DNA of 64,000 nucleotides from Halohasta salina (GCF_024178165.1 NZ_JAMZIE010000003.1:310001-374000); one strand, 5' to 3'. Counted from the first letter of the stretch, positions 1-64,000 are shown. Notes: generated from the sequence alone by a model not told the origin. Numbers and translations: made by a program.

Positions 1-127
1 GATGTTCCGGGCGCTGGTGACCGCCCGGCATCGCGCCAAACAGCTGACCGACGATCGGCTCCATTCGGTGATCGCCGCCCGGCGGACCGAGCCGACGCCG
101 CTGATCGAACGGGGAGCGGAGCTATGA
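1..127 (+). CDS. 3' end of an unidentified upstream gene (partial)
   Basis: An open frame runs from the window edge (frame starting at base 2) to a TGA at 125-127, giving 41 visible residues that end in ERGAEL. The stop overlaps the start of the following GtrA-type gene as ATGA, so the two genes are very likely co-transcribed and translationally coupled. Too little is visible to name a family. GtrA proteins often sit beside family-2 glycosyltransferases or other surface-glycan enzymes, so a glycan-related enzyme is a reasonable guess only. Confidence 0.5.
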   Translation, partial: MFRALVTARHRAKQLTDDRLHSVIAARRTEPTPLIERGAEL

Positions 128-630
128 CCGCCCGCGACCGCTTCTCACGGTGGGTTCCCGACCGGCTGGCACCGTTGGTCTCGGGCGCGCAGTTCGGCCA
201 GTTCCTCTCGGTCGGCGCGGTCGGCGCGGTCGCCGACACGGCGGTGTTGACCGCGTCGACGCTGCTGATCGGGGTCCCCGAGCTATGGGGAAAGGCCGCC
301 GGGATCGAGGTCGCTGTCGTCCTCATGTTTCTGCTCAATGAGCGGTGGACGTTCACCGACCACGGGGCCGGCGGTTGGCGGCCGCTGCTCGCACGACTCG
401 GGAAATCCCACCTCGTCCGCTCGGGTGGTGTTGCCGTCCAGCTTGCCGTTTTCTGGGCACTGACCGGCCCCTTCTCCCTCCAGTTCCGGCTCGGTGGCAC
501 CGATCTCTGGTTCCTCGTTGCCAGCCTCGTCTCAATCGGCGTCGCCACTCTAATTAACTACGTCTTCGAGGGGCTGTTCACATGGGAACTCGACGACGCC
601 ACCACGAACGAGGGGGTCTCGGCCGACTGA
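124..630 (+). CDS. GtrA family membrane protein
   Basis: A 168-residue protein with four predicted membrane segments (about residues 24-49, 58-73, 102-116 and 131-152). The family hallmarks are visible: LNERWTF after the second helix and INYVF followed by FTW after the fourth. GtrA-like proteins are thought to help flip or transfer polyprenyl-linked sugars across the membrane during surface polysaccharide or glycoprotein assembly. It overlaps the upstream gene by four bases (ATGA). The C-terminal tail is short, polar and acidic, as usual for haloarchaea. The family is clear; the substrate cannot be told from sequence. Confidence 0.85.
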   Translation: MTARDRFSRWVPDRLAPLVSGAQFGQFLSVGAVGAVADTAVLTASTLLIGVPELWGKAAGIEVAVVLMFLLNERWTFTDHGAGGWRPLLARLGKSHLVRSGGVAVQLAVFWALTGPFSLQFRLGGTDLWFLVASLVSIGVATLINYVFEGLFTWELDDATTNEGVSAD

Positions 631-805
631 TCCAGCTCCGAGACGGCATCACCGATTGGTCGGCGTCGACCGCTGGAGGTCAGTATGGTGGCCGCTGCCA
701 CGCTGTCTGGGTTTCCGGCGGCACGACTGCTCGGGGATCGACGTCGGTTGACCGCCGCGATCACCGCGGTCGACCACACGTCCCTTGGGCGGTTGTGCCA
801 CGGGC

Positions 806-1225
806 TCAGATCTCCCCGGCGAGGTAGGCCTCCCGCGTGCGGGCGTCCGAATACAGATCTGCCACGAGGTGTGTGTACACCGTCACCGCCATCGCGATGG
901 CCCAGTACCGGTCGACTGCCCACAGTGTGCCGACGAGCGCCCCGCCGATCAACACGTGGCTCAGCAGCCGCTGGTCGCGCCAGAGATCGCCCGAATCGAA
1001 GATGTTCGCCTGGCCGCCCACGACCAGCGAGGGCTCAGCCAGACACCGCCGGACGTTGAGCCAGTCGCCGCGGTTGAGCCGCGCGACGACGAAGTGGTCG
1101 ACGTCGATCCCGACACCGACGGCGACCATCGCCATCCAGATCCACGGCCCCTCGCCGGGTGGGGCAGCCGCCGCAACCGGTAGTCCGACGAGCGCCGACA
1201 GCAGTGCGTGGTGTTTCGAGTACAT
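806..1225 (-). CDS. YdjM/DUF457-like small membrane protein
   Basis: A 139-residue protein with about four hydrophobic segments. It starts MYSKHHALLSAL and carries conserved polar motifs inside or next to membrane segments: IDVDHF near residue 40, SHVLIGG near 90 and THLVADL near 120. This pattern of His/Asp at membrane borders is typical of the YdjM/DUF457 family, often called membrane-bound metal-dependent hydrolases, though no activity is firmly established. It is transcribed toward the GtrA gene; 631-805 between them has no convincing gene. The call is by motif pattern, not by a close homologue that I can name. Confidence 0.6.
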   Translation of the reverse strand: MYSKHHALLSALVGLPVAAAAPPGEGPWIWMAMVAVGVGIDVDHFVVARLNRGDWLNVRRCLAEPSLVVGGQANIFDSGDLWRDQRLLSHVLIGGALVGTLWAVDRYWAIAMAVTVYTHLVADLYSDARTREAYLAGEI

Positions 1226-1327
1226 CGGTTAGGCCCCGGCTCCTCGTTTCGTCCGACTGAACCCCCGGCGAACTGGCCGCCATCCCCCGATCGGGGAGCG
1301 ACCGCACGCTGCGTGATCCGGCGGCGC

Positions 1328-2155
1328 TCATCGGAACTGCACGTCGACGTGCGATTCCGGCAGGCTGGCCCGGTCGGCCGCGAGGTCGACGACGACCCGG
1401 GTATCGGTACGCAGCGTCTCGTTGACATTGAACCCGTCGGCGGCGAGCTGCCGCGCCCAGCCGTCGGCTCGCGGCGATTCGATCTGCAGCCGGAGATCAT
1501 CGCCCGCAACTGTACTGTTGAACACCGACTTCTTGATCCCGCGGGGGTCCCGTTCGCCGACGACGAGGACGGTCCGGTCGCCGCCGACGGCGGTCGTCTC
1601 GCCGCCCGGGTGGGTGGCGACCACCGGTACCACCGCTCGATCGTCGCTCGCAACGAACGGCGTCGACGAACGGGCGATGCTCCGACCGTCGTCGCTCCGG
1701 AAGACGACGCCGGCCTCGTAGACGACCCGGCTGCGGTCGCTCCGGTAGACCAGCGGCTCGAAGGAGACGTTGGTCTGGCGGTCGTTTACGAAGCCGCCGC
1801 CGTCCCACTGGCCGAGCGTGATCCGGACCGAATCGCCGGTGCCGAGGGTGCCGCTGGCCAGCCGGACTTCGGTCGCCCGGCTGGGGTCCTCGTAGCGCCG
1901 GAGGTCCGCGAAGTTGTCCCGGAGGACATCGAGGGCCCGCTCGACGTTGGTGACCTCCTCGGCGGCCTGTCGGTCCTCCAGCCCGGTGAAGCCGACGACG
2001 CTCACCGTCGAGATCGTCAGGATGACGAGCGAAAACACGAGGATGTAGCCCAGCGTCTCGCTGACCGCCCGCTGGTCGACGCCGAACCGGCGATCGGGTG
2101 GCGCTGTGCCGCCGGTCAACCGGCCGGCGGTGGTCGACCGTATCCGGTCAGTCAT
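1328..2155 (-). CDS. pilin-like protein, DUF7289-type (last gene of pil operon)
   Basis: A 275-residue protein with an N-terminal polar stretch, then RAVSETLGYI followed by a single hydrophobic helix (about residues 28-52). This is the class III (prepilin-type) signal layout, with the processing site just before the helix. The rest is a soluble, probably extracellular, beta-rich domain. It is the distal gene of the reverse-strand operon that begins with the PilB-type ATPase, and overlaps the preceding gene by eight bases. It resembles the haloarchaeal family labelled DUF7289. It is probably a minor pilin or pseudopilin; the exact role is unknown. Confidence 0.75.
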   Translation of the reverse strand: MTDRIRSTTAGRLTGGTAPPDRRFGVDQRAVSETLGYILVFSLVILTISTVSVVGFTGLEDRQAAEEVTNVERALDVLRDNFADLRRYEDPSRATEVRLASGTLGTGDSVRITLGQWDGGGFVNDRQTNVSFEPLVYRSDRSRVVYEAGVVFRSDDGRSIARSSTPFVASDDRAVVPVVATHPGGETTAVGGDRTVLVVGERDPRGIKKSVFNSTVAGDDLRLQIESPRADGWARQLAADGFNVNETLRTDTRVVVDLAADRASLPESHVDVQFR

Positions 2156-2621
2156 TGGTCACCTCCAGCCGGTCGGCCGTCGGGTCGTACTCGATCCGGA
2201 GCCGGCCGCCGCTGACGTTGGTCGGCTCGACCGGCACCCGCGTGGCGGCGTAGTCGACGGTCACCTCGACATCGGGGTTCGACCGGCGGAGCGTGATCGT
2301 CCCGTCGTCGACGGCGATCCGGTAGCCCGACCCGGCGACCCGCCGGGGGAGGTCGACGGTGTGGCCGACCGTCGGAGTGGTCCCGGTCGCGGCGGCGTCC
2401 TCGCGGGCGATCTGCGCCAGTCGGTCGGTCGAGCCGATCGCCGCGGCCAGTTGGTCGCCGACGACGGTCAACTGGTCGTCGGCGACCTGGCCCGACCGGC
2501 TCTCCATCAGCCCGCTTGCGCCCGCCAGCAGCGCCCCCATCAACAGCATGGCGACCCCCAGCATGAGCACGTAGCCGACGGTCACCGACACCGCCCGTCG
2601 GTCGACCCCAAACCGAGTCAT
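2148..2621 (-). CDS. pilin-like protein, DUF7266-type
   Basis: A 157-residue protein starting MTRFGVDRRAVSVTVGY, then a hydrophobic helix (about residues 14-36) and a small globular domain. The RRAVS-x-T-x-GY segment matches a class III signal peptide and closely parallels the RAVSETLGY of the following gene, so the two are likely processed by the same prepilin peptidase (PibD type, not in this window). Its start overlaps the previous gene by four bases (ATGA) and its end overlaps the next by eight. It resembles the haloarchaeal DUF7266 family. Likely a minor pilin or pseudopilin of the adjacent PilB/PilC machine. Confidence 0.75.
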   Translation of the reverse strand: MTRFGVDRRAVSVTVGYVLMLGVAMLLMGALLAGASGLMESRSGQVADDQLTVVGDQLAAAIGSTDRLAQIAREDAAATGTTPTVGHTVDLPRRVAGSGYRIAVDDGTITLRRSNPDVEVTVDYAATRVPVEPTNVSGGRLRIEYDPTADRLEVTND

Positions 2622-3511
2622 CGCGGCTCACCCGGTGCGACCCGCACCGTCGTCTCGAAGTCGACCTCGGGCGTCCGGTAGACCAGATCGATGGTCGCCG
2701 CGAAGACGACTGCCTCGGTGTCGACGGCCGCGTCCACGCTGTCGTACCCTCGGACGGTCGCCGCGAACGTGCCGTCGGCTGTCCCGCCGTTGACGATCCG
2801 AACGTCCTCGACGGTCGCTTCGGGCCACAGCCCCCGGTAGCAGTCGACTGTCGCGCTCCCGGCCGACAGTTGGTCGCCGGTGAAGTCGACCGTGGTCGGA
2901 TCGCTCTCCGGGATCGAACACTGCCGGCTGGGGCTGTGGGTCTCGTTGGCCGCGTCGACGACGACCGCACCGCCCTCTTCATAGACGTACCGGGTTTCGT
3001 TGCCTCCGGCGGTGACAAACCGGACGCCGAGGGCGTCGGCTTCGACGTCGGTCGGATCGGTTGGAAGCGAGCCGGCAGTGAGCGTGACGTTCCGGGCTTC
3101 GTCGACCCCTTCGACGACCGCCCAGTCGTTGCCGGTATCGAGGCTGTCGGCGGTGAGTCGTCGACCGTCGGTCGTCCCATTGAACGAGACGTTAGCAATG
3201 ACGCCCGCCCGCGCCTGCTGGCGGTCGACGAGCGGGCCCGTCGCGTTGATTCCGTCGGCGACGGCTGCGGGGTCGCCGCCGCCGCGGTTTTCGGTCCTGA
3301 TGAGGTCGGCAACGCCGTCGACGGCCTGCCCACGGAACGCGATGGCATCGCGGCTGTCGGCGGCGGTCTCGCGGGTGGCGACGTTCTCGGTGTAGACGGC
3401 GGCGTTCAACAGCAACGCGACCGTCAGCAGGATCACCGCCAGCGCCAGCGCCGTGATCAGCAGTAGCTGGCCGCGGTCGTCGCAGCCGAGCCGGTCGGTT
3501 ACATCCGCCAT
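2618..3511 (-). CDS. pilin-operon secreted/membrane protein, DUF7261-type
   Basis: A 297-residue protein. I place the start at the ATG at 3511, because the protein then begins MADVTDRLGCDDRGQ followed at once by a long hydrophobic helix (about residues 16-38), as in its operon partners; the open frame extends further upstream but only inside the preceding gene. This start overlaps the preceding stop by 13 bases. After the helix comes an extracellular-type domain with several Asn-X-Thr/Ser sites and two Cys. The RGQ sequence before the helix matches the other two non-canonical signal-like proteins of the operon. It resembles DUF7261. Probably a structural or assembly component of the pilus. 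Confidence 0.75.
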   Translation of the reverse strand: MADVTDRLGCDDRGQLLLITALALAVILLTVALLLNAAVYTENVATRETAADSRDAIAFRGQAVDGVADLIRTENRGGGDPAAVADGINATGPLVDRQQARAGVIANVSFNGTTDGRRLTADSLDTGNDWAVVEGVDEARNVTLTAGSLPTDPTDVEADALGVRFVTAGGNETRYVYEEGGAVVVDAANETHSPSRQCSIPESDPTTVDFTGDQLSAGSATVDCYRGLWPEATVEDVRIVNGGTADGTFAATVRGYDSVDAAVDTEAVVFAATIDLVYRTPEVDFETTVRVAPGEPR

Positions 3512-4092
3512 GTGGTGATGCGCACCTCCACCCGGTTGTAGAGTTGGCCGTCGTCGACGCTCGACGCGTAGAACGGCTCGGTCTCCAGCCGGCAATCACT
3601 GGTACAGTCGCCGGTGAGCCGGCTCTCGTTGGTGAGCGTGATCGTCCGGCTGGCGGTCACCGCGTTGTCGCTGGGCTGGCCCAGACTCACCAGCGGGTCG
3701 GTGCTCACGGCCGTCGCATTCGCATCGAAGTACCGCACCCGCACGTTGTAGGCGATCCGGCGCTCGGCGAGCGTCTCGTTGAGGGCGGCCAGAAACGCGG
3801 TCTGTGAGCCCGCCCGCTGGTAGTAGCCGGTCTCGCCGCTGTCCTGAAACGCCCCTCGGGAGGCGTTCCAGTAGAGCACCGTCTCCTGCAGCGAACCGTC
3901 GTCGGCCGCCGTCGACAACAACCCATCCGCAAGCGCCCGCTGTTGGTTCTCGATGTGCTGGTTCGAGGTGCTGGCCGACAGCGGCGTCACCGCCGTCGCC
4001 TGCATGGCGAACAGCAGCGCACTGAGCAACAGCAGTGCGGCGATAAACGCCTCGACGGTGTGGGCCTGTCCCCGGTCGACATCTCGGTTCAT
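3499..4092 (-). CDS. pilin-operon secreted/membrane protein, DUF7288-type
   Basis: A 197-residue protein starting MNRDVDRGQAHTVEAF, with a hydrophobic helix at about residues 14-33 and an extracellular-type domain behind it that has four Asn-X-Ser/Thr sequons and a closely spaced Cys pair (GDCTSDC). The helix sits at the N-terminus with one or two charged residues and RGQ before it and a Glu inside the first turn, the layout of prepilin-like signals, but without the RAVS consensus of haloarchaeal pilins. It lies one base downstream of the preceding gene. It resembles DUF7288. A minor pilin or pseudopilin is the best guess. Confidence 0.75.
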   Translation of the reverse strand: MNRDVDRGQAHTVEAFIAALLLLSALLFAMQATAVTPLSASTSNQHIENQQRALADGLLSTAADDGSLQETVLYWNASRGAFQDSGETGYYQRAGSQTAFLAALNETLAERRIAYNVRVRYFDANATAVSTDPLVSLGQPSDNAVTASRTITLTNESRLTGDCTSDCRLETEPFYASSVDDGQLYNRVEVRITTWRM

Positions 4093-4093
4093 G

Positions 4094-4606
4094 TTACCAC
4101 ACCTTCACCACCAGTCGGTACTGGCTGTCCTCGATCGAGACGATCCGGCTCGATACCGTGACGTCGGTCGGCGTCGACCCACCGGCCTCCCGCGTCAGCG
4201 GCCCATCGAACGCCACCGAATCGAGGTCGCTGCCGTCGACCGGGGGGCCGGTCCGCGGTGGGTCCGCGGGGTGGCGGAGCGTCACGTTGACCTCCCGGTC
4301 GCCGATCCCCAGCAGTTCGGTCGCCGGTGTGGCGGCGTCGAACCCGCAGTCAGCGCCGCTGACGTTCGTCGCGTTCATGAAGGCGGCCGTACAGGCCGGC
4401 GACAGGGTGCCGGGGGCCGCGGGGTCCGCCGCCAGCAGCGACCCCGAAAGGTGGTCGACCGCCCGGTCGGCGACGACCGGCGTGCTGCTGGCGGCCCCCG
4501 AAAACGGCTCGAAGATCGCGGGGACGAACGCGAAGACGACGCCGACGGCGATGATGAACACGCCCGCGCCGACCCCGAAATCGATCACCGTCTGGGCACG
4601 GTTCAT
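4094..4606 (-). CDS. pilin-operon secreted/membrane protein, DUF7287-type
   Basis: A 170-residue protein that starts MNRAQTVIDF and goes straight into a hydrophobic helix (about residues 10-32), followed by a small beta-rich domain with two Cys and a conserved-looking C-terminal strand ending RLVVKVW. Its start overlaps the PilC-type gene by four bases. The RAQ before the helix and Asp in the first turn mirror its two neighbours. It resembles DUF7287. In the operon it is the first of five single-helix proteins after the motor genes, so a pilin-like role is inferred from position and layout. Confidence 0.75.
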   Translation of the reverse strand: MNRAQTVIDFGVGAGVFIIAVGVVFAFVPAIFEPFSGAASSTPVVADRAVDHLSGSLLAADPAAPGTLSPACTAAFMNATNVSGADCGFDAATPATELLGIGDREVNVTLRHPADPPRTGPPVDGSDLDSVAFDGPLTREAGGSTPTDVTVSSRIVSIEDSQYRLVVKVW

Positions 4607-6633
4607 CCGACCACCACCCAGACCCCGAGGGCGATCGTCAGCAGGCCGACGACGAACTTCACGCCCGACAGCAGTTTCGCCGTCCGGATGTAGCCGGCGA
4701 TCAGCCCCGCCAACACCGCTTGGATCGTCACCGCGTGGAAGAACAGGAGCGAGAGGAGGTCGGCGTCGACGCCCTCGGCGAACTCCTGGCCGCCGCTGGC
4801 TTGGCCGCCGCCGCCCGAGGCCTGCTCGGTGAGGCCGGCCATCACGTCGATGAACTGGGTCTGGAGGATCGCCATCACCGCCAACAGCGTGAGGTAGGTC
4901 ATCAGGATGATCGCGACCTGCATTCGGGTCCGCGAGCGCCGCTCGCGGGCGATATCGTCGGCGTTCTCGCTGGCCTGGGCCGCCGTTCGAAGCACGTCGG
5001 TGATCTCACTGGAGGCCTCTTGGGCTTCGGTGATGAGCTTGATCGTCCGGGCCAGTCGGGGAAGGTGGTACTTGTTGTTGAACTCGACGAACGCCGCCCG
5101 GAGGCTCACCCCGTAGTTCACCTTGGCGTACATCACCTCGAACTCCTCGGCCAGCCGGCCGCTGGAGGTCTCGGCGACGGTCATAATGGATTCAAGGAGC
5201 GTCTGGCCGGTATCGTTGGCGCTCGATAGCTTCCGAAGGGTCTCCGAGAGCTTGCTCGTGATGGCGTTCCGCGAGTAGACGTTCCACTCGTAGAACGCAC
5301 CCAGCGGAACGAACACCAGATACGCCGGCAGGTAGATCCAGACGAAGGTGCTCCAGACGGGCCGGTTGATCCACGCCGGAATCGTCACCGGGGCCCGGCC
5401 GGTGCCGACGGCCACCCCGACTGCGAAAAGCGCCGCCGGCACCGTCAGCGCCAGTGTGAACAGCGGTCGGTCGCGGAAAAACAGGTGCGGAGCCTGAACC
5501 ACCTGTTTGAGCCGGTAGTCGCGCTCGGCGGCCCTGATCCGGTCGAACACCCGGAACCGGCCGACGAACCCCTCGACGATCCCCATGTGGGTCAGCCCGT
5601 CGTTGGTTGAGGCTGCCAGCCGGTCGCTGCCGGTCTGCGGTCGGAGGTAGCCGTCGCCGGGGTCGTCCTGTTTGACCGTCGAGACGAGGACGAGAAACGC
5701 CGCCCCGATCAGCGGGATCAGCGCGTAGACGGTGCCGTACAGCAGGCGCTCGTCGGCGTTGCCCAGCATGCTCATGATGACCAGAATGATCACGAGCAGC
5801 AGGGGAAACAGCGAGAGGGTCATATACATCTCGCCGAACAGTTCCAGGGTCTCTAAGGTCATCTCCTGTTGCTGTTTGGCCGTCCGCATGTGGGCGTCCT
5901 TCTTGTCCTTGAGGAACGACTCCATGTCGCCGCCGCTGTTGACGATCGACAGCATGTCGGTGAGGAACTGCGCCAGCGGATCGCTCGGCGTCTCCAGGGA
6001 CTGTTTGCGGATCGCGTTGCGGTAGTCCGTCCCGAAGTACTCCGTCTCGTTGACGATGCTCTGGAACTCCCGAGCCACCTCGCCGTAGGTGTCCTCGGCG
6101 GCGGCCATCGCCCGGAGGATCTCCAACTGATTGAGTCCACCGACCGACAGCGCGTACATAAACGAGATCGAATCCGGCAGCAGGATGTTGATGTTCCGTT
6201 TGCGCTCGCCCGCGCGCATGTACGGCAACCCGACCAGCCCGCCGAATCCGAGGCTGAAACCGACGCTCCCGAAGACGATCCCCGCCAACCCGACGGTCAC
6301 CGGGACGACAAGCGCCCGGAGCAACTCGGCGACCGCCGGCGAGGAGACCGGAATCCCGAGGCTCAGCCCCGAGGGGTCGACCAGTCCGAAGGCGAAGAGC
6401 CCGTAGCCCAGCAGCGTCCCGACGAGCCACAACACCCCACCGACGATGACGCCGACCCCCAGCGCCCGCGAGAGGTAGTGTTCGACTGTATCGCCCATCC
6501 GGGCCTCGGTGAGTTTGGTTTCGAGGTCGCCGGCGAAGTCGCTGTTCTCGCCAAACAGCAGCCGGTAGAGGGGGTAGAAGGCGTCGGCGAGCGGGTCGGT
6601 CTCCTGCTGCGGCCCGCCGGTTTCGAGGCTCAT
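4603..6633 (-). CDS. pilC3: type IV pilus platform protein, PilC/TadC family
   Basis: A 676-residue polytopic membrane protein with two copies of the type II secretion system F domain (cytoplasmic helical bundles at about residues 165-270 and 450-570), separated and followed by groups of hydrophobic helices; the last helices reach the C-terminus. The second copy has the typical LRTAAQASENAD and MYAKVNYG stretches. In archaeal pili this protein anchors the ATPase to the membrane and the growing filament. It begins one base after the stop of the PilB-type gene. By operon content it corresponds to the PilB3/PilC3 type of Haloferax; the number in the symbol is by analogy. Confidence 0.88.
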   Translation of the reverse strand: MSLETGGPQQETDPLADAFYPLYRLLFGENSDFAGDLETKLTEARMGDTVEHYLSRALGVGVIVGGVLWLVGTLLGYGLFAFGLVDPSGLSLGIPVSSPAVAELLRALVVPVTVGLAGIVFGSVGFSLGFGGLVGLPYMRAGERKRNINILLPDSISFMYALSVGGLNQLEILRAMAAAEDTYGEVAREFQSIVNETEYFGTDYRNAIRKQSLETPSDPLAQFLTDMLSIVNSGGDMESFLKDKKDAHMRTAKQQQEMTLETLELFGEMYMTLSLFPLLLVIILVIMSMLGNADERLLYGTVYALIPLIGAAFLVLVSTVKQDDPGDGYLRPQTGSDRLAASTNDGLTHMGIVEGFVGRFRVFDRIRAAERDYRLKQVVQAPHLFFRDRPLFTLALTVPAALFAVGVAVGTGRAPVTIPAWINRPVWSTFVWIYLPAYLVFVPLGAFYEWNVYSRNAITSKLSETLRKLSSANDTGQTLLESIMTVAETSSGRLAEEFEVMYAKVNYGVSLRAAFVEFNNKYHLPRLARTIKLITEAQEASSEITDVLRTAAQASENADDIARERRSRTRMQVAIILMTYLTLLAVMAILQTQFIDVMAGLTEQASGGGGQASGGQEFAEGVDADLLSLLFFHAVTIQAVLAGLIAGYIRTAKLLSGVKFVVGLLTIALGVWVVVG

Positions 6634-9573
6634 CTACCCCTCCTCGTCGGGGTCGACCCCGTCGATCCCCCATCCTTCGGCCGACGCCTCGTCGTCAGCC
6701 GACGGCTCCGTCGGGTCGACGAGCGACGACTCCTCGACCGGCTCTCCCTCCGCGTCGAGATAGGCGTCGAAGGGGTTGTCGGCCGCCTCGGCCGGCTCGT
6801 CGACCTCGCTGTCTTCGGTCGCTGTGGGGGTGTCGGTTGCGTGACGATCCGTCTTCGATCCCTCGCTCTCCGCGCCGTTGACGCCGGCCGCCTCGTCGAG
6901 GTCCGGTCCTGCGGCATCGGGATCCGGTCCCGTGGCATCGGACCCCGCTTCGGGGACATCGAGCATCCCGTCGAGGGCCTCGCTAATCGAGGCGCCCGCT
7001 CGGCCGCGGTACTCCTCGAAGAGTTCCTCGCCGGCTTCGAGGATCTCCGTGGCGATCGCCTGCTGTTCCTCGCCGGGATCGGGCCGGGGAACCAACGCCT
7101 CGGTCTCGGGGTCGACGTCGATCAACACGGACTCCATCTCCCGGAGGTCTTCGAGGCTCGCTTCCAGTTGATCGTTGGCCATCAGCGCGAGGATCGTATC
7201 GGGGTCGTTGATGTAGGCCTGCACCGTCGCGGCGACCTGCGTGTAGGTGTTGAGCCCGCGGTCGATCAGGTAGGCCAACACGAGCCGGCGCTCGAACAGC
7301 TCGCTTTTGAGTTCCGCGTCGGTCCAGCCGCGGTCGAACTTGATCTCTTCGAGGGTATTCGAGGTCCCCATCTTCAGGAACTCGTCGCCCTCGGCCTGCC
7401 ACTGGTAGATGTCTTGGACGTTGATCTCGTCGTTCTCGGCGTCGTAGTGGTTGATCTCGGTGAGCGATTTGGTCCGGCGGACCTTCTTGCCGCGAACGCG
7501 GGTCGACGTCTGGATCGACACGAGGTCGAGCGCCGAGAACATCGTCTTCGAGACGTTGATTGGCTGGGTTGTAAACCGCTTGAGCACCTCCCCCACGGAG
7601 TCGGCGTGGAACGTCGTGTAGGTCGTGTGGCCCGTCGACATGACCTGAAACAGCGTCCGGCCCTCTTCGCCGCGGATCTCGCCCATCACGATGTAGTCGG
7701 GTCGCTGCCGGAGGGCGGCCTCCAGCAGGTCGAACTCGTCGATGTCGCCCTTGTCGCTCTCGGTGAACGACGGTCGCGTGACCGAGGCGATCCAGTTGCG
7801 CTGGGGGAGTTCGACCTCGCGTGTATCCTCGATCGAGACGATCTTGGTGTTCGATGGAATGAACAGGGAGACCGCGTTCAGCGAGGTGGTCTTCCCCGAG
7901 GCCGTCCCACCGGCGAAGATGAGCGATTTGTCGTTTTCGATGGCCAGCCAGAGGAACGCCATCTGGTCCAGCGAGAACGTCTTCCAGTTGATGAGGTCGA
8001 CCGGCGTAAAGGGGACCTCCTTGAACTGTCGGATCGTGTAGTTGGTCCCGTGGTCCGAGACCTCTTTGCCGAGGGTGAGCTGGGCCCGTGAGCCGTCGGG
8101 GAGGGTGGCGTCGACCTGCGGGCTGCGCTTGGAGACGCCCTTGCCGGAGCGCTGGGCGAGTTTGACGACGAAGTCGTCGAGGTCGCCCTCGCCGTGGATG
8201 ACGTTGGTGATGATCTGTTCGTAGCCGGAGTGGTAGACGAACACGGGGGAGTTGTAGCCGTCACAGGAGATGTCCTCGACGTTGATGTCGTGTTTGATCG
8301 GGTCGATTCGCTCGTAGCCGAGGAAGTCTCGCTGGAGGTAGTACAGCAGCTTTTCGACCTGATACTCGGTGAGCGATTCGGGGTCCTCGGCGAGCACTGC
8401 CGGCTCGGGCCGGGCGGCGATCCCGTCGAGTTCCCCGGTCGCGTCGTCGGTCTCCTCTGCGGGGGCGAGGCCGACGCTCGCCAGCAGTTCGCCCACCTCG
8501 CTGTCGGGATCGAGGTCGACGCGGTAGGCCTCGGGGTCGAGCCGGTCGGGGACGAGCCGCTCGTGGAGCGGCGGCCGGTCGTCGGTCCCGCCGCTGCGGT
8601 CCCGCGAGGCGAGATGCTCGCCGTAGTGGGTGCCGGCAGCCCGCGAGGGGGTGGTCTCCTCGTCGGTTTCCAGATCGTCGAACAGCCCTTCCAGCTGGCT
8701 GATGGGCTCTTCGAACCGCTCGACGACGGCTTCGGTGCGGTCCAACAGTCCGTTGAGCCGGTCGACGACCACCGGTGGGAGATCGGCCAGCCGCTCGATC
8801 GCCGAGCGGTCGCTGCCGGCGTCGTAGAGTCCGTATCGAGCCAACAGTCGGTCGGTCTCGGCTTCGATCACCGCCCGGCGGGCCTCGGTGTCGGCGGCCT
8901 CGGCTCCCTGTTCGCCGTACTTGATCGCGGTCCGGAGCTTGCCGGTCAGAAAGGTCGCGATATCGGTCTCGATCTCGTTGCGGTAGGGCTCGACGACGTA
9001 GTATTTCGTCTCGTTTTCCTTGGTCGACCGGAAGATGATCACGAACGCGTAGGGCTCGTTGACCCAGTAGCGCTCGACCTCGGTGAAGTGGGTCTTCTTT
9101 TCGATCGGCACCGCCTTTTCGAGGTCGTAGCGGTTCACCAGCGTCGTCGACCCCTCGTCGGTCGTGAAAAAGGCGTCCTCGTCGAGGTCGTCGTGGACGT
9201 CGACCGTCCGCTCGTCGACGAGGTCGGCCAGTCGCTCGGCGGTCTCCGCGCCGCCGGCCAGCATCGAACCGAGGGAATCGGGGTCGAAGCCCAGCGCCTC
9301 GCCCTCGTCGAAGGGGACGACTTCGCCGTCGACCCGCGGCGGCGAGCCGTCGGGCTCGTAGTAGTATGCGCGTTTGTAGTGCTCCCACGACCACACCCCT
9401 TTGACGACCGGCGTGGTCGACGGATCGCGGAGCGATTCGACGTACGCATGGAGGCGACCGGCCCGCTCGGCGGCGTGTTCGACCGCTCGGCGGGGCTCGT
9501 CGGTCGGCGACGGCTCGGCCGACCCGGTGCCCGACTCGGCCTGCCCGGGGACATCGGCCTCGTCGACTGCCAT
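6634..9573 (-). CDS. pilB3: type IV pilus/secretion ATPase, PilB type (long form)
   Basis: A 979-residue ATPase, far longer than the 573-residue paralogue at 33912. The core runs from about residue 400 to 800: LLYYLQRDF and VEDISCDGYNSPVFVYH, Walker A GGTASGKTTS near residue 550, Walker B region with VMGEIRGEEG near 625, then the His box GHTTYTTFHAD. An N-terminal region of about 390 residues is acidic and partly ordered (ERYWVNEPYAFVII), and the last 120 residues are low-complexity and rich in Asp, Glu, Ala and Pro. It powers pilin assembly or retraction at the inner face of the membrane. It is the first gene of a seven-gene operon. Confidence 0.92.
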   Translation of the reverse strand: MAVDEADVPGQAESGTGSAEPSPTDEPRRAVEHAAERAGRLHAYVESLRDPSTTPVVKGVWSWEHYKRAYYYEPDGSPPRVDGEVVPFDEGEALGFDPDSLGSMLAGGAETAERLADLVDERTVDVHDDLDEDAFFTTDEGSTTLVNRYDLEKAVPIEKKTHFTEVERYWVNEPYAFVIIFRSTKENETKYYVVEPYRNEIETDIATFLTGKLRTAIKYGEQGAEAADTEARRAVIEAETDRLLARYGLYDAGSDRSAIERLADLPPVVVDRLNGLLDRTEAVVERFEEPISQLEGLFDDLETDEETTPSRAAGTHYGEHLASRDRSGGTDDRPPLHERLVPDRLDPEAYRVDLDPDSEVGELLASVGLAPAEETDDATGELDGIAARPEPAVLAEDPESLTEYQVEKLLYYLQRDFLGYERIDPIKHDINVEDISCDGYNSPVFVYHSGYEQIITNVIHGEGDLDDFVVKLAQRSGKGVSKRSPQVDATLPDGSRAQLTLGKEVSDHGTNYTIRQFKEVPFTPVDLINWKTFSLDQMAFLWLAIENDKSLIFAGGTASGKTTSLNAVSLFIPSNTKIVSIEDTREVELPQRNWIASVTRPSFTESDKGDIDEFDLLEAALRQRPDYIVMGEIRGEEGRTLFQVMSTGHTTYTTFHADSVGEVLKRFTTQPINVSKTMFSALDLVSIQTSTRVRGKKVRRTKSLTEINHYDAENDEINVQDIYQWQAEGDEFLKMGTSNTLEEIKFDRGWTDAELKSELFERRLVLAYLIDRGLNTYTQVAATVQAYINDPDTILALMANDQLEASLEDLREMESVLIDVDPETEALVPRPDPGEEQQAIATEILEAGEELFEEYRGRAGASISEALDGMLDVPEAGSDATGPDPDAAGPDLDEAAGVNGAESEGSKTDRHATDTPTATEDSEVDEPAEAADNPFDAYLDAEGEPVEESSLVDPTEPSADDEASAEGWGIDGVDPDEEG

Positions 9574-9595
9574 GGCCCCCGATACCTGCTATCAA

Positions 9596-9605
9596 CGTAT
9601 ATACC
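9596..9605 (-). promoter_or_regulatory. TATA box of the long-form pil operon
   Basis: On the reverse strand GGTATATACG is centred about 28 bases before the ATG at 9573, the normal distance between an archaeal TATA box and the transcription start. This supports the chosen start and a leaderless transcript. Confidence 0.6.
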
Positions 9606-9689
9606 TCTCGGGGATTCTATCAATACTGATAACTAAACGAGGGGAAACTGGCTCTCGGTTGTCGGTCGGTCCCGCCGACGGCGATCCTC

Positions 9690-10082
9690 TCAGGGGACCG
9701 GCGTCACGTCGTGGCCGAGAGCCTCGACCGCCTCGACGATCGCCTCGTGGTCGGCGGTCGCCTCGTAGTAGAACACGAGGTCGAAGGTGCCCTCCCGGAG
9801 GAGCTGTTGGCACTCCCAGACGAACGCCTCGTCGTCGACCGTCAGCCCCTGAAACTGGTTCGACGAGAAGTCGGTGTCGTCGTTGCCGGCGTAAATATAC
9901 GTCTCGCCTTTGCCCGCGTGGTCGGCGATGATGTCGTTGAGATCGACGGTAAGCTCGTGCATTTCGAGGTCCTGATCGCTCGTCAGATCGGTGTGGACGA
10001 TCAGCCCGACCAGTTCGATCTCGCCGGGTTCCAACAGCGCCTTGGTCCGCTGATAGAGCTCCGAGTCAAGCGTCTCGCTCAT
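9690..10082 (-). CDS. conserved haloarchaeal protein, DUF5778-like
   Basis: A 130-residue soluble acidic protein. I use the ATG at 10082 (MSETLDSELYQRTKALL) rather than the much longer open frame, which would run through the promoter of the divergent gene at 10188. The fold looks alpha/beta, with LVGLIVHTDL near residue 25 and DLVFYYEATADHEAIV near the end. I see no catalytic motif, membrane segment or metal site. It resembles a small family restricted to haloarchaea (DUF5778 in my memory). A possible TATA element, CGTTTACAGG on the reverse strand, lies about 25 bases upstream of the start. Function unknown. Confidence 0.7.
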   Translation of the reverse strand: MSETLDSELYQRTKALLEPGEIELVGLIVHTDLTSDQDLEMHELTVDLNDIIADHAGKGETYIYAGNDDTDFSSNQFQGLTVDDEAFVWECQQLLREGTFDLVFYYEATADHEAIVEAVEALGHDVTPVP

Positions 10083-10158
10083 ACCGATGCTGGACGGTCG
10101 ACCTGTAAACGACTGCCGGTTCGCGCCGGCTATCAGCCGCCAGAATCGGACACGAATC

Positions 10159-10166
10159 TTTATAAA
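10159..10166 (+). promoter_or_regulatory. TATA box of the membrane-protein gene at 10188
   Basis: TTTATAAA is centred 26 bases before the ATG at 10188, so the gene is probably transcribed without a leader. This decides the start in favour of 10188 over upstream in-frame codons. Confidence 0.6.
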
Positions 10167-10187
10167 TCCTGTCTTACACATTCCACT

Positions 10188-10910
10188 ATGACCGATTCGG
10201 TCCGGCGGTTTTTCCTCGGTCGCGACCGGACAGCGGCGGCGTTGCAGTTTCGGATCGCGGCCGCGTTGACCGTCGCGGCCTTCGGCACGCTCGCGGTACC
10301 GACCGTCTGGGCGGAGTACGTCTCCGCAGGGGGCAGCGAGGCGATGCAGTTGGCGACCGCCGGCGGGTTCGTCCTGTCGGTGATCGCCGCCGTCTACGTC
10401 GTCGCCAAATCCGCCGCGATCAACCCTTACGTACCGACTGCGGCGGTGTTCGTCGTGCTCACGAGCTACGCCGTCACCGGGGTCATCAGCCAGTCGCAAC
10501 TCGTCTTCTTCGTCGCGCCGGCGATCTTCCTCGGGATCCTCACTGCCCTAGCGGCCTACGCCAACGACGGCGCGCTACCGGCACTGTCGATCGTCTTCTT
10601 CCCGGTGTTCGGCTACATGATCAACGCTCCCTACGGGCTCGCCTCGGGGTTCGGCATGGCCGACCGCGTTCGGATCGCCCTCGTGTTCAGCCTGCTGTTT
10701 ACGCTCTCGATCGGCATCGCAGGCTTCCTCACCGGGGTCGCTATCCGCCGGCTGGTCGACTACGCCGATCTGCTCACCGTCGAGCAGCTCCGCGATCCGG
10801 ACACCCCACTCCCCGAGGCGATCGTCGACCAACAGTCGGCCGACGACGCCACGGATACGCCATCCGCCGAGCCGGTCGACGACACGGGCGACGCGCCGGT
10901 CGACGACTAG
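10188..10910 (+). CDS. hypothetical haloarchaeal membrane protein (about six TM segments)
   Basis: A 240-residue protein with six or so hydrophobic segments between residues 15 and 185, a short charged loop VDYADLLTVEQLRDP after the last one, and a C-terminal acidic tail of about 35 residues rich in Asp, Ala and Thr. The start is set by a TATA box at the leaderless distance. There is no transporter, protease or enzyme motif that I recognise. It is divergent from the DUF5778-like gene and convergent with carA. Likely a haloarchaea-specific inner membrane protein; function unknown. Confidence 0.7.
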   Translation: MTDSVRRFFLGRDRTAAALQFRIAAALTVAAFGTLAVPTVWAEYVSAGGSEAMQLATAGGFVLSVIAAVYVVAKSAAINPYVPTAAVFVVLTSYAVTGVISQSQLVFFVAPAIFLGILTALAAYANDGALPALSIVFFPVFGYMINAPYGLASGFGMADRVRIALVFSLLFTLSIGIAGFLTGVAIRRLVDYADLLTVEQLRDPDTPLPEAIVDQQSADDATDTPSAEPVDDTGDAPVDD

Positions 10911-10924
10911 CCCGGACGGCGACG

Positions 10925-11032
10925 GGTAGCCGGTCGACCAGTGGTCCCTACCAAGAGCTCGACCGGTAGTCGACGTCTACCGACCGGTAGCGAGTGTCTA
11001 TCCACGCGGTAAACGAACGCTACCGGTCGGTG
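10925..11032. repeat. cluster of GTAG/CTAC inverted repeats in a convergent gap
   Basis: Between the stops of two convergent genes there are repeated GTAG and CTAC half-sites: GTAG-TCGACGT-CTAC at 10966-10980, CTACCG-AC-CGGTAG at 10977-10990 sharing the CTAC, a wider GGTAG...CTACC pair at 10925-10953, and GCTACCGGTCGG near 11021. The cluster could act as a bidirectional terminator or a protein-binding site. It belongs to a repeat family seen at five other places in the window. Confidence 0.5.
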
Positions 11033-11060
11033 AAATATAGAAATCAGTCCGCAGCGCTGC

Positions 11061-12125
11061 TCAGTCGGCCGTGGCGACGGGTTCGTTCTCGTCGGCCATC
11101 GCCAGCACATCGTCGAAGAAATCCAGCGAGTCGTGGGGGCCGGGGTTGGCCTCGGGGTGGTACTGGCGGGTGATGATGTCCAGTTCCTCGCTGGCGAGCC
11201 CCTCGGCGGTGTCGTCGTTGACGTTGATCTGTTTGACCGACAGCTCGCCCGGATCGGAGACGGTGTAGCCGTGGTTCTGGGTGGTCATGACCACGCGGCC
11301 CGAATCGAGATCACGGACCGGCTGATTGACGCCGCGGTGGCCAAAGGCCATCTTTTCGGTGTCGCCGCCGAAGGCACGGGCGACGATCTGCTGGCCGAGA
11401 CAGATGCCCGCGACGGGCACCTCGCCGGCGAACTCCTCGACGAGCGACTGGGCGTTGTCGAAGTTGGCCGGATCGCCGGGGCCGTTCGAGATGAAGAGGA
11501 TATCGGGCTCGACCTCGCGGACGTCGGCGGCGCTGGCCTCGCAGGACAGGACGTGAACGTCCGCGCCGCGCTCGTTGAGCGAGTCGATGATCGATCCTTT
11601 CGCACCGCAGTCGATGAGGGCGACGTCGTAGGAGCCGTCGCCGAGGTGTGTTGTCGGCTCGGGGGTGGTGACCTGCGAGCCGATGTCGACGTGGTCGCTC
11701 ATCGCCTTACAGTCGGCGAGTTCGGCCTTGGCGTCCTCGGGGGTGACGTCCTCGCCGGCGGCGATCCCACATTTCATCGCACCCTCTTCGCGAATGGAGG
11801 TGACGAGATCGCGGGTTTCGATGTGGTCGATCGCCGGGACGCCCTCGCTTTCGAGCCACGTCGCCACGTCCTCGGTGAACTCCCGGGCGACGGCGGCTCG
11901 GGGGTGGACGCGACCGGACTCGAAGCGGTCGGCCCGGACCCCGTAGTTGCCGATCAGCGGGTAGGAAAAGGTCAGCACCTGTTCCTCGTAGGAGGGGTCA
12001 GTGAGACTCTCCTCGTACCCCGTATAGGCGGTCGTAAAAACCAGTTCGCCGCGTGTGCGACCCGGCGCGCGGCAGCGGGCTTCGAGCACGCGGCCATCGG
12101 CCAGTGCGATGTAGGCGTCCGACAT
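11061..12125 (-). CDS. carA: carbamoyl-phosphate synthase small (glutaminase) subunit
   Basis: A 354-residue protein that hydrolyses glutamine and passes ammonia to the large subunit CarB for carbamoyl phosphate, the precursor of arginine and pyrimidines. The N-terminal CarA domain occupies about residues 1-140 and the class I amidotransferase domain 165-345. The catalytic triad is visible: Cys242 in GICLGQQ, His323 and Glu325 in QYHPEANPG. The length is normal for the family. The gene diverges from an Lrp/AsnC regulator, and a palindrome abuts its start codon, so feedback by an amino acid-responsive regulator is plausible. carB is not in this window. Confidence 0.96.
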   Translation of the reverse strand: MSDAYIALADGRVLEARCRAPGRTRGELVFTTAYTGYEESLTDPSYEEQVLTFSYPLIGNYGVRADRFESGRVHPRAAVAREFTEDVATWLESEGVPAIDHIETRDLVTSIREEGAMKCGIAAGEDVTPEDAKAELADCKAMSDHVDIGSQVTTPEPTTHLGDGSYDVALIDCGAKGSIIDSLNERGADVHVLSCEASAADVREVEPDILFISNGPGDPANFDNAQSLVEEFAGEVPVAGICLGQQIVARAFGGDTEKMAFGHRGVNQPVRDLDSGRVVMTTQNHGYTVSDPGELSVKQINVNDDTAEGLASEELDIITRQYHPEANPGPHDSLDFFDDVLAMADENEPVATAD

Positions 12126-12138
12126 TACGAGTTACGTA
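12126..12138. promoter_or_regulatory. palindromic site 1, TACG-N5-CGTA (candidate Lrp operator)
   Basis: TACGAGTTACGTA has inverted TACG/CGTA arms around a 5-bp core and directly abuts the carA start codon. A TATA-like CTTAAG lies about 25-32 bases upstream of carA, so this site would cover the transcription start. It matches the site at 12177-12189 in arms and length. Confidence 0.45.
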
Positions 12139-12176
12139 TCCTTCTTCGTTCTTAAGTGCGTCGTTCGAAGGTTCGC

Positions 12177-12189
12177 TACGAAATTCGTA
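12177..12189. promoter_or_regulatory. palindromic site 2, TACG-N5-CGTA (candidate Lrp operator)
   Basis: TACGAAATTCGTA is a palindrome that is perfect except for its central base. Its centre is 51 bp, close to five helical turns, from that of site 1, so both sites could be bound on the same DNA face by an Lrp dimer or octamer. It lies 32 bases before the regulator's start codon. Confidence 0.5.
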
Positions 12190-12221
12190 ATCACTAACCC
12201 GCTCCGACCGCAGGGGTCAGC

Positions 12222-12635
12222 ATGGACGACCTCGACCGACAGATCCTCTCGATCCTTCGCCGGGACGCACGGACCCCCTACACCGAGATCGCCGACCGCG
12301 TCGGGACCAGCGAGGGGACCGTCCGGAACCGCGTCGACCGGCTGACCGAGGAGGGGATCATCGAGCGGTTTACGGTCACCACCCAGACGGGCAACGTCAA
12401 GGCGATGATCGAGGTCTCGGTCGACATGAACGTGAATACGAGCGCGGTCTCCGAGCGGCTGGCCGACTGGGAGGAGGTCGACTTCGTCTGGCAGGTCTCC
12501 GGCGAGGACGACATCGTGCTCGTGGTCGACTGTGTCGACACCCAAGCGGTCAACGGACTGATTACGCGGGCTCGCGAACTCAACGAGGTCAAGGGAACGA
12601 CGACGCGGCTGATCCTCGACGAGCGGCTCGGATAG
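12222..12635 (+). CDS. Lrp/AsnC family transcriptional regulator
   Basis: A 137-residue regulator. Residues 1-50 form a winged helix-turn-helix of the AsnC type (LDRQILSILRRDARTPYTEIA, then GTSEGTVRNRVDRL); residues 60-135 form the ligand-binding RAM/ACT-like domain with the conserved acidic and glycine turns (VSGEDDIVLVVD). The length is slightly short but normal for haloarchaeal Lrp proteins. It diverges from carA, and two matching palindromes lie in the shared promoter region, which suggests autoregulation and control of carA, perhaps by arginine, glutamine or another amino acid. The ligand cannot be told from the sequence. Confidence 0.92.
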   Translation: MDDLDRQILSILRRDARTPYTEIADRVGTSEGTVRNRVDRLTEEGIIERFTVTTQTGNVKAMIEVSVDMNVNTSAVSERLADWEEVDFVWQVSGEDDIVLVVDCVDTQAVNGLITRARELNEVKGTTTRLILDERLG

Positions 12636-12683
12636 CCAGCGCGTATCGAACGCTTATTTAGCCCGCTGGGGTATGGTGTAGGT

Positions 12684-13250
12684 ATGACAGCCGACGACGA
12701 CGCCGGGGGCGACGTACACGAAAACGCCGGACAGGACGTGATCGCGGTCGACGCCGACGACACCGAACAGGAACTCGTCAACCGACTCGACGCCCACACG
12801 GGCGACGGCATCCGCCACCGGGCGTTTACGTGTCTCGTCTTCGACAGCGAGGGCCGCCTGCTGTTGGCCCAGCGCAGCCCCGACAAACGGCTCTGGGACA
12901 CCCACTGGGATGGGACGGTCGCCTCCCACCCCGTCGAGGGTCAGAGCCAAGCCGAAGCCACGATCCAGCGGCTCGAAGAGGAACTCGGCGTCACGCCCGA
13001 CCAGTACGACGAGGTCGAACTCACCGACCGCTTCGAGTACAAACGCTACTACGAGAACGCCGGTGTCGAGTGGGAGGTCTGTGCCGTCCTCAAGGTCACC
13101 CTCGAAGACACGACGCTCGACCCCGACGAAGCGGAGATCGCCGGGCTGCTGTGGGTCGACTACGAACACCTCCACGACAACCCACAGTGGTACCGCCAAC
13201 TCCGACTCTGTCCGTGGTTCGAGATCGCCATGCGGCGTGACTTCGCCTGA
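12684..13250 (+). CDS. idi: Nudix protein of the type I isopentenyl-diphosphate isomerase family
   Basis: A 188-residue protein matching type I IDI, which interconverts IPP and DMAPP for archaeal lipid and carotenoid synthesis. Residues 42-185 align with E. coli IDI: H45 in RHRAF, the WDTHWDGTV stretch (71-79), the Nudix-like helix ATIQRLEEELG, and E131 in WEVC at the place of catalytic Glu116. However, the catalytic Cys67 of the E. coli enzyme falls on Ala80 (TVASHP where E. coli has SVCGHP). So either catalysis differs or the protein is another Nudix enzyme. An N-terminal acidic extension of about 30 residues is present. A TATA-like CTTATTTAG lies about 27 bases upstream. Confidence 0.75.
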   Translation: MTADDDAGGDVHENAGQDVIAVDADDTEQELVNRLDAHTGDGIRHRAFTCLVFDSEGRLLLAQRSPDKRLWDTHWDGTVASHPVEGQSQAEATIQRLEEELGVTPDQYDEVELTDRFEYKRYYENAGVEWEVCAVLKVTLEDTTLDPDEAEIAGLLWVDYEHLHDNPQWYRQLRLCPWFEIAMRRDFA

Positions 13251-13256
13251 CGGTCG

Positions 13257-13469
13257 CTAACCCGTGCGGGTCAGAATGGTCCCCTTCCGTGCGCCGGCGA
13301 CCTTCACCGAAAACACCCGTTCTCGGGGAATGATCTCGTAGACGTCCCGCCCGTTTTCCTCGCCGGCTTTCACCCGCCAGTGGTCGGTGTCCTCCTCGTA
13401 GGTGATGTCGTTGGCGTCGACGCGGTACTCGATCGGCCCGTCGGCGGTTTCGTATTTGATGACGGCCAT
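13257..13469 (-). CDS. small conserved haloarchaeal protein
   Basis: A 70-residue protein starting MAVIKYETADGPIEYRV, with alternating hydrophobic and charged residues that suggest an all-beta fold (IKYET, ITYEED, WRVKAG, DVYEIIP, VFSVKV). There is no signal peptide, Cys pair or DNA-binding motif. It is convergent with the idi-like gene, with six bases between the stops, and divergent from the HerA-like ATPase. I recognise no named family. Its compact, repeat-free sequence and typical codon use suggest that it is a real gene. Confidence 0.6.
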   Translation of the reverse strand: MAVIKYETADGPIEYRVDANDITYEEDTDHWRVKAGEENGRDVYEIIPRERVFSVKVAGARKGTILTRTG

Positions 13470-13528
13470 AGCCGGCTATACGCCTTCGATGATAAGTAGG
13501 CTGTCGACACCAGTCGGTCGGGGGAAGG

Positions 13529-13536
13529 GTTTACAC
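13529..13536 (+). promoter_or_regulatory. TATA-like element of the HerA-like gene
   Basis: GTTTACAC is centred about 28 bases before the ATG at 13560, giving a leaderless transcript. Confidence 0.4.
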
Positions 13537-13559
13537 GCCCGGCAGACCGTCGGTACCGT

Positions 13560-15416
13560 ATGAGTCTGGACGATTTTACGCCCGACGAGCCCGTCGACGA
13601 CCGACGGGAGGGGGCGGCCGACGAGGACGCGGCCGACGCCGCGGATGCGGCCGACGACGCGGCCGAGGAGCCGGCCGACGCCACCGGACCGGGGGTCGAC
13701 GACGAGGAGTTTGAGGAACTGTCGGTCGAAGTCGACGGCGAGGACGTCGGCCTCGGGGCGCTGTCGGTCGCCGAGGGGTTGCGCGTCGCCGAGGAGGCCG
13801 ACGACACCGTCCTCCGGGCGTTCGTCACCGCGGGCAATCGGGAGTCCGTGCGGCTGGGCAAATACCTGCTCGTCCCGTATCCGGACGACGAGACGCTGTT
13901 CTGCCGGATCGTCGGTCTCGAATACGCCCAGGAGTTTCAGGCCGACGACGCCACCGAGATCCACGCCCGTCGAATGATGCGGCAGTCGGGGATCGAGGAA
14001 CGCGACTACAAGTTCATGGCCGAACTCGAACCGGTCGCGGTGCTCTACGAGGATTACGACGACGGCGAGGCCGAACTCAAACGCCGGATGACCGACCGGG
14101 TGCCCAAACCGGGAGCCGTGGTCCAGGAGGCCACCGACAGCGAGGAGATCAAAACCGGGCTCAAGATCCCCGGCGAGGGCGTCTTCCTCGGCCATCTCTC
14201 GGTCGGCGGCGAGAAGGTCGAGACCGCCGCCAGCCCGCCGACGATCGACTATCGTCTCAAAGACGACTACGAGGCCGGCGATCCGCTGGTCTTCCGGCAC
14301 ACCCTCGTGGCCGGCGGCACCGGCTCGGGGAAGACTCACGCCTCGAAGAACGTCCTCCGGCAGTATCTCGACGCCGAGCGGGCCTACCCGATGGACGACG
14401 GCCGCACCGTCCGCCCGGCGGTCGTCCAGTTCGACCCGCAGGACGAGTACGCCCAGATGCACGACGACGGGGAGTTAGGGAGTGCCTACGCCCGCAAACT
14501 GGACCGGGAAGGGATCGCCTACGGGGGTGTCGACGACACGATCGCGCTCGTCCCGAAGGAGGATGGCACCAGCTACGCCGGCGAGAACCACCGTGCCGAG
14601 CGCATCGAGTTCACGATTCCGTTCTCGATGACTCGGCAGCGCCCGTGGCTCGTCGCCGGCAGCAGCCTCAACGAGAACCAGTACGCCGCGCTCAGGCGGC
14701 TACTGAACCGCTTTTTCCGCCAGTACGGCGACAGCGGCACTTACGGCCAGTTCAAAACCTTCCTCGACGATCCCGCGCTCAAGGAGGAACTCGACGAGTC
14801 CGGCCGGGTCCACGAGGCCACCTTCGATGCGGTCAAACGCCGGGTCTTCGGGATGCCGTCGGGGATCTTCGACCAGTCGGCGAAACCCATTACGGATCTC
14901 GACCACCAGCTGGTTCGGCCCGGTGGGCTGACGGTCATTCCGACCTACCACCTGAGTTCGAGTCGGGCCAAGGAGCTGTTCGTGCTGGCGGTGTCGGCGT
15001 ATCTGATCGACGACAAGCTCTCGAACACCCCCGACAGCGACCGGATCAAGGAGACGCCGGTCGTCCTCGGGATGGACGAGGCTCACAACTTCCTGACCGA
15101 CGCCGACACCGTTCAGGCCCGAAAGGTGATCCAGAAGTTCACCGAGGCGGCCAAACAGGGTCGGAAAGAACGGCTTGGGCTGTTTTTGATCACGCAGGAC
15201 CCACAGGACATCGCCGACTCGGTGTTCAAACAGATCAACACAAAGCTCGTGTTGAATCTCGGCGACGAGGACGCGATCAACAGCGTCAACATCCCGTCGA
15301 CCCTCCAATCGAAGGTCCCGTATATGGAGAAAGGCCAGATGGTGGTCTACTCGCCCGACAACTCCGAACCAGTCGAGCTGATCGGCCTGTCGACCTGTCT
15401 CACTCGCCACGACTAG
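13560..15416 (+). CDS. HerA-like/DUF87 hexameric ATPase
   Basis: A 618-residue ATPase. An acidic, low-complexity N-terminus (about 60 residues) is followed by a HerA-like beta-barrel (to about residue 200), then the RecA-type motor: Walker A GGTGSGKTHASKN near residue 255, Walker B VVLGMDEAHNF near 500, sensor LFLITQDPQDIA near 545 and a C-terminal GQMVVYSPDN. HerA family enzymes pump DNA or remodel DNA ends, usually with the nuclease NurA, but many haloarchaeal members stand alone. No nurA, mre11 or rad50 is next to it here. The fold is certain; the substrate is not. Confidence 0.88.
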   Translation: MSLDDFTPDEPVDDRREGAADEDAADAADAADDAAEEPADATGPGVDDEEFEELSVEVDGEDVGLGALSVAEGLRVAEEADDTVLRAFVTAGNRESVRLGKYLLVPYPDDETLFCRIVGLEYAQEFQADDATEIHARRMMRQSGIEERDYKFMAELEPVAVLYEDYDDGEAELKRRMTDRVPKPGAVVQEATDSEEIKTGLKIPGEGVFLGHLSVGGEKVETAASPPTIDYRLKDDYEAGDPLVFRHTLVAGGTGSGKTHASKNVLRQYLDAERAYPMDDGRTVRPAVVQFDPQDEYAQMHDDGELGSAYARKLDREGIAYGGVDDTIALVPKEDGTSYAGENHRAERIEFTIPFSMTRQRPWLVAGSSLNENQYAALRRLLNRFFRQYGDSGTYGQFKTFLDDPALKEELDESGRVHEATFDAVKRRVFGMPSGIFDQSAKPITDLDHQLVRPGGLTVIPTYHLSSSRAKELFVLAVSAYLIDDKLSNTPDSDRIKETPVVLGMDEAHNFLTDADTVQARKVIQKFTEAAKQGRKERLGLFLITQDPQDIADSVFKQINTKLVLNLGDEDAINSVNIPSTLQSKVPYMEKGQMVVYSPDNSEPVELIGLSTCLTRHD

Positions 15417-15479
15417 CCGGCTTTCGGCTGCCGGCGTTGCCGCCGGTCCTGCTGCCCCGGCGTCGACCCCACCGCCGGG

Positions 15480-17165
15480 CTACTGGTTCGGCTCGTCGGG
15501 GGGTTCGTCGACCGACTCGTCGCTGCTCGGTTCAACGGCCGACTGGTCGCCGCTCGATTCGATGGCCGACCGGTCGTCGGCCGACTCGTCGCCCGATTCG
15601 ATGGCTGCGCTGTCGCCGGTCGGCTCGTCGACTGCGGGCTCGGAGTCGGCAGCGTCCGACGGGAAGGCGTCGACCGGTTCGTCGGCGAGGGCCGCCAGTT
15701 GGTCGCGGACGGCCGGTCGTTTGATCGTTCCGGAGGCGGTCCGCGGCAGGGCGTCGGTGAAGGCGATCTGTTTCGGGTATTTGTAGCCGGCCAGCCGCTC
15801 GCGGCAGGCGGCCTCGACGGCCGCCGTCGAGAGCGTCTCGCTTTTCGGGACGACGAGCGCGGCCACCCGCTGGCCCCATTTGTCGTCGTCGACGCCGACG
15901 ACGGCCGCCGCGTCGATCTCCGGATGGTTCCGGAGGACGGCGACGACTTCGCCGGGGTCGACGTTCTCGCCGCCGGTGATGATCCGGTCGTCGAGCCGGT
16001 TGAGGACGAACAGCGAGCCGTCCTCGGTCTGGTAGCCGACGTCGCCGGTGTGGAGCCCGTGTTCGCCGAAGGCATCGACATTGGCGTCGACGTCGCCGTA
16101 GTAGCCGGCGGCGACCATCGGTCCCGAGACGACGATCTCGCCGCGCTCGCCGGTCTCGACCGGCTGCCCCTCGTCGTCGACGATGGTGAGGCCGGTCCAC
16201 AGCAGCGGCCGGCCGACCGTGCCGGGCCGGTCGAAGGCCGCCGCCGGCCGGGCGGTGGCGATCTGGGAGGCGGTTTCGGTCATCCCGTAGGTCGGGAACA
16301 CCGGCACCGAGTAGTTGCGGCAGCGCTCGAGCAGCGAGTCCGGCGCGGGAGCACCGCCGAGCAACACCGCCCGCAGGGATTCCGAGAGCGTCCCCCGGCG
16401 TTCGAGCATCTCGGCGAGCATCGTCGGCACCAGCGAGACGATGCTGACGTCGTAGCGGTCGATGTCGTCGGCGACACCGCCGGGATCGAACCCCGACCGC
16501 AGGACGACCGCCGTCCCGTACAGCGTCGACCGGAAGACGGGGGCGAGCCCACCGACGTGGTAGAACGCGAGCGTGAGCAGCCACCGGTCGTCTGGGTCGA
16601 CCCCGAGTCGGAACGCCGAGGCCGTCGCGCTGGCCAGCAGGTTCCCCATCGTGAGAACGACCGCCTTCGGCTCGCCGGTCGACCCCGAGGTGTAGACCAT
16701 CAACTGGGGGTCGTCACGGGACCAATCGACGGGGTCGATCGGTTCGGGTTCGACCGCACGAAACGACTGGACCTCCGCCCACTGGGGGTCGTCGACCGAG
16801 GCCACGGGCGTCGAGCCGGCGGCCTCGACGGCCAGCTGTTCGGTGTCGGCCCCACAGACGACCACCGAGAGATCGCTGTGGTCGATCTGGCCGGCGAGTT
16901 CGGCCGCGGTCAGCCGGTCGTTGAGGGGGACCAGTCGGACCCCCAACCGCTGGGCCGCATGGAGGAGACAGATCGACAACAGCTGGGTCTCCATGAGCAT
17001 CCCGACGTGGTCGCCGGGCTCGATCCCGAGGGCTGCGAGCCGACCGGCCGTCTCGTCGACGGCGGCATCGAGGCCGCTGTAGGACCACCGGGTGTCGGTG
17101 TCGGTGTCGATCAACGCCAGCGCTTCGGGGGTCGCCGCCGCCCGGTGGGTGAGCCAGTCGTACAT
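15480..17165 (-). CDS. menE: 2-succinylbenzoate--CoA ligase (menaquinone synthesis)
   Basis: A 561-residue AMP-forming acyl-CoA synthetase. Visible motifs are the P-loop YTSGSTGEPKAVV near residue 168, YGMTETAS near 294, TGDVGYQTEDG near 374, the hinge NRLDDRIITGGENVDP near 390 and the catalytic lysine motif ASGTIKRP near 480. It activates o-succinylbenzoate for naphthoquinone ring closure in menaquinone synthesis; the MenE assignment rests on length and overall similarity, and another acyl-CoA ligase is possible. The last 70 residues are a repetitive Ser/Asp/Glu tail not found in bacterial MenE. No other men gene is adjacent. Confidence 0.8.
   Translation of the reverse strand: MYDWLTHRAAATPEALALIDTDTDTRWSYSGLDAAVDETAGRLAALGIEPGDHVGMLMETQLLSICLLHAAQRLGVRLVPLNDRLTAAELAGQIDHSDLSVVVCGADTEQLAVEAAGSTPVASVDDPQWAEVQSFRAVEPEPIDPVDWSRDDPQLMVYTSGSTGEPKAVVLTMGNLLASATASAFRLGVDPDDRWLLTLAFYHVGGLAPVFRSTLYGTAVVLRSGFDPGGVADDIDRYDVSIVSLVPTMLAEMLERRGTLSESLRAVLLGGAPAPDSLLERCRNYSVPVFPTYGMTETASQIATARPAAAFDRPGTVGRPLLWTGLTIVDDEGQPVETGERGEIVVSGPMVAAGYYGDVDANVDAFGEHGLHTGDVGYQTEDGSLFVLNRLDDRIITGGENVDPGEVVAVLRNHPEIDAAAVVGVDDDKWGQRVAALVVPKSETLSTAAVEAACRERLAGYKYPKQIAFTDALPRTASGTIKRPAVRDQLAALADEPVDAFPSDAADSEPAVDEPTGDSAAIESGDESADDRSAIESSGDQSAVEPSSDESVDEPPDEPNQ
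15485..15640. repeat. degenerate repeats encoding the acidic tail of MenE
   Basis: The 3' end of menE repeats units such as CGATTCGATGGC (near 15555 and 15592) and GACTCGTCG, translated on the reverse strand as recurring AIES and SGDES/SSDES blocks. It looks like internal repeat expansion that lengthened the C-terminal tail. Confidence 0.5.
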
Positions 17166-17184
17166 TGCTACGTACTACGACCGG

Positions 17185-17622
17185 TCATTGGGCGTCGTCG
17201 GACGGATGGACGGTGAGTACGGGTGTCTCGGCAGTCCGAACCACTCGTTCGGTGACGCTGCCGAGGAGATACCGGTCGAGCCCGGTGCGGCCGTGGGTCC
17301 CCATCACGATCAGATCGGCCCCTTCGCTGGCAGCGTGCTCGACGATTTCTTCGTGTGGCGATCCCGAGACGATCGTCGAAACCGTTCGGACACCGGCGTC
17401 TTCGGCCGTCTCGACGGTCGACTCGACTGCGGCCTCGCCCTGTTCTTTGAGCGCGCCGACGATCGTCTCGGCCCCGGCGTCGAACGAGGCATAGGCTGCC
17501 GTATCGACGACGTACAGCACGTGCAGTTGCGCATCGTACCGCTCGGCCAACTCGACGGCATGGTCGAGGGCCGCCTGCGAGGCCGGCTCTCCGTCCGTCG
17601 GAAAGAGGATCTCGTCGTACAT
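17185..17622 (-). CDS. universal stress protein, UspA family
   Basis: A 145-residue single-domain Usp. I use the ATG at 17622 (MYDEILFPTDGEPAS), the standard N-terminus of the family, not an upstream in-frame codon. The ATP-binding signature is complete: GTHGRTGLDRYLLGSVTERV near residues 105-125, with PVLTV after it. Such proteins bind ATP as dimers and are linked to stress survival; their partners are usually unknown. It lies 19 bases upstream of menE on the same strand and may be co-transcribed, although a functional link is unlikely. Confidence 0.93.
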   Translation of the reverse strand: MYDEILFPTDGEPASQAALDHAVELAERYDAQLHVLYVVDTAAYASFDAGAETIVGALKEQGEAAVESTVETAEDAGVRTVSTIVSGSPHEEIVEHAASEGADLIVMGTHGRTGLDRYLLGSVTERVVRTAETPVLTVHPSDDAQ

Positions 17623-17705
17623 TCTGGTCGATTTTCTCTCTGTCAGCACATAATCCCTTGGGCGCTGCTGCAGGAATTATCGAACCCCCAACCAGTCGAC
17701 GGAAC

Positions 17706-17721
17706 CCACCCGCGTGGGTGG
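17706..17721. promoter_or_regulatory. inverted repeat CCACCC-GCGT-GGGTGG
   Basis: Six-base perfect arms around GCGT in the divergent region between uspA and tfb, 84 bases upstream of the uspA start. It could be an operator. There is no U-tract, so a terminator is unlikely. Confidence 0.3.
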
Positions 17722-17770
17722 CGTCAGATTCTTATTCGTTCGATTGTTCCCACTGTCGACGCGATCGACC

Positions 17771-17795
17771 CAGCAGTCGGTAAATCCGGCTGCTG
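17771..17795. promoter_or_regulatory. long imperfect palindrome upstream of the tfb TATA box
   Basis: Ten-base arms, CAGCAGTCGG and CCGGCTGCTG, flank TAAAT; nine of ten positions pair. It lies 33-58 bp upstream of the TTTATATG TATA box of the TFB gene, where an archaeal activator would bind. The size and symmetry fit a dimeric regulator site. Confidence 0.45.
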
Positions 17796-17828
17796 TCGTG
17801 CGGTTCGATGACGCAAGCCACACAAAAG

Positions 17829-17836
17829 TTTATATG
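17829..17836 (+). promoter_or_regulatory. TATA box of the TFB gene
   Basis: TTTATATG preceded by an A-rich CACAAAAG stretch that fits a BRE. Transcription should start near 17855-17860, leaving a leader of about 55 bases before the ATG at 17914. A strong Shine-Dalgarno, GGGGGAG, sits about six bases before that ATG, so this gene has a leader and an RBS, unlike most neighbours. Confidence 0.6.
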
Positions 17837-17913
17837 CCCTGAAAACTTACAATATGTTAGGAAAACCCACCTGCCCTCTTTTTTCCGGCGCGTGGGAGCA
17901 TCCGGGGGAGACT

Positions 17914-18885
17914 ATGAGCGATACAACGATCAAACAGTACGCGAGGACCGAGGAACGACCGACAGACAACCGGGAGAGCGAGGAGACACACCGCTGTCCG
18001 GAGTGTGAGGGCCACCTGATCACCGACGAGGAGCACGCCGAGACCGTCTGCCGGGACTGTGGGCTCGTCGTCGAGGCCGACGCCGTCGACCGGGGACCCG
18101 AGTGGCGCGCCTTCGACAGCGCCGAGCGCGACTCGAAGTCACGCGTGGGCGCGCCCACGACCAAGATGATGCACGACAAGGGGCTCAGCACGAACATCGG
18201 CTGGCAGAACCGCGACGCCTACGGCAAGTCGCTGTCGTCGAACCAGCGCCGCCAGATGCAGCGGCTCCGGACGTGGAACGAGCGGTTCCGCACCCGGGAC
18301 AGCAAGGAGCGCAACCTCAAACAGGCGCTCGGCGAGATCGACCGGATGGCCTCGGCGTTGGGGCTGCCGAAGGCCGTCCGCGAGACTGCCTCGGTGATCT
18401 ACCGCCGGGCACTCGACGAGGACCTGCTGCCGGGCCGCTCGATTGAGGGGGTAGCGACCGCCTCGCTGTACGCGGCGGCGAGGCAGATGGGCACCCCGCG
18501 GAGCCTCGACGAGTTCACCGCCGTCTCGCGGGTCGACAAGATGGAGATGACCCGGACCTACCGCTACGTTGTTCGGGAGCTCAAACTGGAGGTCCAGCCC
18601 GCCGACCCCGAGCAGTACGTCCCGCGGTTCGTCTCCCGACTCGATCTCGGCGACGAGGTCGAACGCGAGGCCCGCTCGCTGTTGCGGGGCGCCAAGGAGG
18701 CCTCGATCACCAGCGGCAAATCGCCGGTCGGCCTCGCGGCGGCCGCGGTGTACGCTGCCGCACTCCTGACCAACCAGAAGGTGACCCAAAGCGAGGTCGG
18801 TAACGTCGCCGACATCTCGGAAGTCACGATCCGCAACCGCTACAAGGAACTCCTCGACGTCGACCACGGCGAGCTATTCGAATAG
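17914..18885 (+). CDS. tfb: transcription initiation factor IIB (TFB)
   Basis: A 323-residue basal factor that binds TBP-DNA at the BRE and recruits RNA polymerase. The N-terminal zinc ribbon has Cys28, Cys31, Cys46 and Cys49 (RCPEC and CRDC); the B-reader region follows (EWRAFDS, then RVGAPTT); two cyclin folds fill residues 125-310, with the recognition helix near SEVTIRNRYKEL at the end. The ATG at 17914 is chosen for its Shine-Dalgarno and the usual MSD start; an in-frame ATG at 17854 would add 20 atypical residues. Haloarchaea carry several TFB paralogues, so this may be one of a set. A palindrome upstream suggests specific regulation. Confidence 0.95.
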   Translation: MSDTTIKQYARTEERPTDNRESEETHRCPECEGHLITDEEHAETVCRDCGLVVEADAVDRGPEWRAFDSAERDSKSRVGAPTTKMMHDKGLSTNIGWQNRDAYGKSLSSNQRRQMQRLRTWNERFRTRDSKERNLKQALGEIDRMASALGLPKAVRETASVIYRRALDEDLLPGRSIEGVATASLYAAARQMGTPRSLDEFTAVSRVDKMEMTRTYRYVVRELKLEVQPADPEQYVPRFVSRLDLGDEVEREARSLLRGAKEASITSGKSPVGLAAAAVYAAALLTNQKVTQSEVGNVADISEVTIRNRYKELLDVDHGELFE

Positions 18886-18949
18886 CTATATATTCATTTA
18901 GTCGTCATTTCACACAAGGTTTTCACTTCGGCGTGCGGTATGTGGTGAC

Positions 18950-19135
18950 ATGGAGGAAGCCTTCGTCCAACTCCACTGTTCGGAGTGTGGCAAACACTGG
19001 CAGAAGAACCCGACGACTGCGCCGGAACTGCGGTCGAACTTCAGCTGTCCGAACTGCCATGCGACCCGCCGGTTCGCCGAGTTCCTCCGAACCGAGCGGG
19101 ATCTCGAAGCGGTCAAACAGTTTCAGGAGTCCTAG
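18950..19135 (+). CDS. small zinc-ribbon protein
   Basis: A 61-residue protein with two Cys pairs, LHCSECGKHW at residue 9-18 and FSCPNCHATR at 31-40, forming a compact zinc ribbon, followed by a charged helix (EFLRTERDLEAVKQF). Such small zinc fingers are abundant in haloarchaea and are thought to bind nucleic acid or protein; none of the residues points to one partner. It is on the same strand as tfb, 64 bases downstream, behind an AT-rich spacer with its own possible promoter. Confidence 0.75.
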   Translation: MEEAFVQLHCSECGKHWQKNPTTAPELRSNFSCPNCHATRRFAEFLRTERDLEAVKQFQES

Positions 19136-19249
19136 CGCGCCGTCGACTGCCGGGGTGCGCGCGAGCCGAATCCGGGGGGAGAACCGCCCGAATCGCCCGC
19201 ACAGCCTGGCGGACTATCATCATTCATCAGTGGCAACCCGTCGCTCGGC

Positions 19250-19261
19250 GGCTATATAGCC
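19250..19261. promoter_or_regulatory. perfect 12-bp palindrome upstream of the UPF0058 gene
   Basis: GGCTATATAGCC is perfectly self-complementary. It lies about 40 bases upstream of a TATA-like ACTATAAC (19301-19308) that serves the UPF0058 gene, so it may be an operator or a second TATA element. The remaining 19136-19249 spacer shows nothing else. Confidence 0.35.
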
Positions 19262-19334
19262 ACAATAGATACACTCCTTGTTAACTCATCTCAAGATAGT
19301 ACTATAACCCTCCGGTCGCAACGAGAGTTTGCTC

Positions 19335-19580
19335 ATGAAGAAGCAGGAGCTCATTCACCTACACGGCCTGCTTGCCGAGGTACGTACTCAGTGTGAGATG
19401 TGGGAAGGCGAATTCGAACTCACCGAATACGAAACCCTTGGCATCAAGCCGACATCGATCCACAAGTCGAAGACCGATCACAAAGCAGCTGTTTTCAAAC
19501 TGGCAAAAGGAATCACGTCCTCGATGGCCGAGGCCGAAGCGGAATCGGAGTCCGAACCGCTGGCTCCCAACGCTGACTAA
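19335..19580 (+). CDS. UPF0058 family protein
   Basis: An 81-residue protein starting MKKQELIHLHGLLAEVR, with the family block GIKPTSIHKSKTDHKAAVFKLA near residues 38-58, and an acidic Glu/Ala/Ser tail. UPF0058 is a small archaeal family of unknown function, helical, with conserved His and Lys. The ATG at 19335 is used; an upstream TTG in frame would add two residues only. A TATA-like element is at about the right distance for a very short leader. Compared with its neighbours the gene has lower GC, as does the spacer before it. Confidence 0.8.
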   Translation: MKKQELIHLHGLLAEVRTQCEMWEGEFELTEYETLGIKPTSIHKSKTDHKAAVFKLAKGITSSMAEAEAESESEPLAPNAD

Positions 19581-19695
19581 CACTTCGAACAGTGTTCTGC
19601 AGCTCTCGATCGCCGAGCGACAGCCTCATTTGCTAGTCCGTACCCGTCTTGTCGACCCGACTCGGTGATCGCCAGCGGCGTCGAACGAAATCGGA

Positions 19696-20697
19696 TCAGT
19701 CCGCCATCTGGTCGTCCGTCGCTTGCTCGTCGGCCGACACCGTGTCGACGGTCCCTGCCCGACTCGACCGTAGTTTGCCGTACAGCACCGCCCCGATGTA
19801 GAGCCCCACGGCAACGAGGACGATCATTCCGCCGGCGGTCGCCTCGTACTGGAACGAGAGTGTGATCCCCACGAGCACCGCGATCTCGGCCAGCACCACC
19901 GACGCGAGCAGGGCTTCACGGAAACTCCGGGCGATCTGTGTGGCCCCCGCGACCGGGACGACGAGCATCGCCGCGACGAGGATCACGCCCATGATCTGCA
20001 TCGCGCCGACGACCACCATCGCGGTCAGCATGACCATCACGCGATTGTACCACCGGACGTTGATTCCTGCGACCTGCGCGGCCGTCTCGTCGAACGTCAC
20101 GTACAACAGCTGTTTGTAGGTCACCCCGACGACGAGTGCGATGATCGCAAACAAGCCCACCAGAAGGATCGTGTTCTGGTTGGTGACCGTCGACAGATTG
20201 CCGAACAGGTACTGGTTGACTCCCACCGCGAGCCCACCCGAGTTGAGACTGATCAGCACCGCGCCGAGCGCAAAGCCGGTCGACAGCACGATCGCCATCG
20301 AGACGTCGTTGTAGGCGTCGGTCGCTTCCGAGATCAACTCGATGGCGAGGGCGGCGAGCATGGCCACGACGACGGCCGTGAGGTACGGCGAGACGCCAAC
20401 CCCGAGGACGGCGTTGACGAACAGCCCGACCGCAACGCCCGCAAACGCGGTGTGTGCCAGCGCGTCGCCGATCAACGCGAGTTGACGGTGGACGAGAAAC
20501 GTCCCGATGAGGGGGGCCATCACCGCGATCAGCATTCCGACGAGAAACGCCCGATGCATGAAGCCGTACTGGAGCATCCCGATGCCGAACTGGTCGGCGA
20601 CCAAGAGTATGGCGTCGCTCCACCGTTCGAGCAGCCAGTACAGGACGTCGTACGGGACGCCGAGGGCGCCCGACACGACCAATAGGGAGGAACTCAT
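19696..20697 (-). CDS. znuB: metal ABC transporter permease (ZnuB/TroC family)
   Basis: A 333-residue permease with eight or nine hydrophobic helices and the ABC-3 family features: GTFLVHRQLALIGDALAHTAFAGVA near residue 65-90, where the DALAHTAFAG loop contacts the ATPase, and LLVALA-type late helices. It has a 35-residue polar C-terminal tail. It forms the membrane channel for zinc or manganese import. Its start overlaps the ATPase stop by four bases (ATGA), and it is the last gene of a binding protein-ATPase-permease operon. Confidence 0.9.
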   Translation of the reverse strand: MSSSLLVVSGALGVPYDVLYWLLERWSDAILLVADQFGIGMLQYGFMHRAFLVGMLIAVMAPLIGTFLVHRQLALIGDALAHTAFAGVAVGLFVNAVLGVGVSPYLTAVVVAMLAALAIELISEATDAYNDVSMAIVLSTGFALGAVLISLNSGGLAVGVNQYLFGNLSTVTNQNTILLVGLFAIIALVVGVTYKQLLYVTFDETAAQVAGINVRWYNRVMVMLTAMVVVGAMQIMGVILVAAMLVVPVAGATQIARSFREALLASVVLAEIAVLVGITLSFQYEATAGGMIVLVAVGLYIGAVLYGKLRSSRAGTVDTVSADEQATDDQMAD

Positions 20698-21437
20698 CGC
20701 GGCTCCACCCGCTCGCCGCGGTGGACGTTAGTGCCGTAGGCCCTGTCTAAGGCGTCGCTGTCGGCGAACTCGGTCGGCGAGCCGTCGAAGTAGAGTTCGC
20801 GGTTGAGACAGACCACCCGATCGGCGTGTTCGAGGACGGCTCCGATGTCGTGTTCGACGAGCAGCACCGTCATTCCGTCGGCGTTGAGCCCGGCAAGGAG
20901 TTCGAAGAAGGCATCCACCGATTCGGCGTCGACGCCGACGGTCGGCTCGTCGAGCACGAGCAGATCGGCCTCACCTGCGAGTGCGCGAGCGATGTAGGCG
21001 CGCTGGCGCTGGCCGCCCGAGAGTTTGGTGATCCGCCGGTCGGCCAGATGGTCGATCCCGACCGTCTCTAGGGCCTGCTGTGTGAGCTCCCGGTCTCGTT
21101 TGCCGACGCGACCGAAGCCGGTGTGTGGGAACCGGCCCATCAGGACGACTTCGGCGACCGTGATCGGCATCTGTTTCGTGTTTTCGGTGACGTCTTGGGC
21201 GACGTAGCCGACGCGTTCGCGGTCGACGAACTCGTCGGCGGGATGGCCGAACAGCTCGATGCGGCCCGCATCCGGCGTGTGAAGCCCCAAACACAGCCGG
21301 AGGAGCGTGCTTTTCCCGGAGCCGTTCGGCCCGATCAGGCCGACGTACTCCCCGGCGTCGACGGTGAGTGAGACGTCTTTGACGACGGGACTCGCCGTGT
21401 AGCCGAACGAGACGTCGTCGAGTGTGAGTAGTGTCAT
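20694..21437 (-). CDS. znuC: metal ABC transporter ATP-binding protein (ZnuC family)
   Basis: A 247-residue ABC ATPase. I use the ATG at 21437 (MTLLTLDDVSFGY) because the longer open frame lies inside the upstream gene. Walker A GPNGSGKST near residue 37, Q-loop in YVAQDV, signature LSGGQRQRAYIARAL near 137 and Walker B LLVLDEPTVGVD near 158 are intact, as is the switch His in LVEHDIG. It drives metal import with the downstream permease. It starts 11 bases after the binding-protein stop, so the three genes are one unit. Confidence 0.93.
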   Translation of the reverse strand: MTLLTLDDVSFGYTASPVVKDVSLTVDAGEYVGLIGPNGSGKSTLLRLCLGLHTPDAGRIELFGHPADEFVDRERVGYVAQDVTENTKQMPITVAEVVLMGRFPHTGFGRVGKRDRELTQQALETVGIDHLADRRITKLSGGQRQRAYIARALAGEADLLVLDEPTVGVDAESVDAFFELLAGLNADGMTVLLVEHDIGAVLEHADRVVCLNRELYFDGSPTEFADSDALDRAYGTNVHRGERVEPR

Positions 21438-21448
21438 GGTATCGCTGA

Positions 21449-22474
21449 TTACTCGAAATTGCGCCATTCGGCGTCGAACCCGGCGTCCGGCTCGCCCGCA
21501 TCGAGCAGTAGCTCGAAGGTGTTCATGTTGATGTTGCGGGCGATCTCGAAGTAGCCCCAGCCGCGGTCGACCCATTCGGGGGTGGTTCCGGCGTACGGCG
21601 TCACGGGGTAGTAGGCCTCGACGGCGGTTTCCTCGCGGAGCTGTGTGGCGGGTCGGCGGGGTTCGAAGACCGCCGCCCCGATGGCCGTAAGATCGTACTC
21701 GGCGATCGTGTCCTCGGCGCGCTGCATATCGGCCGGTCTGACATCGCCCTCGGCGGCGAGGTTCGAGACGAGCGGGCGGATGGTCGCCCCGTATCGTTCG
21801 CCGACGTAGGCGAAGGCGTTGTGGGCGGCCAGAAAGACGACATCCCGCTCGGCGGCCGCAAAGATCGCCTCCCACTCGGCGTCGAGGCTGTCCAACTCGG
21901 CTTTGACCGATTCCGCGTTCTCACGGAGGGCGGTCTCTTCGTCGGGAACGACGTCGACGAGACCGTCGGCGATGGTGTCGACGGCCTGTCCGGCCAGCGA
22001 GGGGTCGAGCCAGAAGTGTGGGTCCTTCCCGCCGGCGATCTCCTCGTCGTCGTCGACGGTGGCGAGCAGATCCATCAACTCGACCCCCTCGCGGGCGTTG
22101 ATCATGTGGGTATCCGCGCCGTCGTCCTCGACGGTCCGGATCGCCCGGTCGGCCCACGGCTGGAAGTCGGGGCCGACGGTGATGAACGCATCCGCGTCGA
22201 TGATGTCCCGCGTGATCGACGGGTCGGGCTCCCAGCCGTGGCCGTGGAGCCCGGTCGGCACGAGGTTGTCGACCGTCAGTTCGGTTCCGTCGGCGATCTG
22301 CCGAGCGAAATCGTAAAACGTGAAAAACGAGGCGACAGCCACGGGCCCGTCAGTGTCGGCTGTACTACCGGTACAGCCGGCGAGCCCGGCGGTAACTGTT
22401 GCTGCCCCCAAGCCGAGAAAGCGTCGCCGAGAGGTGCGATGGGGTCGGTTTGCCGTACCTGCGTCGTCTGGCAT
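21449..22474 (-). CDS. znuA: metal ABC transporter substrate-binding lipoprotein (ZnuA family)
   Basis: A 341-residue binding protein with a Tat signal (SRRRFLG at residue 15) and a lipobox LAGC at about 31-34, so it is exported folded and lipid-anchored at Cys34. Family metal ligands are visible: HGHGWEPDP near residue 80, KDPHFWLDP near 150 and AAHNAFAYVGERYG near 215, with an acidic ligand expected later. There is no His-rich loop of the kind common in zinc-specific members, so manganese cannot be excluded. It is the first gene of the operon and follows a palindrome-containing promoter. Confidence 0.9.
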   Translation of the reverse strand: MPDDAGTANRPHRTSRRRFLGLGAATVTAGLAGCTGSTADTDGPVAVASFFTFYDFARQIADGTELTVDNLVPTGLHGHGWEPDPSITRDIIDADAFITVGPDFQPWADRAIRTVEDDGADTHMINAREGVELMDLLATVDDDEEIAGGKDPHFWLDPSLAGQAVDTIADGLVDVVPDEETALRENAESVKAELDSLDAEWEAIFAAAERDVVFLAAHNAFAYVGERYGATIRPLVSNLAAEGDVRPADMQRAEDTIAEYDLTAIGAAVFEPRRPATQLREETAVEAYYPVTPYAGTTPEWVDRGWGYFEIARNINMNTFELLLDAGEPDAGFDAEWRNFE

Positions 22475-22497
22475 TACACGCCTATCGTCGACGGCGG

Positions 22498-22526
22498 TAT
22501 ATTAGTTTTGGGTAGCTAATTCAAAA
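22498..22526 (-). promoter_or_regulatory. promoter and inverted repeats of the metal-uptake operon
   Basis: Reading toward the operon, a TATA-like CTAATATACC lies about 24-32 bases before the znuA start. It overlaps ATTAG-N10-CTAAT (22501-22520) and TTTTG-N11-CAAAA (22506-22526). AT-rich inverted repeats over the promoter are what a DtxR/SirR-type metal repressor site would look like. The regulator is not in the window. Confidence 0.45.
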
Positions 22527-22571
22527 TTTAGTCACTTCTAATTCATTGGTGTCGGGCCTGCGAGAGACCAC

Positions 22572-23102
22572 TCACGAGGAGTCGGTGGTCGTCGACTCGG
22601 CTTCGAGTCGTTTGGCGATCGTCACGCCAACCGTCCGGGGGTCATCCTCGAGAATCTCGATGGAATCACCGACCGCGATCGTGCCCGGCGACACCACACG
22701 CGCACAGATTCCACCGCGGCCCTCCCCGAGGGCGCTGGCGACACCCTCCTCACCAGCGACCGCCTCGACGTGTGCACAGGGCGGTCGCGGGCGGGTGCCG
22801 CGGAGTTGGGCACTGCCGACGCGAAACGTCGTTTCGAGCAGGTCGTGGAGCGCCCGGCCCCGAGTGACGATGTTCCGGCGATGTCGACCGTCGCCGAGAT
22901 CGATCCCGACGGTGTCGCGGATCGTCTCGATGGCGTCGGCTTCCAGTAGCGTGATTTCACAGACGTCGTACGGCGAGTAGTAGCCGGTCCCGCGGCGATA
23001 GCGGTCGCCGACGAGGCCGCCCTCGACGGCCTCTACGCTCTCGCGTCGTTCCATCGGTTCGCCACCTTCGGGCGCGATAAACAGTTGGTCGACCGTTCCC
23101 AT
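22572..23102 (-). CDS. MOSC domain protein
   Basis: A 176-residue stand-alone MOSC domain. The N-terminus MGTVDQLFIAP and the strand VEGGLVGDRYRRGTG near residue 28 are typical, as is RRNIVTRG near 75. The hallmark cysteine is at PCAHVEAV near residue 108. MOSC domains carry sulfur for molybdenum cofactor modification or handle N-hydroxylated compounds with a Mo enzyme; stand-alone members are often poorly characterised. The next gene upstream, trm5b, is on the same strand with a 24-base gap. No Mo-cofactor gene is adjacent, so the partner is unknown. Confidence 0.88.
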   Translation of the reverse strand: MGTVDQLFIAPEGGEPMERRESVEAVEGGLVGDRYRRGTGYYSPYDVCEITLLEADAIETIRDTVGIDLGDGRHRRNIVTRGRALHDLLETTFRVGSAQLRGTRPRPPCAHVEAVAGEEGVASALGEGRGGICARVVSPGTIAVGDSIEILEDDPRTVGVTIAKRLEAESTTTDSS

Positions 23103-23126
23103 ACCAACCGTCCGCTCCCGGTCGGC

Positions 23127-24146
23127 CTAACGGTTCGCTTCCGATTTCGTGAGCCGCACGTCGAGACAGACGTTCTCCTCGTGCGGCGCATACGACCGCA
23201 CGACGTGTTCGGTTTCGACCTCGATCTCGTATTCGGGCTCGGCAGCCGCCCGGATCGCCTCGATGCCGGGGCCGAACGGGTCCGAATCGTGCTGGATATC
23301 GTAGTAGTGGAGCACACACTCCTCGCCGGCGAGTTCGACCGCGGTCTCCAGGAACTCACCTGCACTGTGTGGTAGATTCATGACGAGTCGGTCGGCCCAT
23401 CCGTGGTAGTCGCTGGCTACTGTTCGCACGTCACCGGCAATCGCCGTTATCGACTCACTAACGCCGTTTCGTCGGGCGTTTTCGCGGAGATAGTCGACGG
23501 CCGTCTCGTTGAGGTCGACGGCGACGACGTCGGCACCACGGCTAGCCGCCGGGATCGCAAACGGGCCCACGCCGGCGAACATGTCGAGGACGTGTTCGCC
23601 GGGGTCGATGCCCTCGACGACACGGTGGCGCTCGGTCGCCAGCCGTGGCGAGAAGTAGACTGCCGCGAGATCGAGCAAGAACTCGTGGCCGTACTCCCGG
23701 TGGACGGTTTCGGTCGGCGACCGGTTGGTGTCGGTGTCCTCGCGTTCGGCCAGTAGCTCCCAGTCCCGGACCCGGAGTTCGCCTTTGATCTTCGAGGCCC
23801 GATTGAGCACCGAGCGAACGGGCAGATCCGACGCCATCACCGCGTCGGCGATCTCGGCGGCGCGCTCGGCGTCGTCCTCGTCGACGATGATGACGTCGCC
23901 CAGTCGTTCGAGCGAGGGCTCGTAGCCGAGGATATCCGCGGGCGTTCGAGCCGTCCGCCGCGTCGGGAGGTCGCGGGTCGTCGTCTCGAATCCGTCGGGG
24001 ACGCCGTCGGGGTCAGTTACCGGGATGTAGAGGGTGCCCTCGTCGTTGACGATTTGGTAATCGTCGTCTAACACCCCCGCTTCGGCTAACGCCTGCCTGC
24101 TCTCTTCGCCGGCTTCCCGCGGGACGGCGATACACGGAACCTCCAT
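23127..24146 (-). CDS. trm5b: tRNA (guanine37-N1)-methyltransferase, Trm5b-like
   Basis: A 339-residue SAM-dependent methyltransferase that would methylate G37 of tRNA next to the anticodon to prevent frameshifting. Domains: an N-terminal D1 module (residues 1-70), the RNA-binding Trm5 region (SVLNRASKIKGELRVR near 112) and the class I Rossmann domain from about 160, with the SAM motif VLDMFAGVGPFAIPAA near 190, VAVDLNETAV near 212 and the catalytic-type NLPHSAGEF near 260. The three-domain layout fits Trm5b; wyosine enzymes such as Taw2 are relatives, so that remains an alternative. The start is the first ATG of the frame. Confidence 0.88.
   Translation of the reverse strand: MEVPCIAVPREAGEESRQALAEAGVLDDDYQIVNDEGTLYIPVTDPDGVPDGFETTTRDLPTRRTARTPADILGYEPSLERLGDVIIVDEDDAERAAEIADAVMASDLPVRSVLNRASKIKGELRVRDWELLAEREDTDTNRSPTETVHREYGHEFLLDLAAVYFSPRLATERHRVVEGIDPGEHVLDMFAGVGPFAIPAASRGADVVAVDLNETAVDYLRENARRNGVSESITAIAGDVRTVASDYHGWADRLVMNLPHSAGEFLETAVELAGEECVLHYYDIQHDSDPFGPGIEAIRAAAEPEYEIEVETEHVVRSYAPHEENVCLDVRLTKSEANR
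23406..23420. repeat. GTAG-N7-CTAC palindrome copy (inside trm5b)
   Basis: GTAGTCGCTGGCTAC lies inside the trm5b coding region. It is the only one of the six exact copies found within a gene, so it may be a chance match. Confidence 0.3.
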
Positions 24147-24263
24147 ACGAGTCGGTAGTTGCCGAGCGGATGAGTAAGGGTGACGTTTCGGTGTGGCTGC
24201 TGCGGCTCGGGCCGCTCACCGCATAACCGGTGGTTTTAGGCCGTCGACGCCAACTGGTTGGTG

Positions 24264-24542
24264 ATGGTCGACACGGAGTTCCCGGAGCCCCAACCCGGAC
24301 CGTCGTGGGAGCAGCTGCGGGTTCGGCTCGCCTGTAGCGCGGGCGTCGCAGTCCTCCAGCTCGTCGTCTTCTGGGAGTTCGTTATCCGGTCGCTACCGCT
24401 GCTGTGGCCGCCGATGGAGCCGCTCAGTCAGTGGGCGACGTTCCTCATGCTCTCGGCGGGTTCGTTCGTCGTGATTTCGGGGCTGTTCGGCACGCTCATC
24501 GCCGATCAGCTCTACAAACGGTATCTGGTCGACGACCGGTAG
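24264..24542 (+). CDS. small haloarchaeal membrane protein
   Basis: A 92-residue protein with a polar N-terminus (MVDTEFPEPQPGPSWEQL), then two hydrophobic segments at about residues 25-45 and 57-78, and a short basic C-terminus ending YKRYLVDDR. No conserved enzyme motif is visible. I choose the ATG at 24264; a GTG just upstream is possible. Its TAG stop is embedded in a 15-bp palindrome that bridges to the stop of the convergent ABC ATPase gene. Function unknown. Confidence 0.65.
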   Translation: MVDTEFPEPQPGPSWEQLRVRLACSAGVAVLQLVVFWEFVIRSLPLLWPPMEPLSQWATFLMLSAGSFVVISGLFGTLIADQLYKRYLVDDR

Positions 24543-24553
24543 CCGCCGGCTAC
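24539..24553. repeat. GTAG-N7-CTAC palindrome bridging two convergent stops
   Basis: GTAGCCGCCGGCTAC is a palindrome around a single central C. It contains the TAG stop of the upstream gene and ends one base before the stop codon of the convergent gene. The placement fits a shared terminator or a bound boundary element. Confidence 0.6.
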
Positions 24554-25387
24554 TCACCGCTCGTCGGCCCGTTCTTCTTCGGCTCGTTCTCCTTCGGCCC
24601 ACTCTTCTTCGGAGAGCGCGGTCACCCGCGGCGAATCGGTCGTCGGATCGGTCGCGACGACCGTCCGGGCGTCGAAGGCCGCTTCGAGCGTTCCGCTCGT
24701 GAGCACTGCTTCGGGCGCGCCGGCCTCCAGTACTGACCCCTCGGCGAGCAACACCAACTGGTCGCAGTAGCGGGCGGCCAGATTCAGGTCGTGGATCGCC
24801 GCTACCGCCGCCCGTCCCTCGTCGACCACCGACCGCACCAGATCGAGGGTGTTGATCGCGTGGTTGATATCGAGGTTCGCGGTCGGCTCGTCCAACAACA
24901 GCAGCGGCGTCTCTTGGGCGAACGCCCGCCCCAGCAGGACGCGCTGGCGCTCGCCGCCGCTCAGTTTGGTCACCGGTCGATCTGCGAGCGCCGTGAGATC
25001 GGTGTGTTCGAGCGCTTCGCGGACCGCCCGCCGGTCGTCGGCGTCGGCGGTCCCGAACCGGCCGATATGCGGATTCCGGCCCATGGCGACCGCATCCTCG
25101 ACCGAAAAGGAAAACGAGAGTCGCGTCTCCTGTGGCACCGTGGCGACCAGTCGACCGGTCTCGCGGGCCGACAGGTCGCCGACCGCGTGACCGTCGACCC
25201 TCACCCGTCCCCCTGTCGGCTCGATGCTTCCCTGCATCGCCCGCAGGAGCGTCGTCTTGCCGGCCCCGTTAGGGCCGACGAGCCCGACGAGGTCGCCCGC
25301 ACCGGCGGTGAGCGAGACCTCGCTGATGATCTCACTGCCGGCGAGGTCGACCGACAGGTCCTCAACGACGAGCGTCGGGTCGCTCAT
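24554..25387 (-). CDS. btuD: cobalamin/iron-chelate ABC transporter ATP-binding protein
   Basis: A 277-residue ABC ATPase of the BtuD/FecE family. Walker A GPNGAGKTT near residue 39, VPQETRLSFSF Q-loop near 84, signature LSGGERQRVLLGRA near 143 and Walker B LLLLDEPTANLD near 164 are intact, with the switch His in AIHDLN. It ends in an unusual run of Glu, Ala and Arg. Its start overlaps the permease stop by four bases (ATGA). Together with the permease and the divergent binding protein it would import vitamin B12, heme or a siderophore; B12 is favoured by the B12-dependent enzyme elsewhere in the window. Confidence 0.88.
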   Translation of the reverse strand: MSDPTLVVEDLSVDLAGSEIISEVSLTAGAGDLVGLVGPNGAGKTTLLRAMQGSIEPTGGRVRVDGHAVGDLSARETGRLVATVPQETRLSFSFSVEDAVAMGRNPHIGRFGTADADDRRAVREALEHTDLTALADRPVTKLSGGERQRVLLGRAFAQETPLLLLDEPTANLDINHAINTLDLVRSVVDEGRAAVAAIHDLNLAARYCDQLVLLAEGSVLEAGAPEAVLTSGTLEAAFDARTVVATDPTTDSPRVTALSEEEWAEGERAEEERADER

Positions 25388-26481
25388 AGCTCGTGGACCT
25401 CCCGGCTGCGCAGTAGATAGAGGAAGAAGGGCGCACCGAGGGCGGCGGTGACGATGCCGACCGGGATCTCGGTCGCGCCCGCACGAGCGATCGTATCGGT
25501 CACCACGAGGAACGACGCCCCAGCGAGCGCCGCCGCGGGCAACAGCACCCGGTGGTCGGGGCCGGCGACCAGTCGAACCATGTGGGGGACGATCAGTCCG
25601 ACGAAGCCGATCACCCCGGAGACGGCGACCGCCGCGGCGGTGAGGACGGCCGAGACCGCAAGCAGGATCCGCTTAGTTCGTTCGACCTCGACGCCCAGCC
25701 CGTGGGCGGCCTCCTCGCCGAGCAGGAGGACGTTGAGATCCCGCGCGTAGGCCAGCAGGATTCCGAACAGTAGCGGGACAACGAGGAGGGTGACTGTCAC
25801 GTCGTCCCAGCCGGCGTTGCCGAGGTGGCCCATCAGCCAGTGGACGACCTGTCGGAGCCCGTCGCCGCTTTTCAGTTGGAGGAAGGCGATCACCGCACCC
25901 AGAAAGGCTTGGATGGCGACCCCCGCCAGCAGTAGTGTCGCAACCGGCGTCCGGCCCCCCTCGGTGGCGATGGCGTAGACGGCGAACGCCGACAGCAACG
26001 CGCCGGCGAACGCCGCCCCCTGCAGCCCGAGGCCAAAGGGGATCGCGATCGGGACGACCAGAAACGCGACCGCTCCCGCCGCGGCCCCCGAGGAGACGCC
26101 GATGATCGAGGGGTCGGCCATCGGATTCCGAAAGAAGCCCTGCATCACGGTGCCGGCGGCCGCCAGCGCGAAGCCGACGCCCGCCGCCAAAAGGATTCGC
26201 GGGAGCCGGACCCGCATCACGATCGTCCGGTGGGTGGCGTCGACCGGATAAGCGAACGGCGACTGCCACTGGATCGACGGCGCGGGCAACTGGAGGACAC
26301 CGCCGGCCGAACTGCCGGTCAGCTCGATCCCGGTCGGCACCGCAACGGCGTTGAGCAGCACCTGCAGCACGGCCAGCGGGTGGATCGACACCGGGCCGAT
26401 CCCGGCGCTCACGGTGATCGCCACCCCGAGGATGGCGGCCAACCACAGCGACCAGCCCACCGCACGCTGGCGTACGTCCAT
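25384..26481 (-). CDS. btuC: cobalamin/iron-chelate ABC transporter permease (FecCD family)
   Basis: A 365-residue permease with about ten helices. I use the ATG at 26481 (MDVRQRAVGWSLWLAA); upstream in-frame codons would run into the shared promoter. FecCD hallmarks are clear: RLPRILLAAGVGFALAAAGT near residue 110, FFRNPMADPSIIGVSSGAA near 135 and GFVGLIVPHMVRLVAGPDHR near 290, the last forming the coupling loop to BtuD. A loop of about 30 extra residues after the first helix (STSAGG-like, with LPAPSIQW) is longer than in E. coli BtuC. Confidence 0.9.
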   Translation of the reverse strand: MDVRQRAVGWSLWLAAILGVAITVSAGIGPVSIHPLAVLQVLLNAVAVPTGIELTGSSAGGVLQLPAPSIQWQSPFAYPVDATHRTIVMRVRLPRILLAAGVGFALAAAGTVMQGFFRNPMADPSIIGVSSGAAAGAVAFLVVPIAIPFGLGLQGAAFAGALLSAFAVYAIATEGGRTPVATLLLAGVAIQAFLGAVIAFLQLKSGDGLRQVVHWLMGHLGNAGWDDVTVTLLVVPLLFGILLAYARDLNVLLLGEEAAHGLGVEVERTKRILLAVSAVLTAAAVAVSGVIGFVGLIVPHMVRLVAGPDHRVLLPAAALAGASFLVVTDTIARAGATEIPVGIVTAALGAPFFLYLLRSREVHEL

Positions 26482-26507
26482 GACTGAAAGCGACCTTGGA
26501 GTAGTGA

Positions 26508-26517
26508 AATACTTATT
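26508..26517. promoter_or_regulatory. shared bidirectional TATA region between btuC and btuF
   Basis: AATACTTATT is centred 29 bases before btuF and 31 bases before btuC, so one AT-rich element sits at the promoter distance for both leaderless genes. Initiation in one direction would compete with the other. Confidence 0.5.
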
Positions 26518-26540
26518 GACTTCCCACCGAAGACCGGACA

Positions 26541-27659
26541 ATGCATCGGAATTCACGAATTCTCGTGTCGCTCCTCGTCGTGGTCGCACTGCTGGCGATC
26601 GCGCCCACAGGAGTCACTGCACAGCCAGCCGAGCCGACCAACGACTCGGCGTTTCCGGTCACGCTGACCGACGCGACCGGCACCGAAGTGACACTCGACG
26701 AGCGGCCCGAGCGCGTCACGACGACGAACCCGAGCGCCGCACAGGTAATGTGGGAACTCGATGCCGACTCGCAGGTCGTCGGCCTCACGCAGTTCGCCCA
26801 CTATCTGGAGGGAGCCGAAACCAGACAGAACGTCTCGTCGACGGAGTTAGGCGTCAGCGTCGAGCGCGTCGTGGCGACCGAGCCGGATCTCGTGCTCGCG
26901 CCGAACGCAACGAGCGTCGAGACCGTCGAGCGGCTTCGGGAGGCCGGGTTGACGGTGTATCACTTCCCGGCGGCGACCGACTTCGCCGACGTCAAATCCA
27001 AGACTTCGACCATCGGGCAGTTGACCGGCAACGAGCAGGCCGCCCGCGAGACCAACGCGTGGGTCGACGCCAACGTCGAGGCGGTATCAGCGGCGACCGC
27101 CGACGCCGACCGGCCGCGGCTGCTGTACCCGCTGTTGGGTGGCTTTGCGGTCGGCGGTGACACCTTTATCCACGAGATCATCACGACTGCGGGGGCCGAA
27201 AACGTCGCCGCCGCCGAGTTCGACGGCTACGAGGTCCTCAACGACGAGCGGGTCATCGAACTCGAACCCGAGGTGCTGTTGGTCACCGACCAGACCGAGG
27301 GCCAGATCCTCGGCAGCGAGCCCCACGCGTCGACGCCCGCCGGCCGGAACGGCGAGACGGTCTCCCTCGAAGTGAACTACATCAACCAACCGGCCCCCCG
27401 GAGCGTCGTCTACTCGACGCGTGATCTGGCGACACAGCTCCACCCCGGACCGTACGACGAGTCGGCGTTCGTCAGCCGCAGCGAGGCCGCCGCCAGCCTC
27501 GATGGGTCGGCTGCCAATGCGACCGATATGGACGACTCGAATGCGACCACCGACGACAGCCCGACTGGCGTCTCGGCCCCCGGCTTCGGGCCGGTCGTCG
27601 CGGTGCTGTCGCTGGTCGGTGGGAGCCTCCTGCTCGGCCGGCGGTCGGGAGCCGCCTGA
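26541..27659 (+). CDS. btuF: PGF-CTERM-anchored substrate-binding protein (BtuF-like)
   Basis: A 372-residue extracellular binding protein. It has a Sec signal (residues 1-27, ending VTAQ), a BtuF/FhuD-type domain (about 38-300) with [25 protein letters not shown] and [19 protein letters not shown], a Thr/Asp/Asn-rich linker with sequons and a C-terminal PGF-CTERM unit: PGFGPVVAV, a hydrophobic helix, then GRRSG. That tail is the substrate signal of archaeosortase A, so the protein should be lipid-anchored at its C-terminus, unlike the Tat lipoprotein ZnuA in the same window. It diverges from btuCD and completes the importer. Confidence 0.9.
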
Positions 27660-27685
27660 ATCGGTCGACCGGTCGACAGTCGTAA

Positions 27686-27696
27686 CGGTATTACCG
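27686..27696 (+). promoter_or_regulatory. 11-bp palindrome over the srp19 promoter
   Basis: CGGTA-T-TACCG is perfectly symmetric around one base and sits 22-32 bases before the srp19 ATG, where the TATA element is expected. It may be an operator overlapping a weak TATA box. Confidence 0.35.
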
Positions 27697-27717
27697 CAGC
27701 GCCACCCTTGCCCCTGT

Positions 27718-27993
27718 ATGGTCGAAAACGTGCTGTGGCCCGCCTACTTCGACGCCGGGCTCACCCGGTCGGAGGGCCGACGCGTCCCGATGGATCTCGC
27801 GGTCGACGAGCCGACGGTCGACGAGATCGCCGACGCCGTCCAGCAGGTCGGCTACGACGCGGTGATCGAACGCGAGAAATCCTACTCCCGGGAGTTCGAC
27901 GCTCGCGGTCGGGTGCTCGTCAAGGGGGCCGACGACACCAAAAACGACCTCGTCCAGGCGATCGGGGCCTACGTCGACCTCCTCCGCGAGTAA
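27718..27993 (+). CDS. srp19: signal recognition particle 19 kDa protein
   Basis: A 91-residue SRP19 that binds 7S RNA and promotes SRP54 loading for co-translational targeting. The family pattern is visible: [20 protein letters not shown] at the N-terminus (RNA contacts in the SEGRR turn), then the helix [24 protein letters not shown] and the basic RGRVLVKG. The length is typical of archaeal SRP19. Its stop overlaps the start of the GAR1 gene as TAATG, so the two are coupled. Confidence 0.93.
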
Positions 27994-28217
27994 TGCGCCG
28001 GATTGGCACCGTCGACCGAACCGCCCAAGGGTTGGCGATCGTCGGCGTCGAGAGCGACGACGTCCCCGACATCGGCCTGATGGTCGTCGATGAATCGCTG
28101 TCTACTGTCGGCCGGATCGTCGACGTCTTCGGCCCCGTCGATGGCCCCTACGTGGCGATCACGCCGACCGGCCCGTCGCTGACCGAGCTCGTCGGGACAA
28201 AGCTATACGCCCGTTGA
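27993..28217 (+). CDS. gar1: H/ACA ribonucleoprotein component GAR1
   Basis: A 74-residue Gar1 core, the length of archaeal proteins without Gly-Arg-rich tails. It forms a small beta-barrel: RRIGTVDRT, LAIVGVES, IGLMVVDES, TVGRIVDVFGPVDGPYVAI, the last being the signature that contacts Cbf5. It is part of the guide-RNA pseudouridylation complex. The start ATG overlaps the srp19 stop. The grouping of srp19, gar1 and a presenilin-like protease recurs in haloarchaea, as far as I recall. Confidence 0.9.
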   Translation: MRRIGTVDRTAQGLAIVGVESDDVPDIGLMVVDESLSTVGRIVDVFGPVDGPYVAITPTGPSLTELVGTKLYAR

Positions 28218-28265
28218 GCGGCCGGGAACACAACGCCCAAAGCCCCCTCGGCCCAACCCGGTGAT

Positions 28266-29225
28266 ATGTTTCCCCGGGAGTACCGCGGTGTCGCGGGTGC
28301 CGTCCTGCTGTTTTTGTTGATCCAACTCGGCTCGCTCGCGTTGGTCCAGACCTTCTTCGAACAGGGGTATCAGGCCGTCGAGAACCCCGACGATCCGACC
28401 AACAGTCTCCTGTATATCGGTGCGATTTTGGTCGCAACGCTAGGCTTTCTGGCCGCCTTCAAGTACGACTTTGACTGGATCGTCCGGGTGGTCATCGTCG
28501 CCACCAGCGGCCTGCTGTCGTGGTACGTCTTCAGCGCGCTGATGCCGTCGACCGTCGCCGCCGGCCTCGGCGCGGCGGTTTCGGTCGCGCTGTGGGTCTA
28601 CCCCGAGTGGTACGTGGTCGACACCGCCGGCGTCCTGATGGGCGCGGGCGCCGCGGGCCTGTTCGGCATTACCTTTGGGCTCTTGCCTGCGCTCGTGTTG
28701 CTGTCCGTGTTGGCAGTGTACGACGCGATCAGCGTCTACGGCACCGAACACATGCTCGATCTCGCCGACGGCGTGATGGATCTCCGGATTCCCGCGATCC
28801 TCGTGATCCCGCTGTCGCTGTCGTACTCGCTGCTCGATGACGACCCCGAGACGGGCGACCAAGTGGCTACCGACGAGGACGGACACGACGACAGTGACGC
28901 CGACGAGGACGTCGAGGACGACCGCGACGTGTTCTTCATCGGGCTCGGCGATGCGGTGATTCCGGGCGTGTTGGTCGCCAGCGCCGCCTTTTTCTCGCCA
29001 GCCCCGCAGTTCGTGGTGCCGGTCATCGAACTCAATCTCCCCGCGCTGCTCGCGCTGGTTGGGACGCTCGGCGGCCTGCTCGTCCTGATGCGGATGGTGA
29101 TGAAGGGTCGCGCCCACGCCGGGCTTCCGCTGCTCAACGGCGGGGCGATCGGCGGCTACCTGCTCGGCTCGCTTCTGGCGGGGGTCTCGCTGGTCGAGAC
29201 GGTCGGTCTAGCCGGCATCGTATAA
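28266..29225 (+). CDS. presenilin-like A22 family intramembrane protease
   Basis: A 319-residue protein with nine probable helices. Catalytic motifs of GxGD proteases are visible: LAVYDAISVYG near residue 155 with the first Asp in YD, and IGLGDAVIPG near 225 with the second Asp in GLGD. The PAL motif expected in the last helices is replaced by GLPLLNGG near 280. A highly acidic loop (about residues 198-222) separates the two catalytic helices, as in presenilin. It cleaves membrane helices; substrates are unknown. Confidence 0.88.
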   Translation: MFPREYRGVAGAVLLFLLIQLGSLALVQTFFEQGYQAVENPDDPTNSLLYIGAILVATLGFLAAFKYDFDWIVRVVIVATSGLLSWYVFSALMPSTVAAGLGAAVSVALWVYPEWYVVDTAGVLMGAGAAGLFGITFGLLPALVLLSVLAVYDAISVYGTEHMLDLADGVMDLRIPAILVIPLSLSYSLLDDDPETGDQVATDEDGHDDSDADEDVEDDRDVFFIGLGDAVIPGVLVASAAFFSPAPQFVVPVIELNLPALLALVGTLGGLLVLMRMVMKGRAHAGLPLLNGGAIGGYLLGSLLAGVSLVETVGLAGIV

Positions 29226-29227
29226 CA

Positions 29228-29242
29228 GTAGTCGCCGACTAC
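29228..29242. repeat. GTAG-N7-CTAC palindrome in a 30-bp convergent gap
   Basis: GTAGTCGCCGACTAC is a palindrome around a central C, placed between the stop of the presenilin-like gene and the stop of the PUA gene, as at 24539. A shared terminator or bound element is likely. Confidence 0.6.
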
Positions 29243-29255
29243 TCATCAGCGTCTG

Positions 29256-29789
29256 TCAGTCGTCGACGCCCTCGCGCACCTTCACGGCCATCCCGCTGTC
29301 GAAATCAGCCATCCCGTCGGCCGACAGTTCGGCCCGTCCCACGGCCAGCAACTCGCCACGCTCGTGGACGACCAGAACCTCGTCGCCGGGTCTGACGGCG
29401 GGGTCGACCTCACTCACGAACTTCGCAAACGTGTTTTTGCCGTCGCGGACGAACGGTTCGGACTCGTCGCCGACGACCACCCGGTTGGCCGGGGCCGGAA
29501 GATCGAGCAGCCGACGCCCGCCCGCGATCCCGAGGGTAAACCGGCCGTCGACGCCGTAGGAGACCAGCCGGGCATCGTCGGTGTGGACCTGTCGGGGCCG
29601 GCCGCCGGTCGACCGGCGGATCTCGAAGCGCTCGTCTGTCGGGAACAGCGTCGTCCCCGCCCCAGCACCGAACTGGTAGTCGGCGACCGTCCGCAGGGCG
29701 TCGATATCGCGGGCCGGCGTGCTGCCGTCGGCCCCATCACTGGCGGCACCGACATCCGACTCCCCGGTCGACGCGGGCTCGTCGCTCAT
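29256..29789 (-). CDS. PUA domain protein
   Basis: A 177-residue protein with a variable acidic N-terminus (about 30 residues), a middle module (residues 30-95: ALRTVADYQFG, ERFEIRRSTG, RRLLDLPAP) and a C-terminal PUA domain (about 98-175: NRVVVGDESEPFVRDGKNTFAKFV, DEVLVVHERGELLAVGRAEL). PUA domains bind RNA, and archaeal PUA proteins of this size are related to the tRNA/rRNA modification set. No catalytic domain is visible. Convergent with the presenilin-like gene. The RNA target is unknown. Confidence 0.85.
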   Translation of the reverse strand: MSDEPASTGESDVGAASDGADGSTPARDIDALRTVADYQFGAGAGTTLFPTDERFEIRRSTGGRPRQVHTDDARLVSYGVDGRFTLGIAGGRRLLDLPAPANRVVVGDESEPFVRDGKNTFAKFVSEVDPAVRPGDEVLVVHERGELLAVGRAELSADGMADFDSGMAVKVREGVDD

Positions 29790-29828
29790 ACCGTGAGGTT
29801 CCGCCGAGTAAATAAAAATGGGTGGATT

Positions 29829-30002
29829 TCAGACGGCCTCGACGAGCCGATTGCGGAACCACCACAGCAGCCCGAACAGCACGACGCCGAGGGCGACCCC
29901 GGCCAGCGTACTGCCGAAGACGGCCCGGCCGAGGGCCATCCCGACCGCCCCGCCGACGATGAGCGGTACGGCCGCCGATTCGATCCGTTGTGGGTCGATC
30001 AT
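29829..30002 (-). CDS. 57-residue small membrane protein (overlaps NYN gene)
   Basis: A short frame that is easily missed: MIDPQRIESAAVPLIVGG, then a hydrophobic stretch with two Gly-rich helices (about residues 11-29 and 31-47), WWFRNR and a short tail ending VEAV. Its ATG overlaps the NYN gene's stop as TAATG, the same arrangement as the DUF2110-TFE junction in this operon, and its composition is that of a real membrane protein. I therefore count it as the fourth gene of the tfe operon. Function unknown. Confidence 0.65.
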   Translation of the reverse strand: MIDPQRIESAAVPLIVGGAVGMALGRAVFGSTLAGVALGVVLFGLLWWFRNRLVEAV

Positions 30003-30499
30003 TACAGGAGGAAGTGGTTCTCGTCGTCGGAGAGATCGGTGAACTCGTCGGTCGCGTCGATCAACTCCTCGGCGGTCGAGGAGCCGAAGGCCATCACTTC
30101 GACCTTGACACCCTCGTGGCGGAGATGCGAGCAGAGTCGCGAGAAGTCGCCGTCGCCCGTACAGAGGACGACCGTGTCGACGTGGTTGGCGAGCGTCACG
30201 GCGTCGAGACTCATCCCGACGTCCCAGTCGGCCTTCTTCGTGCCGTCGCCGAACGTCTTGATCTCCTTGATCTTGGTCTCGAAGCCGATGTCGATCAGCG
30301 CCTCGAAGAACTTCTCTTCCTCCGGGGAGTCCGCCCGGATGACGTAGGCGATCGCCCGCGTGAGTTCGCGGCCCGAGACCGCCCCATCCAGCAGCGCGGA
30401 GTAGTCGATGTTTCGGGAGTAGAGGCTCTGGGCCGTGTGATAGAGGTTCTGGGAGTCCGCCAGCACGGCGACCCGCTGGTTGGGGTGGATATCAGTCAT
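30002..30499 (-). CDS. NYN domain protein (LabA/PIN-like, putative RNase)
   Basis: A 165-residue NYN domain. The acidic active-site residues are in place: VLADSQNLYHT near residue 12, KKADWDVGMSLDAV near 88 and VLCTGDGDFSRLCSHLRHEG near 110, the last being the family signature. NYN proteins are PIN-like nucleases or RNA-binding regulators. It is the third gene of the tfe-DUF2110-NYN operon and overlaps DUF2110 by eight bases. A role in RNA processing coupled to transcription is inferred from context only. Confidence 0.9.
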   Translation of the reverse strand: MTDIHPNQRVAVLADSQNLYHTAQSLYSRNIDYSALLDGAVSGRELTRAIAYVIRADSPEEEKFFEALIDIGFETKIKEIKTFGDGTKKADWDVGMSLDAVTLANHVDTVVLCTGDGDFSRLCSHLRHEGVKVEVMAFGSSTAEELIDATDEFTDLSDDENHFLL

Positions 30500-31169
30500 C
30501 CTCGCCCCCGATCACACACCGGAGTTCGGACGGGAGGTACTCGCCGATCGCTGCGAGCAGTCCCGGCGGGTCGGTCCCCTCGCCGGTGATGATCGACTGT
30601 TCGAGCAGGCCGAGCCGCTCGACGGTGACGATGTCTTGGGCGTGGCCCGCGCGGTTGACCGTCGCCCGGACCTCGCCGCGAGTGGCGCTGTTGACGTTGA
30701 CCCGACCGCGACCGCGGCTCCAGTCGTAGAGCCGGTCGACTTCTTCGTCGGCCAGTCGCGAGGGGTCGCCGTAGACGAACGTCATCGGCAAGTGTTGAAC
30801 GAGGCCGAACCGCTCGCGGATCTGTGAGGGTGTCCCCTGTCCGAGGCCGAGTTCGGCGGCCGGAACCCGGATCTTCTCGCCGGCATCGAGGGTGATCCCC
30901 TCGTCGTCCCACGAATCGAGGGTGCCGACGTAGGTTTCGCCCTCGGTGAAGTGGTCGGTGATCTCGCCCCACCGCTCGCCGAGGACGTTCCGGGCGGCCG
31001 TCGCGTCGTCACCGGTGAGGGTGACGGTCACGAAGTCGTCGCGGCGGACGCCGATCTCGGCCTCGACGCTGAGCTGGTGGATGTCGTTTTCTATCAGTGA
31101 TCCGAGGCTCTTGAGCGCGCGCTCGCGGGCCTCACCGTCGACGTAGCATTTGGTTGCGAGGACGACCAT
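30492..31169 (-). CDS. DUF2110 family protein
   Basis: A 225-residue archaeal protein. I use the ATG at 31169 (MVVLATKCYVDGEARERAL), which overlaps the tfe stop as TAATG; the longer frame would read through tfe. It appears to have two parts: an N-terminal alpha/beta region (to about 85) and a C-terminal region with strands such as YVGTLDSWDDEGITLDAG that resemble an S1/OB-like barrel. DUF2110 is widely found next to tfe in Euryarchaeota but has no assigned activity. RNA or polymerase binding is a guess. Confidence 0.85.
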   Translation of the reverse strand: MVVLATKCYVDGEARERALKSLGSLIENDIHQLSVEAEIGVRRDDFVTVTLTGDDATAARNVLGERWGEITDHFTEGETYVGTLDSWDDEGITLDAGEKIRVPAAELGLGQGTPSQIRERFGLVQHLPMTFVYGDPSRLADEEVDRLYDWSRGRGRVNVNSATRGEVRATVNRAGHAQDIVTVERLGLLEQSIITGEGTDPPGLLAAIGEYLPSELRCVIGGEDD

Positions 31170-31693
31170 TAGGCGTGGATGTCGACGTTGAGTTCGTCGC
31201 GGAGGTCGTCGATTCGCTCCTCCATCGCGCCGACGAGGCGGTCGTTGTCCATCGACTCCAGCGGGGAGGCACACTCCGGACACTCGAAGCCGAAGTCCAT
31301 CGCCTCGCCGAACTCGAAGCGGATCGAACACACTTCACAGAGGTAGAACTCGTGGGTGCGCTCGTACTCCTCGCGTTCTTCGAGCGCATCCAGCAGGCGG
31401 TGCATCTCCGCTTCGAGGTTCTCGGGAATGTTGTCGTAGTGGAACGTCCAGAGATAGGTCAGCCAGCCGGAATCCTCGTCGCGGAGCCGGCGGTAGGAAG
31501 CCAGATCGTTCTCGTAGAGGATGAACAGGGCACGGCGGACCGTGTTGAGTTCGAGATCCAACTGCTCTGCGAGCTCTTCGTCGGTTACTTCGCCGTCCGG
31601 CGGGGCCGCCGCGACCGGCATCCCCTCCGGACCGACCAACTCGTGGAGGTACTTCTGGATAACCGGGTCGTTCAGTAGATCCTCAAAAGCCAT
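31169..31693 (-). CDS. tfe: transcription initiation factor E subunit alpha
   Basis: A 174-residue TFE-alpha that stabilises the open promoter complex of archaeal RNA polymerase. Residues 1-90 form the winged helix (VTDEELAEQLDLELNTVRRALFILYENDL), then an acidic linker helix (LLDALEEREEYE) and the zinc ribbon with Cys pairs CEVC (near 119) and CPEC (near 138), followed by a helical tail. It is the first gene of a four-gene operon with TAATG junctions. Confidence 0.94.
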   Translation of the reverse strand: MAFEDLLNDPVIQKYLHELVGPEGMPVAAAPPDGEVTDEELAEQLDLELNTVRRALFILYENDLASYRRLRDEDSGWLTYLWTFHYDNIPENLEAEMHRLLDALEEREEYERTHEFYLCEVCSIRFEFGEAMDFGFECPECASPLESMDNDRLVGAMEERIDDLRDELNVDIHA

Positions 31694-31749
31694 TACCGGT
31701 CTTGGGCGGTGAACTCGGTTAAAACCACCGAACCGCCCCCGTGGTCGCC

Positions 31750-32313
31750 TCAGGCGTCGGGATTCCGGTCGACCGCGCTATCTCCGGAGACGACTTTCTT
31801 CCCGGTCGACTGCGGGATCACGCGGTTCTCTGCGTCGACCCACTCCTGATCCAACTCCCGCCCCTCGAACAAGCGATCCAGAAAGACGGCCAGCCCGGCG
31901 ACCTCGGAGTGGGGTTGGTTGGTGACGCCGACGTTCCAGTCGGCGTACTCGTAGATCTCGAAGGGGACCTTTTCGCCGCCGACGACCACCAGCAGCGGCT
32001 CGTCTTCGATGGCGGTTCGAACCTCGCTTTCGACTTCTTGGACCGGCAGCCCGTACATCGTGAGATGGACGACCCTGCCATCCCAGTCGTCGACGAGCGC
32101 CCGGAGGCTCCCGCTCTGTTCGATCTCGAAGGCCCCCCCGAATCGGTTGGTGATGTCCCGAACGGTCTCGACCGACTGGCCCGCGTTGTCGGGGACGATC
32201 ACCCGGTCGGCACCGAGCGCGCGGGCGGTCAGCCCGACGTGGGTCGTCATCCGGTCGTCGCGTCCGGGGCGGTGGCCGTAGCGGACGACGACGACCTCGT
32301 GTGGCGTCTGCAT
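31750..32313 (-). CDS. trm56: tRNA (cytidine56-2'-O)-methyltransferase
   Basis: A 187-residue archaea-specific SPOUT methyltransferase that methylates C56 in the T-loop. Visible features: VVRYGHRPGRDDRMTTHVGLTARALGAD at the N-terminus (motif around RDDRMTTH), and the knot residues LLVVVGGEKVPFEIY near 107-121 and NVGVTNQPHSEVAGLAVFLDRL near 127-148. The polar C-terminal tail is normal. It follows tfe's upstream side after a 56-base gap with no visible signal. Confidence 0.92.
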   Translation of the reverse strand: MQTPHEVVVVRYGHRPGRDDRMTTHVGLTARALGADRVIVPDNAGQSVETVRDITNRFGGAFEIEQSGSLRALVDDWDGRVVHLTMYGLPVQEVESEVRTAIEDEPLLVVVGGEKVPFEIYEYADWNVGVTNQPHSEVAGLAVFLDRLFEGRELDQEWVDAENRVIPQSTGKKVVSGDSAVDRNPDA

Positions 32314-32383
32314 GCCGGAGTCGACTCGGCGCGCGGCCCTGTGGGTTTCGTTTCGCCGCTCGACTCGGGGTCGGTTCCGGCCG

Positions 32384-32398
32384 GTAGCCGCTGACTAC
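32384..32398. repeat. GTAG-N7-CTAC palindrome, trm56/peroxiredoxin divergent region (copy 1)
   Basis: GTAGCCGCTGACTAC lies between divergent genes, 46 bp upstream of the peroxiredoxin start. Its centre is 42 bp, four helical turns, from the second copy at 32426, the spacing of a cooperative pair of sites. Confidence 0.5.
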
Positions 32399-32425
32399 TG
32401 CGTCGACCACAACGTTCAATCGGTG

Positions 32426-32440
32426 GTAGTGGCTGGCTAC
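32426..32440. repeat. GTAG-N7-CTAC palindrome, copy 2, abutting the peroxiredoxin start
   Basis: GTAGTGGCTGGCTAC ends three bases before the ATG at 32444, where transcription of a leaderless gene would begin. Binding here would block initiation. Confidence 0.5.
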
Positions 32441-32443
32441 CGT

Positions 32444-32932
32444 ATGGTCTCTCCCGGCGATCAGGCACCCGATTTCACCGCACCGCTCGTCAGCGACGGC
32501 GACACTGTCGCCACTACCTTGTCGGACCATCTCGGCTCGGGCCCGGTCGTGTTGGCCTTTTTCCCGGCGGCGTTCTCCTCGACCTGCACGACGGAACTCT
32601 GTACGTTCCGCGACGATCTCGCGCAGTTCAACGACCTCGGAGCCACCGTCTTTGGCATCAGCACCGATACCTCGTACGCGCTCGAACGGTTCCGCCAAGA
32701 GGAAGGGCTAACGTTCGATCTGATCAGTGACAACGACGGCTCGATCATCGACGCCTACGACATCGTCGACGACGAGTCCTTTGCCGGGAAGGGCATGACC
32801 GGCGTCGCCACCCGCTCGGTGTTCGTGGTCGACGACGCGGGGACGATCCGGGATGCGTGGATCGCCGACAATCCGGGCCAAGAGCCGGACTACGAGGCGG
32901 TCGTGTCGGCGGTCGAATCGCTGGCCGACTGA
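32444..32932 (+). CDS. peroxiredoxin (AhpC/TSA-type, redoxin domain)
   Basis: A 162-residue thioredoxin-fold protein starting MVSPGDQAPDFTAPL. The peroxidatic motif FFPAAFSSTCTTELCTFRDD carries the peroxidatic Cys in TxxC position (near residue 49) and a second Cys five residues later (ELC), a pattern typical of BCP/PrxQ-type or atypical two-Cys enzymes. The Arg that supports catalysis is in VATRSVFVVDDAGTI near 122. It would reduce hydrogen or organic peroxides with a thioredoxin partner. Two palindromes in its promoter suggest redox or other regulation. Confidence 0.9.
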   Translation: MVSPGDQAPDFTAPLVSDGDTVATTLSDHLGSGPVVLAFFPAAFSSTCTTELCTFRDDLAQFNDLGATVFGISTDTSYALERFRQEEGLTFDLISDNDGSIIDAYDIVDDESFAGKGMTGVATRSVFVVDDAGTIRDAWIADNPGQEPDYEAVVSAVESLAD

Positions 32933-32977
32933 CGCTCGGGGGAGTGTTTTTGCCGGTCGGGTCGAAACAGGCTTCGA

Positions 32978-33781
32978 ATGAGTGATACCGAGCAGTCGAC
33001 CTTCGAGTACGACCCCGACGCCAACCATCCCTATCCCGACGAGCGGCTGAACGAGCTCCTGCCGATCGTCACCTCCGATCCCGAGATCGTCACCTATCTT
33101 CGGGCCCAGAACGTCAACGCCGTCACCCGCAAGCGCTACAGCGACCACGGCACGAAGCACATCGAGATCGTCCGGAACCGCGCGCTGCGGCTGTACGAAC
33201 TCCTCAAACGCGCCGGCGTCGAGTGCAACGGGGCCCGAGAACAGGGCCTCGAGGAGTCCTTCGAGCCAGTGATCCTCCTGCTGGCGGCGACGCTCCACGA
33301 CGTCGGCCACGTCGTCCACCGCGACAGCCACTCGTATTATTCGATCCCGCTGGCCGCCGATATCCTCGACCGACTGCTGTCTGACCTCTACGACATCGAA
33401 ACCGCCGTCCGTGTGAAAGCGGAGGTCCTGCATGCCATTCTCTGTCACCATACTGCCGAGACGCCGCTGACGACGGAGGCCGGCATCATCCGGATCGCCG
33501 ACGGACTGGACATGGAGCGTGGCCGCTCGCGGATCCCCTACGAGCACGGCGGCCGCGGGATCAACACGCTGTCGAGTCAGGCCATCGAGAACGTCCGGCT
33601 CATGCCCGGCGACGACGTGCCGGTGTTGGTCGAAATCGAGATGATCAACGCCGCCGGCGTCTATCAGGTCGACAACCTCCTGAAGGCCAAACTCGACGAC
33701 TCGCGGCTCGAAGACGAGGTCCGGATCGTCGCGGTCAACACCAAGGCCGACGACATGCTAGTCGAACGCATCGAACTCTGA
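32978..33781 (+). CDS. HD domain phosphohydrolase-like protein
   Basis: A 267-residue protein with an HD domain at about residues 45-180: YSDHGTKHIEIV (first His), LLAATLHDVGHVVHRDSH with the His-Asp pair near 110, and HAILCHHTAE near 155 and RIADGLDMERGRSRIPYEHG near 175 as later metal ligands. A C-terminal domain of about 75 residues (IEIEMINAAGVYQVDNLL) has no recognised function. HD proteins hydrolyse phosphomonoesters or nucleotides. Substrate unknown; widespread and conserved in haloarchaea. Confidence 0.85.
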   Translation: MSDTEQSTFEYDPDANHPYPDERLNELLPIVTSDPEIVTYLRAQNVNAVTRKRYSDHGTKHIEIVRNRALRLYELLKRAGVECNGAREQGLEESFEPVILLLAATLHDVGHVVHRDSHSYYSIPLAADILDRLLSDLYDIETAVRVKAEVLHAILCHHTAETPLTTEAGIIRIADGLDMERGRSRIPYEHGGRGINTLSSQAIENVRLMPGDDVPVLVEIEMINAAGVYQVDNLLKAKLDDSRLEDEVRIVAVNTKADDMLVERIEL

Positions 33782-33865
33782 GACCACGGCGACGGCGGCC
33801 TCCACCCCGGCGCGTCGTCGAACGGTCGACGAACTGACTGCATTTCAACATGATTTTCCGATTGA

Positions 33866-33873
33866 TTATTAAG
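33866..33873 (+). promoter_or_regulatory. TATA-like element of the second pilB-pilC pair
   Basis: TTATTAAG in an AT-rich patch. Counting about 25 bases to the transcription start gives 33894-33897, downstream of the ATG at 33888 and before the ATG at 33912, so this element favours the second ATG as start with a 15-base leader. Confidence 0.45.
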
Positions 33874-33911
33874 TAGGCCGAACAGATATGTCGGCTACCA
33901 CGGCCACCAGT

Positions 33912-35633
33912 ATGTCAGACACAGAGCCGTCACCGGAGACCGACTGGGACAGCGAGCGTGGCGACCGCTCCAGTCGCGGCCGGGGCGACACCGCCGGCCG
34001 AGAGGGCTTTTTCGAGACCGCGGCCGCCCGACTCGAAGCGCTCCGCCATCGCTTCGACGTGGCCGCCGAAGTCGTTCGTGGCTCGTCGCTGTCGACCCGG
34101 CCGTTCCGGCCGACCGACGGGCCCGTGGCCACCTTTCGGGTGCCCGACGGGGAAGCCGAGGTCGACCGCTACTGGGTCAACGCCCCCTTCGCTTACGTCG
34201 TGATCACCTACGACGACGAGGCCAGCGAGCGCTACTACTACGCCGTCGAACCGGATCTCGATTCCTTCGAGCGGGAGCTGCTGGCCCGGATCAAAACCGA
34301 CATCCGCGCGCCGCTGATGTACCAGTCCGACGACGACGCCAGCACCGACGACGTGCTGATCGAGGAGCTGGCGCGACTCATCGAGACCTACGGCATCGAG
34401 GTCGACATGGGGACGTTCCACACGCTGTTCTACTACCTCAAGCGGGATTTCCGCGGGTTCGGCAAGCTCGACCCCCTGCTGAACGACGCCCACATCGAGG
34501 ACATCTCCTGTGACGGCTACGAGCTACCGATCTTCGTCTACCACGACCAGTACACCGATATACAGACCAACATCTCCTTCGGCGAGCAGGAACTCGACAA
34601 CTTCGTGATCCGGCTGGCCCAGCAGTCGGGCCAACACATCAGCGTCGGCGATCCGATGGTCGAAGCCACCTTGGAGGACGGCTCCCGTGCCGAACTCTCG
34701 CTGGGTCGGGAGGTTACCCCTCGTGGGTCGGCGTTTACGATCCGGCAGTACGCAGACGACCCCTTCACACCGATCGATCTGATCAACTACAACACCTTCA
34801 GCATCGAGCAGATGGCCTACTTCTGGCTCTGTATCGAGCACAACAAGAGCCTGATCTTCGCCGGCGGCACCGCCTCGGGGAAGACCACCTCGATGAACGC
34901 GGTGTCGATGTTCATCCCGCCGCGGTCGAAGGTACTGACCATCGAGGACACCCGCGAACTGTCGCTGTACCACGACAACTGGCTGTCGTCGGTCACCCGC
35001 GAGCAGATGGACGAGGGGTCGGATATCGACATGTACGACCTGCTGCGGTCGGCCCTGCGGCACAGACCCGAATACATCATCGTCGGCGAGGTCCGCGGGC
35101 AGGAAGCGGTCACGCTGTTCCAGGCGATGAACACCGGCCACACCACGTTCTCGACGATGCACGCCGACTCCATCGAGACCGTCATCAACCGGCTTGAAAA
35201 CGAGCCGATCAACGTCCCGCGGGCGATGGTCCAGTCACTGGATATGCTGTCGGTCCAGACGCAGGTCCGGATCGACGACAAGCGACTCCGGCGGTCGCGG
35301 GTGATCGGCGAGATCCGCGGCATCGACCAGCGGACCGGCGAGTTGGACTACGCCTCGGCGTTCAACTGGGACGCCAACACCGACAGCTTCCAGAGCAACG
35401 ACAGCGAACTCCTCGGGGAGATCCAGGACGAACGCGGCTGGAGCCGCAACGAACTCCTCGAGGAGATGCGGAACCGACGGCGGGTGCTGTCGTACCTCCA
35501 GCAGAAGGGCATCAGCGACTACCGGGAGTTCACTGCGCTGATCAACGAGTATTACGCCGACAAACACCGGGTGCTCGACCGCATCGAAGCCGACGAGTCG
35601 GTCGACGATCCGACCGCCGAGCCCGCCGAGTGA
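33912..35633 (+). CDS. pilB: type IV pilus/secretion ATPase, PilB type (short form)
   Basis: A 573-residue ATPase (581 if started at 33888). The N-terminal 70 residues are charged and variable; RYWVNAPFAYVVI, LFYYLKRDFRGFGKLDPL and IEDISCDGYELPIFVYH match the long paralogue at 9573. Walker A GGTASGKTTSMN is near residue 318, Walker B YIIVGEVRGQEA near 392 and the His box GHTTFSTMHAD near 412. Unlike the long form it has no extended acidic C-terminus. It drives a second pilus- or secretion-like machine with the PilC that follows. Confidence 0.92.
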   Translation: MSDTEPSPETDWDSERGDRSSRGRGDTAGREGFFETAAARLEALRHRFDVAAEVVRGSSLSTRPFRPTDGPVATFRVPDGEAEVDRYWVNAPFAYVVITYDDEASERYYYAVEPDLDSFERELLARIKTDIRAPLMYQSDDDASTDDVLIEELARLIETYGIEVDMGTFHTLFYYLKRDFRGFGKLDPLLNDAHIEDISCDGYELPIFVYHDQYTDIQTNISFGEQELDNFVIRLAQQSGQHISVGDPMVEATLEDGSRAELSLGREVTPRGSAFTIRQYADDPFTPIDLINYNTFSIEQMAYFWLCIEHNKSLIFAGGTASGKTTSMNAVSMFIPPRSKVLTIEDTRELSLYHDNWLSSVTREQMDEGSDIDMYDLLRSALRHRPEYIIVGEVRGQEAVTLFQAMNTGHTTFSTMHADSIETVINRLENEPINVPRAMVQSLDMLSVQTQVRIDDKRLRRSRVIGEIRGIDQRTGELDYASAFNWDANTDSFQSNDSELLGEIQDERGWSRNELLEEMRNRRRVLSYLQQKGISDYREFTALINEYYADKHRVLDRIEADESVDDPTAEPAE

Positions 35634-37693
35634 TGCTCAGCTACATCCCCCTTCTGGTCGGCCTCGCGCTGTTCGGCGTGCTGTTGTTGCCGCTGGTCAG
35701 CGACCGCGCCGAGATCGTCTTCGACGGCGTTGGCCAAGCGCTGCTGGGGTCGACGCTCAGTACCGAGCCCCGCCGTCGCAACCAACGTCCGAAACTCGAG
35801 GCCGCCCACGTCCCGCGCTCCCACCGATCGTTTGCGGCCCAGACCGTGCTGTACTCGATCGTTGCGGCGGTCGCTACGGGGATCGCCAGCCTCACGGTCA
35901 TCTGGCAGCTACTGGCCTTTCTCGCGGGGCTGGCCGGCGATATTGCCCTCCTGTCGACGCTGGAGGGGGTCGGCGTCTTCGAGTTCGACGTGCGGCTGGC
36001 GATCACGTTCGTCGGGAGCCTGCTGGTGACCGTCGCGGTCGGCGTCGCCGCCAACTGGCTGCGGTGGTTCGTCCTCGATCAGCGGGCCTACTCCCGTGGC
36101 TCGCAGATCGACGCCTCCCTGCCCCGGACGGTCGCGTTCATGTACGCGCTGTCCCGCAGCGGGATGGCCTTCACGCAGGTGTTGCGGACGCTGGCGGAGA
36201 ACCGCGGGGTCTACGGCGAGGCCGCCGTCGAGGTCGACGCCACGGTCAAACAGATGGACCTCTTTGGGGTCGACCTCCAGACCGCCATCGAGGACATGGG
36301 CGACCGGACGCCCTCGGAAAACATGGGAGAACTCAGCGAGAACCTCGGCAGCGTGCTGGGCAGCGGCCGGAGCCTCTCGGCGTACCTCCACTCGCAGTAC
36401 GAACGCTACAAGGAGGAGGCCGAGGCCCAACAGGAGCAGTACCTCGAACTGCTGTCGACGTTCGCGGAGGCCTACGTCACCGTGTTAGTGGCGGGGCCGC
36501 TGTTCGTGATCACGACGCTGGCAGTCATCGGCCTCGTCCTTCAGGACACGCTGGCGCTGATGCGGGTGATCACCTACGTCGGCATACCCCTAGCGACCTT
36601 CGGCTTCATCGTCTATGTCGACAGCGTCACCGAGGACGCCGAGACACAGCAGGCCGCGGATCACGACGAGGAACTCGTCGACGCGGGATCGATCCAGCAG
36701 CCGCCGGCGGTCGCCGACGGTGGCGTGGTCGACCGGTGGACGAGCCAGCGCGAGCGGCTGGCGATGTACGACCGCCTCGACCGCTGGCTGACGTGGCTCA
36801 CCCAGCCACTCGAGTTGGTCCTCCGTCGACCGAGGATCACCTTCGGGCTCACCGTCCCGGTCGGGCTGCTGTGGACCGGCTTCACGATCGGCGACTTCGA
36901 GTTGACCCCGTTTGCCGTCCTCGAAGCCGTCGTCCCGCCGCTGGCCGAGGCGACCATCGTCGCCCTCGGGGTCTATGCGCTGGCCTACGAGCTTCGCAAG
37001 CGGCAGACCCGTGACATCGAGCAGGCGGTGCCGGATTTCCTCGATCGGTTCGCCAGCGTCAACGACGCCGGGATGTCGATCGTCGAGAGCTTCCGGCGGG
37101 TCAAAGACAGCGATCTCGGCGCGCTGACGCCCGAACTCCGGCGGGCGTGGCGGGACGTCCAGTGGGGGTCGGACGTCGCCACCGCGCTCAAGCGGATGGA
37201 CCGGCGGATCGGCTCGCCGCTGGTGACACGGGCGGTGACACTGTCGACCAACGCGATGGAGACCAGCGACGACATCGCCCCCGTCCTGGAGATCGCTGCC
37301 GACGAGGCACGGTCCGCACAGTTGCTGAACCGCCAACGCCAGCAGGTCATGCTCACCTATCTGGTCGTCATCTACGTCGCGTTCCTCGTGTTCCTCGGGA
37401 TCATGGCCGCGCTGATGATCTCGTTCATCCCCGCGATCGAGGACGTCATGGCCCAGACGGCCGAACGTGCCGCCGGGGCGGGGCCGGCTCCGGGTGGCGG
37501 GATCGGGCTGGTCGGCAGCGGCGAGGACATCAACATCGCCGGCTACGAGACGGTCTTCTTCCACGCCACGCTCGTTCAGGCGATCTGTTCGGGACTGGTC
37601 GCCGGCCAGCTCGGACAGGGATCGGTCAACGATGGCGTGAAACACGCCACGGTGATGTTACTCGTCACCTACGTCGTGTTCACGTTCCTCTAG
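35633..37693 (+). CDS. pilC: type IV pilus platform protein, PilC/TadC family (second copy)
   Basis: A 686-residue membrane protein with two T2SSF domains (about residues 140-260 and 440-560) each followed by hydrophobic helices, the same architecture as PilC at 4603. I take the ATG at 35633, which overlaps the PilB stop as TGATG; a GTG one codon earlier is possible. Near the C-terminus there is a Gly/Ala/Pro-rich loop (AAGAGPAPGGGIG) between helices. No pilin-like gene is adjacent, so its filament subunits must be encoded elsewhere. Confidence 0.9.
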   Translation: MLSYIPLLVGLALFGVLLLPLVSDRAEIVFDGVGQALLGSTLSTEPRRRNQRPKLEAAHVPRSHRSFAAQTVLYSIVAAVATGIASLTVIWQLLAFLAGLAGDIALLSTLEGVGVFEFDVRLAITFVGSLLVTVAVGVAANWLRWFVLDQRAYSRGSQIDASLPRTVAFMYALSRSGMAFTQVLRTLAENRGVYGEAAVEVDATVKQMDLFGVDLQTAIEDMGDRTPSENMGELSENLGSVLGSGRSLSAYLHSQYERYKEEAEAQQEQYLELLSTFAEAYVTVLVAGPLFVITTLAVIGLVLQDTLALMRVITYVGIPLATFGFIVYVDSVTEDAETQQAADHDEELVDAGSIQQPPAVADGGVVDRWTSQRERLAMYDRLDRWLTWLTQPLELVLRRPRITFGLTVPVGLLWTGFTIGDFELTPFAVLEAVVPPLAEATIVALGVYALAYELRKRQTRDIEQAVPDFLDRFASVNDAGMSIVESFRRVKDSDLGALTPELRRAWRDVQWGSDVATALKRMDRRIGSPLVTRAVTLSTNAMETSDDIAPVLEIAADEARSAQLLNRQRQQVMLTYLVVIYVAFLVFLGIMAALMISFIPAIEDVMAQTAERAAGAGPAPGGGIGLVGSGEDINIAGYETVFFHATLVQAICSGLVAGQLGQGSVNDGVKHATVMLLVTYVVFTFL

Positions 37694-37765
37694 GGAGCGA
37701 CTACTGCCACCGGTCGGCGTGGGTCGACCCGACACGGCTTTCCCCACGAGGGAGTACCCTCGGGT

Positions 37766-38050
37766 ATGCCCGCCGACCTCATCGAGAAGACCGACCGCTA
37801 CGAGCAGATGCTCGCCGACGCCCTCAATGTCGCCGAGGCGGTCCCGCCGGCCGAGACGCCGCTGGCCGAGGCGGCGACCGACTGTCGGGTGATGGCCGCC
37901 TCCTATCTGGAGGACGGTCGACACTTCCGCGAACACGACGACCCGGTCAACGCCTTGGCCTCGTTTTCCTACGGCTACGGCTGGCTCGATGCGGGCGTCC
38001 GGATGGGGCTGTTTTCGATCCCCGAGGAGACCGAACTGTTCACGACGTGA
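37766..38050 (+). CDS. DUF357 family protein
   Basis: A 94-residue helical protein starting MPADLIEKTDRYEQMLADAL, with the family features ATDCRVMAASYLEDGRHFREHDDPVNALASFSYGYGWLDAG at residues 37-78, which resemble a TPR-like helical pair with conserved Tyr, Gly and Trp. DUF357 proteins are archaeal, small and uncharacterised. It follows pilC by 72 bases on the same strand; whether they are co-transcribed is unclear. Confidence 0.85.
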   Translation: MPADLIEKTDRYEQMLADALNVAEAVPPAETPLAEAATDCRVMAASYLEDGRHFREHDDPVNALASFSYGYGWLDAGVRMGLFSIPEETELFTT

Positions 38051-38125
38051 GCGGCGTCCGTGGCGTCGCCACCACGCGAACATCGGTGATTGCGTCGACG
38101 GGTGTGCGGCTCCCGTCCGGTTCGA

Positions 38126-39994
38126 CTACCGACCGCCGTCACGGCTCTCCCCGTCGACGGTCGTCGAGACGACCGGCAACGAGACCGTCACCGCCGTCCC
38201 GCGGGGATCGCGGTCGGTAATCGTGACCTCGCCGTTGGACCGTTTGACCACCCAGTAGACGAGCCACAGCCCCAGCCCGCTGCCGTGGGACAGCGCCCCG
38301 ATCGCGGTTCCCGTCTCGAGGACCTCCCGGTCGAACGCCGAGATGCCGGGCCCGTTGTCGGCGACCCGAACCTCGGCCATCCCGTCGTCGACGGTCACCG
38401 TCACCGTGACCTGTGGCGTCTCGTGGTCGTTGTGGGCGGCTGCGTTGGTGATCAGTTCTTCGAGCGCCGAGTCGATCGTCGGCAGCGCCGTCACGACGAC
38501 CGCCTCGGGCACCGATACCGACAGCTCTGCGGGCCACTCGTCGGCCACCGTCGCGGCGATCCGTTCGATGTGGTCTGCGAGGTCGACGCGTCTGATCTCG
38601 GCGTCCTCGCTGAGGACCTGCGTGATCTCGTGGGACTTCTCGCTTGTCGTCAGGAGGTCGTCGGCCGTCTCGATGATCGCGTCGGCGGCGGTCTCGAGGT
38701 CGCCGTCGACGGCGGCCCGAAGCTGGTTGCCCCGGCCGTAGATCACGTTGAGACTGTTGCGGATGTTGTGCCGGAGGATGTTGTCCAGTACGTGCAGTTG
38801 GCGGGTTCGCTCGTCGAGATCGGTCACGTCCCGACAGATCGCCAGTGTCCCCGCCAGTTCGCCGTCGTCGTCGTAGTAGGGATATCGGCTCGTGTAAAAG
38901 ACCGCCTCCTTGCGGCTGTGTTCGAACGTTGGGGTGACGCTGTAGGTGACCGGCTGTTCGGTCCAGTAGACGAGCCGTTTCCGTCGCTCGATGGTCCGGG
39001 CCGTCTCCTCGTCCATGAAGGCGTATTCGTCGGTTCCCATCAACTCCTCGGCGGGAAGCCCGGCGAACTCACACAGCGCGTCGTTGACCAACAGGAACTG
39101 GCCGTCGGTGTCCTGCAGCATGATCGGGTCTTCGAGCCGCTGGACGATGTCGCGGTGGCGCTTCAGCTGGTCTTCGAGCTGTTTCCGCTCGGTAACGTCG
39201 GTCTGGACGGCGACGAACGCGCTCGGCTGGCCGCTGTCGTCGGTGATGGGTGCGATCGTCTGATCGGCGGTGTAGCGGCTGCCGTCCTTGCGGCGGTCGA
39301 CGATCTCCCCGTGCCACGTTTCGCCTGCCGAGATCGTCTCCCAGAGCTGGTCGTAATGTGAGTCGGTCATCTCGCCGGAGTTGAGCATCGTCGGCGTGTT
39401 GCCGACCGCCTCCGCTTGGCTGTAGCCCGTCGTCTCCTCGAAAGCGGGGTTGATGTACTCGATGGTGCCGTCGGCGTCGGTGATCATGATCCCGTGGCCG
39501 GAGGCTTCGACAGCCCGCCGGAACTTCCGGAGCCGTTCGGTCCGGGCCTTGAGGTCCAGCGACTGCTCGCGGAGCCGCTGGAGTGCCCGCAGTCGCCATT
39601 CGAGTTCGGCCTGCCGGATCGGCAGCGAGATCAACTCGTCTACGGTCGTCGCGAACACGTTGTCGGCGAGTTCGCCCCGGTCGGTGTCGACGAGATCGCT
39701 GTTGAGATCCGAGACCAGCAACAACACGGGCAACAGCGCCGGCTCGGCGGCGGCCTTCGCCGCCGCGATCGTCTCGCTGTGTTTGAGCAGCGCGGGCTGG
39801 TCGACCAGACAGATGTCGACCGTCGACTCGACCAACGGGCCGTCGTCGGCGACCACGTAATCGTCGTGGGCCTCGAGCCACTCCCGGAGGACGCGCTCGT
39901 TGCCGCTGTTGGCGATCAACGGATAGATGACCGTCGGATCCTGCGAGGGGTCGTCGGTCCGATTCCCTGCCGGACCGTCGCTCGGCTCAGTCAT
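38126..39994 (-). CDS. PAS-domain sensor histidine kinase with receiver-like N-terminus
   Basis: A 622-residue signalling kinase. I start at the ATG at 39994 (MTEPSDGPAG), which overlaps the KaiC-like gene by eight bases. Order of domains: a receiver-like region (about 15-145, VDICLVDQPALLKH, but without the acidic pair of a functional receiver), PAS 1 (about 155-280, SGHGIMITDADG), PAS 2 (about 285-405), a dimerisation H-box with DNILRHNIRNSLN near residue 410, and an ATPase domain with NAAAHND (N-box), DNGPGIS and GSGLGLWLV. No membrane segment, so it is cytoplasmic. It is likely coupled to the KaiC-like ATPase upstream; the response regulator is not obvious. Confidence 0.88.
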   Translation of the reverse strand: MTEPSDGPAGNRTDDPSQDPTVIYPLIANSGNERVLREWLEAHDDYVVADDGPLVESTVDICLVDQPALLKHSETIAAAKAAAEPALLPVLLLVSDLNSDLVDTDRGELADNVFATTVDELISLPIRQAELEWRLRALQRLREQSLDLKARTERLRKFRRAVEASGHGIMITDADGTIEYINPAFEETTGYSQAEAVGNTPTMLNSGEMTDSHYDQLWETISAGETWHGEIVDRRKDGSRYTADQTIAPITDDSGQPSAFVAVQTDVTERKQLEDQLKRHRDIVQRLEDPIMLQDTDGQFLLVNDALCEFAGLPAEELMGTDEYAFMDEETARTIERRKRLVYWTEQPVTYSVTPTFEHSRKEAVFYTSRYPYYDDDGELAGTLAICRDVTDLDERTRQLHVLDNILRHNIRNSLNVIYGRGNQLRAAVDGDLETAADAIIETADDLLTTSEKSHEITQVLSEDAEIRRVDLADHIERIAATVADEWPAELSVSVPEAVVVTALPTIDSALEELITNAAAHNDHETPQVTVTVTVDDGMAEVRVADNGPGISAFDREVLETGTAIGALSHGSGLGLWLVYWVVKRSNGEVTITDRDPRGTAVTVSLPVVSTTVDGESRDGGR

Positions 39995-41432
39995 CGTTCC
40001 AGTCCGGCGTTCCGGTGAGGATTCCACGCAACTCCGCCAGCGGCTCGCCCACCACGAGCCCTTTGTCGGTGATTTCGAGGGCGCGGAGCGTCGACTCGAA
40101 GTCGCTGGTCCGTTTCTTGAGGACGCCGATCACTTTCCGGAGTTCGCCCCTGTGTTCGACGTGTCTGAAGAAGACGATATCGTCGGCCAGATGGCTGATC
40201 CGGTGTTCGGTCGCCCTGAAGTCGCCGGTGATCCGGTGGACCTCGTTGGTGATGATCCCCGTGACGTTCATGTTTCGCAGGTATTGGCCGATCTTGACGA
40301 GCCGGTGGCTGGGGTCGGCGCCGGCCTCGCTGAAGGCCCGCTCGTAACCGGTGACGCCGTCGATCATGACGATCTCGGCGGCGTCGTCCTCGACTGCGGA
40401 TCGAACGCGGTGGGTAAACTCATCGAGGGTTAGCTCGTCGGTCCCGATCTCCCGAATCACGACGGTTCCGGCGTCGACCTGTTCACCGAGCGGCATGCCG
40501 AGGGCCTCCGCACGGGTCAGCACGGTCCGTCTGCTCTCCTCGAAACTGTACAGCACCGACCGCTGGCCGTTGGCGGCGGCCTCGGTGATGAACTGCAGGC
40601 CGGTCGTCGTCTTGCCGACCCCGGTGGGCCCGCTGAGAAACGAGACCGTGCCGGTGGTGAGCCCGCCGCCGAGCAGCGAATCGAGTTCGTCGACGCCCGA
40701 CGACAGCGTCGAAACCGAGCCCTCACGGTAGTGGTCGGTCGGATCGAGCCGGGGCCAGACGCGCATGCCGTCGGCGGAAATCGTGACCGTATGCGGCCCC
40801 CGACGAACGGCCGACCCGCGGAACTTCGGGACCGACAGCGTTCGATGGTCGCTGTCGGCCGAAAGCGAGATCACCGCGTCGGCGAGGAACTGCAGATCGT
40901 CGTCCGGCACCGAGTCGGCGGCCTGCGAGGTCAACATCACGGTCGCCCCGTGACTTTTGAGGAAATCCAGCAGGCTCAACACCTGTGTCCGGAACTGTCG
41001 GTCGTCGCGGGCCAGATGTCGGAGCTCGGTGACGGGGTCGACGAGTACCCGCGTCGGCTGGTGTTGCTCGACGGTCTCGCGGATCCGGTCGACGAGCGAC
41101 GTCGTCTCGACCTCATCGGGCTCGAACAGATCGTACGACTGGTTGCCCTGAAACTGCTCGCCGGACGGCGAGAGGTCGAGGAACTCGACGTGGTCGACGT
41201 CCAGTCCGAACCCCGCGGCGGTCGCTTCGAGATAGTCCGCCGGCTCGCCGAGATTGATGTACACCACCGGCTTGTCGGCCGCTGCCAGGAAGTAGAGCCC
41301 GAAGATCGTCTTGCCAGCGCCGGGCGTCCCACGGACGAGCGTCGCCGATTCGGGGAGTAGTCCGCCATGCAGGACGCTCGTTGCGTTCGGCACGCCCGTC
41401 GGAACCCGTCGCTGACCCGTCGGATTATCCAT
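39987..41432 (-). CDS. two-domain KaiC/RAD55-like ATPase
   Basis: A 481-residue protein with two RecA-fold KaiC domains. I take the ATG at 41432 (MDNPTGQRRVPTGVPN); the ATG at 41453 would add seven residues. Domain 1: GGLLPESATLVRGTPGAGKTIFGLYF near 25 and Walker B RVLVDPVTEL near 125. Domain 2: Walker A GPTGVGKTTTGLQF near 258, EEIVMIDGVTGYERAF near 355 and the GIITNEVHRITGD turn near 400. Haloarchaeal proteins of this kind are signalling ATPases rather than clock parts. It overlaps and probably cooperates with the PAS kinase. Confidence 0.88.
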   Translation of the reverse strand: MDNPTGQRRVPTGVPNATSVLHGGLLPESATLVRGTPGAGKTIFGLYFLAAADKPVVYINLGEPADYLEATAAGFGLDVDHVEFLDLSPSGEQFQGNQSYDLFEPDEVETTSLVDRIRETVEQHQPTRVLVDPVTELRHLARDDRQFRTQVLSLLDFLKSHGATVMLTSQAADSVPDDDLQFLADAVISLSADSDHRTLSVPKFRGSAVRRGPHTVTISADGMRVWPRLDPTDHYREGSVSTLSSGVDELDSLLGGGLTTGTVSFLSGPTGVGKTTTGLQFITEAAANGQRSVLYSFEESRRTVLTRAEALGMPLGEQVDAGTVVIREIGTDELTLDEFTHRVRSAVEDDAAEIVMIDGVTGYERAFSEAGADPSHRLVKIGQYLRNMNVTGIITNEVHRITGDFRATEHRISHLADDIVFFRHVEHRGELRKVIGVLKKRTSDFESTLRALEITDKGLVVGEPLAELRGILTGTPDWNDD

Positions 41433-41526
41433 ATCTATGGCATACGATAACATCGCATAACATACTTTCCCATACCGACGCACTGCAGTCCGACGGCGTC
41501 GACCGGCGTGGTGCCGCCGGTCCCGC

Positions 41527-43005
41527 CTACTCGAAGCGGAACGTCGACTCCTCGCCGCTGTCTTCGACCGTGACTCCGAGGGCATCCAGTCGGTCCCGGA
41601 TGGCGTCGGCCTGCTCGTAGTCGCCGGCCTCGCGGGCCTCCTCACGCACGTCCAAGACGAGGTCGACCAGATCCGTGGCGATCCCGACGTCGCCGTCGGA
41701 GACGCCGCCGAACTGCAGTCCGAGGGCGTCGCCGCCGAACCGCTCGAACGTCTCGACCGCGCGTTTGAGCCCGCCGTAGTCGTAGCGTGGGGCGTCGTCG
41801 ACGTGTTTGTTCACGGCGGTGGTCAGTTCGAGCAGGGCGGCGGTCGCCTCCCGGACGTTGAAGTCGTCGTTCATCGCTGCGGTGAACTCCTCGCGGGTCT
41901 CCTCGACCGCCTCGCGGAGGTCGTCGTCGGTCGCCTTGGCGTGGGCGTCGACCGAATCAAGGGCGTCGACTGCCGCGTCGTAGGCCCGCTGGAGGCGCTC
42001 CCACCGCTGTTCGGCTTCGGCCATCGCCGCCTCGGAGAAGGTCTGTTTCGAGCCGTACTCGGTCGACAGATAGAACGTCCGGATGACGTTGGGGCCGAAC
42101 TCGTCTAAGGCTGCCTCGACGGTGAAGAAATTGTCGAGGCTCGAACTCATCTTCTCGCCTTTCGTCTCCAGCAGGCCGGTATGGAGCCAGTAGTTGGCGA
42201 ACTGCTGGCCCGTCGCGGCCTCGCTTTGGGCGATCTCGTTTTCGTGATGCGGGAAGACGAGATCGTGGCCGCCGATGTGGATGTCGATGGAGTCGGCCAG
42301 ATGGGTCATCGACATCGCCGAACACTCGATGTGCCAGCCCGGCCGCCCCTCGCCCCACGGCGACTCCCACGTCTCCCCTGTAGGGATATCTGCGCCGTGG
42401 TCGTGTTTGGCGTGTTCTTCGATGGCGGTCTCCGAAACGCCGCCGGCCTTCCAGAGCGCGAAGTCCGCGGGGTTCCGCTTCTCGGAGCGCTCGTCGGGAT
42501 CGCCCTGAGCTTCGAGCTCCTCCAGCCGTTGGTTCGAGAGCTTGCCGTACTCCTCGAACGTGATCACGTCGAAGTATACTGATCCGTTGGTTTCGTAGGC
42601 GTGGCCCGATTCGACGAGCGTCTCGACCAGTTCGATGATATCGGGAATGTGTTCGGAGACCCGTGGGTAGACCGAGGCGCGCTTGAAATTGAGGCCACGC
42701 ATGTAGTCGACGACTTTCTCGATGTAGTGGCGTGCCACGTCGGCTTCGGTCTCCCACTCCGGTCGCTCGCCGATGCGGGCGGCGATCTTCTCGTTGACGT
42801 CGGTGAAGTTCTCGACGTGGGTGACGTCGTAGCCCGCCACGTCGAGCCAGCGGTGGATGACGTCGGCGTGGGTCCACAGCCGGGCGTGGCCGAGATGGGG
42901 GTCGTCAGAGACCGTCAGCCCACAGACGTAGATCAGGACATCGTCGCCGGTCGGCTCGAACTCCTCGCGCTCGCCTGTCAGCGTGTTGGTCACCGAGAGG
43001 GGCAT
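41527..43005 (-). CDS. cysS: cysteinyl-tRNA synthetase
   Basis: A 492-residue class I synthetase that attaches cysteine to tRNA-Cys. The HIGH-type motif is PHLGHARLW near residue 37 with zinc ligands Cys28 in VCGLT, Cys in HIECSAMS near 230 and the His pair HHEN near 255; the KMSKS motif is EKMSSSLDN near 285. The DALR-type C-terminal domain ends in a 20-residue acidic tail. The zinc ligands and both motifs are intact, so it is a functional housekeeping gene. Confidence 0.96.
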   Translation of the reverse strand: MPLSVTNTLTGEREEFEPTGDDVLIYVCGLTVSDDPHLGHARLWTHADVIHRWLDVAGYDVTHVENFTDVNEKIAARIGERPEWETEADVARHYIEKVVDYMRGLNFKRASVYPRVSEHIPDIIELVETLVESGHAYETNGSVYFDVITFEEYGKLSNQRLEELEAQGDPDERSEKRNPADFALWKAGGVSETAIEEHAKHDHGADIPTGETWESPWGEGRPGWHIECSAMSMTHLADSIDIHIGGHDLVFPHHENEIAQSEAATGQQFANYWLHTGLLETKGEKMSSSLDNFFTVEAALDEFGPNVIRTFYLSTEYGSKQTFSEAAMAEAEQRWERLQRAYDAAVDALDSVDAHAKATDDDLREAVEETREEFTAAMNDDFNVREATAALLELTTAVNKHVDDAPRYDYGGLKRAVETFERFGGDALGLQFGGVSDGDVGIATDLVDLVLDVREEAREAGDYEQADAIRDRLDALGVTVEDSGEESTFRFE

Positions 43006-43060
43006 CGTTGGCCGAACCCAGAGCGGGAGGCGGTTTGAAGCCGTCGAAAACGGAGCCGAC

Positions 43061-43354
43061 CTACCGCTTCAGCGAGTAGGCGATCATAACGAAGCCGATC
43101 AACACGAAGCTGCTCTCGATGACCACGCCGACGATCAGCGCGGTTTCGAGGAGTTCGTAGGCCAGCCCCGCGAGAATCGAGCCGAACAGCACGAGCCCGA
43201 AGCCGGCAGCGAGATAGCCCAGCGACTGGTCGCCGGTCCGCCGGTAGGCCTTGGTGGCGTAGTAGACGACCGACCCGCCGGCGACGACCATCAGCGCCTT
43301 TACCACGAGGAGCGCAAGCGGGAGGAGTCCGGAATCCACCGTGGTATGTGCCAT
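43061..43354 (-). CDS. small membrane protein, DUF7521-like
   Basis: A 97-residue protein with three hydrophobic segments (residues about 8-32, 46-66 and 70-92) linked by the short basic loop YYATKAYRRTGDQSLGY. The YRRTGDxSLxYLAxGF arrangement recurs in many haloarchaeal small membrane proteins that sit near winged-helix regulators; here no regulator is adjacent. I associate it with DUF7521. No enzyme residues are visible; function unknown. Confidence 0.7.
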   Translation of the reverse strand: MAHTTVDSGLLPLALLVVKALMVVAGGSVVYYATKAYRRTGDQSLGYLAAGFGLVLFGSILAGLAYELLETALIVGVVIESSFVLIGFVMIAYSLKR

Positions 43355-43412
43355 ACATTCCGTTTTAATGTGCGACTAATAACGGTTCCGAGTCGGTCCG
43401 TCGGCACGACGC

Positions 43413-43919
43413 TCAACCCGACTCCGCGACTGATTCGATCAGCCGGACCGCGGTCGCCCCTTCGCGCCGCGGGACGACCACGACCAGCGACCCCCCGACC
43501 ATCCCGGCCCCGCCGACCGGCACCCCGGCGATCCGGAGCCGGCCGAGGACTGCCGCCAGCAGCCGGGCGTCGACCGCGCCGGTCACCGCGACCGCCGTGG
43601 GATCGTCGATTGCCGGTGTCTCGGCGGCCCCCTCGTCTCCCGCCTCGCCCGACCCACCCGCGGTGGCCCCGTCGACCGACAGCACCTCCTCGACGGTCTC
43701 GGCGTCGCTGTGGAGGCGGACGGTGATCGAGCGTGCTCCGGTGTCGGCGGGTTCGAGATCGGCGGCGAACCGGCGGAGGGCGGTGGCGATCGCCTCCCGG
43801 TCGCCGTCGACGTCCAACGATTCGGCGGCGGCGGTGTAGTTGACGACCCCGGCTGCGAGCGCCTCGTAGAGCGCCGGCCGGTCGCGGACGGCCTCGCGGG
43901 TGGCGGCGGCGAGTGACAT
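43413..43919 (-). CDS. conserved haloarchaeal protein of unknown function
   Basis: A 168-residue acidic protein. The first 60 residues are helical (SLAAATREAVRDRPALYEALAAGVVNYTAAAESL, then EAIATALRRFAADL); residues 62-80 form a strand-rich piece; a disordered Gly/Ala/Glu linker follows; residues 105-160 look like an ACT-type regulatory domain (AVAVTGAVDARLLAAVLG, GSLVVVVPRREGATAVRLIE). No DNA-binding or catalytic motif is clear. It diverges from cbiX and may belong to the DUF7523 group. Confidence 0.6.
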   Translation of the reverse strand: MSLAAATREAVRDRPALYEALAAGVVNYTAAAESLDVDGDREAIATALRRFAADLEPADTGARSITVRLHSDAETVEEVLSVDGATAGGSGEAGDEGAAETPAIDDPTAVAVTGAVDARLLAAVLGRLRIAGVPVGGAGMVGGSLVVVVPRREGATAVRLIESVAESG

Positions 43920-44021
43920 ACCGCTTCACGCGCAGGCGAGCAGCATGATTATTTCGCCACGCCGAGCCGGTCGTTGTGCCAACCCAAAGTCCCTAAGCCC
44001 GCGGGAGCCGTCCGTTCGGGT

Positions 44022-44900
44022 ATGCAATCGCTGGTCATCGTCGCCCACGGCTCTCATCTCAACCCCGATTCGGCGGCGCCGACACACGCCCACGCCGACA
44101 CCATCAGGGAGACCGGCGTGTTCGACGAGGTCCGAACCGGCTTCTGGAAGGAGCAACCCTCGTTCCGTGAAGTCCTCCGCACGGCGCGGGGCGAGGACAT
44201 CTACGTGGTCCCGCTGTTCATCAGTGAGGGGTATTTCACCGAGCGGGTCATCCCCCGCGAACTCCGGTTGGAGGGGTGGGATCCAGCACTGTGGGAGTCC
44301 GATGGGATTTCGGCGGATACCGCCACGCTGGTCGCCAGCGACATCGACAAAGAAGTTCACTACTGTGGCCCCGTCGGCACCCACGAGGCGATGACGGACG
44401 TGTTGATCCGGCGGGCCGTCTCGGTCACCGGCGACGACGAGGTCGGCGAGGGCTTTGGGTTCGCCGTCGTCGGCCACGGCACCGAGCGCAATGAAAACAG
44501 TGCCAAAGCGATCGAGTACCACACCGAACGCATCCGTGAGACCGGTCGGTTCGACGAGGTCCGAGCGCTGTATATGGACGAAGAGCCGGAAGTCGACGAC
44601 GTCGCTGACCACTTCGACAGCGAGGATATCATCGTCGTCCCGCTGTTTATCGCCGACGGCTACCACACCCAGGAGGACATCCCCGAAGACATGGGACTGA
44701 CTGAGGATTACCGCACGGGGTACGATGTGCCCGCCGTGGTCGACGGCCACAGAATCTGGTACGGCGGCGCGGTCGGCACCGAGGAGCTGACCGCCGACGT
44801 GATTCTCGAACGCGCTGCCGACGCCGGTGCGGATATCGGCGATGCGATCGCGCGGGTACGCCAGCAGACCAAACCGACGACAGGGGCGGTGGGCGAGTAG
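44022..44900 (+). CDS. cbiX: sirohydrochlorin cobaltochelatase (CbiX family)
   Basis: A 292-residue protein with two CbiX halves in tandem. The first starts VIVAHGSHLNPDS with a metal-ligand His; the second begins VVGHGTERNENS near residue 155, with YVVPLFISEGY in the first half and IVVPLFIADGYHTQED in the second at equivalent positions. It inserts cobalt into sirohydrochlorin in the early cobalt-insertion branch of B12 synthesis. The chosen ATG at 44022 gives the conserved N-terminus. It stops exactly before the partner gene. Confidence 0.9.
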   Translation: MQSLVIVAHGSHLNPDSAAPTHAHADTIRETGVFDEVRTGFWKEQPSFREVLRTARGEDIYVVPLFISEGYFTERVIPRELRLEGWDPALWESDGISADTATLVASDIDKEVHYCGPVGTHEAMTDVLIRRAVSVTGDDEVGEGFGFAVVGHGTERNENSAKAIEYHTERIRETGRFDEVRALYMDEEPEVDDVADHFDSEDIIVVPLFIADGYHTQEDIPEDMGLTEDYRTGYDVPAVVDGHRIWYGGAVGTEELTADVILERAADAGADIGDAIARVRQQTKPTTGAVGE

Positions 44901-46022
44901 ATGTCTCTCGAACCCACGCTTTCGGACACACAGCTGGCGGCGTTCAGCGAGGCGCTTGCGGAGGGCCGAATCGACCACGACGGGCTGGCTGCCGACTACG
45001 ACGCCGACGCGGACACCTATCGGATCGAGACACCCGACCGACAAACCACTGTCAGTGCCGAGGAACTTCCCGTCGACGCCGAGCAGGCGGCGTACATTTC
45101 GAACTGGTATTTCTATACGCGGACGGTCGACAGCGAGGTCACATGGGCGTTCTGTCGGTGGCTCGAAGCCGCCGCGGAACGCCCGGTTCCGGACCGCTAT
45201 GCCGCCCTTGATGCCGGTATCGAGCGGGAGTGGGGCCAACTCGGGATCACCACGACGATCTCCGAGGACGGCACGCGCCACTACGAGCTTCGCCACGTCG
45301 ACGACGGTGACGCGGACGCGACCACACTGACACCCCACACGGACCCCTTCGAAGCCCGTGATATCGGGACGCTCGATGCGAAGGGTCGATACCGCCCGCT
45401 CCGAACCGCGCCGTCGCTGAAACAGGGGTGGATCTTTCCCGATCTCACAGCCGACAAGCTGTACGAGGCCGTCGAGGCGTTCTATCCGGCGACGGTCGTC
45501 AACTGGTACCGCGAACAACAGGGCGAACTCGACGTCGACCACTGGCGGGACGAACAGGACCGACAGAGCGGGATCTACAATCTCATCACGGTGCTGCCGG
45601 ACGAGGCCGTCGACTGGGCGGCGGCGGCCTGTTGTGACGACTCACAGTGTCTCAAACGACGCGAGTGGCAGCTGTCGGACGACGAACCACTCGATGCCGA
45701 GAGTGGTGACGGTGTCTTCCCCTGCCGCGAACCGTGCTCAATGGTCGTCGCTGCGGGGCGTGAGTGGGCCAAACTCGAACGGGAAGACACCCGAACCTAC
45801 GAGTTCGAGCTGACGCCGAGTGAGAAAGCACAGATCGAGGAGCTCATCGACGTGGTCGCCGACGGCGCGGTCGACGAGATCCGGGAGGCCGACGTCGGCG
45901 AGGGGGCCAACCGCTACCGGGTGCGGTATCTCCGCGAAAAACGGGTCGACGAGCAGGGGAACCTTTCGGGAACACCGACCGACCCGGAGGACGAGCCGGA
46001 TGTCGACCACGACGGCGACTGA
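44901..46022 (+). CDS. DR2241-family protein, partner of CbiX
   Basis: A 373-residue protein beginning on the base after the cbiX stop. It has two segments typical of the family: an N-terminal acidic region (1-90) and a central region with SGIYNLITVLPDEAVDWAAAACCDDSQCLKR near 235 and FPCREPCSMVVAAGREW near 275. The two Cys groups, CC-x4-C and C-x3-C, could bind an iron-sulfur cluster or a metal. DR2241 is repeatedly fused or linked to CbiX in archaea and Deinococcus, so a role in cobalt delivery or chelation is inferred. Confidence 0.85.
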   Translation: MSLEPTLSDTQLAAFSEALAEGRIDHDGLAADYDADADTYRIETPDRQTTVSAEELPVDAEQAAYISNWYFYTRTVDSEVTWAFCRWLEAAAERPVPDRYAALDAGIEREWGQLGITTTISEDGTRHYELRHVDDGDADATTLTPHTDPFEARDIGTLDAKGRYRPLRTAPSLKQGWIFPDLTADKLYEAVEAFYPATVVNWYREQQGELDVDHWRDEQDRQSGIYNLITVLPDEAVDWAAAACCDDSQCLKRREWQLSDDEPLDAESGDGVFPCREPCSMVVAAGREWAKLEREDTRTYEFELTPSEKAQIEELIDVVADGAVDEIREADVGEGANRYRVRYLREKRVDEQGNLSGTPTDPEDEPDVDHDGD

Positions 46023-46045
46023 GCGGCCCTGTGATCAGTCGCGGC

Positions 46046-46618
46046 TCACCGCTGCCGCCTGACCGCCAGTGTGGCCGCCAGCGCGGCGATCAGCGCCACC
46101 GAGCCGAGGAACGCGGCGGTGTTCTGGGCGAGCGCTGCCACCACGAGGGTGGCACAGATCAGCAGCGTTACGCCGGCGACCAGCGCCGTCGACCCGCGGT
46201 CGGCAGCGGCGAGTAGCCGCTCGCGGGGGGTCGGCGGCTCGGGGGCCTCCCGCTGGGGTTTCGCCAGCGACTCGTCGACCGTGACCGACTCGGTGACCGT
46301 CCCCGGCGGCGAGACCGTGACGGTTGTGTAGGCCGACTCGGCCCCGTAGGCGGTGACGATCTTCAGCCGGCCGGTGACCGGGGTGTCGATGCGCCGGGTG
46401 TCGACCGGGACCGAGCGGCGGCTGTAAGGTTCGACGTAGTGGTTGGTCTCGGCGAGGCTCGCGACCGCAGAGAGGTCGTCGTCGAGGTTACAGTGGACGT
46501 GGACGGCCTCGCCGTGGTTACGGAGCCGGATCTCGAAGGGGCCGTCGGTTTCGAAGTCGGATGGCGCGGCTATCTCGTGGAGACCGCCGCGGTTGAGGTC
46601 GACTGAGAGGCGCGCCAC
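46046..46618 (-). CDS. haloarchaeal membrane protein with extracellular/cytosolic beta domain
   Basis: A 190-residue protein. There is no ATG near the 5' end; I use the GTG at 46618 (ARLSVDLNRGGLHEI) because the beta-sandwich domain starts there, while a GTG at 46639 would add seven residues. Residues 1-110 form a beta-rich domain (FEIRLRNHGEAVHVHCNLDDDLS, SVPVDTRRID, TVTVSPPG); residues 135-180 are two hydrophobic helices. It resembles a haloarchaea-only family (DUF7524 in memory). Function unknown. It follows a Trm112-like gene on the same strand. Confidence 0.6.
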   Translation of the reverse strand: MARLSVDLNRGGLHEIAAPSDFETDGPFEIRLRNHGEAVHVHCNLDDDLSAVASLAETNHYVEPYSRRSVPVDTRRIDTPVTGRLKIVTAYGAESAYTTVTVSPPGTVTESVTVDESLAKPQREAPEPPTPRERLLAAADRGSTALVAGVTLLICATLVVAALAQNTAAFLGSVALIAALAATLAVRRQR

Positions 46619-46664
46619 GTTCGAGAGTCGTTCCCACACCTCAAAAAACTTCAGGCTAGACCGG

Positions 46665-46859
46665 TTAGGCGGCGGCGTCGTCCCGCATATCCGGCGGCAG
46701 CAGGTTCGGAATGCCGTCCTCGATCGGATACGTCTCGCCGCACTCCGGACAGCTCAGCATCCCCGCCATGATCTCGCCGTCCTCGCGGTCCTCGACGGCC
46801 AACTCGAGTTCGTGTTTGTCGATCGGACACCGGATGATCTCCATCAGCGACTCCTTCAT
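46665..46859 (-). CDS. Trm112 family zinc-ribbon protein
   Basis: A 64-residue protein starting MKESLMEIIRCPIDKHEL. The Trm112 fold is visible: one Cys in RCPID near residue 11, a strand-rich middle, then SCPECGETYPIEDGIPNLLPPD with a Cys pair. In archaea Trm112 is a small activating subunit of several methyltransferases for tRNA, rRNA and proteins. I use the ATG at 46859 rather than the in-frame start eight codons upstream, since the family starts here. Only three Cys are visible; the metal site may be incomplete. Confidence 0.85.
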   Translation of the reverse strand: MKESLMEIIRCPIDKHELELAVEDREDGEIMAGMLSCPECGETYPIEDGIPNLLPPDMRDDAAA

Positions 46860-46909
46860 TGTTCCCTTTTCGGCGCGGCCCAATCAAAAGCCTACGGGTT
46901 CGTGGTCCG

Positions 46910-47314
46910 CTACAGTTCGGTTTTCGCCCGGTGGGCCAGTAGAACGGTCCGGATCCGGTTGGCCAGGACGTCCATCTCGCCGGTCGCCTGATCGCCCTTG
47001 TAGACGAACTCCGCGACGCCGGCCTCGATGGCCTCCCGCGCCAGCGGTTCGAGTGCTCGCCCGGTCAGGATGATCAGCGGCACCGACGGAATCTCGGGGT
47101 CGTCCAGCGATTCGGCCAGTTCGACACCGCTCTCGTCGGGCAGCTCGTAGTTCGAGATCATACAGTCGTAGGAGCCGTTTTTCAGCGCGTTCCGCGCCTC
47201 GTCGGCGGTGCTGACCGTCGTGATCACGAACTCGTGGGCCGACTCCAGAGTCTCGACGACCTTCGTCGCCATGAAGTTGCTGTCCTCGACGAGCAGGACG
47301 TGCGGTGTGTTCAT
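46910..47314 (-). CDS. receiver-domain protein lacking the phospho-acceptor Asp
   Basis: A 134-residue single receiver domain. Most of the fold's key residues are there: acidic pair ED in LLVEDSNFM (near residue 10), Thr in LIILTGRA (near 84) and Lys in FVYKGDQ (near 106). At the phosphorylation position, however, the sequence reads MISNYELPD near residue 55, with Asn (codon AAC) where haloarchaeal receivers usually have SDY. So the domain is either phosphorylation-independent or signals by binding. It lies 28 bases downstream of an AT-rich promoter region. Confidence 0.88.
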   Translation of the reverse strand: MNTPHVLLVEDSNFMATKVVETLESAHEFVITTVSTADEARNALKNGSYDCMISNYELPDESGVELAESLDDPEIPSVPLIILTGRALEPLAREAIEAGVAEFVYKGDQATGEMDVLANRIRTVLLAHRAKTEL

Positions 47315-47371
47315 TTGCCGGCTGTCCGTACTACTCCCACTAATAAATATAACATTCGCGCTATCGTGATA

Positions 47372-48685
47372 CTACTCGATGTCGACATTCCCGTCGGGGC
47401 CGATCCGGATGACGATGTCGAACGCCGAGGTGATCGTCTCGAGTTCGGTGTCGGTGTGGGCTCTGGGATTCATGTGGTAGAACCCCATCACGCCTCTGGA
47501 GTTGAGTTGGCCTTTGAGTGTAAAGAGGAACTGGAACATGGTCTCGTTGCCGACGTACTGCTGGATCGCCGACAGCGTGTGGACGCCGACGACCGTCGGG
47601 CGGCGTTCGTCGTCCCACTGGGAGACGATGTGGCTGATGTTGACGCCCAGTTTAGCGAGGTGTTTGAGGTTCGAGATGTTCTTGTAGATGTCCAGCCGCC
47701 GGGTGGGGTCCGGCCCCGCGCCCGGCTCGCTCGGTCGGAGGCCACTTCTGCCGACCTCGATGACGGCCGTCTTCCCCCCTGCCCACGCCGGGACCTCCTC
47801 GGCGGCGGCCAGCTGGTCGTCGACGGTCCCTGTCGCCGAGACGAACAGCACGTTCTGGCCGGAGCCGTCGTCCGGCACCAGAAACCGGCGGTAGATCTCG
47901 TTGGTGATCGAGTGGGCTGTCGGGCTCAGCAGCAACACCTGCGAGGAGGCGGTCGCCCGCCCGAAGGCGTCGATGTTGTTGAGGATCTGATCGATCGTGT
48001 CGGCCTGTGTCGACCGACTCGCCGAGCCGGCTGATCGGCCGGTATCGTCCCGGTCGGTGTCGGCTTCCCCGCCGGTAACCCGGTGTGAGATCCGATCGAG
48101 GACGCTCCTGAACGACGAGCCGCCCCCATCGTCGCCTCCGTCCACGTCGCTCTCGTCGCCGCGCTCGTCGCCGCTCGTGGCCGCCGGCTCCGTGCCGAAC
48201 TCGAAGTCGGTCGCCTGTTCGGCCACGTCGGTCCCCGCTCCTCCGGTCTGCCGGTCGGTCGGCTCGGTCGTTCCAGCCGACCCGGTGTCGGACGGTTCGG
48301 CCGGCGTCGACCAGTCCGGGCCATTCGTGTCGGGTTCCCCGGCATCAGTGGTGGTCGGCTCTCCCGCCTCCGTCCCGTTCGGCGGCTTCCCGTCGGCCGT
48401 CGGCTCCGCGTCGGTTTCCGGATCGGTCGACGAACCGAAACTGTCCCAGAGTCGGTCCTCGGGATCGGCGGCTTCGTCGGGCTGGGGCCGAGCATCGCCG
48501 GTGTTTTTGTCCGCCGCCGACCGGTTGCCGCCACCGCCGGTCACGGCGTCGGTATTGTCGCTGCCCCCGGTTGTGGCGGCGGGCGTCTCGTCGACCGGTT
48601 CGTCGTCCTCCAGCCGGTCGAGAAACGCGTCGATCCGGGCGTCGTCGATCGGCTCCTCGTCGTCTGGCTCTGATTCGTTACTCAT
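47372..48685 (-). CDS. DUF7504-like RecA-fold protein with long acidic N-terminus
   Basis: A 437-residue protein. I use the ATG at 48685 (MSNESEPDDEEPID). Residues 1-220 are low-complexity and acidic (Asp, Glu, Thr, Gly, Pro). Residues 225-437 form a RecA/KaiC-like domain: SQVLLLSPTAHSITNEIYRRFL, VLFVSATGTVDDQLAA, RPTVVGVHTLSAIQQYVGNETMFQFLF and VIRIGPDGNVDIE. There is no Walker A lysine, so it is a non-hydrolysing member, consistent with DUF7504. Such proteins are linked to haloarchaeal signalling. It follows the receiver gene on the same strand. Confidence 0.7.
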   Translation of the reverse strand: MSNESEPDDEEPIDDARIDAFLDRLEDDEPVDETPAATTGGSDNTDAVTGGGGNRSAADKNTGDARPQPDEAADPEDRLWDSFGSSTDPETDAEPTADGKPPNGTEAGEPTTTDAGEPDTNGPDWSTPAEPSDTGSAGTTEPTDRQTGGAGTDVAEQATDFEFGTEPAATSGDERGDESDVDGGDDGGGSSFRSVLDRISHRVTGGEADTDRDDTGRSAGSASRSTQADTIDQILNNIDAFGRATASSQVLLLSPTAHSITNEIYRRFLVPDDGSGQNVLFVSATGTVDDQLAAAEEVPAWAGGKTAVIEVGRSGLRPSEPGAGPDPTRRLDIYKNISNLKHLAKLGVNISHIVSQWDDERRPTVVGVHTLSAIQQYVGNETMFQFLFTLKGQLNSRGVMGFYHMNPRAHTDTELETITSAFDIVIRIGPDGNVDIE

Positions 48686-48760
48686 ACTCGGGTGGCCGGC
48701 AGTCGGTTCCTCGGGCGATACCGCGGCGGCCCGCCCCATATTGTCGGGTCGACACCGGGA

Positions 48761-49801
48761 TCACCAGTTGGTCTGATAGTCGGGGCCGCCGGACTCCCGA
48801 TCGGTCGGCTGGCGTTCCGGTCCCGTCCCGCCGGGCTGGCCGCCGGCGGGCTCGATGGGACGGTCGGTCGTCTGGAGTTTGTCGTTGGAAAACGGCAGCC
48901 AGCCGCCCTTCGTGATGCCGGTGAACCGCTGTTCGCAGCTCGGACACTCCGGGGCCTCCAGCAGCCCGAGGTCGATCGTTTGGCCGCAGTTGTCGCAGTC
49001 GGCGGCCTCGACCCCGTGGCGGATCGCCTCCTGTTTGAGATCGGCGAGCTCCTCCTGTTTGGCGAACTGCTCGCGGATGGGTGCCAGCGCCTCCTGTCTG
49101 GCGTCGCTGACCGCCCCGAGACGGTACTCGATGTTGTCGGTGGTATCCAGTAGGTGTTGGAGTACCTGCTCGATGCTGTCGAACTCCGACTCCAGCCGGC
49201 GTTCGAGTTCGGCGTGATCGGCCTCCGTCCGCTCGACGGCCGCCTTCAGCTCCGACAGCGACATCCCTTCGCTGAGCCGGCGTTCGACCGTCGAGAGCCG
49301 CTCGTCGACCGCCTCCAGCCGGTTGTCGAGCCGGTCGATGGTGTCGTCGGTCTCGGTCTGTCGGTCGACGACCGCCGACGAGAGGTCGTCGAGCTGTCCT
49401 TCGAGGGCCGACAGCTCCTCGTTACCGGCCTCGTCGGCGTCGGTATCCCGCTGGTCTCCCGACAGCTCTTCGATCGCTCCGCGGAGTCCCTGGAGCTCGG
49501 TTTTGAGTTCGGAGAACTCCGCGGTCGACGACCGGTCGTCGTCGGCCGCTCCGCCACCGGCGGCCGTACGGTCCCCCGACTCCATCCCCGGCTGCCCCTC
49601 GCCGTGTCGTGGCTCGTTGGCCACCTCGGAGTCGGTAACGACCCCCGAGAGTTCCTCGAGGACCCAGTAGGACGACAAGATCTCGTCGAGCAACTCCTGT
49701 TTGGAGACGCCCTTCTGTCTGGCCGTTTCGGCCACCCACTCCTCGAGGGCCTCGGAATCGAACCCGTGAGCGCCGCCAACTGGAGAGGAGTCGTTCGACA
49801 T
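48761..49801 (-). CDS. coiled-coil zinc-ribbon protein of unknown function
   Basis: A 346-residue protein. The N-terminal 50 residues (EALEEWVAETARQKGVSKQELLDEILSSYWVLEEL) look like a ribbon-helix-helix or helical regulator. Residues 95-255 are strongly coiled-coil, with Leu/Glu/Arg heptads (ELKTELQGLRGAIEEL, TIDRLDNRLEAVDERLSTVERRL). A zinc ribbon follows: DCDNCGQTIDLG and APECPSCEQRF near 262-290. The C-terminus is disordered (Pro/Gly/Thr). It lies upstream of the DUF7504-like gene with a 75-base gap. A scaffold that holds a partner at a membrane or on DNA is a guess. Confidence 0.65.
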   Translation of the reverse strand: MSNDSSPVGGAHGFDSEALEEWVAETARQKGVSKQELLDEILSSYWVLEELSGVVTDSEVANEPRHGEGQPGMESGDRTAAGGGAADDDRSSTAEFSELKTELQGLRGAIEELSGDQRDTDADEAGNEELSALEGQLDDLSSAVVDRQTETDDTIDRLDNRLEAVDERLSTVERRLSEGMSLSELKAAVERTEADHAELERRLESEFDSIEQVLQHLLDTTDNIEYRLGAVSDARQEALAPIREQFAKQEELADLKQEAIRHGVEAADCDNCGQTIDLGLLEAPECPSCEQRFTGITKGGWLPFSNDKLQTTDRPIEPAGGQPGGTGPERQPTDRESGGPDYQTNW

Positions 49802-50231
49802 GTTTATTCGGGGAGATTAGGTATCGTGGATTGATACCCTCTGTCCTTAAATCTGTGGAATAAATACTTGAATATTGAACAGTACATTTAGATAGTCTTT
49901 CCACGAATACGCTCCGGTCGGCTCGCGTCCGTCGTTCTCGGCCGTGGGTCCGGGCGACTACGCCGCTCCGCCAATCATCATCATTATAGGTTTGGTAGTC
50001 GACAATGATAGCAGTGATTAGGCGTTTCAGACGGGGAGTGACACCCCCGACACCGGCCGGTTTCGCGGGCGTCAACCCGATCTGCGGGCGATCGCGCGCG
50101 GTTCGCATGGCCGGTCGTCAGGGGTGGACCGGCCGTCGGTTGCGGCCGTCCAATCGTCGGTTTCGGTCGTCCGGTCGTCGGGGGTGGACCCGTCGTCGGG
50201 GATCGACCGGCCGGTCGACGGGAGGGTGGCG
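49802..50231. other. 430-bp intergenic region with mixed AT-rich and GC-rich blocks
   Basis: The left part (49802-49915) is AT-rich and should carry the promoter for the coiled-coil gene. The rest is GC-rich, with a pair of 20-base direct repeats spaced 60 bp and other GGTCGTC/CCGTC copies. Frames of 70-125 codons exist here on both strands, but their composition is Arg-rich and antisense-like, so I do not call a gene. Confidence 0.5.
50111..50190 (+). repeat. 20-bp direct repeats 60 bp apart before the DUF5305-like gene
   Basis: CCGGTCGTCAGGGGTGGACC at 50111-50130 and CCGGTCGTCGGGGGTGGACC at 50171-50190 differ at one position. They are exactly 60 bp apart, start to start, and lie 42 to 121 bp before the start of the DUF5305-like gene. 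Confidence 0.6.
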
Positions 50232-51290
50232 ATGTTAGCCCGACTGAAGCTCCACGTCTCGAATCACGGCACGGAGCTGGCGATCGGCTGTCTCCTCGCC
50301 GCGCTGCTGCTGTTCGCCGGGGCCGGACAGGTGTATACGACCCCCCAGTACGAGCAGCCACCGCCCGAGGAGGTCGACAGCTACGATATCGAACTCGCCG
50401 TCACCGAGAGTGCGGTCGTCCAGCGGGACAACCCGCTGTACGAGACGGGTACTCGGTTGGAGTCGCGGCCGGCCTACTTCGCGAACTTCACGCCGGAACT
50501 CCAACTGTCGGCGGCCGTCGACGGTTCCGACAGCCGGAACGTGACGCTGCGCCAGCGGTTGATCCTCCGCGAGGAGGCCACCAGAGACGGCTCGGAGCTC
50601 TGGAGCCGCGAGCGGCTGCTGGCGAGTCACAGCGAGACGATGACCGATGGCGAGACCCAGCTCAACACCACCCTCGACGTCGAGGACCTCGGGAGCGACC
50701 AGAGCGACGTCCGGTCGGCGCTCGGCTCGCTGGCGGGGATCACCACCACCCTTCGGATCGAGACCACCTACGAGACCGAGCCCGTCGAAGGCGAGTCCTA
50801 CGAGGGGGATCTGGATCTCGAGTTGACCTTCGAGTCGACCAGCAACGCCTACTGGCTGTCGGGGACCCGTACCGCCAGCGACTCCGAGACCAGAGTGGCC
50901 CGGCCCGACCCGGTCCCCCAGCCGCCGAACTACACCCTCGTCGGGCTGTTGGGGCTTGCCGGCGTCGGCATGGTCGGACTCGCCGGCGTCGTCGTCCACA
51001 AATCGCGGGGGTACGATCCACAGCAGCTCCGGATCGATCTCTACAACGAGGAGTACGGCGAGTGGATCTCCAAAGGCGAGTTGGTCGTCGACCCCGACAA
51101 GCGGTACGTCTACGTCGACTCGCTGGGCGACCTCGTCGATATCGGGATCGACGCCGACAAGCGGGTGATCCACGACAGCGATCTCGGGGCCTACGTCGTC
51201 GTCGACGACGATCTGGTCTACTACTTCTCCCGGGAGTCCACCGACATCGAACTGTGGGCGAACGTCGGCAGCGCCTCGAAGGCCGACTAA
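50232..51290 (+). CDS. DUF5305-like membrane protein with extracellular beta domain
   Basis: A 352-residue protein starting MLARLKLHVSNHG, with a signal-anchor helix (about residues 17-32), a beta-rich extracellular domain of about 190 residues (IELAVTESAVVQRDNP, LRQRLILREEATRDGSELW, LRIETTYETEP) and a second membrane helix (about 237-257), then a cytosolic tail of 95 residues (YVYVDSLGDLVDIGIDADKRVIHD). It resembles DUF5305, a family often encoded next to archaeal signal peptidases. It is convergent with the signal peptidase gene here; their stops overlap. Confidence 0.8.
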   Translation: MLARLKLHVSNHGTELAIGCLLAALLLFAGAGQVYTTPQYEQPPPEEVDSYDIELAVTESAVVQRDNPLYETGTRLESRPAYFANFTPELQLSAAVDGSDSRNVTLRQRLILREEATRDGSELWSRERLLASHSETMTDGETQLNTTLDVEDLGSDQSDVRSALGSLAGITTTLRIETTYETEPVEGESYEGDLDLELTFESTSNAYWLSGTRTASDSETRVARPDPVPQPPNYTLVGLLGLAGVGMVGLAGVVVHKSRGYDPQQLRIDLYNEEYGEWISKGELVVDPDKRYVYVDSLGDLVDIGIDADKRVIHDSDLGAYVVVDDDLVYYFSRESTDIELWANVGSASKAD

Positions 51291-52393
51291 CGCTGGGTCG
51301 ACCGCATGGTGATCGGTCGGATCCCGACGACGACCGCGTAGACCGCCACGACGGGCGTCGTCGACAGCACTGCGATCGTTATCATGGGCAGATACGGGTG
51401 GATCGCAGCCAGCAGCCCGATAACCGGCAGCGGGAGGACATGGAAGTAGTGGTGTTCAGTGTACGACCGGGCGAAGGGCCCGGTTTCGACCGGAACGTCG
51501 ACCCTCATCGTGACCGACGCGCGTTCCCCGGTCTCGAGCGTCAGTTGCTGGGTGTCGATGTCGATACCGTCTCCGACCGGTTCGACGATGACCACTTTCG
51601 GGACGACTCCCTCGTTCTCGACGGAGACGGAGAGTTCCTCGGTCTCGCCGGCGGGGACTCGTCCCTGCCCGTCGGCCACCGAGGGGTCCGCACTCAGGAG
51701 GTTGGTCGTCGTCATTCCGCTCGGCAGGACCATCCCTGTCAGCACCGGCAGCGACAGCATGACGACGAGTCCGATCACCACCAGCCGACCGCTGATAACG
51801 CCGTCCCGTCGGGTCGACCGGCTCGTCGGCCGTTTCGCGTCGTCGGTCACGAAGCCGTACAGCAGCGTGACCGTGATCAACACGACCCCGAAGCCGGTCG
51901 TCGCGGCTCCGACCCGGGCCCCGCTGTCGAGGCCCAGGAGTCCGATTACAGATCCGAACCCGCTTTGGACGAACAGCGCCGCGTGTCCGATCGACGGCAG
52001 TGCGACCACCTCGCCGTCGACCTGGAGGACGACCGCGTAGATCTGGGCGTCGGTCACCGGCGGTTCGCCGGCATCCTGATCGGTAAAGGAGTTGGCGTCA
52101 CCCTGCGTGATGTAACCCTGTGCCGTTTGGTCGATTACTCGGTGTGTCGTCGGTCCCCCGCCGTCGATCGACTGGGCCTCGAAGGTAACTACGTCGCCGG
52201 AGTCGATCTCCCCCGCCAACAGGGGCGGCATCGCGACGAACCCATCGCCAACCCCGAGCGTCGGCTCCATGCTCCCCGTCGCAATGTACCCCAGCAGGAA
52301 CGGCTGGCCGAGTAGTTCGCCGATCACCATCACCGCCGCTATCCCGACCAACACCACCGTGATCGCCCGCTGGACGGTCGACGAGACACCCAT
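51287..52393 (-). CDS. signal peptidase I (archaeal/SipW type) with extra beta-sandwich region
   Basis: A 368-residue protein. I take the ATG at 52393 (MGVSSTVQRAITVVL). The catalytic part is the first 140 residues: helix, then IATGSMEPTLGVGDGF with nucleophile Ser41, THRVID with catalytic His84 (the archaeal/ER type uses His instead of Lys), and QGDANSFTDQDAGEP for the Asp ligands. After two more helices there is a beta-sandwich-like segment (about 255-315, SVSVENEGVVPKVVIVEPVGDGID, ASVTMRVDVPVE) and a final membrane pair. Usual archaeal signal peptidases lack this extension. Confidence 0.88.
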   Translation of the reverse strand: MGVSSTVQRAITVVLVGIAAVMVIGELLGQPFLLGYIATGSMEPTLGVGDGFVAMPPLLAGEIDSGDVVTFEAQSIDGGGPTTHRVIDQTAQGYITQGDANSFTDQDAGEPPVTDAQIYAVVLQVDGEVVALPSIGHAALFVQSGFGSVIGLLGLDSGARVGAATTGFGVVLITVTLLYGFVTDDAKRPTSRSTRRDGVISGRLVVIGLVVMLSLPVLTGMVLPSGMTTTNLLSADPSVADGQGRVPAGETEELSVSVENEGVVPKVVIVEPVGDGIDIDTQQLTLETGERASVTMRVDVPVETGPFARSYTEHHYFHVLPLPVIGLLAAIHPYLPMITIAVLSTTPVVAVYAVVVGIRPITMRSTQR

Positions 52394-52738
52394 TGATTCA
52401 CACCTCGGACCGACGGCCCACAGTCGGCCTACGTCCGAACATCTTCTTACTCGAAAATACTGTATCTTCCGACTCGACCACCCGCCGAGCACCGTCAGCA
52501 ACCGGTCTGACCGTTATCGGTCGACGACTGGGTCGACCGGTCGGCTGATAGCCGAAACCAGTAACTGATCTGTCTTGTACTATCTGTCATAGCGAAATGG
52601 AACTCAACGCACACATGTTTCCTAATATTGTCTTTCAAACTAAATACTAATATTCTGAGCGGATCAGAGTAAATGTCTGCATGTTAATGAAAGATAGAAG
52701 CTATTATATATATCGTGTACAAAGAAAGTCACCGTAGC
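52394..52738. other. 345-bp AT-rich intergenic region with strong TATA box
   Basis: From about 52560 the sequence becomes strikingly AT-rich for this genome. It holds two copies of CTAATATT (52622-52629 and 52647-52654), an inverted pair CTGA...TCAG near 52655, and TATTATATATAT at 52702-52713, about 32 bases before the ATG at 52739. The region between 52394 and 52560 shows no gene on either strand. A transferred or specially regulated promoter region is likely. Confidence 0.6.
52702..52713 (+). promoter_or_regulatory. TATA box of the Tat-exported protein gene
   Basis: TATTATATATAT is centred about 32 bases upstream of the ATG at 52739, giving a very short or absent leader. The extended TATA and AT-rich flanks suggest strong expression. 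Confidence 0.6.
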
Positions 52739-53530
52739 ATGAATAGGCGTAACTTCGTGGTGGGACTTGGGACAGTCGCTACCTTGAGTGGTGTGGCATC
52801 GGTTACCGCGGCGTCGTTCGCGTCCAGTACGACCGCGAGCACGAACTTCTCGATCGTCGCCTTGGAGGGCAACCTCGTCCTTCGGCGACTGCAGAGCACG
52901 CTCCCCGGTGGGAGCGACCCCAGTAACTACAGCGAACTGGCCGACACGACCGACGCGTGGAACGAATCCGCGATCACGGACTTCGGCAACGTGACACGTG
53001 AGAGCAATCAAAACAACTCGGTGGTCGCATACGTCAACGATAACACCAACGACAATCTGGAGGCCGACCTCGCCTTCGAGGCTCGGAACACGACGTACAC
53101 CGAGTATACTGATAACGAAGCCAACGGTAACTACGGGTTCTTCGAGCTCGCCAACCTCGGTGAGACACAGGAGTCGGTCTCGATGACGTTCGGGTACAAC
53201 TCCGACAACGTCGCCCAGAACGATACCGATACCGGCACAAGTACTGGCGACCCGCCTCTCTCGGAGGCCGACGTCGCTGAAATCTTCACGTTCACTGCGG
53301 ACGGGAAAGACATCTCCCCGAATCCCGATACTCCGCGAGAGCCTGGAGACACAGTGTCGCTCGACGCGGGACAGGTTGTCACCGTCGAACTGGAGATCTC
53401 CATGACCGAATCGCAGGCCAGCAACGTTCAGGACGTGGCTGGTTCGAGCCCCTTCGGTGGTGGCCTCGACGAGTACAGCTTCCAGCTCATCGACAGCGTC
53501 ACAGTCGGCAGCGACTTCACCAGCCCATAA
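52739..53530 (+). CDS. Tat-exported Asn/Thr-rich beta protein (DUF1102/TasA-like candidate)
   Basis: A 263-residue secreted protein. The N-terminus MNRRNFVVGLGTVATL carries a twin-arginine motif (RRNFVV) and a signal ending near VTAASFA. The mature part is all-beta in character, rich in Asn, Thr, Ser, Asp and Glu, with many sequons (NYS, NES, NVT, NNS, NTT, NDT) and no cysteine. It contains FFELANLGETQESVSMTFGY and GDTVSLDAGQVVTVELEI, which resemble DUF1102 and TasA/camelysin-like fibre proteins. Signal peptidase I is upstream and divergent. The ATG at 52739 is chosen for the Tat signal. Confidence 0.7.
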   Translation: MNRRNFVVGLGTVATLSGVASVTAASFASSTTASTNFSIVALEGNLVLRRLQSTLPGGSDPSNYSELADTTDAWNESAITDFGNVTRESNQNNSVVAYVNDNTNDNLEADLAFEARNTTYTEYTDNEANGNYGFFELANLGETQESVSMTFGYNSDNVAQNDTDTGTSTGDPPLSEADVAEIFTFTADGKDISPNPDTPREPGDTVSLDAGQVVTVELEISMTESQASNVQDVAGSSPFGGGLDEYSFQLIDSVTVGSDFTSP

Positions 53531-53533
53531 TCA

Positions 53534-53570
53534 CCGGTTTCACGACCGGCGGTCGACCTTCTTTCTATTT
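53534..53570 (+). terminator. hairpin plus pyrimidine tract after the Tat-exported gene
   Basis: CCGGT-TTCACG-ACCGG forms a five-base-pair stem just after the stop at 53528-53530, and CCTTCTTTCTATTT (53557-53570) follows as a T-rich tract. Archaeal termination depends mainly on the T-tract, which fits here. Confidence 0.5.
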
Positions 53571-53633
53571 CAGCCGCCCAGCGGCGAGCCCGTCGACCGA
53601 CGTGCCCATACCCACCGCGGCCCACGAGTCGGT

Positions 53634-54434
53634 ATGCGTGAGCCGACAGCCGACCTCGCGGCGGTCGCCGGCGAGGCGGTCCGGGCAAGCGGCGACTACC
53701 TCCGGACGGCGTTCAGAAACGGCCGAGTCGACGGCGAGTACGACGCGGTCGACGTGAAGGCAGCCGCCGATCGGGCGGCCCAACGCCGGATCCGATCGGT
53801 GATCGAGTCCCACTACCCCGACCACGCCGTCGACGGCGAGGAGTCCGACTCGCCGGCGACTGCTGGGGAGTCGACCGATGGGATCCGGTGGGTGGTCGAT
53901 CCGCTCGATGGCACCAACAACTTCGCCAGCGGTCTCCCGAAGTTCGCCGCCGCGGCGGCCGCCTGCCACGACGGCGAGCCGGTGGCCGCCGCGATCTACG
54001 AACCGCTGGTCGACGAGCTGTACCTCGCCGAACGCGGCGACGGGGCCACGCTCGACAGCGAGCCCCTCCGGACCGAGTCGGCGCTCCCGCTGGCCCACGG
54101 GACGGTCGCCTTCGTGGTCGGCCTCGATGCGGCTACCGATCCGGCAGAGGCCGATCGCATCGAGGCGCTCGAAGCCGCCCTGTGGCACTGCTGCAAACGG
54201 GTGGTGACGACGTGGGCCCCCTGCGTCGACTGGGGGCTGCTCGCCCGGGGATCGATCGAGGGGCTGGTCGCGTTCCGCCCCGGCGTCTACGAGCAGGCCC
54301 CCGGCGCGCTGGTAGCGGCCGAAAGCGGGGTCGCGGCGGTCGACACGCTGGCCGCCGAGGGGCTGTATGCGGCCGCGCCGACGCGGGCGGTCGCCGAACG
54401 ACTCCACGAGATCGCGGCAGGATCCGAGGCTTGA
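53634..54434 (+). CDS. inositol monophosphatase/FBPase family protein
   Basis: A 266-residue Mg-dependent phosphatase. Start at the ATG at 53634 (MREPTADLAAVAGEAV). The metal and catalytic motifs are present: VDGEES near residue 64, WVVDPLDGTNNFASGLP near 86 with the DPxDGT core, and CVDWGLLARGSIEGL near 200 as the C-terminal motif with the last Asp. Substrates in archaea are inositol monophosphate or fructose 1,6-bisphosphate; the sequence does not decide. Within haloarchaea this kind of gene is common. Confidence 0.88.
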   Translation: MREPTADLAAVAGEAVRASGDYLRTAFRNGRVDGEYDAVDVKAAADRAAQRRIRSVIESHYPDHAVDGEESDSPATAGESTDGIRWVVDPLDGTNNFASGLPKFAAAAAACHDGEPVAAAIYEPLVDELYLAERGDGATLDSEPLRTESALPLAHGTVAFVVGLDAATDPAEADRIEALEAALWHCCKRVVTTWAPCVDWGLLARGSIEGLVAFRPGVYEQAPGALVAAESGVAAVDTLAAEGLYAAAPTRAVAERLHEIAAGSEA

Positions 54435-54501
54435 AACTTATACGGCCGCCACGAGTACGGCGAGACATGTGTGAGCGTTCCCGACGGCCGGAGGCGGCAC
54501 G

Positions 54502-54960
54502 ATGAACAGGCTCCACCCTCGGATCAGGCTCGTTTGGATCTTTCGGGCGGTGGCGCTGGCGGCCGTCGTTGGCGCGGTCGGCGTCGGGCTGGCGGTCTTT
54601 TTCGAGGTCTCGCCCCGGCTCCCGCTCGGGCTGGCGCTGGTGGTCGTCGTCGTCGGGGTCGTCCACGCGATCCTGCGGTACCGCAACTGGCGGTACGTGG
54701 TTCGGGAGGACGCGATCTATCTCGAACGCGGCGTGCTCACCGAGGTCAGGACGGAGGTACCGCTGGTCCGGATCCAGCACGTCGACTCCCGGCGGTCGGC
54801 CTTCGAGCGGCTGGTCGGCCTCGCCCGGACGGTCGTCTACACCGCGGGTTCCCGCGGCGCTGACGTGACGATTCCGGGACTGACGCCGGGGGATGCCGAC
54901 GGGTTGCGGACCCGGCTCAAGCGGCTGGTGATCGACACCGACGGGGAGGATGCCGTGTGA
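54502..54960 (+). CDS. bacterial PH-domain membrane protein, YdbS-like
   Basis: A 152-residue protein with two close hydrophobic helices (about residues 13-55, with a short loop) and a bPH2 (PH-like) domain at about 60-140: YRNWRYVVREDAIYLERGVLTEVRTEVPLVRIQHVD. It resembles YdbS, one of two related PH-domain proteins encoded side by side in many bacteria and archaea. Function unknown; a membrane- or lipid-related scaffold is likely. Its stop overlaps the start of the YdbT-like gene as GTGA. Confidence 0.88.
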   Translation: MNRLHPRIRLVWIFRAVALAAVVGAVGVGLAVFFEVSPRLPLGLALVVVVVGVVHAILRYRNWRYVVREDAIYLERGVLTEVRTEVPLVRIQHVDSRRSAFERLVGLARTVVYTAGSRGADVTIPGLTPGDADGLRTRLKRLVIDTDGEDAV

Positions 54961-56633
54961 AACTGGCTTCGACGTCGATCCCCTACCGCGCCCTCCAGAA
55001 GACGTCGACGATCGCCATCTCGGCGGTGTTCATCGCATCGATCGGGACCGCCGGCCTCGGGCTCCCCGCGCTGGGGGCGGTCATCGCCGGCGGATTCCTC
55101 CTCACGCTGGGCTACGAGGTCGCCTACTACCGCCGCTTCGAGTACGAACTCACCGAGGACACCCTCGACATCCGGTCGGGGGTGTTCAACCGCCGCGAGC
55201 GGGAGATTCCCTACGGCCGGATCCAGAACGTCGACTCCAGCCGAAACGTCTTCCAGCGGCTGGTCGGCCTCGCCGCGGTCAGCATCGAGACCGCCGGCGG
55301 GGGGTCGACCGAGGCCGCCCTGCAGTACGTCACCCCCTTCGAGGCCGAGCGGCTTCAGTTGGACATCCGCCGGGCCAAACGCGGCGAGTCGCCGACCGGC
55401 AACGCCGACACCGGTGCGGCCGACGCGGGGACGGGGGAGACGACGGCGGCCGAGGGGTCGTCGACCGCCGCCGGCACGAGCGTCGACCGCGAGGCCATCG
55501 ACGAGGAAGAGGAGGTGTTGTTCGAGATCGCCCCCTCGGAGTTGGCGCTGGCGGGGATCCTCTCCTTTGATCCTCGGGTTCCGGGGGCTATTCTCGCGCT
55601 GTCGACGGGGTCGGTCCCGTTCGTCTCGCCGCTGATCCCGATCGATGCCCCGCCGCTGGTGCTGGTCGGCCTGCTGGCGCTGCTGGTGGCTGCTGGCGTC
55701 GTGTTGGCCTGGGTCGTCGGTGCGCTCTCGGCGGTCGTCAATTATTGGGGGTTCCGGCTCACCCGCTCGGCCGACGAACTCCGGTACGAACGCGGGCTGT
55801 TGCAGCGCTACAGCGGCACCATCCCCTTCGACAAGATTCAGGCGATCACGATCACCGATAACCCGCTGAAACGGCGGGCGGGGTACGCCACGCTGGTCGT
55901 CGAGACCGCCGGCTACGCTCCCGGCCAGAGTGGCAGCCGGGGGAGTGAGGCCGCCGTCCCCATTGCCGGCCGCGGTCGGATCGACCGACTGGCCGACGAG
56001 ATCGAGGCCTGCGACGCCGGCCGCTTCGAGCGGCCGCCGAAACGCATCCGTCGGCGGTATCTGGTTCGGTACCTCCTCGGACTCGGCGTGATCGTCGGCC
56101 TCCTCTACGGCGGGGCGGTGCTGTTCGCCTCGCCTGACGCGGTGCCGTGGCCCCTCCTTGCGATCGCGGCGCTGTCGACCCCGCTGGCGGCCCACTACAA
56201 GTGGGTCCACCGCGGCTACCGGCTCGGAGAGGATCATCTGGTTACCCGCAATGGCTTCTGGTCCCGCGAAACCAAGCGGGTCGCCTACTACCGGATTCAG
56301 ACGGTGATCGACACCCGGACGATCTTCCAGCGCCGGTGGTCGGTGGCGACGGTCACTGCCGATACGGCGGGCTCGCTGTCGATCCTCGGCACCGACGCCG
56401 CCGCCGTCGACATCGACCAGCGCGATGCCGACCGACTCCGAGCCGACCTGACCGACCGGCTCCGAACCGCCCTCGCCGAGCGCCGCCGTCAGCGGCGCGG
56501 CCGCTCGTTTTTCTTCGACAACGTCGAGCCAACTGGCGAGCCACCCGCAAACAACGAGCGAGCCGCCGACGAGTCCCCGGACGGTGCCGATCCTGATGCG
56601 GGTTCTGACGACGGTCGTGAAACCGGGCGGTAG
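54957..56633 (+). CDS. bacterial PH-domain membrane protein, YdbT-like
   Basis: A 558-residue protein with three PH-like modules, each preceded by hydrophobic helices: YELTEDTLDIRSGVFNRREREIPYGRIQNVD near 60, FRLTRSADELRYERGLLQRYSGTIPFDKIQAI near 265, and YRLGEDHLVTRNGFWSRETKRVAYYRIQTV near 420. An acidic loop of about 40 residues separates the first two. It ends in a long acidic tail. A GTG codon at 54957 is the start and overlaps the stop of the YdbS-like gene. The pair probably forms a membrane complex of unknown role. Confidence 0.88.
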   Translation: MKLASTSIPYRALQKTSTIAISAVFIASIGTAGLGLPALGAVIAGGFLLTLGYEVAYYRRFEYELTEDTLDIRSGVFNRREREIPYGRIQNVDSSRNVFQRLVGLAAVSIETAGGGSTEAALQYVTPFEAERLQLDIRRAKRGESPTGNADTGAADAGTGETTAAEGSSTAAGTSVDREAIDEEEEVLFEIAPSELALAGILSFDPRVPGAILALSTGSVPFVSPLIPIDAPPLVLVGLLALLVAAGVVLAWVVGALSAVVNYWGFRLTRSADELRYERGLLQRYSGTIPFDKIQAITITDNPLKRRAGYATLVVETAGYAPGQSGSRGSEAAVPIAGRGRIDRLADEIEACDAGRFERPPKRIRRRYLVRYLLGLGVIVGLLYGGAVLFASPDAVPWPLLAIAALSTPLAAHYKWVHRGYRLGEDHLVTRNGFWSRETKRVAYYRIQTVIDTRTIFQRRWSVATVTADTAGSLSILGTDAAAVDIDQRDADRLRADLTDRLRTALAERRRQRRGRSFFFDNVEPTGEPPANNERAADESPDGADPDAGSDDGRETGR

Positions 56634-56642
56634 ACGGGTGGG

Positions 56643-57293
56643 TTAAGCGTCGCGGGCCTCGTCGATGACGCTCGTGAACTCCCGTGCCCGTTCGGTGATC
56701 GCCTCGAAGTCGCCGCGCTCGGCGGCCGCGTAGTCGACCAAGGCGCTGCCCGCGCCCACGCATTCCGCGCCAGCCTCAATGTAGGCGGCCGCGTTGTCGA
56801 GGTCGACGCCGCCGGTCGGCATCAGCGGGATCTGTTCGTAGGGGCCCTTGATCGCACTGAGATGGCCCGGCCCGAGCGAGGAGGCCGGGAACACCTTGAC
56901 GAGATCGGCTCCCATCTCGTAGCCGCGGATGGCCTCGGTCGGCGTCATAACCCCCGGTGCGACCAGCGTCCCGTAGCGGTTGCAGATGTCGATGACGTCC
57001 TCGTGGAGGCTCGGGCTGACGACGAACTCCGCGCCCGCGAGCATCGTCATCCGAGCGGTCGCGGCGTCGAGGACCGTCCCGGTACCGATGATGATCTCGT
57101 CGTCGAAGGAGCCGGTGAGTGCTTCCAGCATCTCGGTGACGTCGGGGTTGTCGGCGGTGAGTTCGATTCCCGTGACGCCGCCTTCGAGAAGGGCGTCGGT
57201 GATCTCGATCAACGTGTCCGGATCCGCCCCGCGGAGGACCGCGACGACGCCGCTGTCGACCAGTCGCCCGTAGGTCTCGCTTTTCGCGTGCAT
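56643..57293 (-). CDS. 2-keto-3-deoxy-6-phosphogluconate aldolase (Eda family)
   Basis: A 216-residue class I aldolase with a TIM barrel. The Schiff-base lysine is in DLVKVFPASSLGPGHL near residue 132, the catalytic Glu in GIELTADNP near 43, and the phosphate-binding GGVDLDNAAAYI near 165 with the PTGG turn. It splits KDPG or a related 2-keto-3-deoxy sugar acid in a semi-phosphorylative Entner-Doudoroff pathway, which is the sugar route used by haloarchaea. Sugar specificity (gluconate or galactonate) cannot be decided. Convergent with the YdbT-like gene. Confidence 0.9.
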   Translation of the reverse strand: MHAKSETYGRLVDSGVVAVLRGADPDTLIEITDALLEGGVTGIELTADNPDVTEMLEALTGSFDDEIIIGTGTVLDAATARMTMLAGAEFVVSPSLHEDVIDICNRYGTLVAPGVMTPTEAIRGYEMGADLVKVFPASSLGPGHLSAIKGPYEQIPLMPTGGVDLDNAAAYIEAGAECVGAGSALVDYAAAERGDFEAITERAREFTSVIDEARDA

Positions 57294-57438
57294 ATCTCCA
57301 CCTTCCGGTCCGCTGTATTAAAATGGCAGGTGCGTGTTAGGCAACCGTACCTGTCGCCGGGGGCCCACGGGGAGTCGGGGGCGGTCGACGCCACAAAATC
57401 GCCCGACAGCGGCGTGTTAACCGGTCGTACCAAACGCC

Positions 57439-57446
57439 ATATTAGC
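57439..57446 (+). promoter_or_regulatory. TATA box of the DUF7123 gene
   Basis: CATATTAG is centred about 26 bases before the ATG at 57468, which supports that start and a leaderless transcript. Confidence 0.5.
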
Positions 57447-57467
57447 CGATACCCGCACTGTTCGGGT

Positions 57468-57740
57468 ATGAGCACCACACAGGTAGCCGACCTACAGTCG
57501 ACCGCCCTCCCCACGGACTTTGAGGCCGACCTCACCGAGAAACAGCGGCGCATTCTGGCCTACCTCCGCGAGCAGGTCGACAACCAGACCTACTTCAAAT
57601 CCCGACTCATCGCCGACGAACTCGGCATGAGCGCCAAAGAAGTCGGGACGAACATGCCGCCGCTGGTCGAAAGCGAGGTCGACCTCACCATCGAGAAGTG
57701 GGGTTACTCCTCGGGGACGACGTGGATGGTAACCGCCTAA
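57468..57740 (+). CDS. DUF7123 family protein (winged-helix-like)
   Basis: A 90-residue protein starting MSTTQVADLQSTALPTDF. Residues 28-80 look like a winged helix: LTEKQRRILAYLREQVDNQTYFKSRLIADELGMSAKEVGTNMPPLVE, then a beta wing (VDLTIEKWGYSSGTTWMVT). This fits the haloarchaeal DUF7123 family. A DNA-binding regulatory role is inferred from the fold. It is convergent with nrdJ. Confidence 0.85.
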   Translation: MSTTQVADLQSTALPTDFEADLTEKQRRILAYLREQVDNQTYFKSRLIADELGMSAKEVGTNMPPLVESEVDLTIEKWGYSSGTTWMVTA

Positions 57741-57767
57741 AACGGATTTTTCAGCCGGGTCGCCGAG

Positions 57768-60700
57768 TTAGCACTCCGACCAGCCGCAGGACTCGCAGGT
57801 CTTGCAGCCTTCCGAGAAGTACAGCGACATGCTGCCACACTCGGGGCATTCGGGGGATTCACCCTCCGCGAGTAGCTTGTCGGTCGCGTCGCTGGTCTCG
57901 GCGGCGTCGGGCGACTCCGTCGACTCGGTTGCGGGACCGGGCGTCGCGCCGTTGGCCGTCGTGTCGTCGGAGACGGCGCCGCCGTCGGTCTCGTGGCTCG
58001 CCGGCTCGCCGCTCAGCTCCGAGAGGTTCTGCTGTTTGGGATATGGCTCCTCGATCTCGCCGTCGAGATAGCGTCGAAGCGCAGTCCCGATCGCGTCCGG
58101 AATGGAGTTGATCTGTTCGCCTTTGTCCCAGGCGACCTTCGGGGATCGAATCCCGTTGAGTTCGTTGGCGATCTCCTCGGGGTCGACGCCCGAGCGAAGC
58201 GCCGTCGAGATCGTCTTCGCCAGCGCCTCGGTGAAGGAGGCGGTGAAACCGCCGGAGTTGCCGATATTCGCAAAGAGTTCGAACGGCTCGCCGCGTTCGT
58301 CCTCGTTGATGTTGACGTACACCTTGCCGTAGCCGGTGTCGACGCGCTGGGTCACACCGTACAGCACGTCCGGACGCGGGCGCTTCTTGCCGAGACCCTC
58401 TTGGCTCGTCGTCTCGGGCTGGGTGAACAGTTCGTCGAGTTCCGCGCCGAGCTGGGCGCGGACTTCCTCGTTGTCGAGGAAGCCCTCGATGCCGCCGAAG
58501 ACCTCCTCGATCTGGGCGGTGATCTGCTCGGCTGCCTCGCCGTCGTCGGCGAACTCGGTGTTCTGGGCGCGGGTGGTCAGGACCTGCTTCGAGCGGGTGC
58601 CGTCGCGGTAGACGGTGACGCCCTTGCCGCCGTTGTCGTAGATGTAGCGGTAGACCTCGTCCATGTCCTCGACGGACGCGGAGTTCGGGAAGTTGCAGGT
58701 CTTCGAGATCGCCGAGTCGACGCCCGTCTGGCAGGCACACTGGACGCCGGCGTGTTCCTTGCCAGAGAGATCGGAGGTAACGACGAACAGTTCGCCGATG
58801 GCTTTCGGGACGGTCTCGAGGCCGTCGACGCCGTCGAACTCGTTGTTCGCCATCTGTGCTTGGGCTTCGGCTTTGACCGCGTCGATGTCGATGTCGTTCT
58901 CCTCCAGCACGCGGAGGAAGTAGTCGTCGAACTCGACGAGCATCTCGTCGCCTTGGACGTCGTCGGAGACGTTCTTGTAGTAGGCGACGTTGTAGATCGG
59001 CTCACAGCCGCCGGTGGTGTTGCCGATCATCGAGGTGGTGCCGGTCGGTGCGATCGTCGTCGTGTTGTGGTTGCGGATCTCGAAGCCGTCGGCCCACTCG
59101 TCGGCGTCGAGACCGGTGTGGTGTTCGAACCACTCGCGGTACTCGGTGGGGTTGGCGTACTTCGATTCGTCCCAATCGTTGAACGTACCGCGCTCCGTGG
59201 CGAGTTCGTGGGAGGCCCACTTCGACTCGTGGTTGATGTGGGTCATCAGCTGCTCGGCGATGGCGTTGCCCTCCTCGGAGCCGTAGCGGACCCCGATCTG
59301 GATGTAGAGTTGGGCCAGCCCCATGATGCCGAGGCCGATCTTCCGCATGTCGCGGACGGTCTGTTCGATCTTCTCTACGGGGAAGTCCGACATCGTGACG
59401 ACGTTTTCGAGGAAGCGGGTCCCGGATTCGATCCGGCGCTCGAAGGCCTCCATGTCGACGGCCTCCTGCATGAACGCCTCGGCGGCCGCCTCGATCGAGT
59501 CGAACTCGTCGCCGTGGTTGTCGTACCAGACACGCCAGTCGGGCGCATCCTTGTCGGCCAGCGTCGAGAGGTTGATGTGGCCGAGGTTACAGGCCTCGTA
59601 CTCTTCGAGTGGCTGCTCGCCGCAGGGGTTGGTCGCGAGGATCTCGTGGTCCGGGTGTTTCTCGACGTCGAAGGAGTGTTCCTTGTTGACGCGTTCGAGG
59701 TAGATGATCCCCGGTTCGCCGTTCTCGTGGGCCCCGTTGACGATGTGGGTCCAGAGTTCCTCGGCGGGGATCGACAGCTCTTCGCCGACCTCGACGTACT
59801 CGCCGAGACCGTGGAGTTCGTACAGTTCCTTCGTCTCGGGGGTGGCGATGTGCGGTTCTTCGGTTCGGGGATTGGTGAAGGTGAACTCCTCGTCGTTGTA
59901 CAGCGCCTCCATGAAGTCGTCGGTGACGCCGACCGAGATGTTGAAGTTCGAGAGGTGGCCCTCGACGGCGTTCCGGAGGTGTTTGGGGACCTTGCCGTCC
60001 TCGTCGATCAGCTCGCGGGCTTCTTCGAGGGCGTCGGCAAAGGAGTTGTGCGTGAAGTCGTCGGGATCGTTCAGGCGCAGCGAGTGGGCCAGCGAGACGT
60101 CCTTGTTCTTGGCGTGGATGAACTGGATGACGTCGGGGTGCGAAACGCGCATGACGCCCATCTGGGCCCCGCGGCGGGCCCCTCCCTGGGCGATGGTCTC
60201 ACACATCTGGTCGTAGGTCCGCATGAACGTGATCGGCCCGGAGGCGATGCCGCCAGTCGACCCCACAGAGTCGCCATAGGGGCGGAGCTTCCAGAACGCG
60301 TAGCCCATGCCACCGCCGGACTGGAAGACCTCGGCGGCCTCCTTTGCGGTCTGGTGGATGTCGGTGATGTCGTCGCCGGGGGAGTCGACGAAACAGGCCG
60401 ACAGCTGCTGGAGTTCGTCGCCGGCGTTCATCAGCGTCGGCGAGTTCGGCATGAAGGACAGCTGGGTCATCAGCTCTTCGAACTCGTCGGCGACGTCTTC
60501 GACGTGACTCTTGATCTCGGCGGGGAGTTCGGGGACGACCGTCTCGTAGGCGAACTTGTTGACGTTGTACACCGAGAGCGTCGTCTCGGCGTCGTCGTCG
60601 GCGGTCGTACCCTTACCGAATACCTCGGCGGCGAGTTCGTCGCGGCGTGGGTGGTCGGGCTTGATCTGGTCGGGGGAGACCGTGATCTCGGTGTCCTGCT

Positions 60701-60923
60701 TGTCGGCCTCGAAGACGGCTTCGGCGAGAGCGACGTTCTGGGCGACGCGTTCGAACAGCTCCTCTTGGCTCTCGTTGACGTTGCCGTCGGCATCCTTGCG
60801 GAGATACCGGGCGGGGAGGATGTTGTTGTAGGCGTTGGCGGTGAGCCGATCTTCGAGGGTTTCGCCCTCGGTTCGCTTGATCGGTAGTTCGAGCTCGTCG
60901 GCGGAGAGATCCGCGTTACTCAT
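57768..60923 (-). CDS. nrdJ: adenosylcobalamin-dependent ribonucleotide reductase (class II)
   Basis: A 1051-residue enzyme that makes dNDPs or dNTPs using B12. The start is the ATG at 60923 (MSNADLSADELELPIKR). Key cysteines are present: the substrate-reducing Cys in LQQLSACFVDSPGD near residue 175, the thiyl-radical Cys in TNPCGEQPLEEYEACNLG near 440, and a C-terminal redox/zinc part with CPECG and CKTCESCGWSEC at the last 30 residues. A disordered Thr/Asp linker precedes the tail. There is no intein in the coding region. CbiX and BtuFCD in this window can supply cobalamin. A short upstream frame overlaps its start. Confidence 0.95.
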   Translation of the reverse strand: MSNADLSADELELPIKRTEGETLEDRLTANAYNNILPARYLRKDADGNVNESQEELFERVAQNVALAEAVFEADKQDTEITVSPDQIKPDHPRRDELAAEVFGKGTTADDDAETTLSVYNVNKFAYETVVPELPAEIKSHVEDVADEFEELMTQLSFMPNSPTLMNAGDELQQLSACFVDSPGDDITDIHQTAKEAAEVFQSGGGMGYAFWKLRPYGDSVGSTGGIASGPITFMRTYDQMCETIAQGGARRGAQMGVMRVSHPDVIQFIHAKNKDVSLAHSLRLNDPDDFTHNSFADALEEARELIDEDGKVPKHLRNAVEGHLSNFNISVGVTDDFMEALYNDEEFTFTNPRTEEPHIATPETKELYELHGLGEYVEVGEELSIPAEELWTHIVNGAHENGEPGIIYLERVNKEHSFDVEKHPDHEILATNPCGEQPLEEYEACNLGHINLSTLADKDAPDWRVWYDNHGDEFDSIEAAAEAFMQEAVDMEAFERRIESGTRFLENVVTMSDFPVEKIEQTVRDMRKIGLGIMGLAQLYIQIGVRYGSEEGNAIAEQLMTHINHESKWASHELATERGTFNDWDESKYANPTEYREWFEHHTGLDADEWADGFEIRNHNTTTIAPTGTTSMIGNTTGGCEPIYNVAYYKNVSDDVQGDEMLVEFDDYFLRVLEENDIDIDAVKAEAQAQMANNEFDGVDGLETVPKAIGELFVVTSDLSGKEHAGVQCACQTGVDSAISKTCNFPNSASVEDMDEVYRYIYDNGGKGVTVYRDGTRSKQVLTTRAQNTEFADDGEAAEQITAQIEEVFGGIEGFLDNEEVRAQLGAELDELFTQPETTSQEGLGKKRPRPDVLYGVTQRVDTGYGKVYVNINEDERGEPFELFANIGNSGGFTASFTEALAKTISTALRSGVDPEEIANELNGIRSPKVAWDKGEQINSIPDAIGTALRRYLDGEIEEPYPKQQNLSELSGEPASHETDGGAVSDDTTANGATPGPATESTESPDAAETSDATDKLLAEGESPECPECGSMSLYFSEGCKTCESCGWSEC

Positions 60924-60982
60924 CGGGACCACTCCGGGGCGTCTGCGACGTGCTGGACGGGGTTTACGGTCGATGTACTCAT
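60920..60982 (-). CDS. 20-codon upstream open frame coupled to nrdJ
   Basis: ATG at 60982, protein MSTSTVNPVQHVADAPEWSR, stop TGA overlapping the nrdJ start as ATGA. The overlap is of the coupled type, so the frame could be a leader peptide. It may also be chance: it is short, and an additional in-frame ATG lies five codons upstream. Confidence 0.25.
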   Translation of the reverse strand: MSTSTVNPVQHVADAPEWSR

Positions 60983-61330
60983 CAAGTGTACGGTCATTTG
61001 GGACGGAACAGTTGTACCAAGGGTATCCTCATAACAGCTTTGATTGCGGTAGCGAAACTCTTGTTGGACTCGCCAGCGCTGTCGCTGACGGGACACTGCG
61101 TCACAGCCGACGGCCCGGGAACACCGGGTCCGATCGGGTATCGTCGACACGCACGCCCGAGACATAAGCATATCCGAACCGCAGTGAAAGTAGAACGGAG
61201 CCGAACGGTCGACAGCCGGCGCGAGGCCCGTGTCGACTGGAGATTTCAGACTATCACGAACGGTGAAAGTAATGTCGACGATACGTCAGCTACCCATACG
61301 TTTATTCCTGCCCGTCCGCAGGAACCGAGT
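60983..61330. other. 348-bp intergenic region between nrdJ and a small membrane protein
   Basis: This spacer has a CCCGG-GAACA-CCGGG stem near 61115-61130 and short AT-rich patches. I looked for a cobalamin riboswitch B12 box on both strands and found none. A TATA-like ACGTTTATTC lies about 20 bases upstream of the ATG at 61331. Frames here on both strands look like shadows. Confidence 0.4.
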
Positions 61331-61534
61331 ATGTCAGTCGACGGATTCCTCACCCTCCTCGCACAGGCCGGGCTGCTCGGCACGGAGCTCGGCCAGCTAC
61401 TGGTCGTCCTGATCGGGATGTTGGTCGTGATGATTGTCGGTCGTGTCGTGCTCAAAATCGCCTGGCGGCTGGTCACTATCGGCGTCGTCGTCGTCGGTGC
61501 AGCGCTCGTTCTCACGCAGTTCGGCGTGATCTAA
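61331..61534 (+). CDS. 67-residue small membrane protein
   Basis: Starts MSVDGFLTLLAQAGLLGTEL and has two hydrophobic stretches (about residues 21-40 and 45-64) separated by KIAWR. The start at 61331 gives the whole protein with an upstream TATA-like element. There is no signal or catalytic motif. Small two-helix membrane proteins are common in haloarchaea; the function is unknown. It is convergent with trpG. Confidence 0.6.
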   Translation: MSVDGFLTLLAQAGLLGTELGQLLVVLIGMLVVMIVGRVVLKIAWRLVTIGVVVVGAALVLTQFGVI

Positions 61535-61568
61535 CTCGGTTCGGCGCTCGTTTTCCACCGGGCGGCCG

Positions 61569-62212
<644 letters not shown>

Positions 62213-62216
<4 letters not shown>

Positions 62217-63808
62217 TGCTCACCCTCCTCGATCCGGTCGATCGCAGCCAACACGCCGTCCATCTTCTGTTCGGTCTCCTCGTATTCGGAGGTCGGGTCG
62301 CTGTCGGCGACCAATCCGGCCCCCGCTTGGACGGTGATCTCGTCGGCGTCGCCGCTGTGGTCGATAGTCGCGGTGCGGATCACGATGGCCAACTCGGCGT
62401 CGCCGCTCCACGAGAAGTAGCCGACGCCGCCGCCGTAGACGCCCCGTGGCGTCAGTTCGAGGTCGTCGATGATCTCCATCGCGCGAACCTTCGGCGCGCC
62501 GGTCAGCGTCCCGGCGGGGAACGTCACCCGGGCGGCATCGAAGGCGTCGTACTCTTCGGCCATGCGGCCCGTGACGGTCGACTCGATGTGCTGGACGTGG
62601 CTGTATTTGAGGACGCTCATGAACTCCTCGACGGTGACGCTGCCGGGTTCGGAGACCCGCCGGACGTCGTTGCGCGCGAGGTCGACGAGCATCGTGTGTT
62701 CGGCCCGCTCCTTGCCGTCGGCCAGCATCTCCCCCGCAAGGCGGCGATCCTCGACGGGACTGGTCCCCCGCGAGCAGGTGCCCGCAATCGGGTTCGAGAC
62801 GATTTCTCGCCCCTGCACGGAGACGAGGGTCTCGGGACTTGCCCCGACGATCGACAAGTCGTCGTGAGACATGAGATACATGTACGGCGAGGGGTTGATC
62901 TCCCGCAGTGCTTTGTAGAGACCGATCGGGTCGACCTCGCCGGTGAGCTGGCGGCGACGGGAAATGACGCCCTGATAGATGTCGCCGTCGAGGACGTGCT
63001 GTTTGGCCGTTCTGACGGCCGCTTCGTACTCGTCTTGTGGGCCTGCGGTCTCGCCGGTACGCGAGAAGCCGCCCGGCTCAGGGTCGGTCGCTGCCGCGAG
63101 CGTTTCGGCAATGTCGACTGCCTCTTCCCGCAGTGCGTCGTAGGTCTCGCCGGGATCGTCGTCGGGCGCGATGACGGGCGTGAACACCAGTTGAACCGTT
63201 CCTTCAGCGTCGTCGAAGACGACCGTCCGGGTCGTCAGCGCGAACTGGGCATCGGGTAGGCCTGAGTCGGGGCGGTCGAGCCCGACGTCTTCGAGCACGA
63301 GGTCGTAGACGGTCTCGTGGGCGAGGAAGCCGACGAGTCCCCCGGAGAGTTGTCGACGATCCGTCTCGGGGAAGCCGACGCGGTCAATGGCAGGCAAGCC
63401 GCGGCGGAGGCGGTCCAAGACATCCCCTTGGGTTTCGGCCTCGCCCGCGTACGCGTCGACCAGTAAGTCCGCTGCCGGACCGAGGTGGTCGACCTCGGTG
63501 CGGTCGGGGTACACCGAGACGATGGCCTCGGGATCGTACCCCACGAAGGAGTAGCGGGCGTGGCGCTCGGCGTCGGTGTTGGGCGCGAAGGCTCCGTCAG
63601 GGTCCGAGGAGGCGGTCTTGTCGGCGCTTTCCAAGAGGAAATTGTAGGGACTCCGGTCGGCCAGCGCGGCGTAGGCCGCCAGTGGCGAGGTGTCGACATC
63701 CAGCGTCACCGCCAGGCGGGCGACGACTGGTTCCTCATGTTCGCCGACGAGGTCGACGAACGCCCCCCGCTCGCGGTCGAGGCTGATCCGGTCGGTTGCG
63801 GTGCTCAT
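62213..63808 (-). CDS. trpE: anthranilate synthase component I
   Basis: A 531-residue chorismate-binding enzyme that makes anthranilate, the first committed step of tryptophan synthesis. The N-terminal feedback region has [10 protein letters not shown] (the tryptophan-binding Ser is in the LLES motif near residue 58). The catalytic domain has [20 protein letters not shown] near 340, [21 protein letters not shown] near 370, [12 protein letters not shown] near 410, [22 protein letters not shown] near 435 and [16 protein letters not shown] near 460. It overlaps trpF by four bases, so trpF, trpE and trpG are co-expressed. Confidence 0.95.
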
Positions 63809-64000
63809 ACCGGCACCTCCAGTTCGCGGCCCGCGTTCTGGACGAACGTGGCGAGGGCGGTGTGGTCCTTCCGGCCGGGATCGCGTTCGACACCCGAGGC
63901 CACGTCGACCGCGAACGGCGCGGCCGTCCGCACCGCTTCGGCGACGTTGTCCGGCGTGAGGCCTCCAGCGAGGATGACCGGCGAGGTGAGTGTTTCGGCG
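63805..64000 (-). CDS. trpF: phosphoribosylanthranilate isomerase, C-terminal part (partial)
   Basis: The visible 64 residues are the end of a TrpF barrel: [17 protein letters not shown], then [12 protein letters not shown] and a final helix after [14 protein letters not shown], ending LEVPV. The [10 protein letters not shown] phosphate-binding loop and VDVASGVE strand are diagnostic. Its stop overlaps the trpE start as ATGA. The N-terminal two-thirds lie beyond the window edge. This enzyme rearranges phosphoribosylanthranilate in tryptophan synthesis. Confidence 0.9.

Follow-up and report, generated by a model that had tools for sequence, protein, structure and literature searches.

Gene content of the locus

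We examined a window of 64,000 nucleotides from Halohasta salina (NZ_JAMZIE010000003.1:310001-374000) and found that the three adjacent genes originally predicted at 50232-53570 are all present there, encoding a DUF5305 membrane protein, an extended signal peptidase and a predicted fibre protein (Table 1). The peptidase gene is convergent with the DUF5305 gene, with a 4-base overlap of the stops, and divergent from the fibre gene (minus versus plus strand); because the peptidase lies on the minus strand, the trio is not one operon. The first product matches PF17231 (124 bits, cut-off 29), and a reading of the sequence gives its topology as an N-terminal membrane helix, an external beta-rich part, a second membrane helix and a conserved cytoplasmic tail.

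Table 1. Features of the fibre locus and its upstream neighbours, in window coordinates.
Feature	Position	Strand	Evidence
DUF7504 protein, possible regulator	47372..48739	-	PF24336 E 8.5e-25
Coiled-coil protein with C-terminal zinc-ribbon-like motif	48761..49801	-	homologues adjoin fibre loci L104, L105, L106, L108
DUF5305 membrane protein, 352 aa	50232..51290	+	PF17231 E 5.7e-36
Extended SipW/ER-type signal peptidase I, 368 aa, start ATG at 52393	51287..52393	-	TIGR02228, NF046067, structure match
Peptidase external beta-sandwich domain (residues 226-317)	51443..51718	-	AF2 pLDDT ~95; VIA Z 6.2-8.1
TATA-like box TATTATATAT	52702..52711	+	box and spacing kept in same-genus genome
Predicted TasA/AbpA/Tafi-type fibre subunit, 263 aa	52739..53530	+	profile and fold matches
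Fibre protein signal peptide, RR motif, predicted cut near VTAA/SF	52739..52813	+	invariant residues in relatives

A second genome of the same genus (G173, locus L104) keeps the same three-gene arrangement, with identities to the window of 64% for DUF5305, 58% for the peptidase and 48% for the fibre protein. The exact trio in its divergent arrangement is found in this genus only and is therefore lineage-specific. Between the two genomes the peptidase-fibre intergenic region has diverged, with the exception of TATTATATAT, which lies exactly 37 nt 5' of the fibre ATG in both; the AT-rich promoter proposed for the fibre gene is thus real, box and distance having been kept.

Upstream of the trio, a minus-strand stretch (46910-49801) contains a response regulator gene and the DUF7504 and coiled-coil genes. 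The coiled-coil gene is a recurring neighbour of the window's fibre sub-type only, and DUF7504 genes are present at L104 and L105 and more weakly at L053, L106 and L108; as both recur at other loci of the fibre sub-type, their products may regulate it. On the far side of the trio (54502-56633, plus strand), two genes located 3' of an inositol-monophosphatase-like gene encode membrane proteins that carry bacterial PH (bPH_2) domains. This pair is syntenic in G173 and its genes are not obviously members of the module.

The extended signal peptidase and its DUF5305 partner

The peptidase matched the archaeal signal peptidase I model TIGR02228 with 49 bits (E 5.8e-13), slightly below the cut-off of 51.85, and the SipW model NF046067 with 32.9 bits (E 4e-8), where the cut-off of 190 bits was not reached. 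Residues Ser41, His84 and Asp99 are invariant across 45 sequences, and Ser-His-Asp is the catalytic set expected of SipW/ER-type S26 signal peptidases. In the AF2 model (mean pLDDT 85), a membrane helix (residues 3-27) is followed by the catalytic domain (33-122) and by helices up to residue 183. Further on come another helix, in the membrane (202-222), the beta-sandwich (226-317, pLDDT ~95) and a final membrane helix (335-356). The catalytic part aligned with human SPC and Streptococcus SipA at Z 10.8 in structure comparison and, with both the catalytic Ser-His-Asp and the signal peptidase fold in place, the enzyme is a SipW/ER-type signal peptidase I (S26). It carries ~200 extra residues, and the AF2 model and profile matches bear out the earlier description of a signal peptidase I with an added beta-sandwich and helices. 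A PDB sequence search with the peptidase alone returned chance matches only, and a PF10502 search of its own genome, which yielded no match at E 1e-3, is uninformative.

Judging from the topology, the extra sandwich probably sits outside, beside the active site. Its match list (residues ~219-341) is dominated by MSP/PapD-type domains at Z 6-8, with 8.1 for the best row, and includes the pilus chaperones Caf1M, YadV, PapD, CupB2, FaeE and FimC (Z 6.2-6.6). Since the scores are middling and the fold is widespread, this predicted likeness to PapD-type chaperones serves as a lead only.

We found the extended peptidase in 206 of 293 haloarchaeal genomes (E <1e-20; 196 with E <1e-90) and DUF5305 in 211. 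Both occur together in 204 genomes, the peptidase alone in 2, DUF5305 alone in 7 and neither in 80 (Fisher P 9e-61, a value inflated by the kinship of the genomes, which leaves the scarcity of exceptions unaffected). The pair is usually adjacent, beside DUF1102-type secreted proteins, and in a sample of 26 pairs the DUF5305 gene lies on the same strand, 414-551 bases after the peptidase (match to match). DUF5305 had no match in 14 control genomes, Bacillus subtilis included. The near-perfect co-occurrence suggests that DUF5305 is a near-obligate partner of the extended peptidase. Neither DUF5305 nor DUF1102 is mentioned in the papers of the literature searched, and the machinery itself, a peptidase fused to an external MSP/PapD-like sandwich and nearly always paired with DUF5305, appears to be undescribed there.

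The canonical locus in haloarchaea and other archaea

The canonical form of the locus is ordered as a DUF7344 regulator, two to four DUF1102-like secreted proteins, sometimes a polytopic protein, the peptidase and DUF5305. The secreted proteins share the motif GTGAF(T/S)xVxAxR and match Pfam DUF1102 (for example E 1.9e-10 and 2.8e-43). The peptidase has a pilin-type gene within 8 kb at 36 of 42 haloarchaeal loci, four of the six misses being loci truncated by contig ends, and at 12/12 loci in another archaeal family; most, not all, of the loci in these counts were picked by peptidase. In a phylum-wide sample, the peptidase was found outside the haloarchaeal order in two families (f21 and f41, the former possibly Archaeoglobaceae and with genomes of 1.1-2.2 Mb). 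Its neighbours there are proteins with strong DUF1102 matches (E down to 2.8e-43), a DUF7344-type regulator and DUF5305.

Over 170 positions, the DUF1102-like family (A4) aligns at E 9e-30 with the pilin in PDB entry 9P0A, 'Structure of Natrinema sp. J7-2 Tafi pilus' (released 2025-07-23). The matched part of this pilin is encoded with 100% identity in genome G159, ~1.5 kb upstream of the peptidase and DUF5305; the regulator gene stands on the other side of the intergenic region. Because the 9P0A pilin is encoded there, the canonical peptidase-DUF5305 locus is the Tafi pilus locus. Literature searches for the Tafi structure, Natrinema pili and TasA in haloarchaea returned no paper on the Tafi structure.

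Two further protein types accompany canonical loci. The polytopic membrane protein (cluster c2; L044 6241-7146, L047 5451-6284 and relatives) is without a Pfam match, has rhomboid-protease-like motifs (HxxxN, GxSG, HLLGF) and is often encoded directly 5' of the peptidase. Large DUF1102 proteins (L044 4770-6209 and L128 8959-10527) combine an N-terminal DUF1102 with further domains, lectin-like/CARDB in the haloarchaeal protein and VWA in the second family, and are candidate fibre-tip adhesins.

The Halohasta salina genome holds several copies of the module: the window copy, a canonical locus divided between contigs C21 and C22, and two near-identical loci (C18, C1). At the split locus, the two contig ends fall exactly within the canonical peptidase gene (L102 113-748, L103 193-774). 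The near-identical loci (L100, L101) have the order DUF1102-type protein, diverged peptidase, DUF1102-type protein, DUF5305, and are a recent duplication of a third module form. The window trio is a divergent satellite copy of a pilus locus whose canonical form is present in most haloarchaea. Gene co-occurrence, one of the checks proposed at the outset, did not refute the fibre reading: the association of peptidase, DUF5305 and pilin-type gene is kept across haloarchaea and beyond, the exact trio occurring in the same genus only.

Sequence and predicted fold of the fibre protein

The fibre protein starts with MNRRNFVVGLG, a twin-arginine before a hydrophobic stretch that constitutes a predicted Tat motif. 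R3, R4, G9 and A25 are invariant in 12 relatives, and the predicted cut site aligns with GTGA/F, the corresponding motif in the Tafi-type family. The mature protein lacks Cys; Ser (11.4%), Thr (11.4%) and Asn (9.3%) are abundant, as is Asp, and there are 7 N-glycosylation sequons and a pI of ~4.05. Composition and RR start are those of the Cys-free, Asn/Thr-rich protein with a Tat signal that had been predicted. As to the DUF1102/TasA-like motifs, a direct match to Pfam DUF1102 (PF06510) is absent at the curated cut-off, and the link is visible only from profile to profile.

Direct search found close relatives in 4/293 haloarchaeal genomes; the protein's profile reaches more genomes, and by comparison of positions many of the weak matches fall on DUF1102-like genes near peptidases. 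In profile-profile comparison, the fibre family (A3) scored 98.4% against the Tafi-type family (A4) at full length, 97.7% with the signal peptide alone and 92% with the mature part alone (83.5% with the nine closest members only). The score of the mature part led us to reject a profile link resting on the signal peptide only. Directly, A3 against the 9P0A pilin was marginal (E 0.84), and a PDB sequence search with the fibre protein alone returned chance matches only. The protein is thus tied by profile to the solved Tafi pilin in two steps, from A3 to A4 and from A4 to 9P0A.

The AF2 model of the fibre protein is weak (mean pLDDT 57, pTM 0.64), with a core up to 88 and residues 1-35 unstructured. 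The top VIA rows for this model were AbpA (7UEG; Z 7.0, 133 aligned, 3.9 A), the Sulfolobus thread Saci_0406 (7PNB; Z 6.8, 140 aligned, 3.6 A) and Tafi (9P0A; Z 6.5, 130 aligned, 3.8 A), although a Z of ~7 is barely higher than the 6.4 reached by unrelated beta-sandwiches. AbpA was also the first Foldseek match (E 0.03). TasA was not among the structural matches, which is uninformative as only Foldseek's best 1000 chains were aligned. Structure prediction had been put forward as a check of the fibre reading, and best matches to archaeal donor-strand pili, at middling Z, are consistent with it.

The peptidases adjoining the window's fibre sub-type form a single clade (1 change, 0/5000 shuffles; base support only 0.53), a result that persists after the same-genus tip is dropped and that would fit a dedicated enzyme-substrate pair. 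The extended enzyme could instead be a general second signal peptidase, with unrelated secreted neighbours merely travelling along, and its closeness to the general archaeal model TIGR02228 (49 bits) speaks for this; we nevertheless regard it as highly improbable, given the almost exceptionless pairing with DUF5305, the pilin-type genes adjoining the peptidase in two archaeal families and the match between peptidase clade and pilin sub-type.

A putative export and assembly module

We consider it very probable that the trio works as a compact unit dedicated to exporting, trimming and anchoring a TasA/AbpA/Tafi-type surface fibre; homology supports the predicted existence of a dedicated export and maturation system. 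The fibre pre-protein would be exported, probably via Tat as its RR motif suggests, and the adjacent extended peptidase would remove the signal next to the A-S/F site, near VTAA/SF. The freed N-terminal segment may serve as the donor strand completing the next subunit's beta-sandwich, with subunits presumably polymerising outside the membrane in the manner described for TasA (PMC9674648) and for the Sulfolobus thread (PMC9715654). The probable task of DUF5305 is to anchor the base of the fibre or to keep the assembly site in place.

Alternatively, the exported protein could stay monomeric as a component of a surface coat or matrix, or could be a minor or cap subunit of the canonical pilus, with the peptidase and DUF5305 only processing and tethering it. 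Such a role is suggested by its length (263 aa) and divergence from the canonical pilin, by loci L106 and L108, where the sub-type protein adjoins other DUF1102-type proteins with one common peptidase, and by Bacillus TapA, a TasA-locus protein acting as a minor chaperone-like subunit (PMC10151520). We judge it unlikely, however, since in the window's genus the module contains no other fibre-type gene and this one has a strong promoter to itself, and since the fold matches are major subunits.

A fibre-forming subunit would be of a type already known, the locus being a divergent variant of the archaeal TasA-like pilus. With Tafi of Natrinema sp. J7-2 it shares the secreted family, by profile, and the locus type with peptidase and DUF5305; the window protein belongs to a divergent sub-type, its locus has a divergent gene arrangement, and whereas the Tafi locus includes DUF7344, the window locus is without an adjoining DUF7344 gene or a tip-type DUF1102-CARDB gene. 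Bacillus TasA is a beta-sandwich fibre subunit with a dedicated SipW-type peptidase alongside, and the window peptidase resembles SipW in its match to the SipW model. That model, with 189 positions, has no room for the external beta-sandwich; the haloarchaeal subunit differs further in its Tat-like signal, and DUF5305 is unmatched in Bacillus subtilis. AbpA and the Saci_0406 thread, the top fold matches, have no sequence match to the window protein. Donor-strand assembly has been described for TasA (PMC9674648, PMC10151520) and, together with signal peptidase I processing, for the Sulfolobus thread (PMC9715654), where a general signal peptidase is invoked rather than a dedicated extended enzyme.

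The peptidase's extra domain resembles the PapD-type fold of the chaperone-usher chaperones PapD, Caf1M, FimC and FaeE (Z 6.2-6.6), a likeness at generic-fold level, and would differ in being fused to a membrane peptidase. Tentatively, and with considerable doubt, we suggest that the peptidase might be a membrane-tethered cutting-and-chaperone machine, whose PapD-like domain would catch the freshly cut pilin, fill its open groove and, with DUF5305, pass the subunit to the fibre base. If so, one membrane protein would do the work of bacterial periplasmic chaperones and ushers. More broadly, the module names likely machinery by which archaeal cells start, control and anchor donor-strand-exchange pili (TasA/AbpA/Tafi), and the window's satellite copy, as the smallest form of the set, is tractable for reconstitution in a haloarchaeal host.

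The window also contains an apparent archaeal type IV pilus cluster (1328-9573, minus strand), recognised from the ORF list only, in which several small proteins whose N-termini look pilin-like come after large ATPase-like and membrane proteins. We set these type IV pilus-like genes at 1.3-9.6 kb aside as a separate system.
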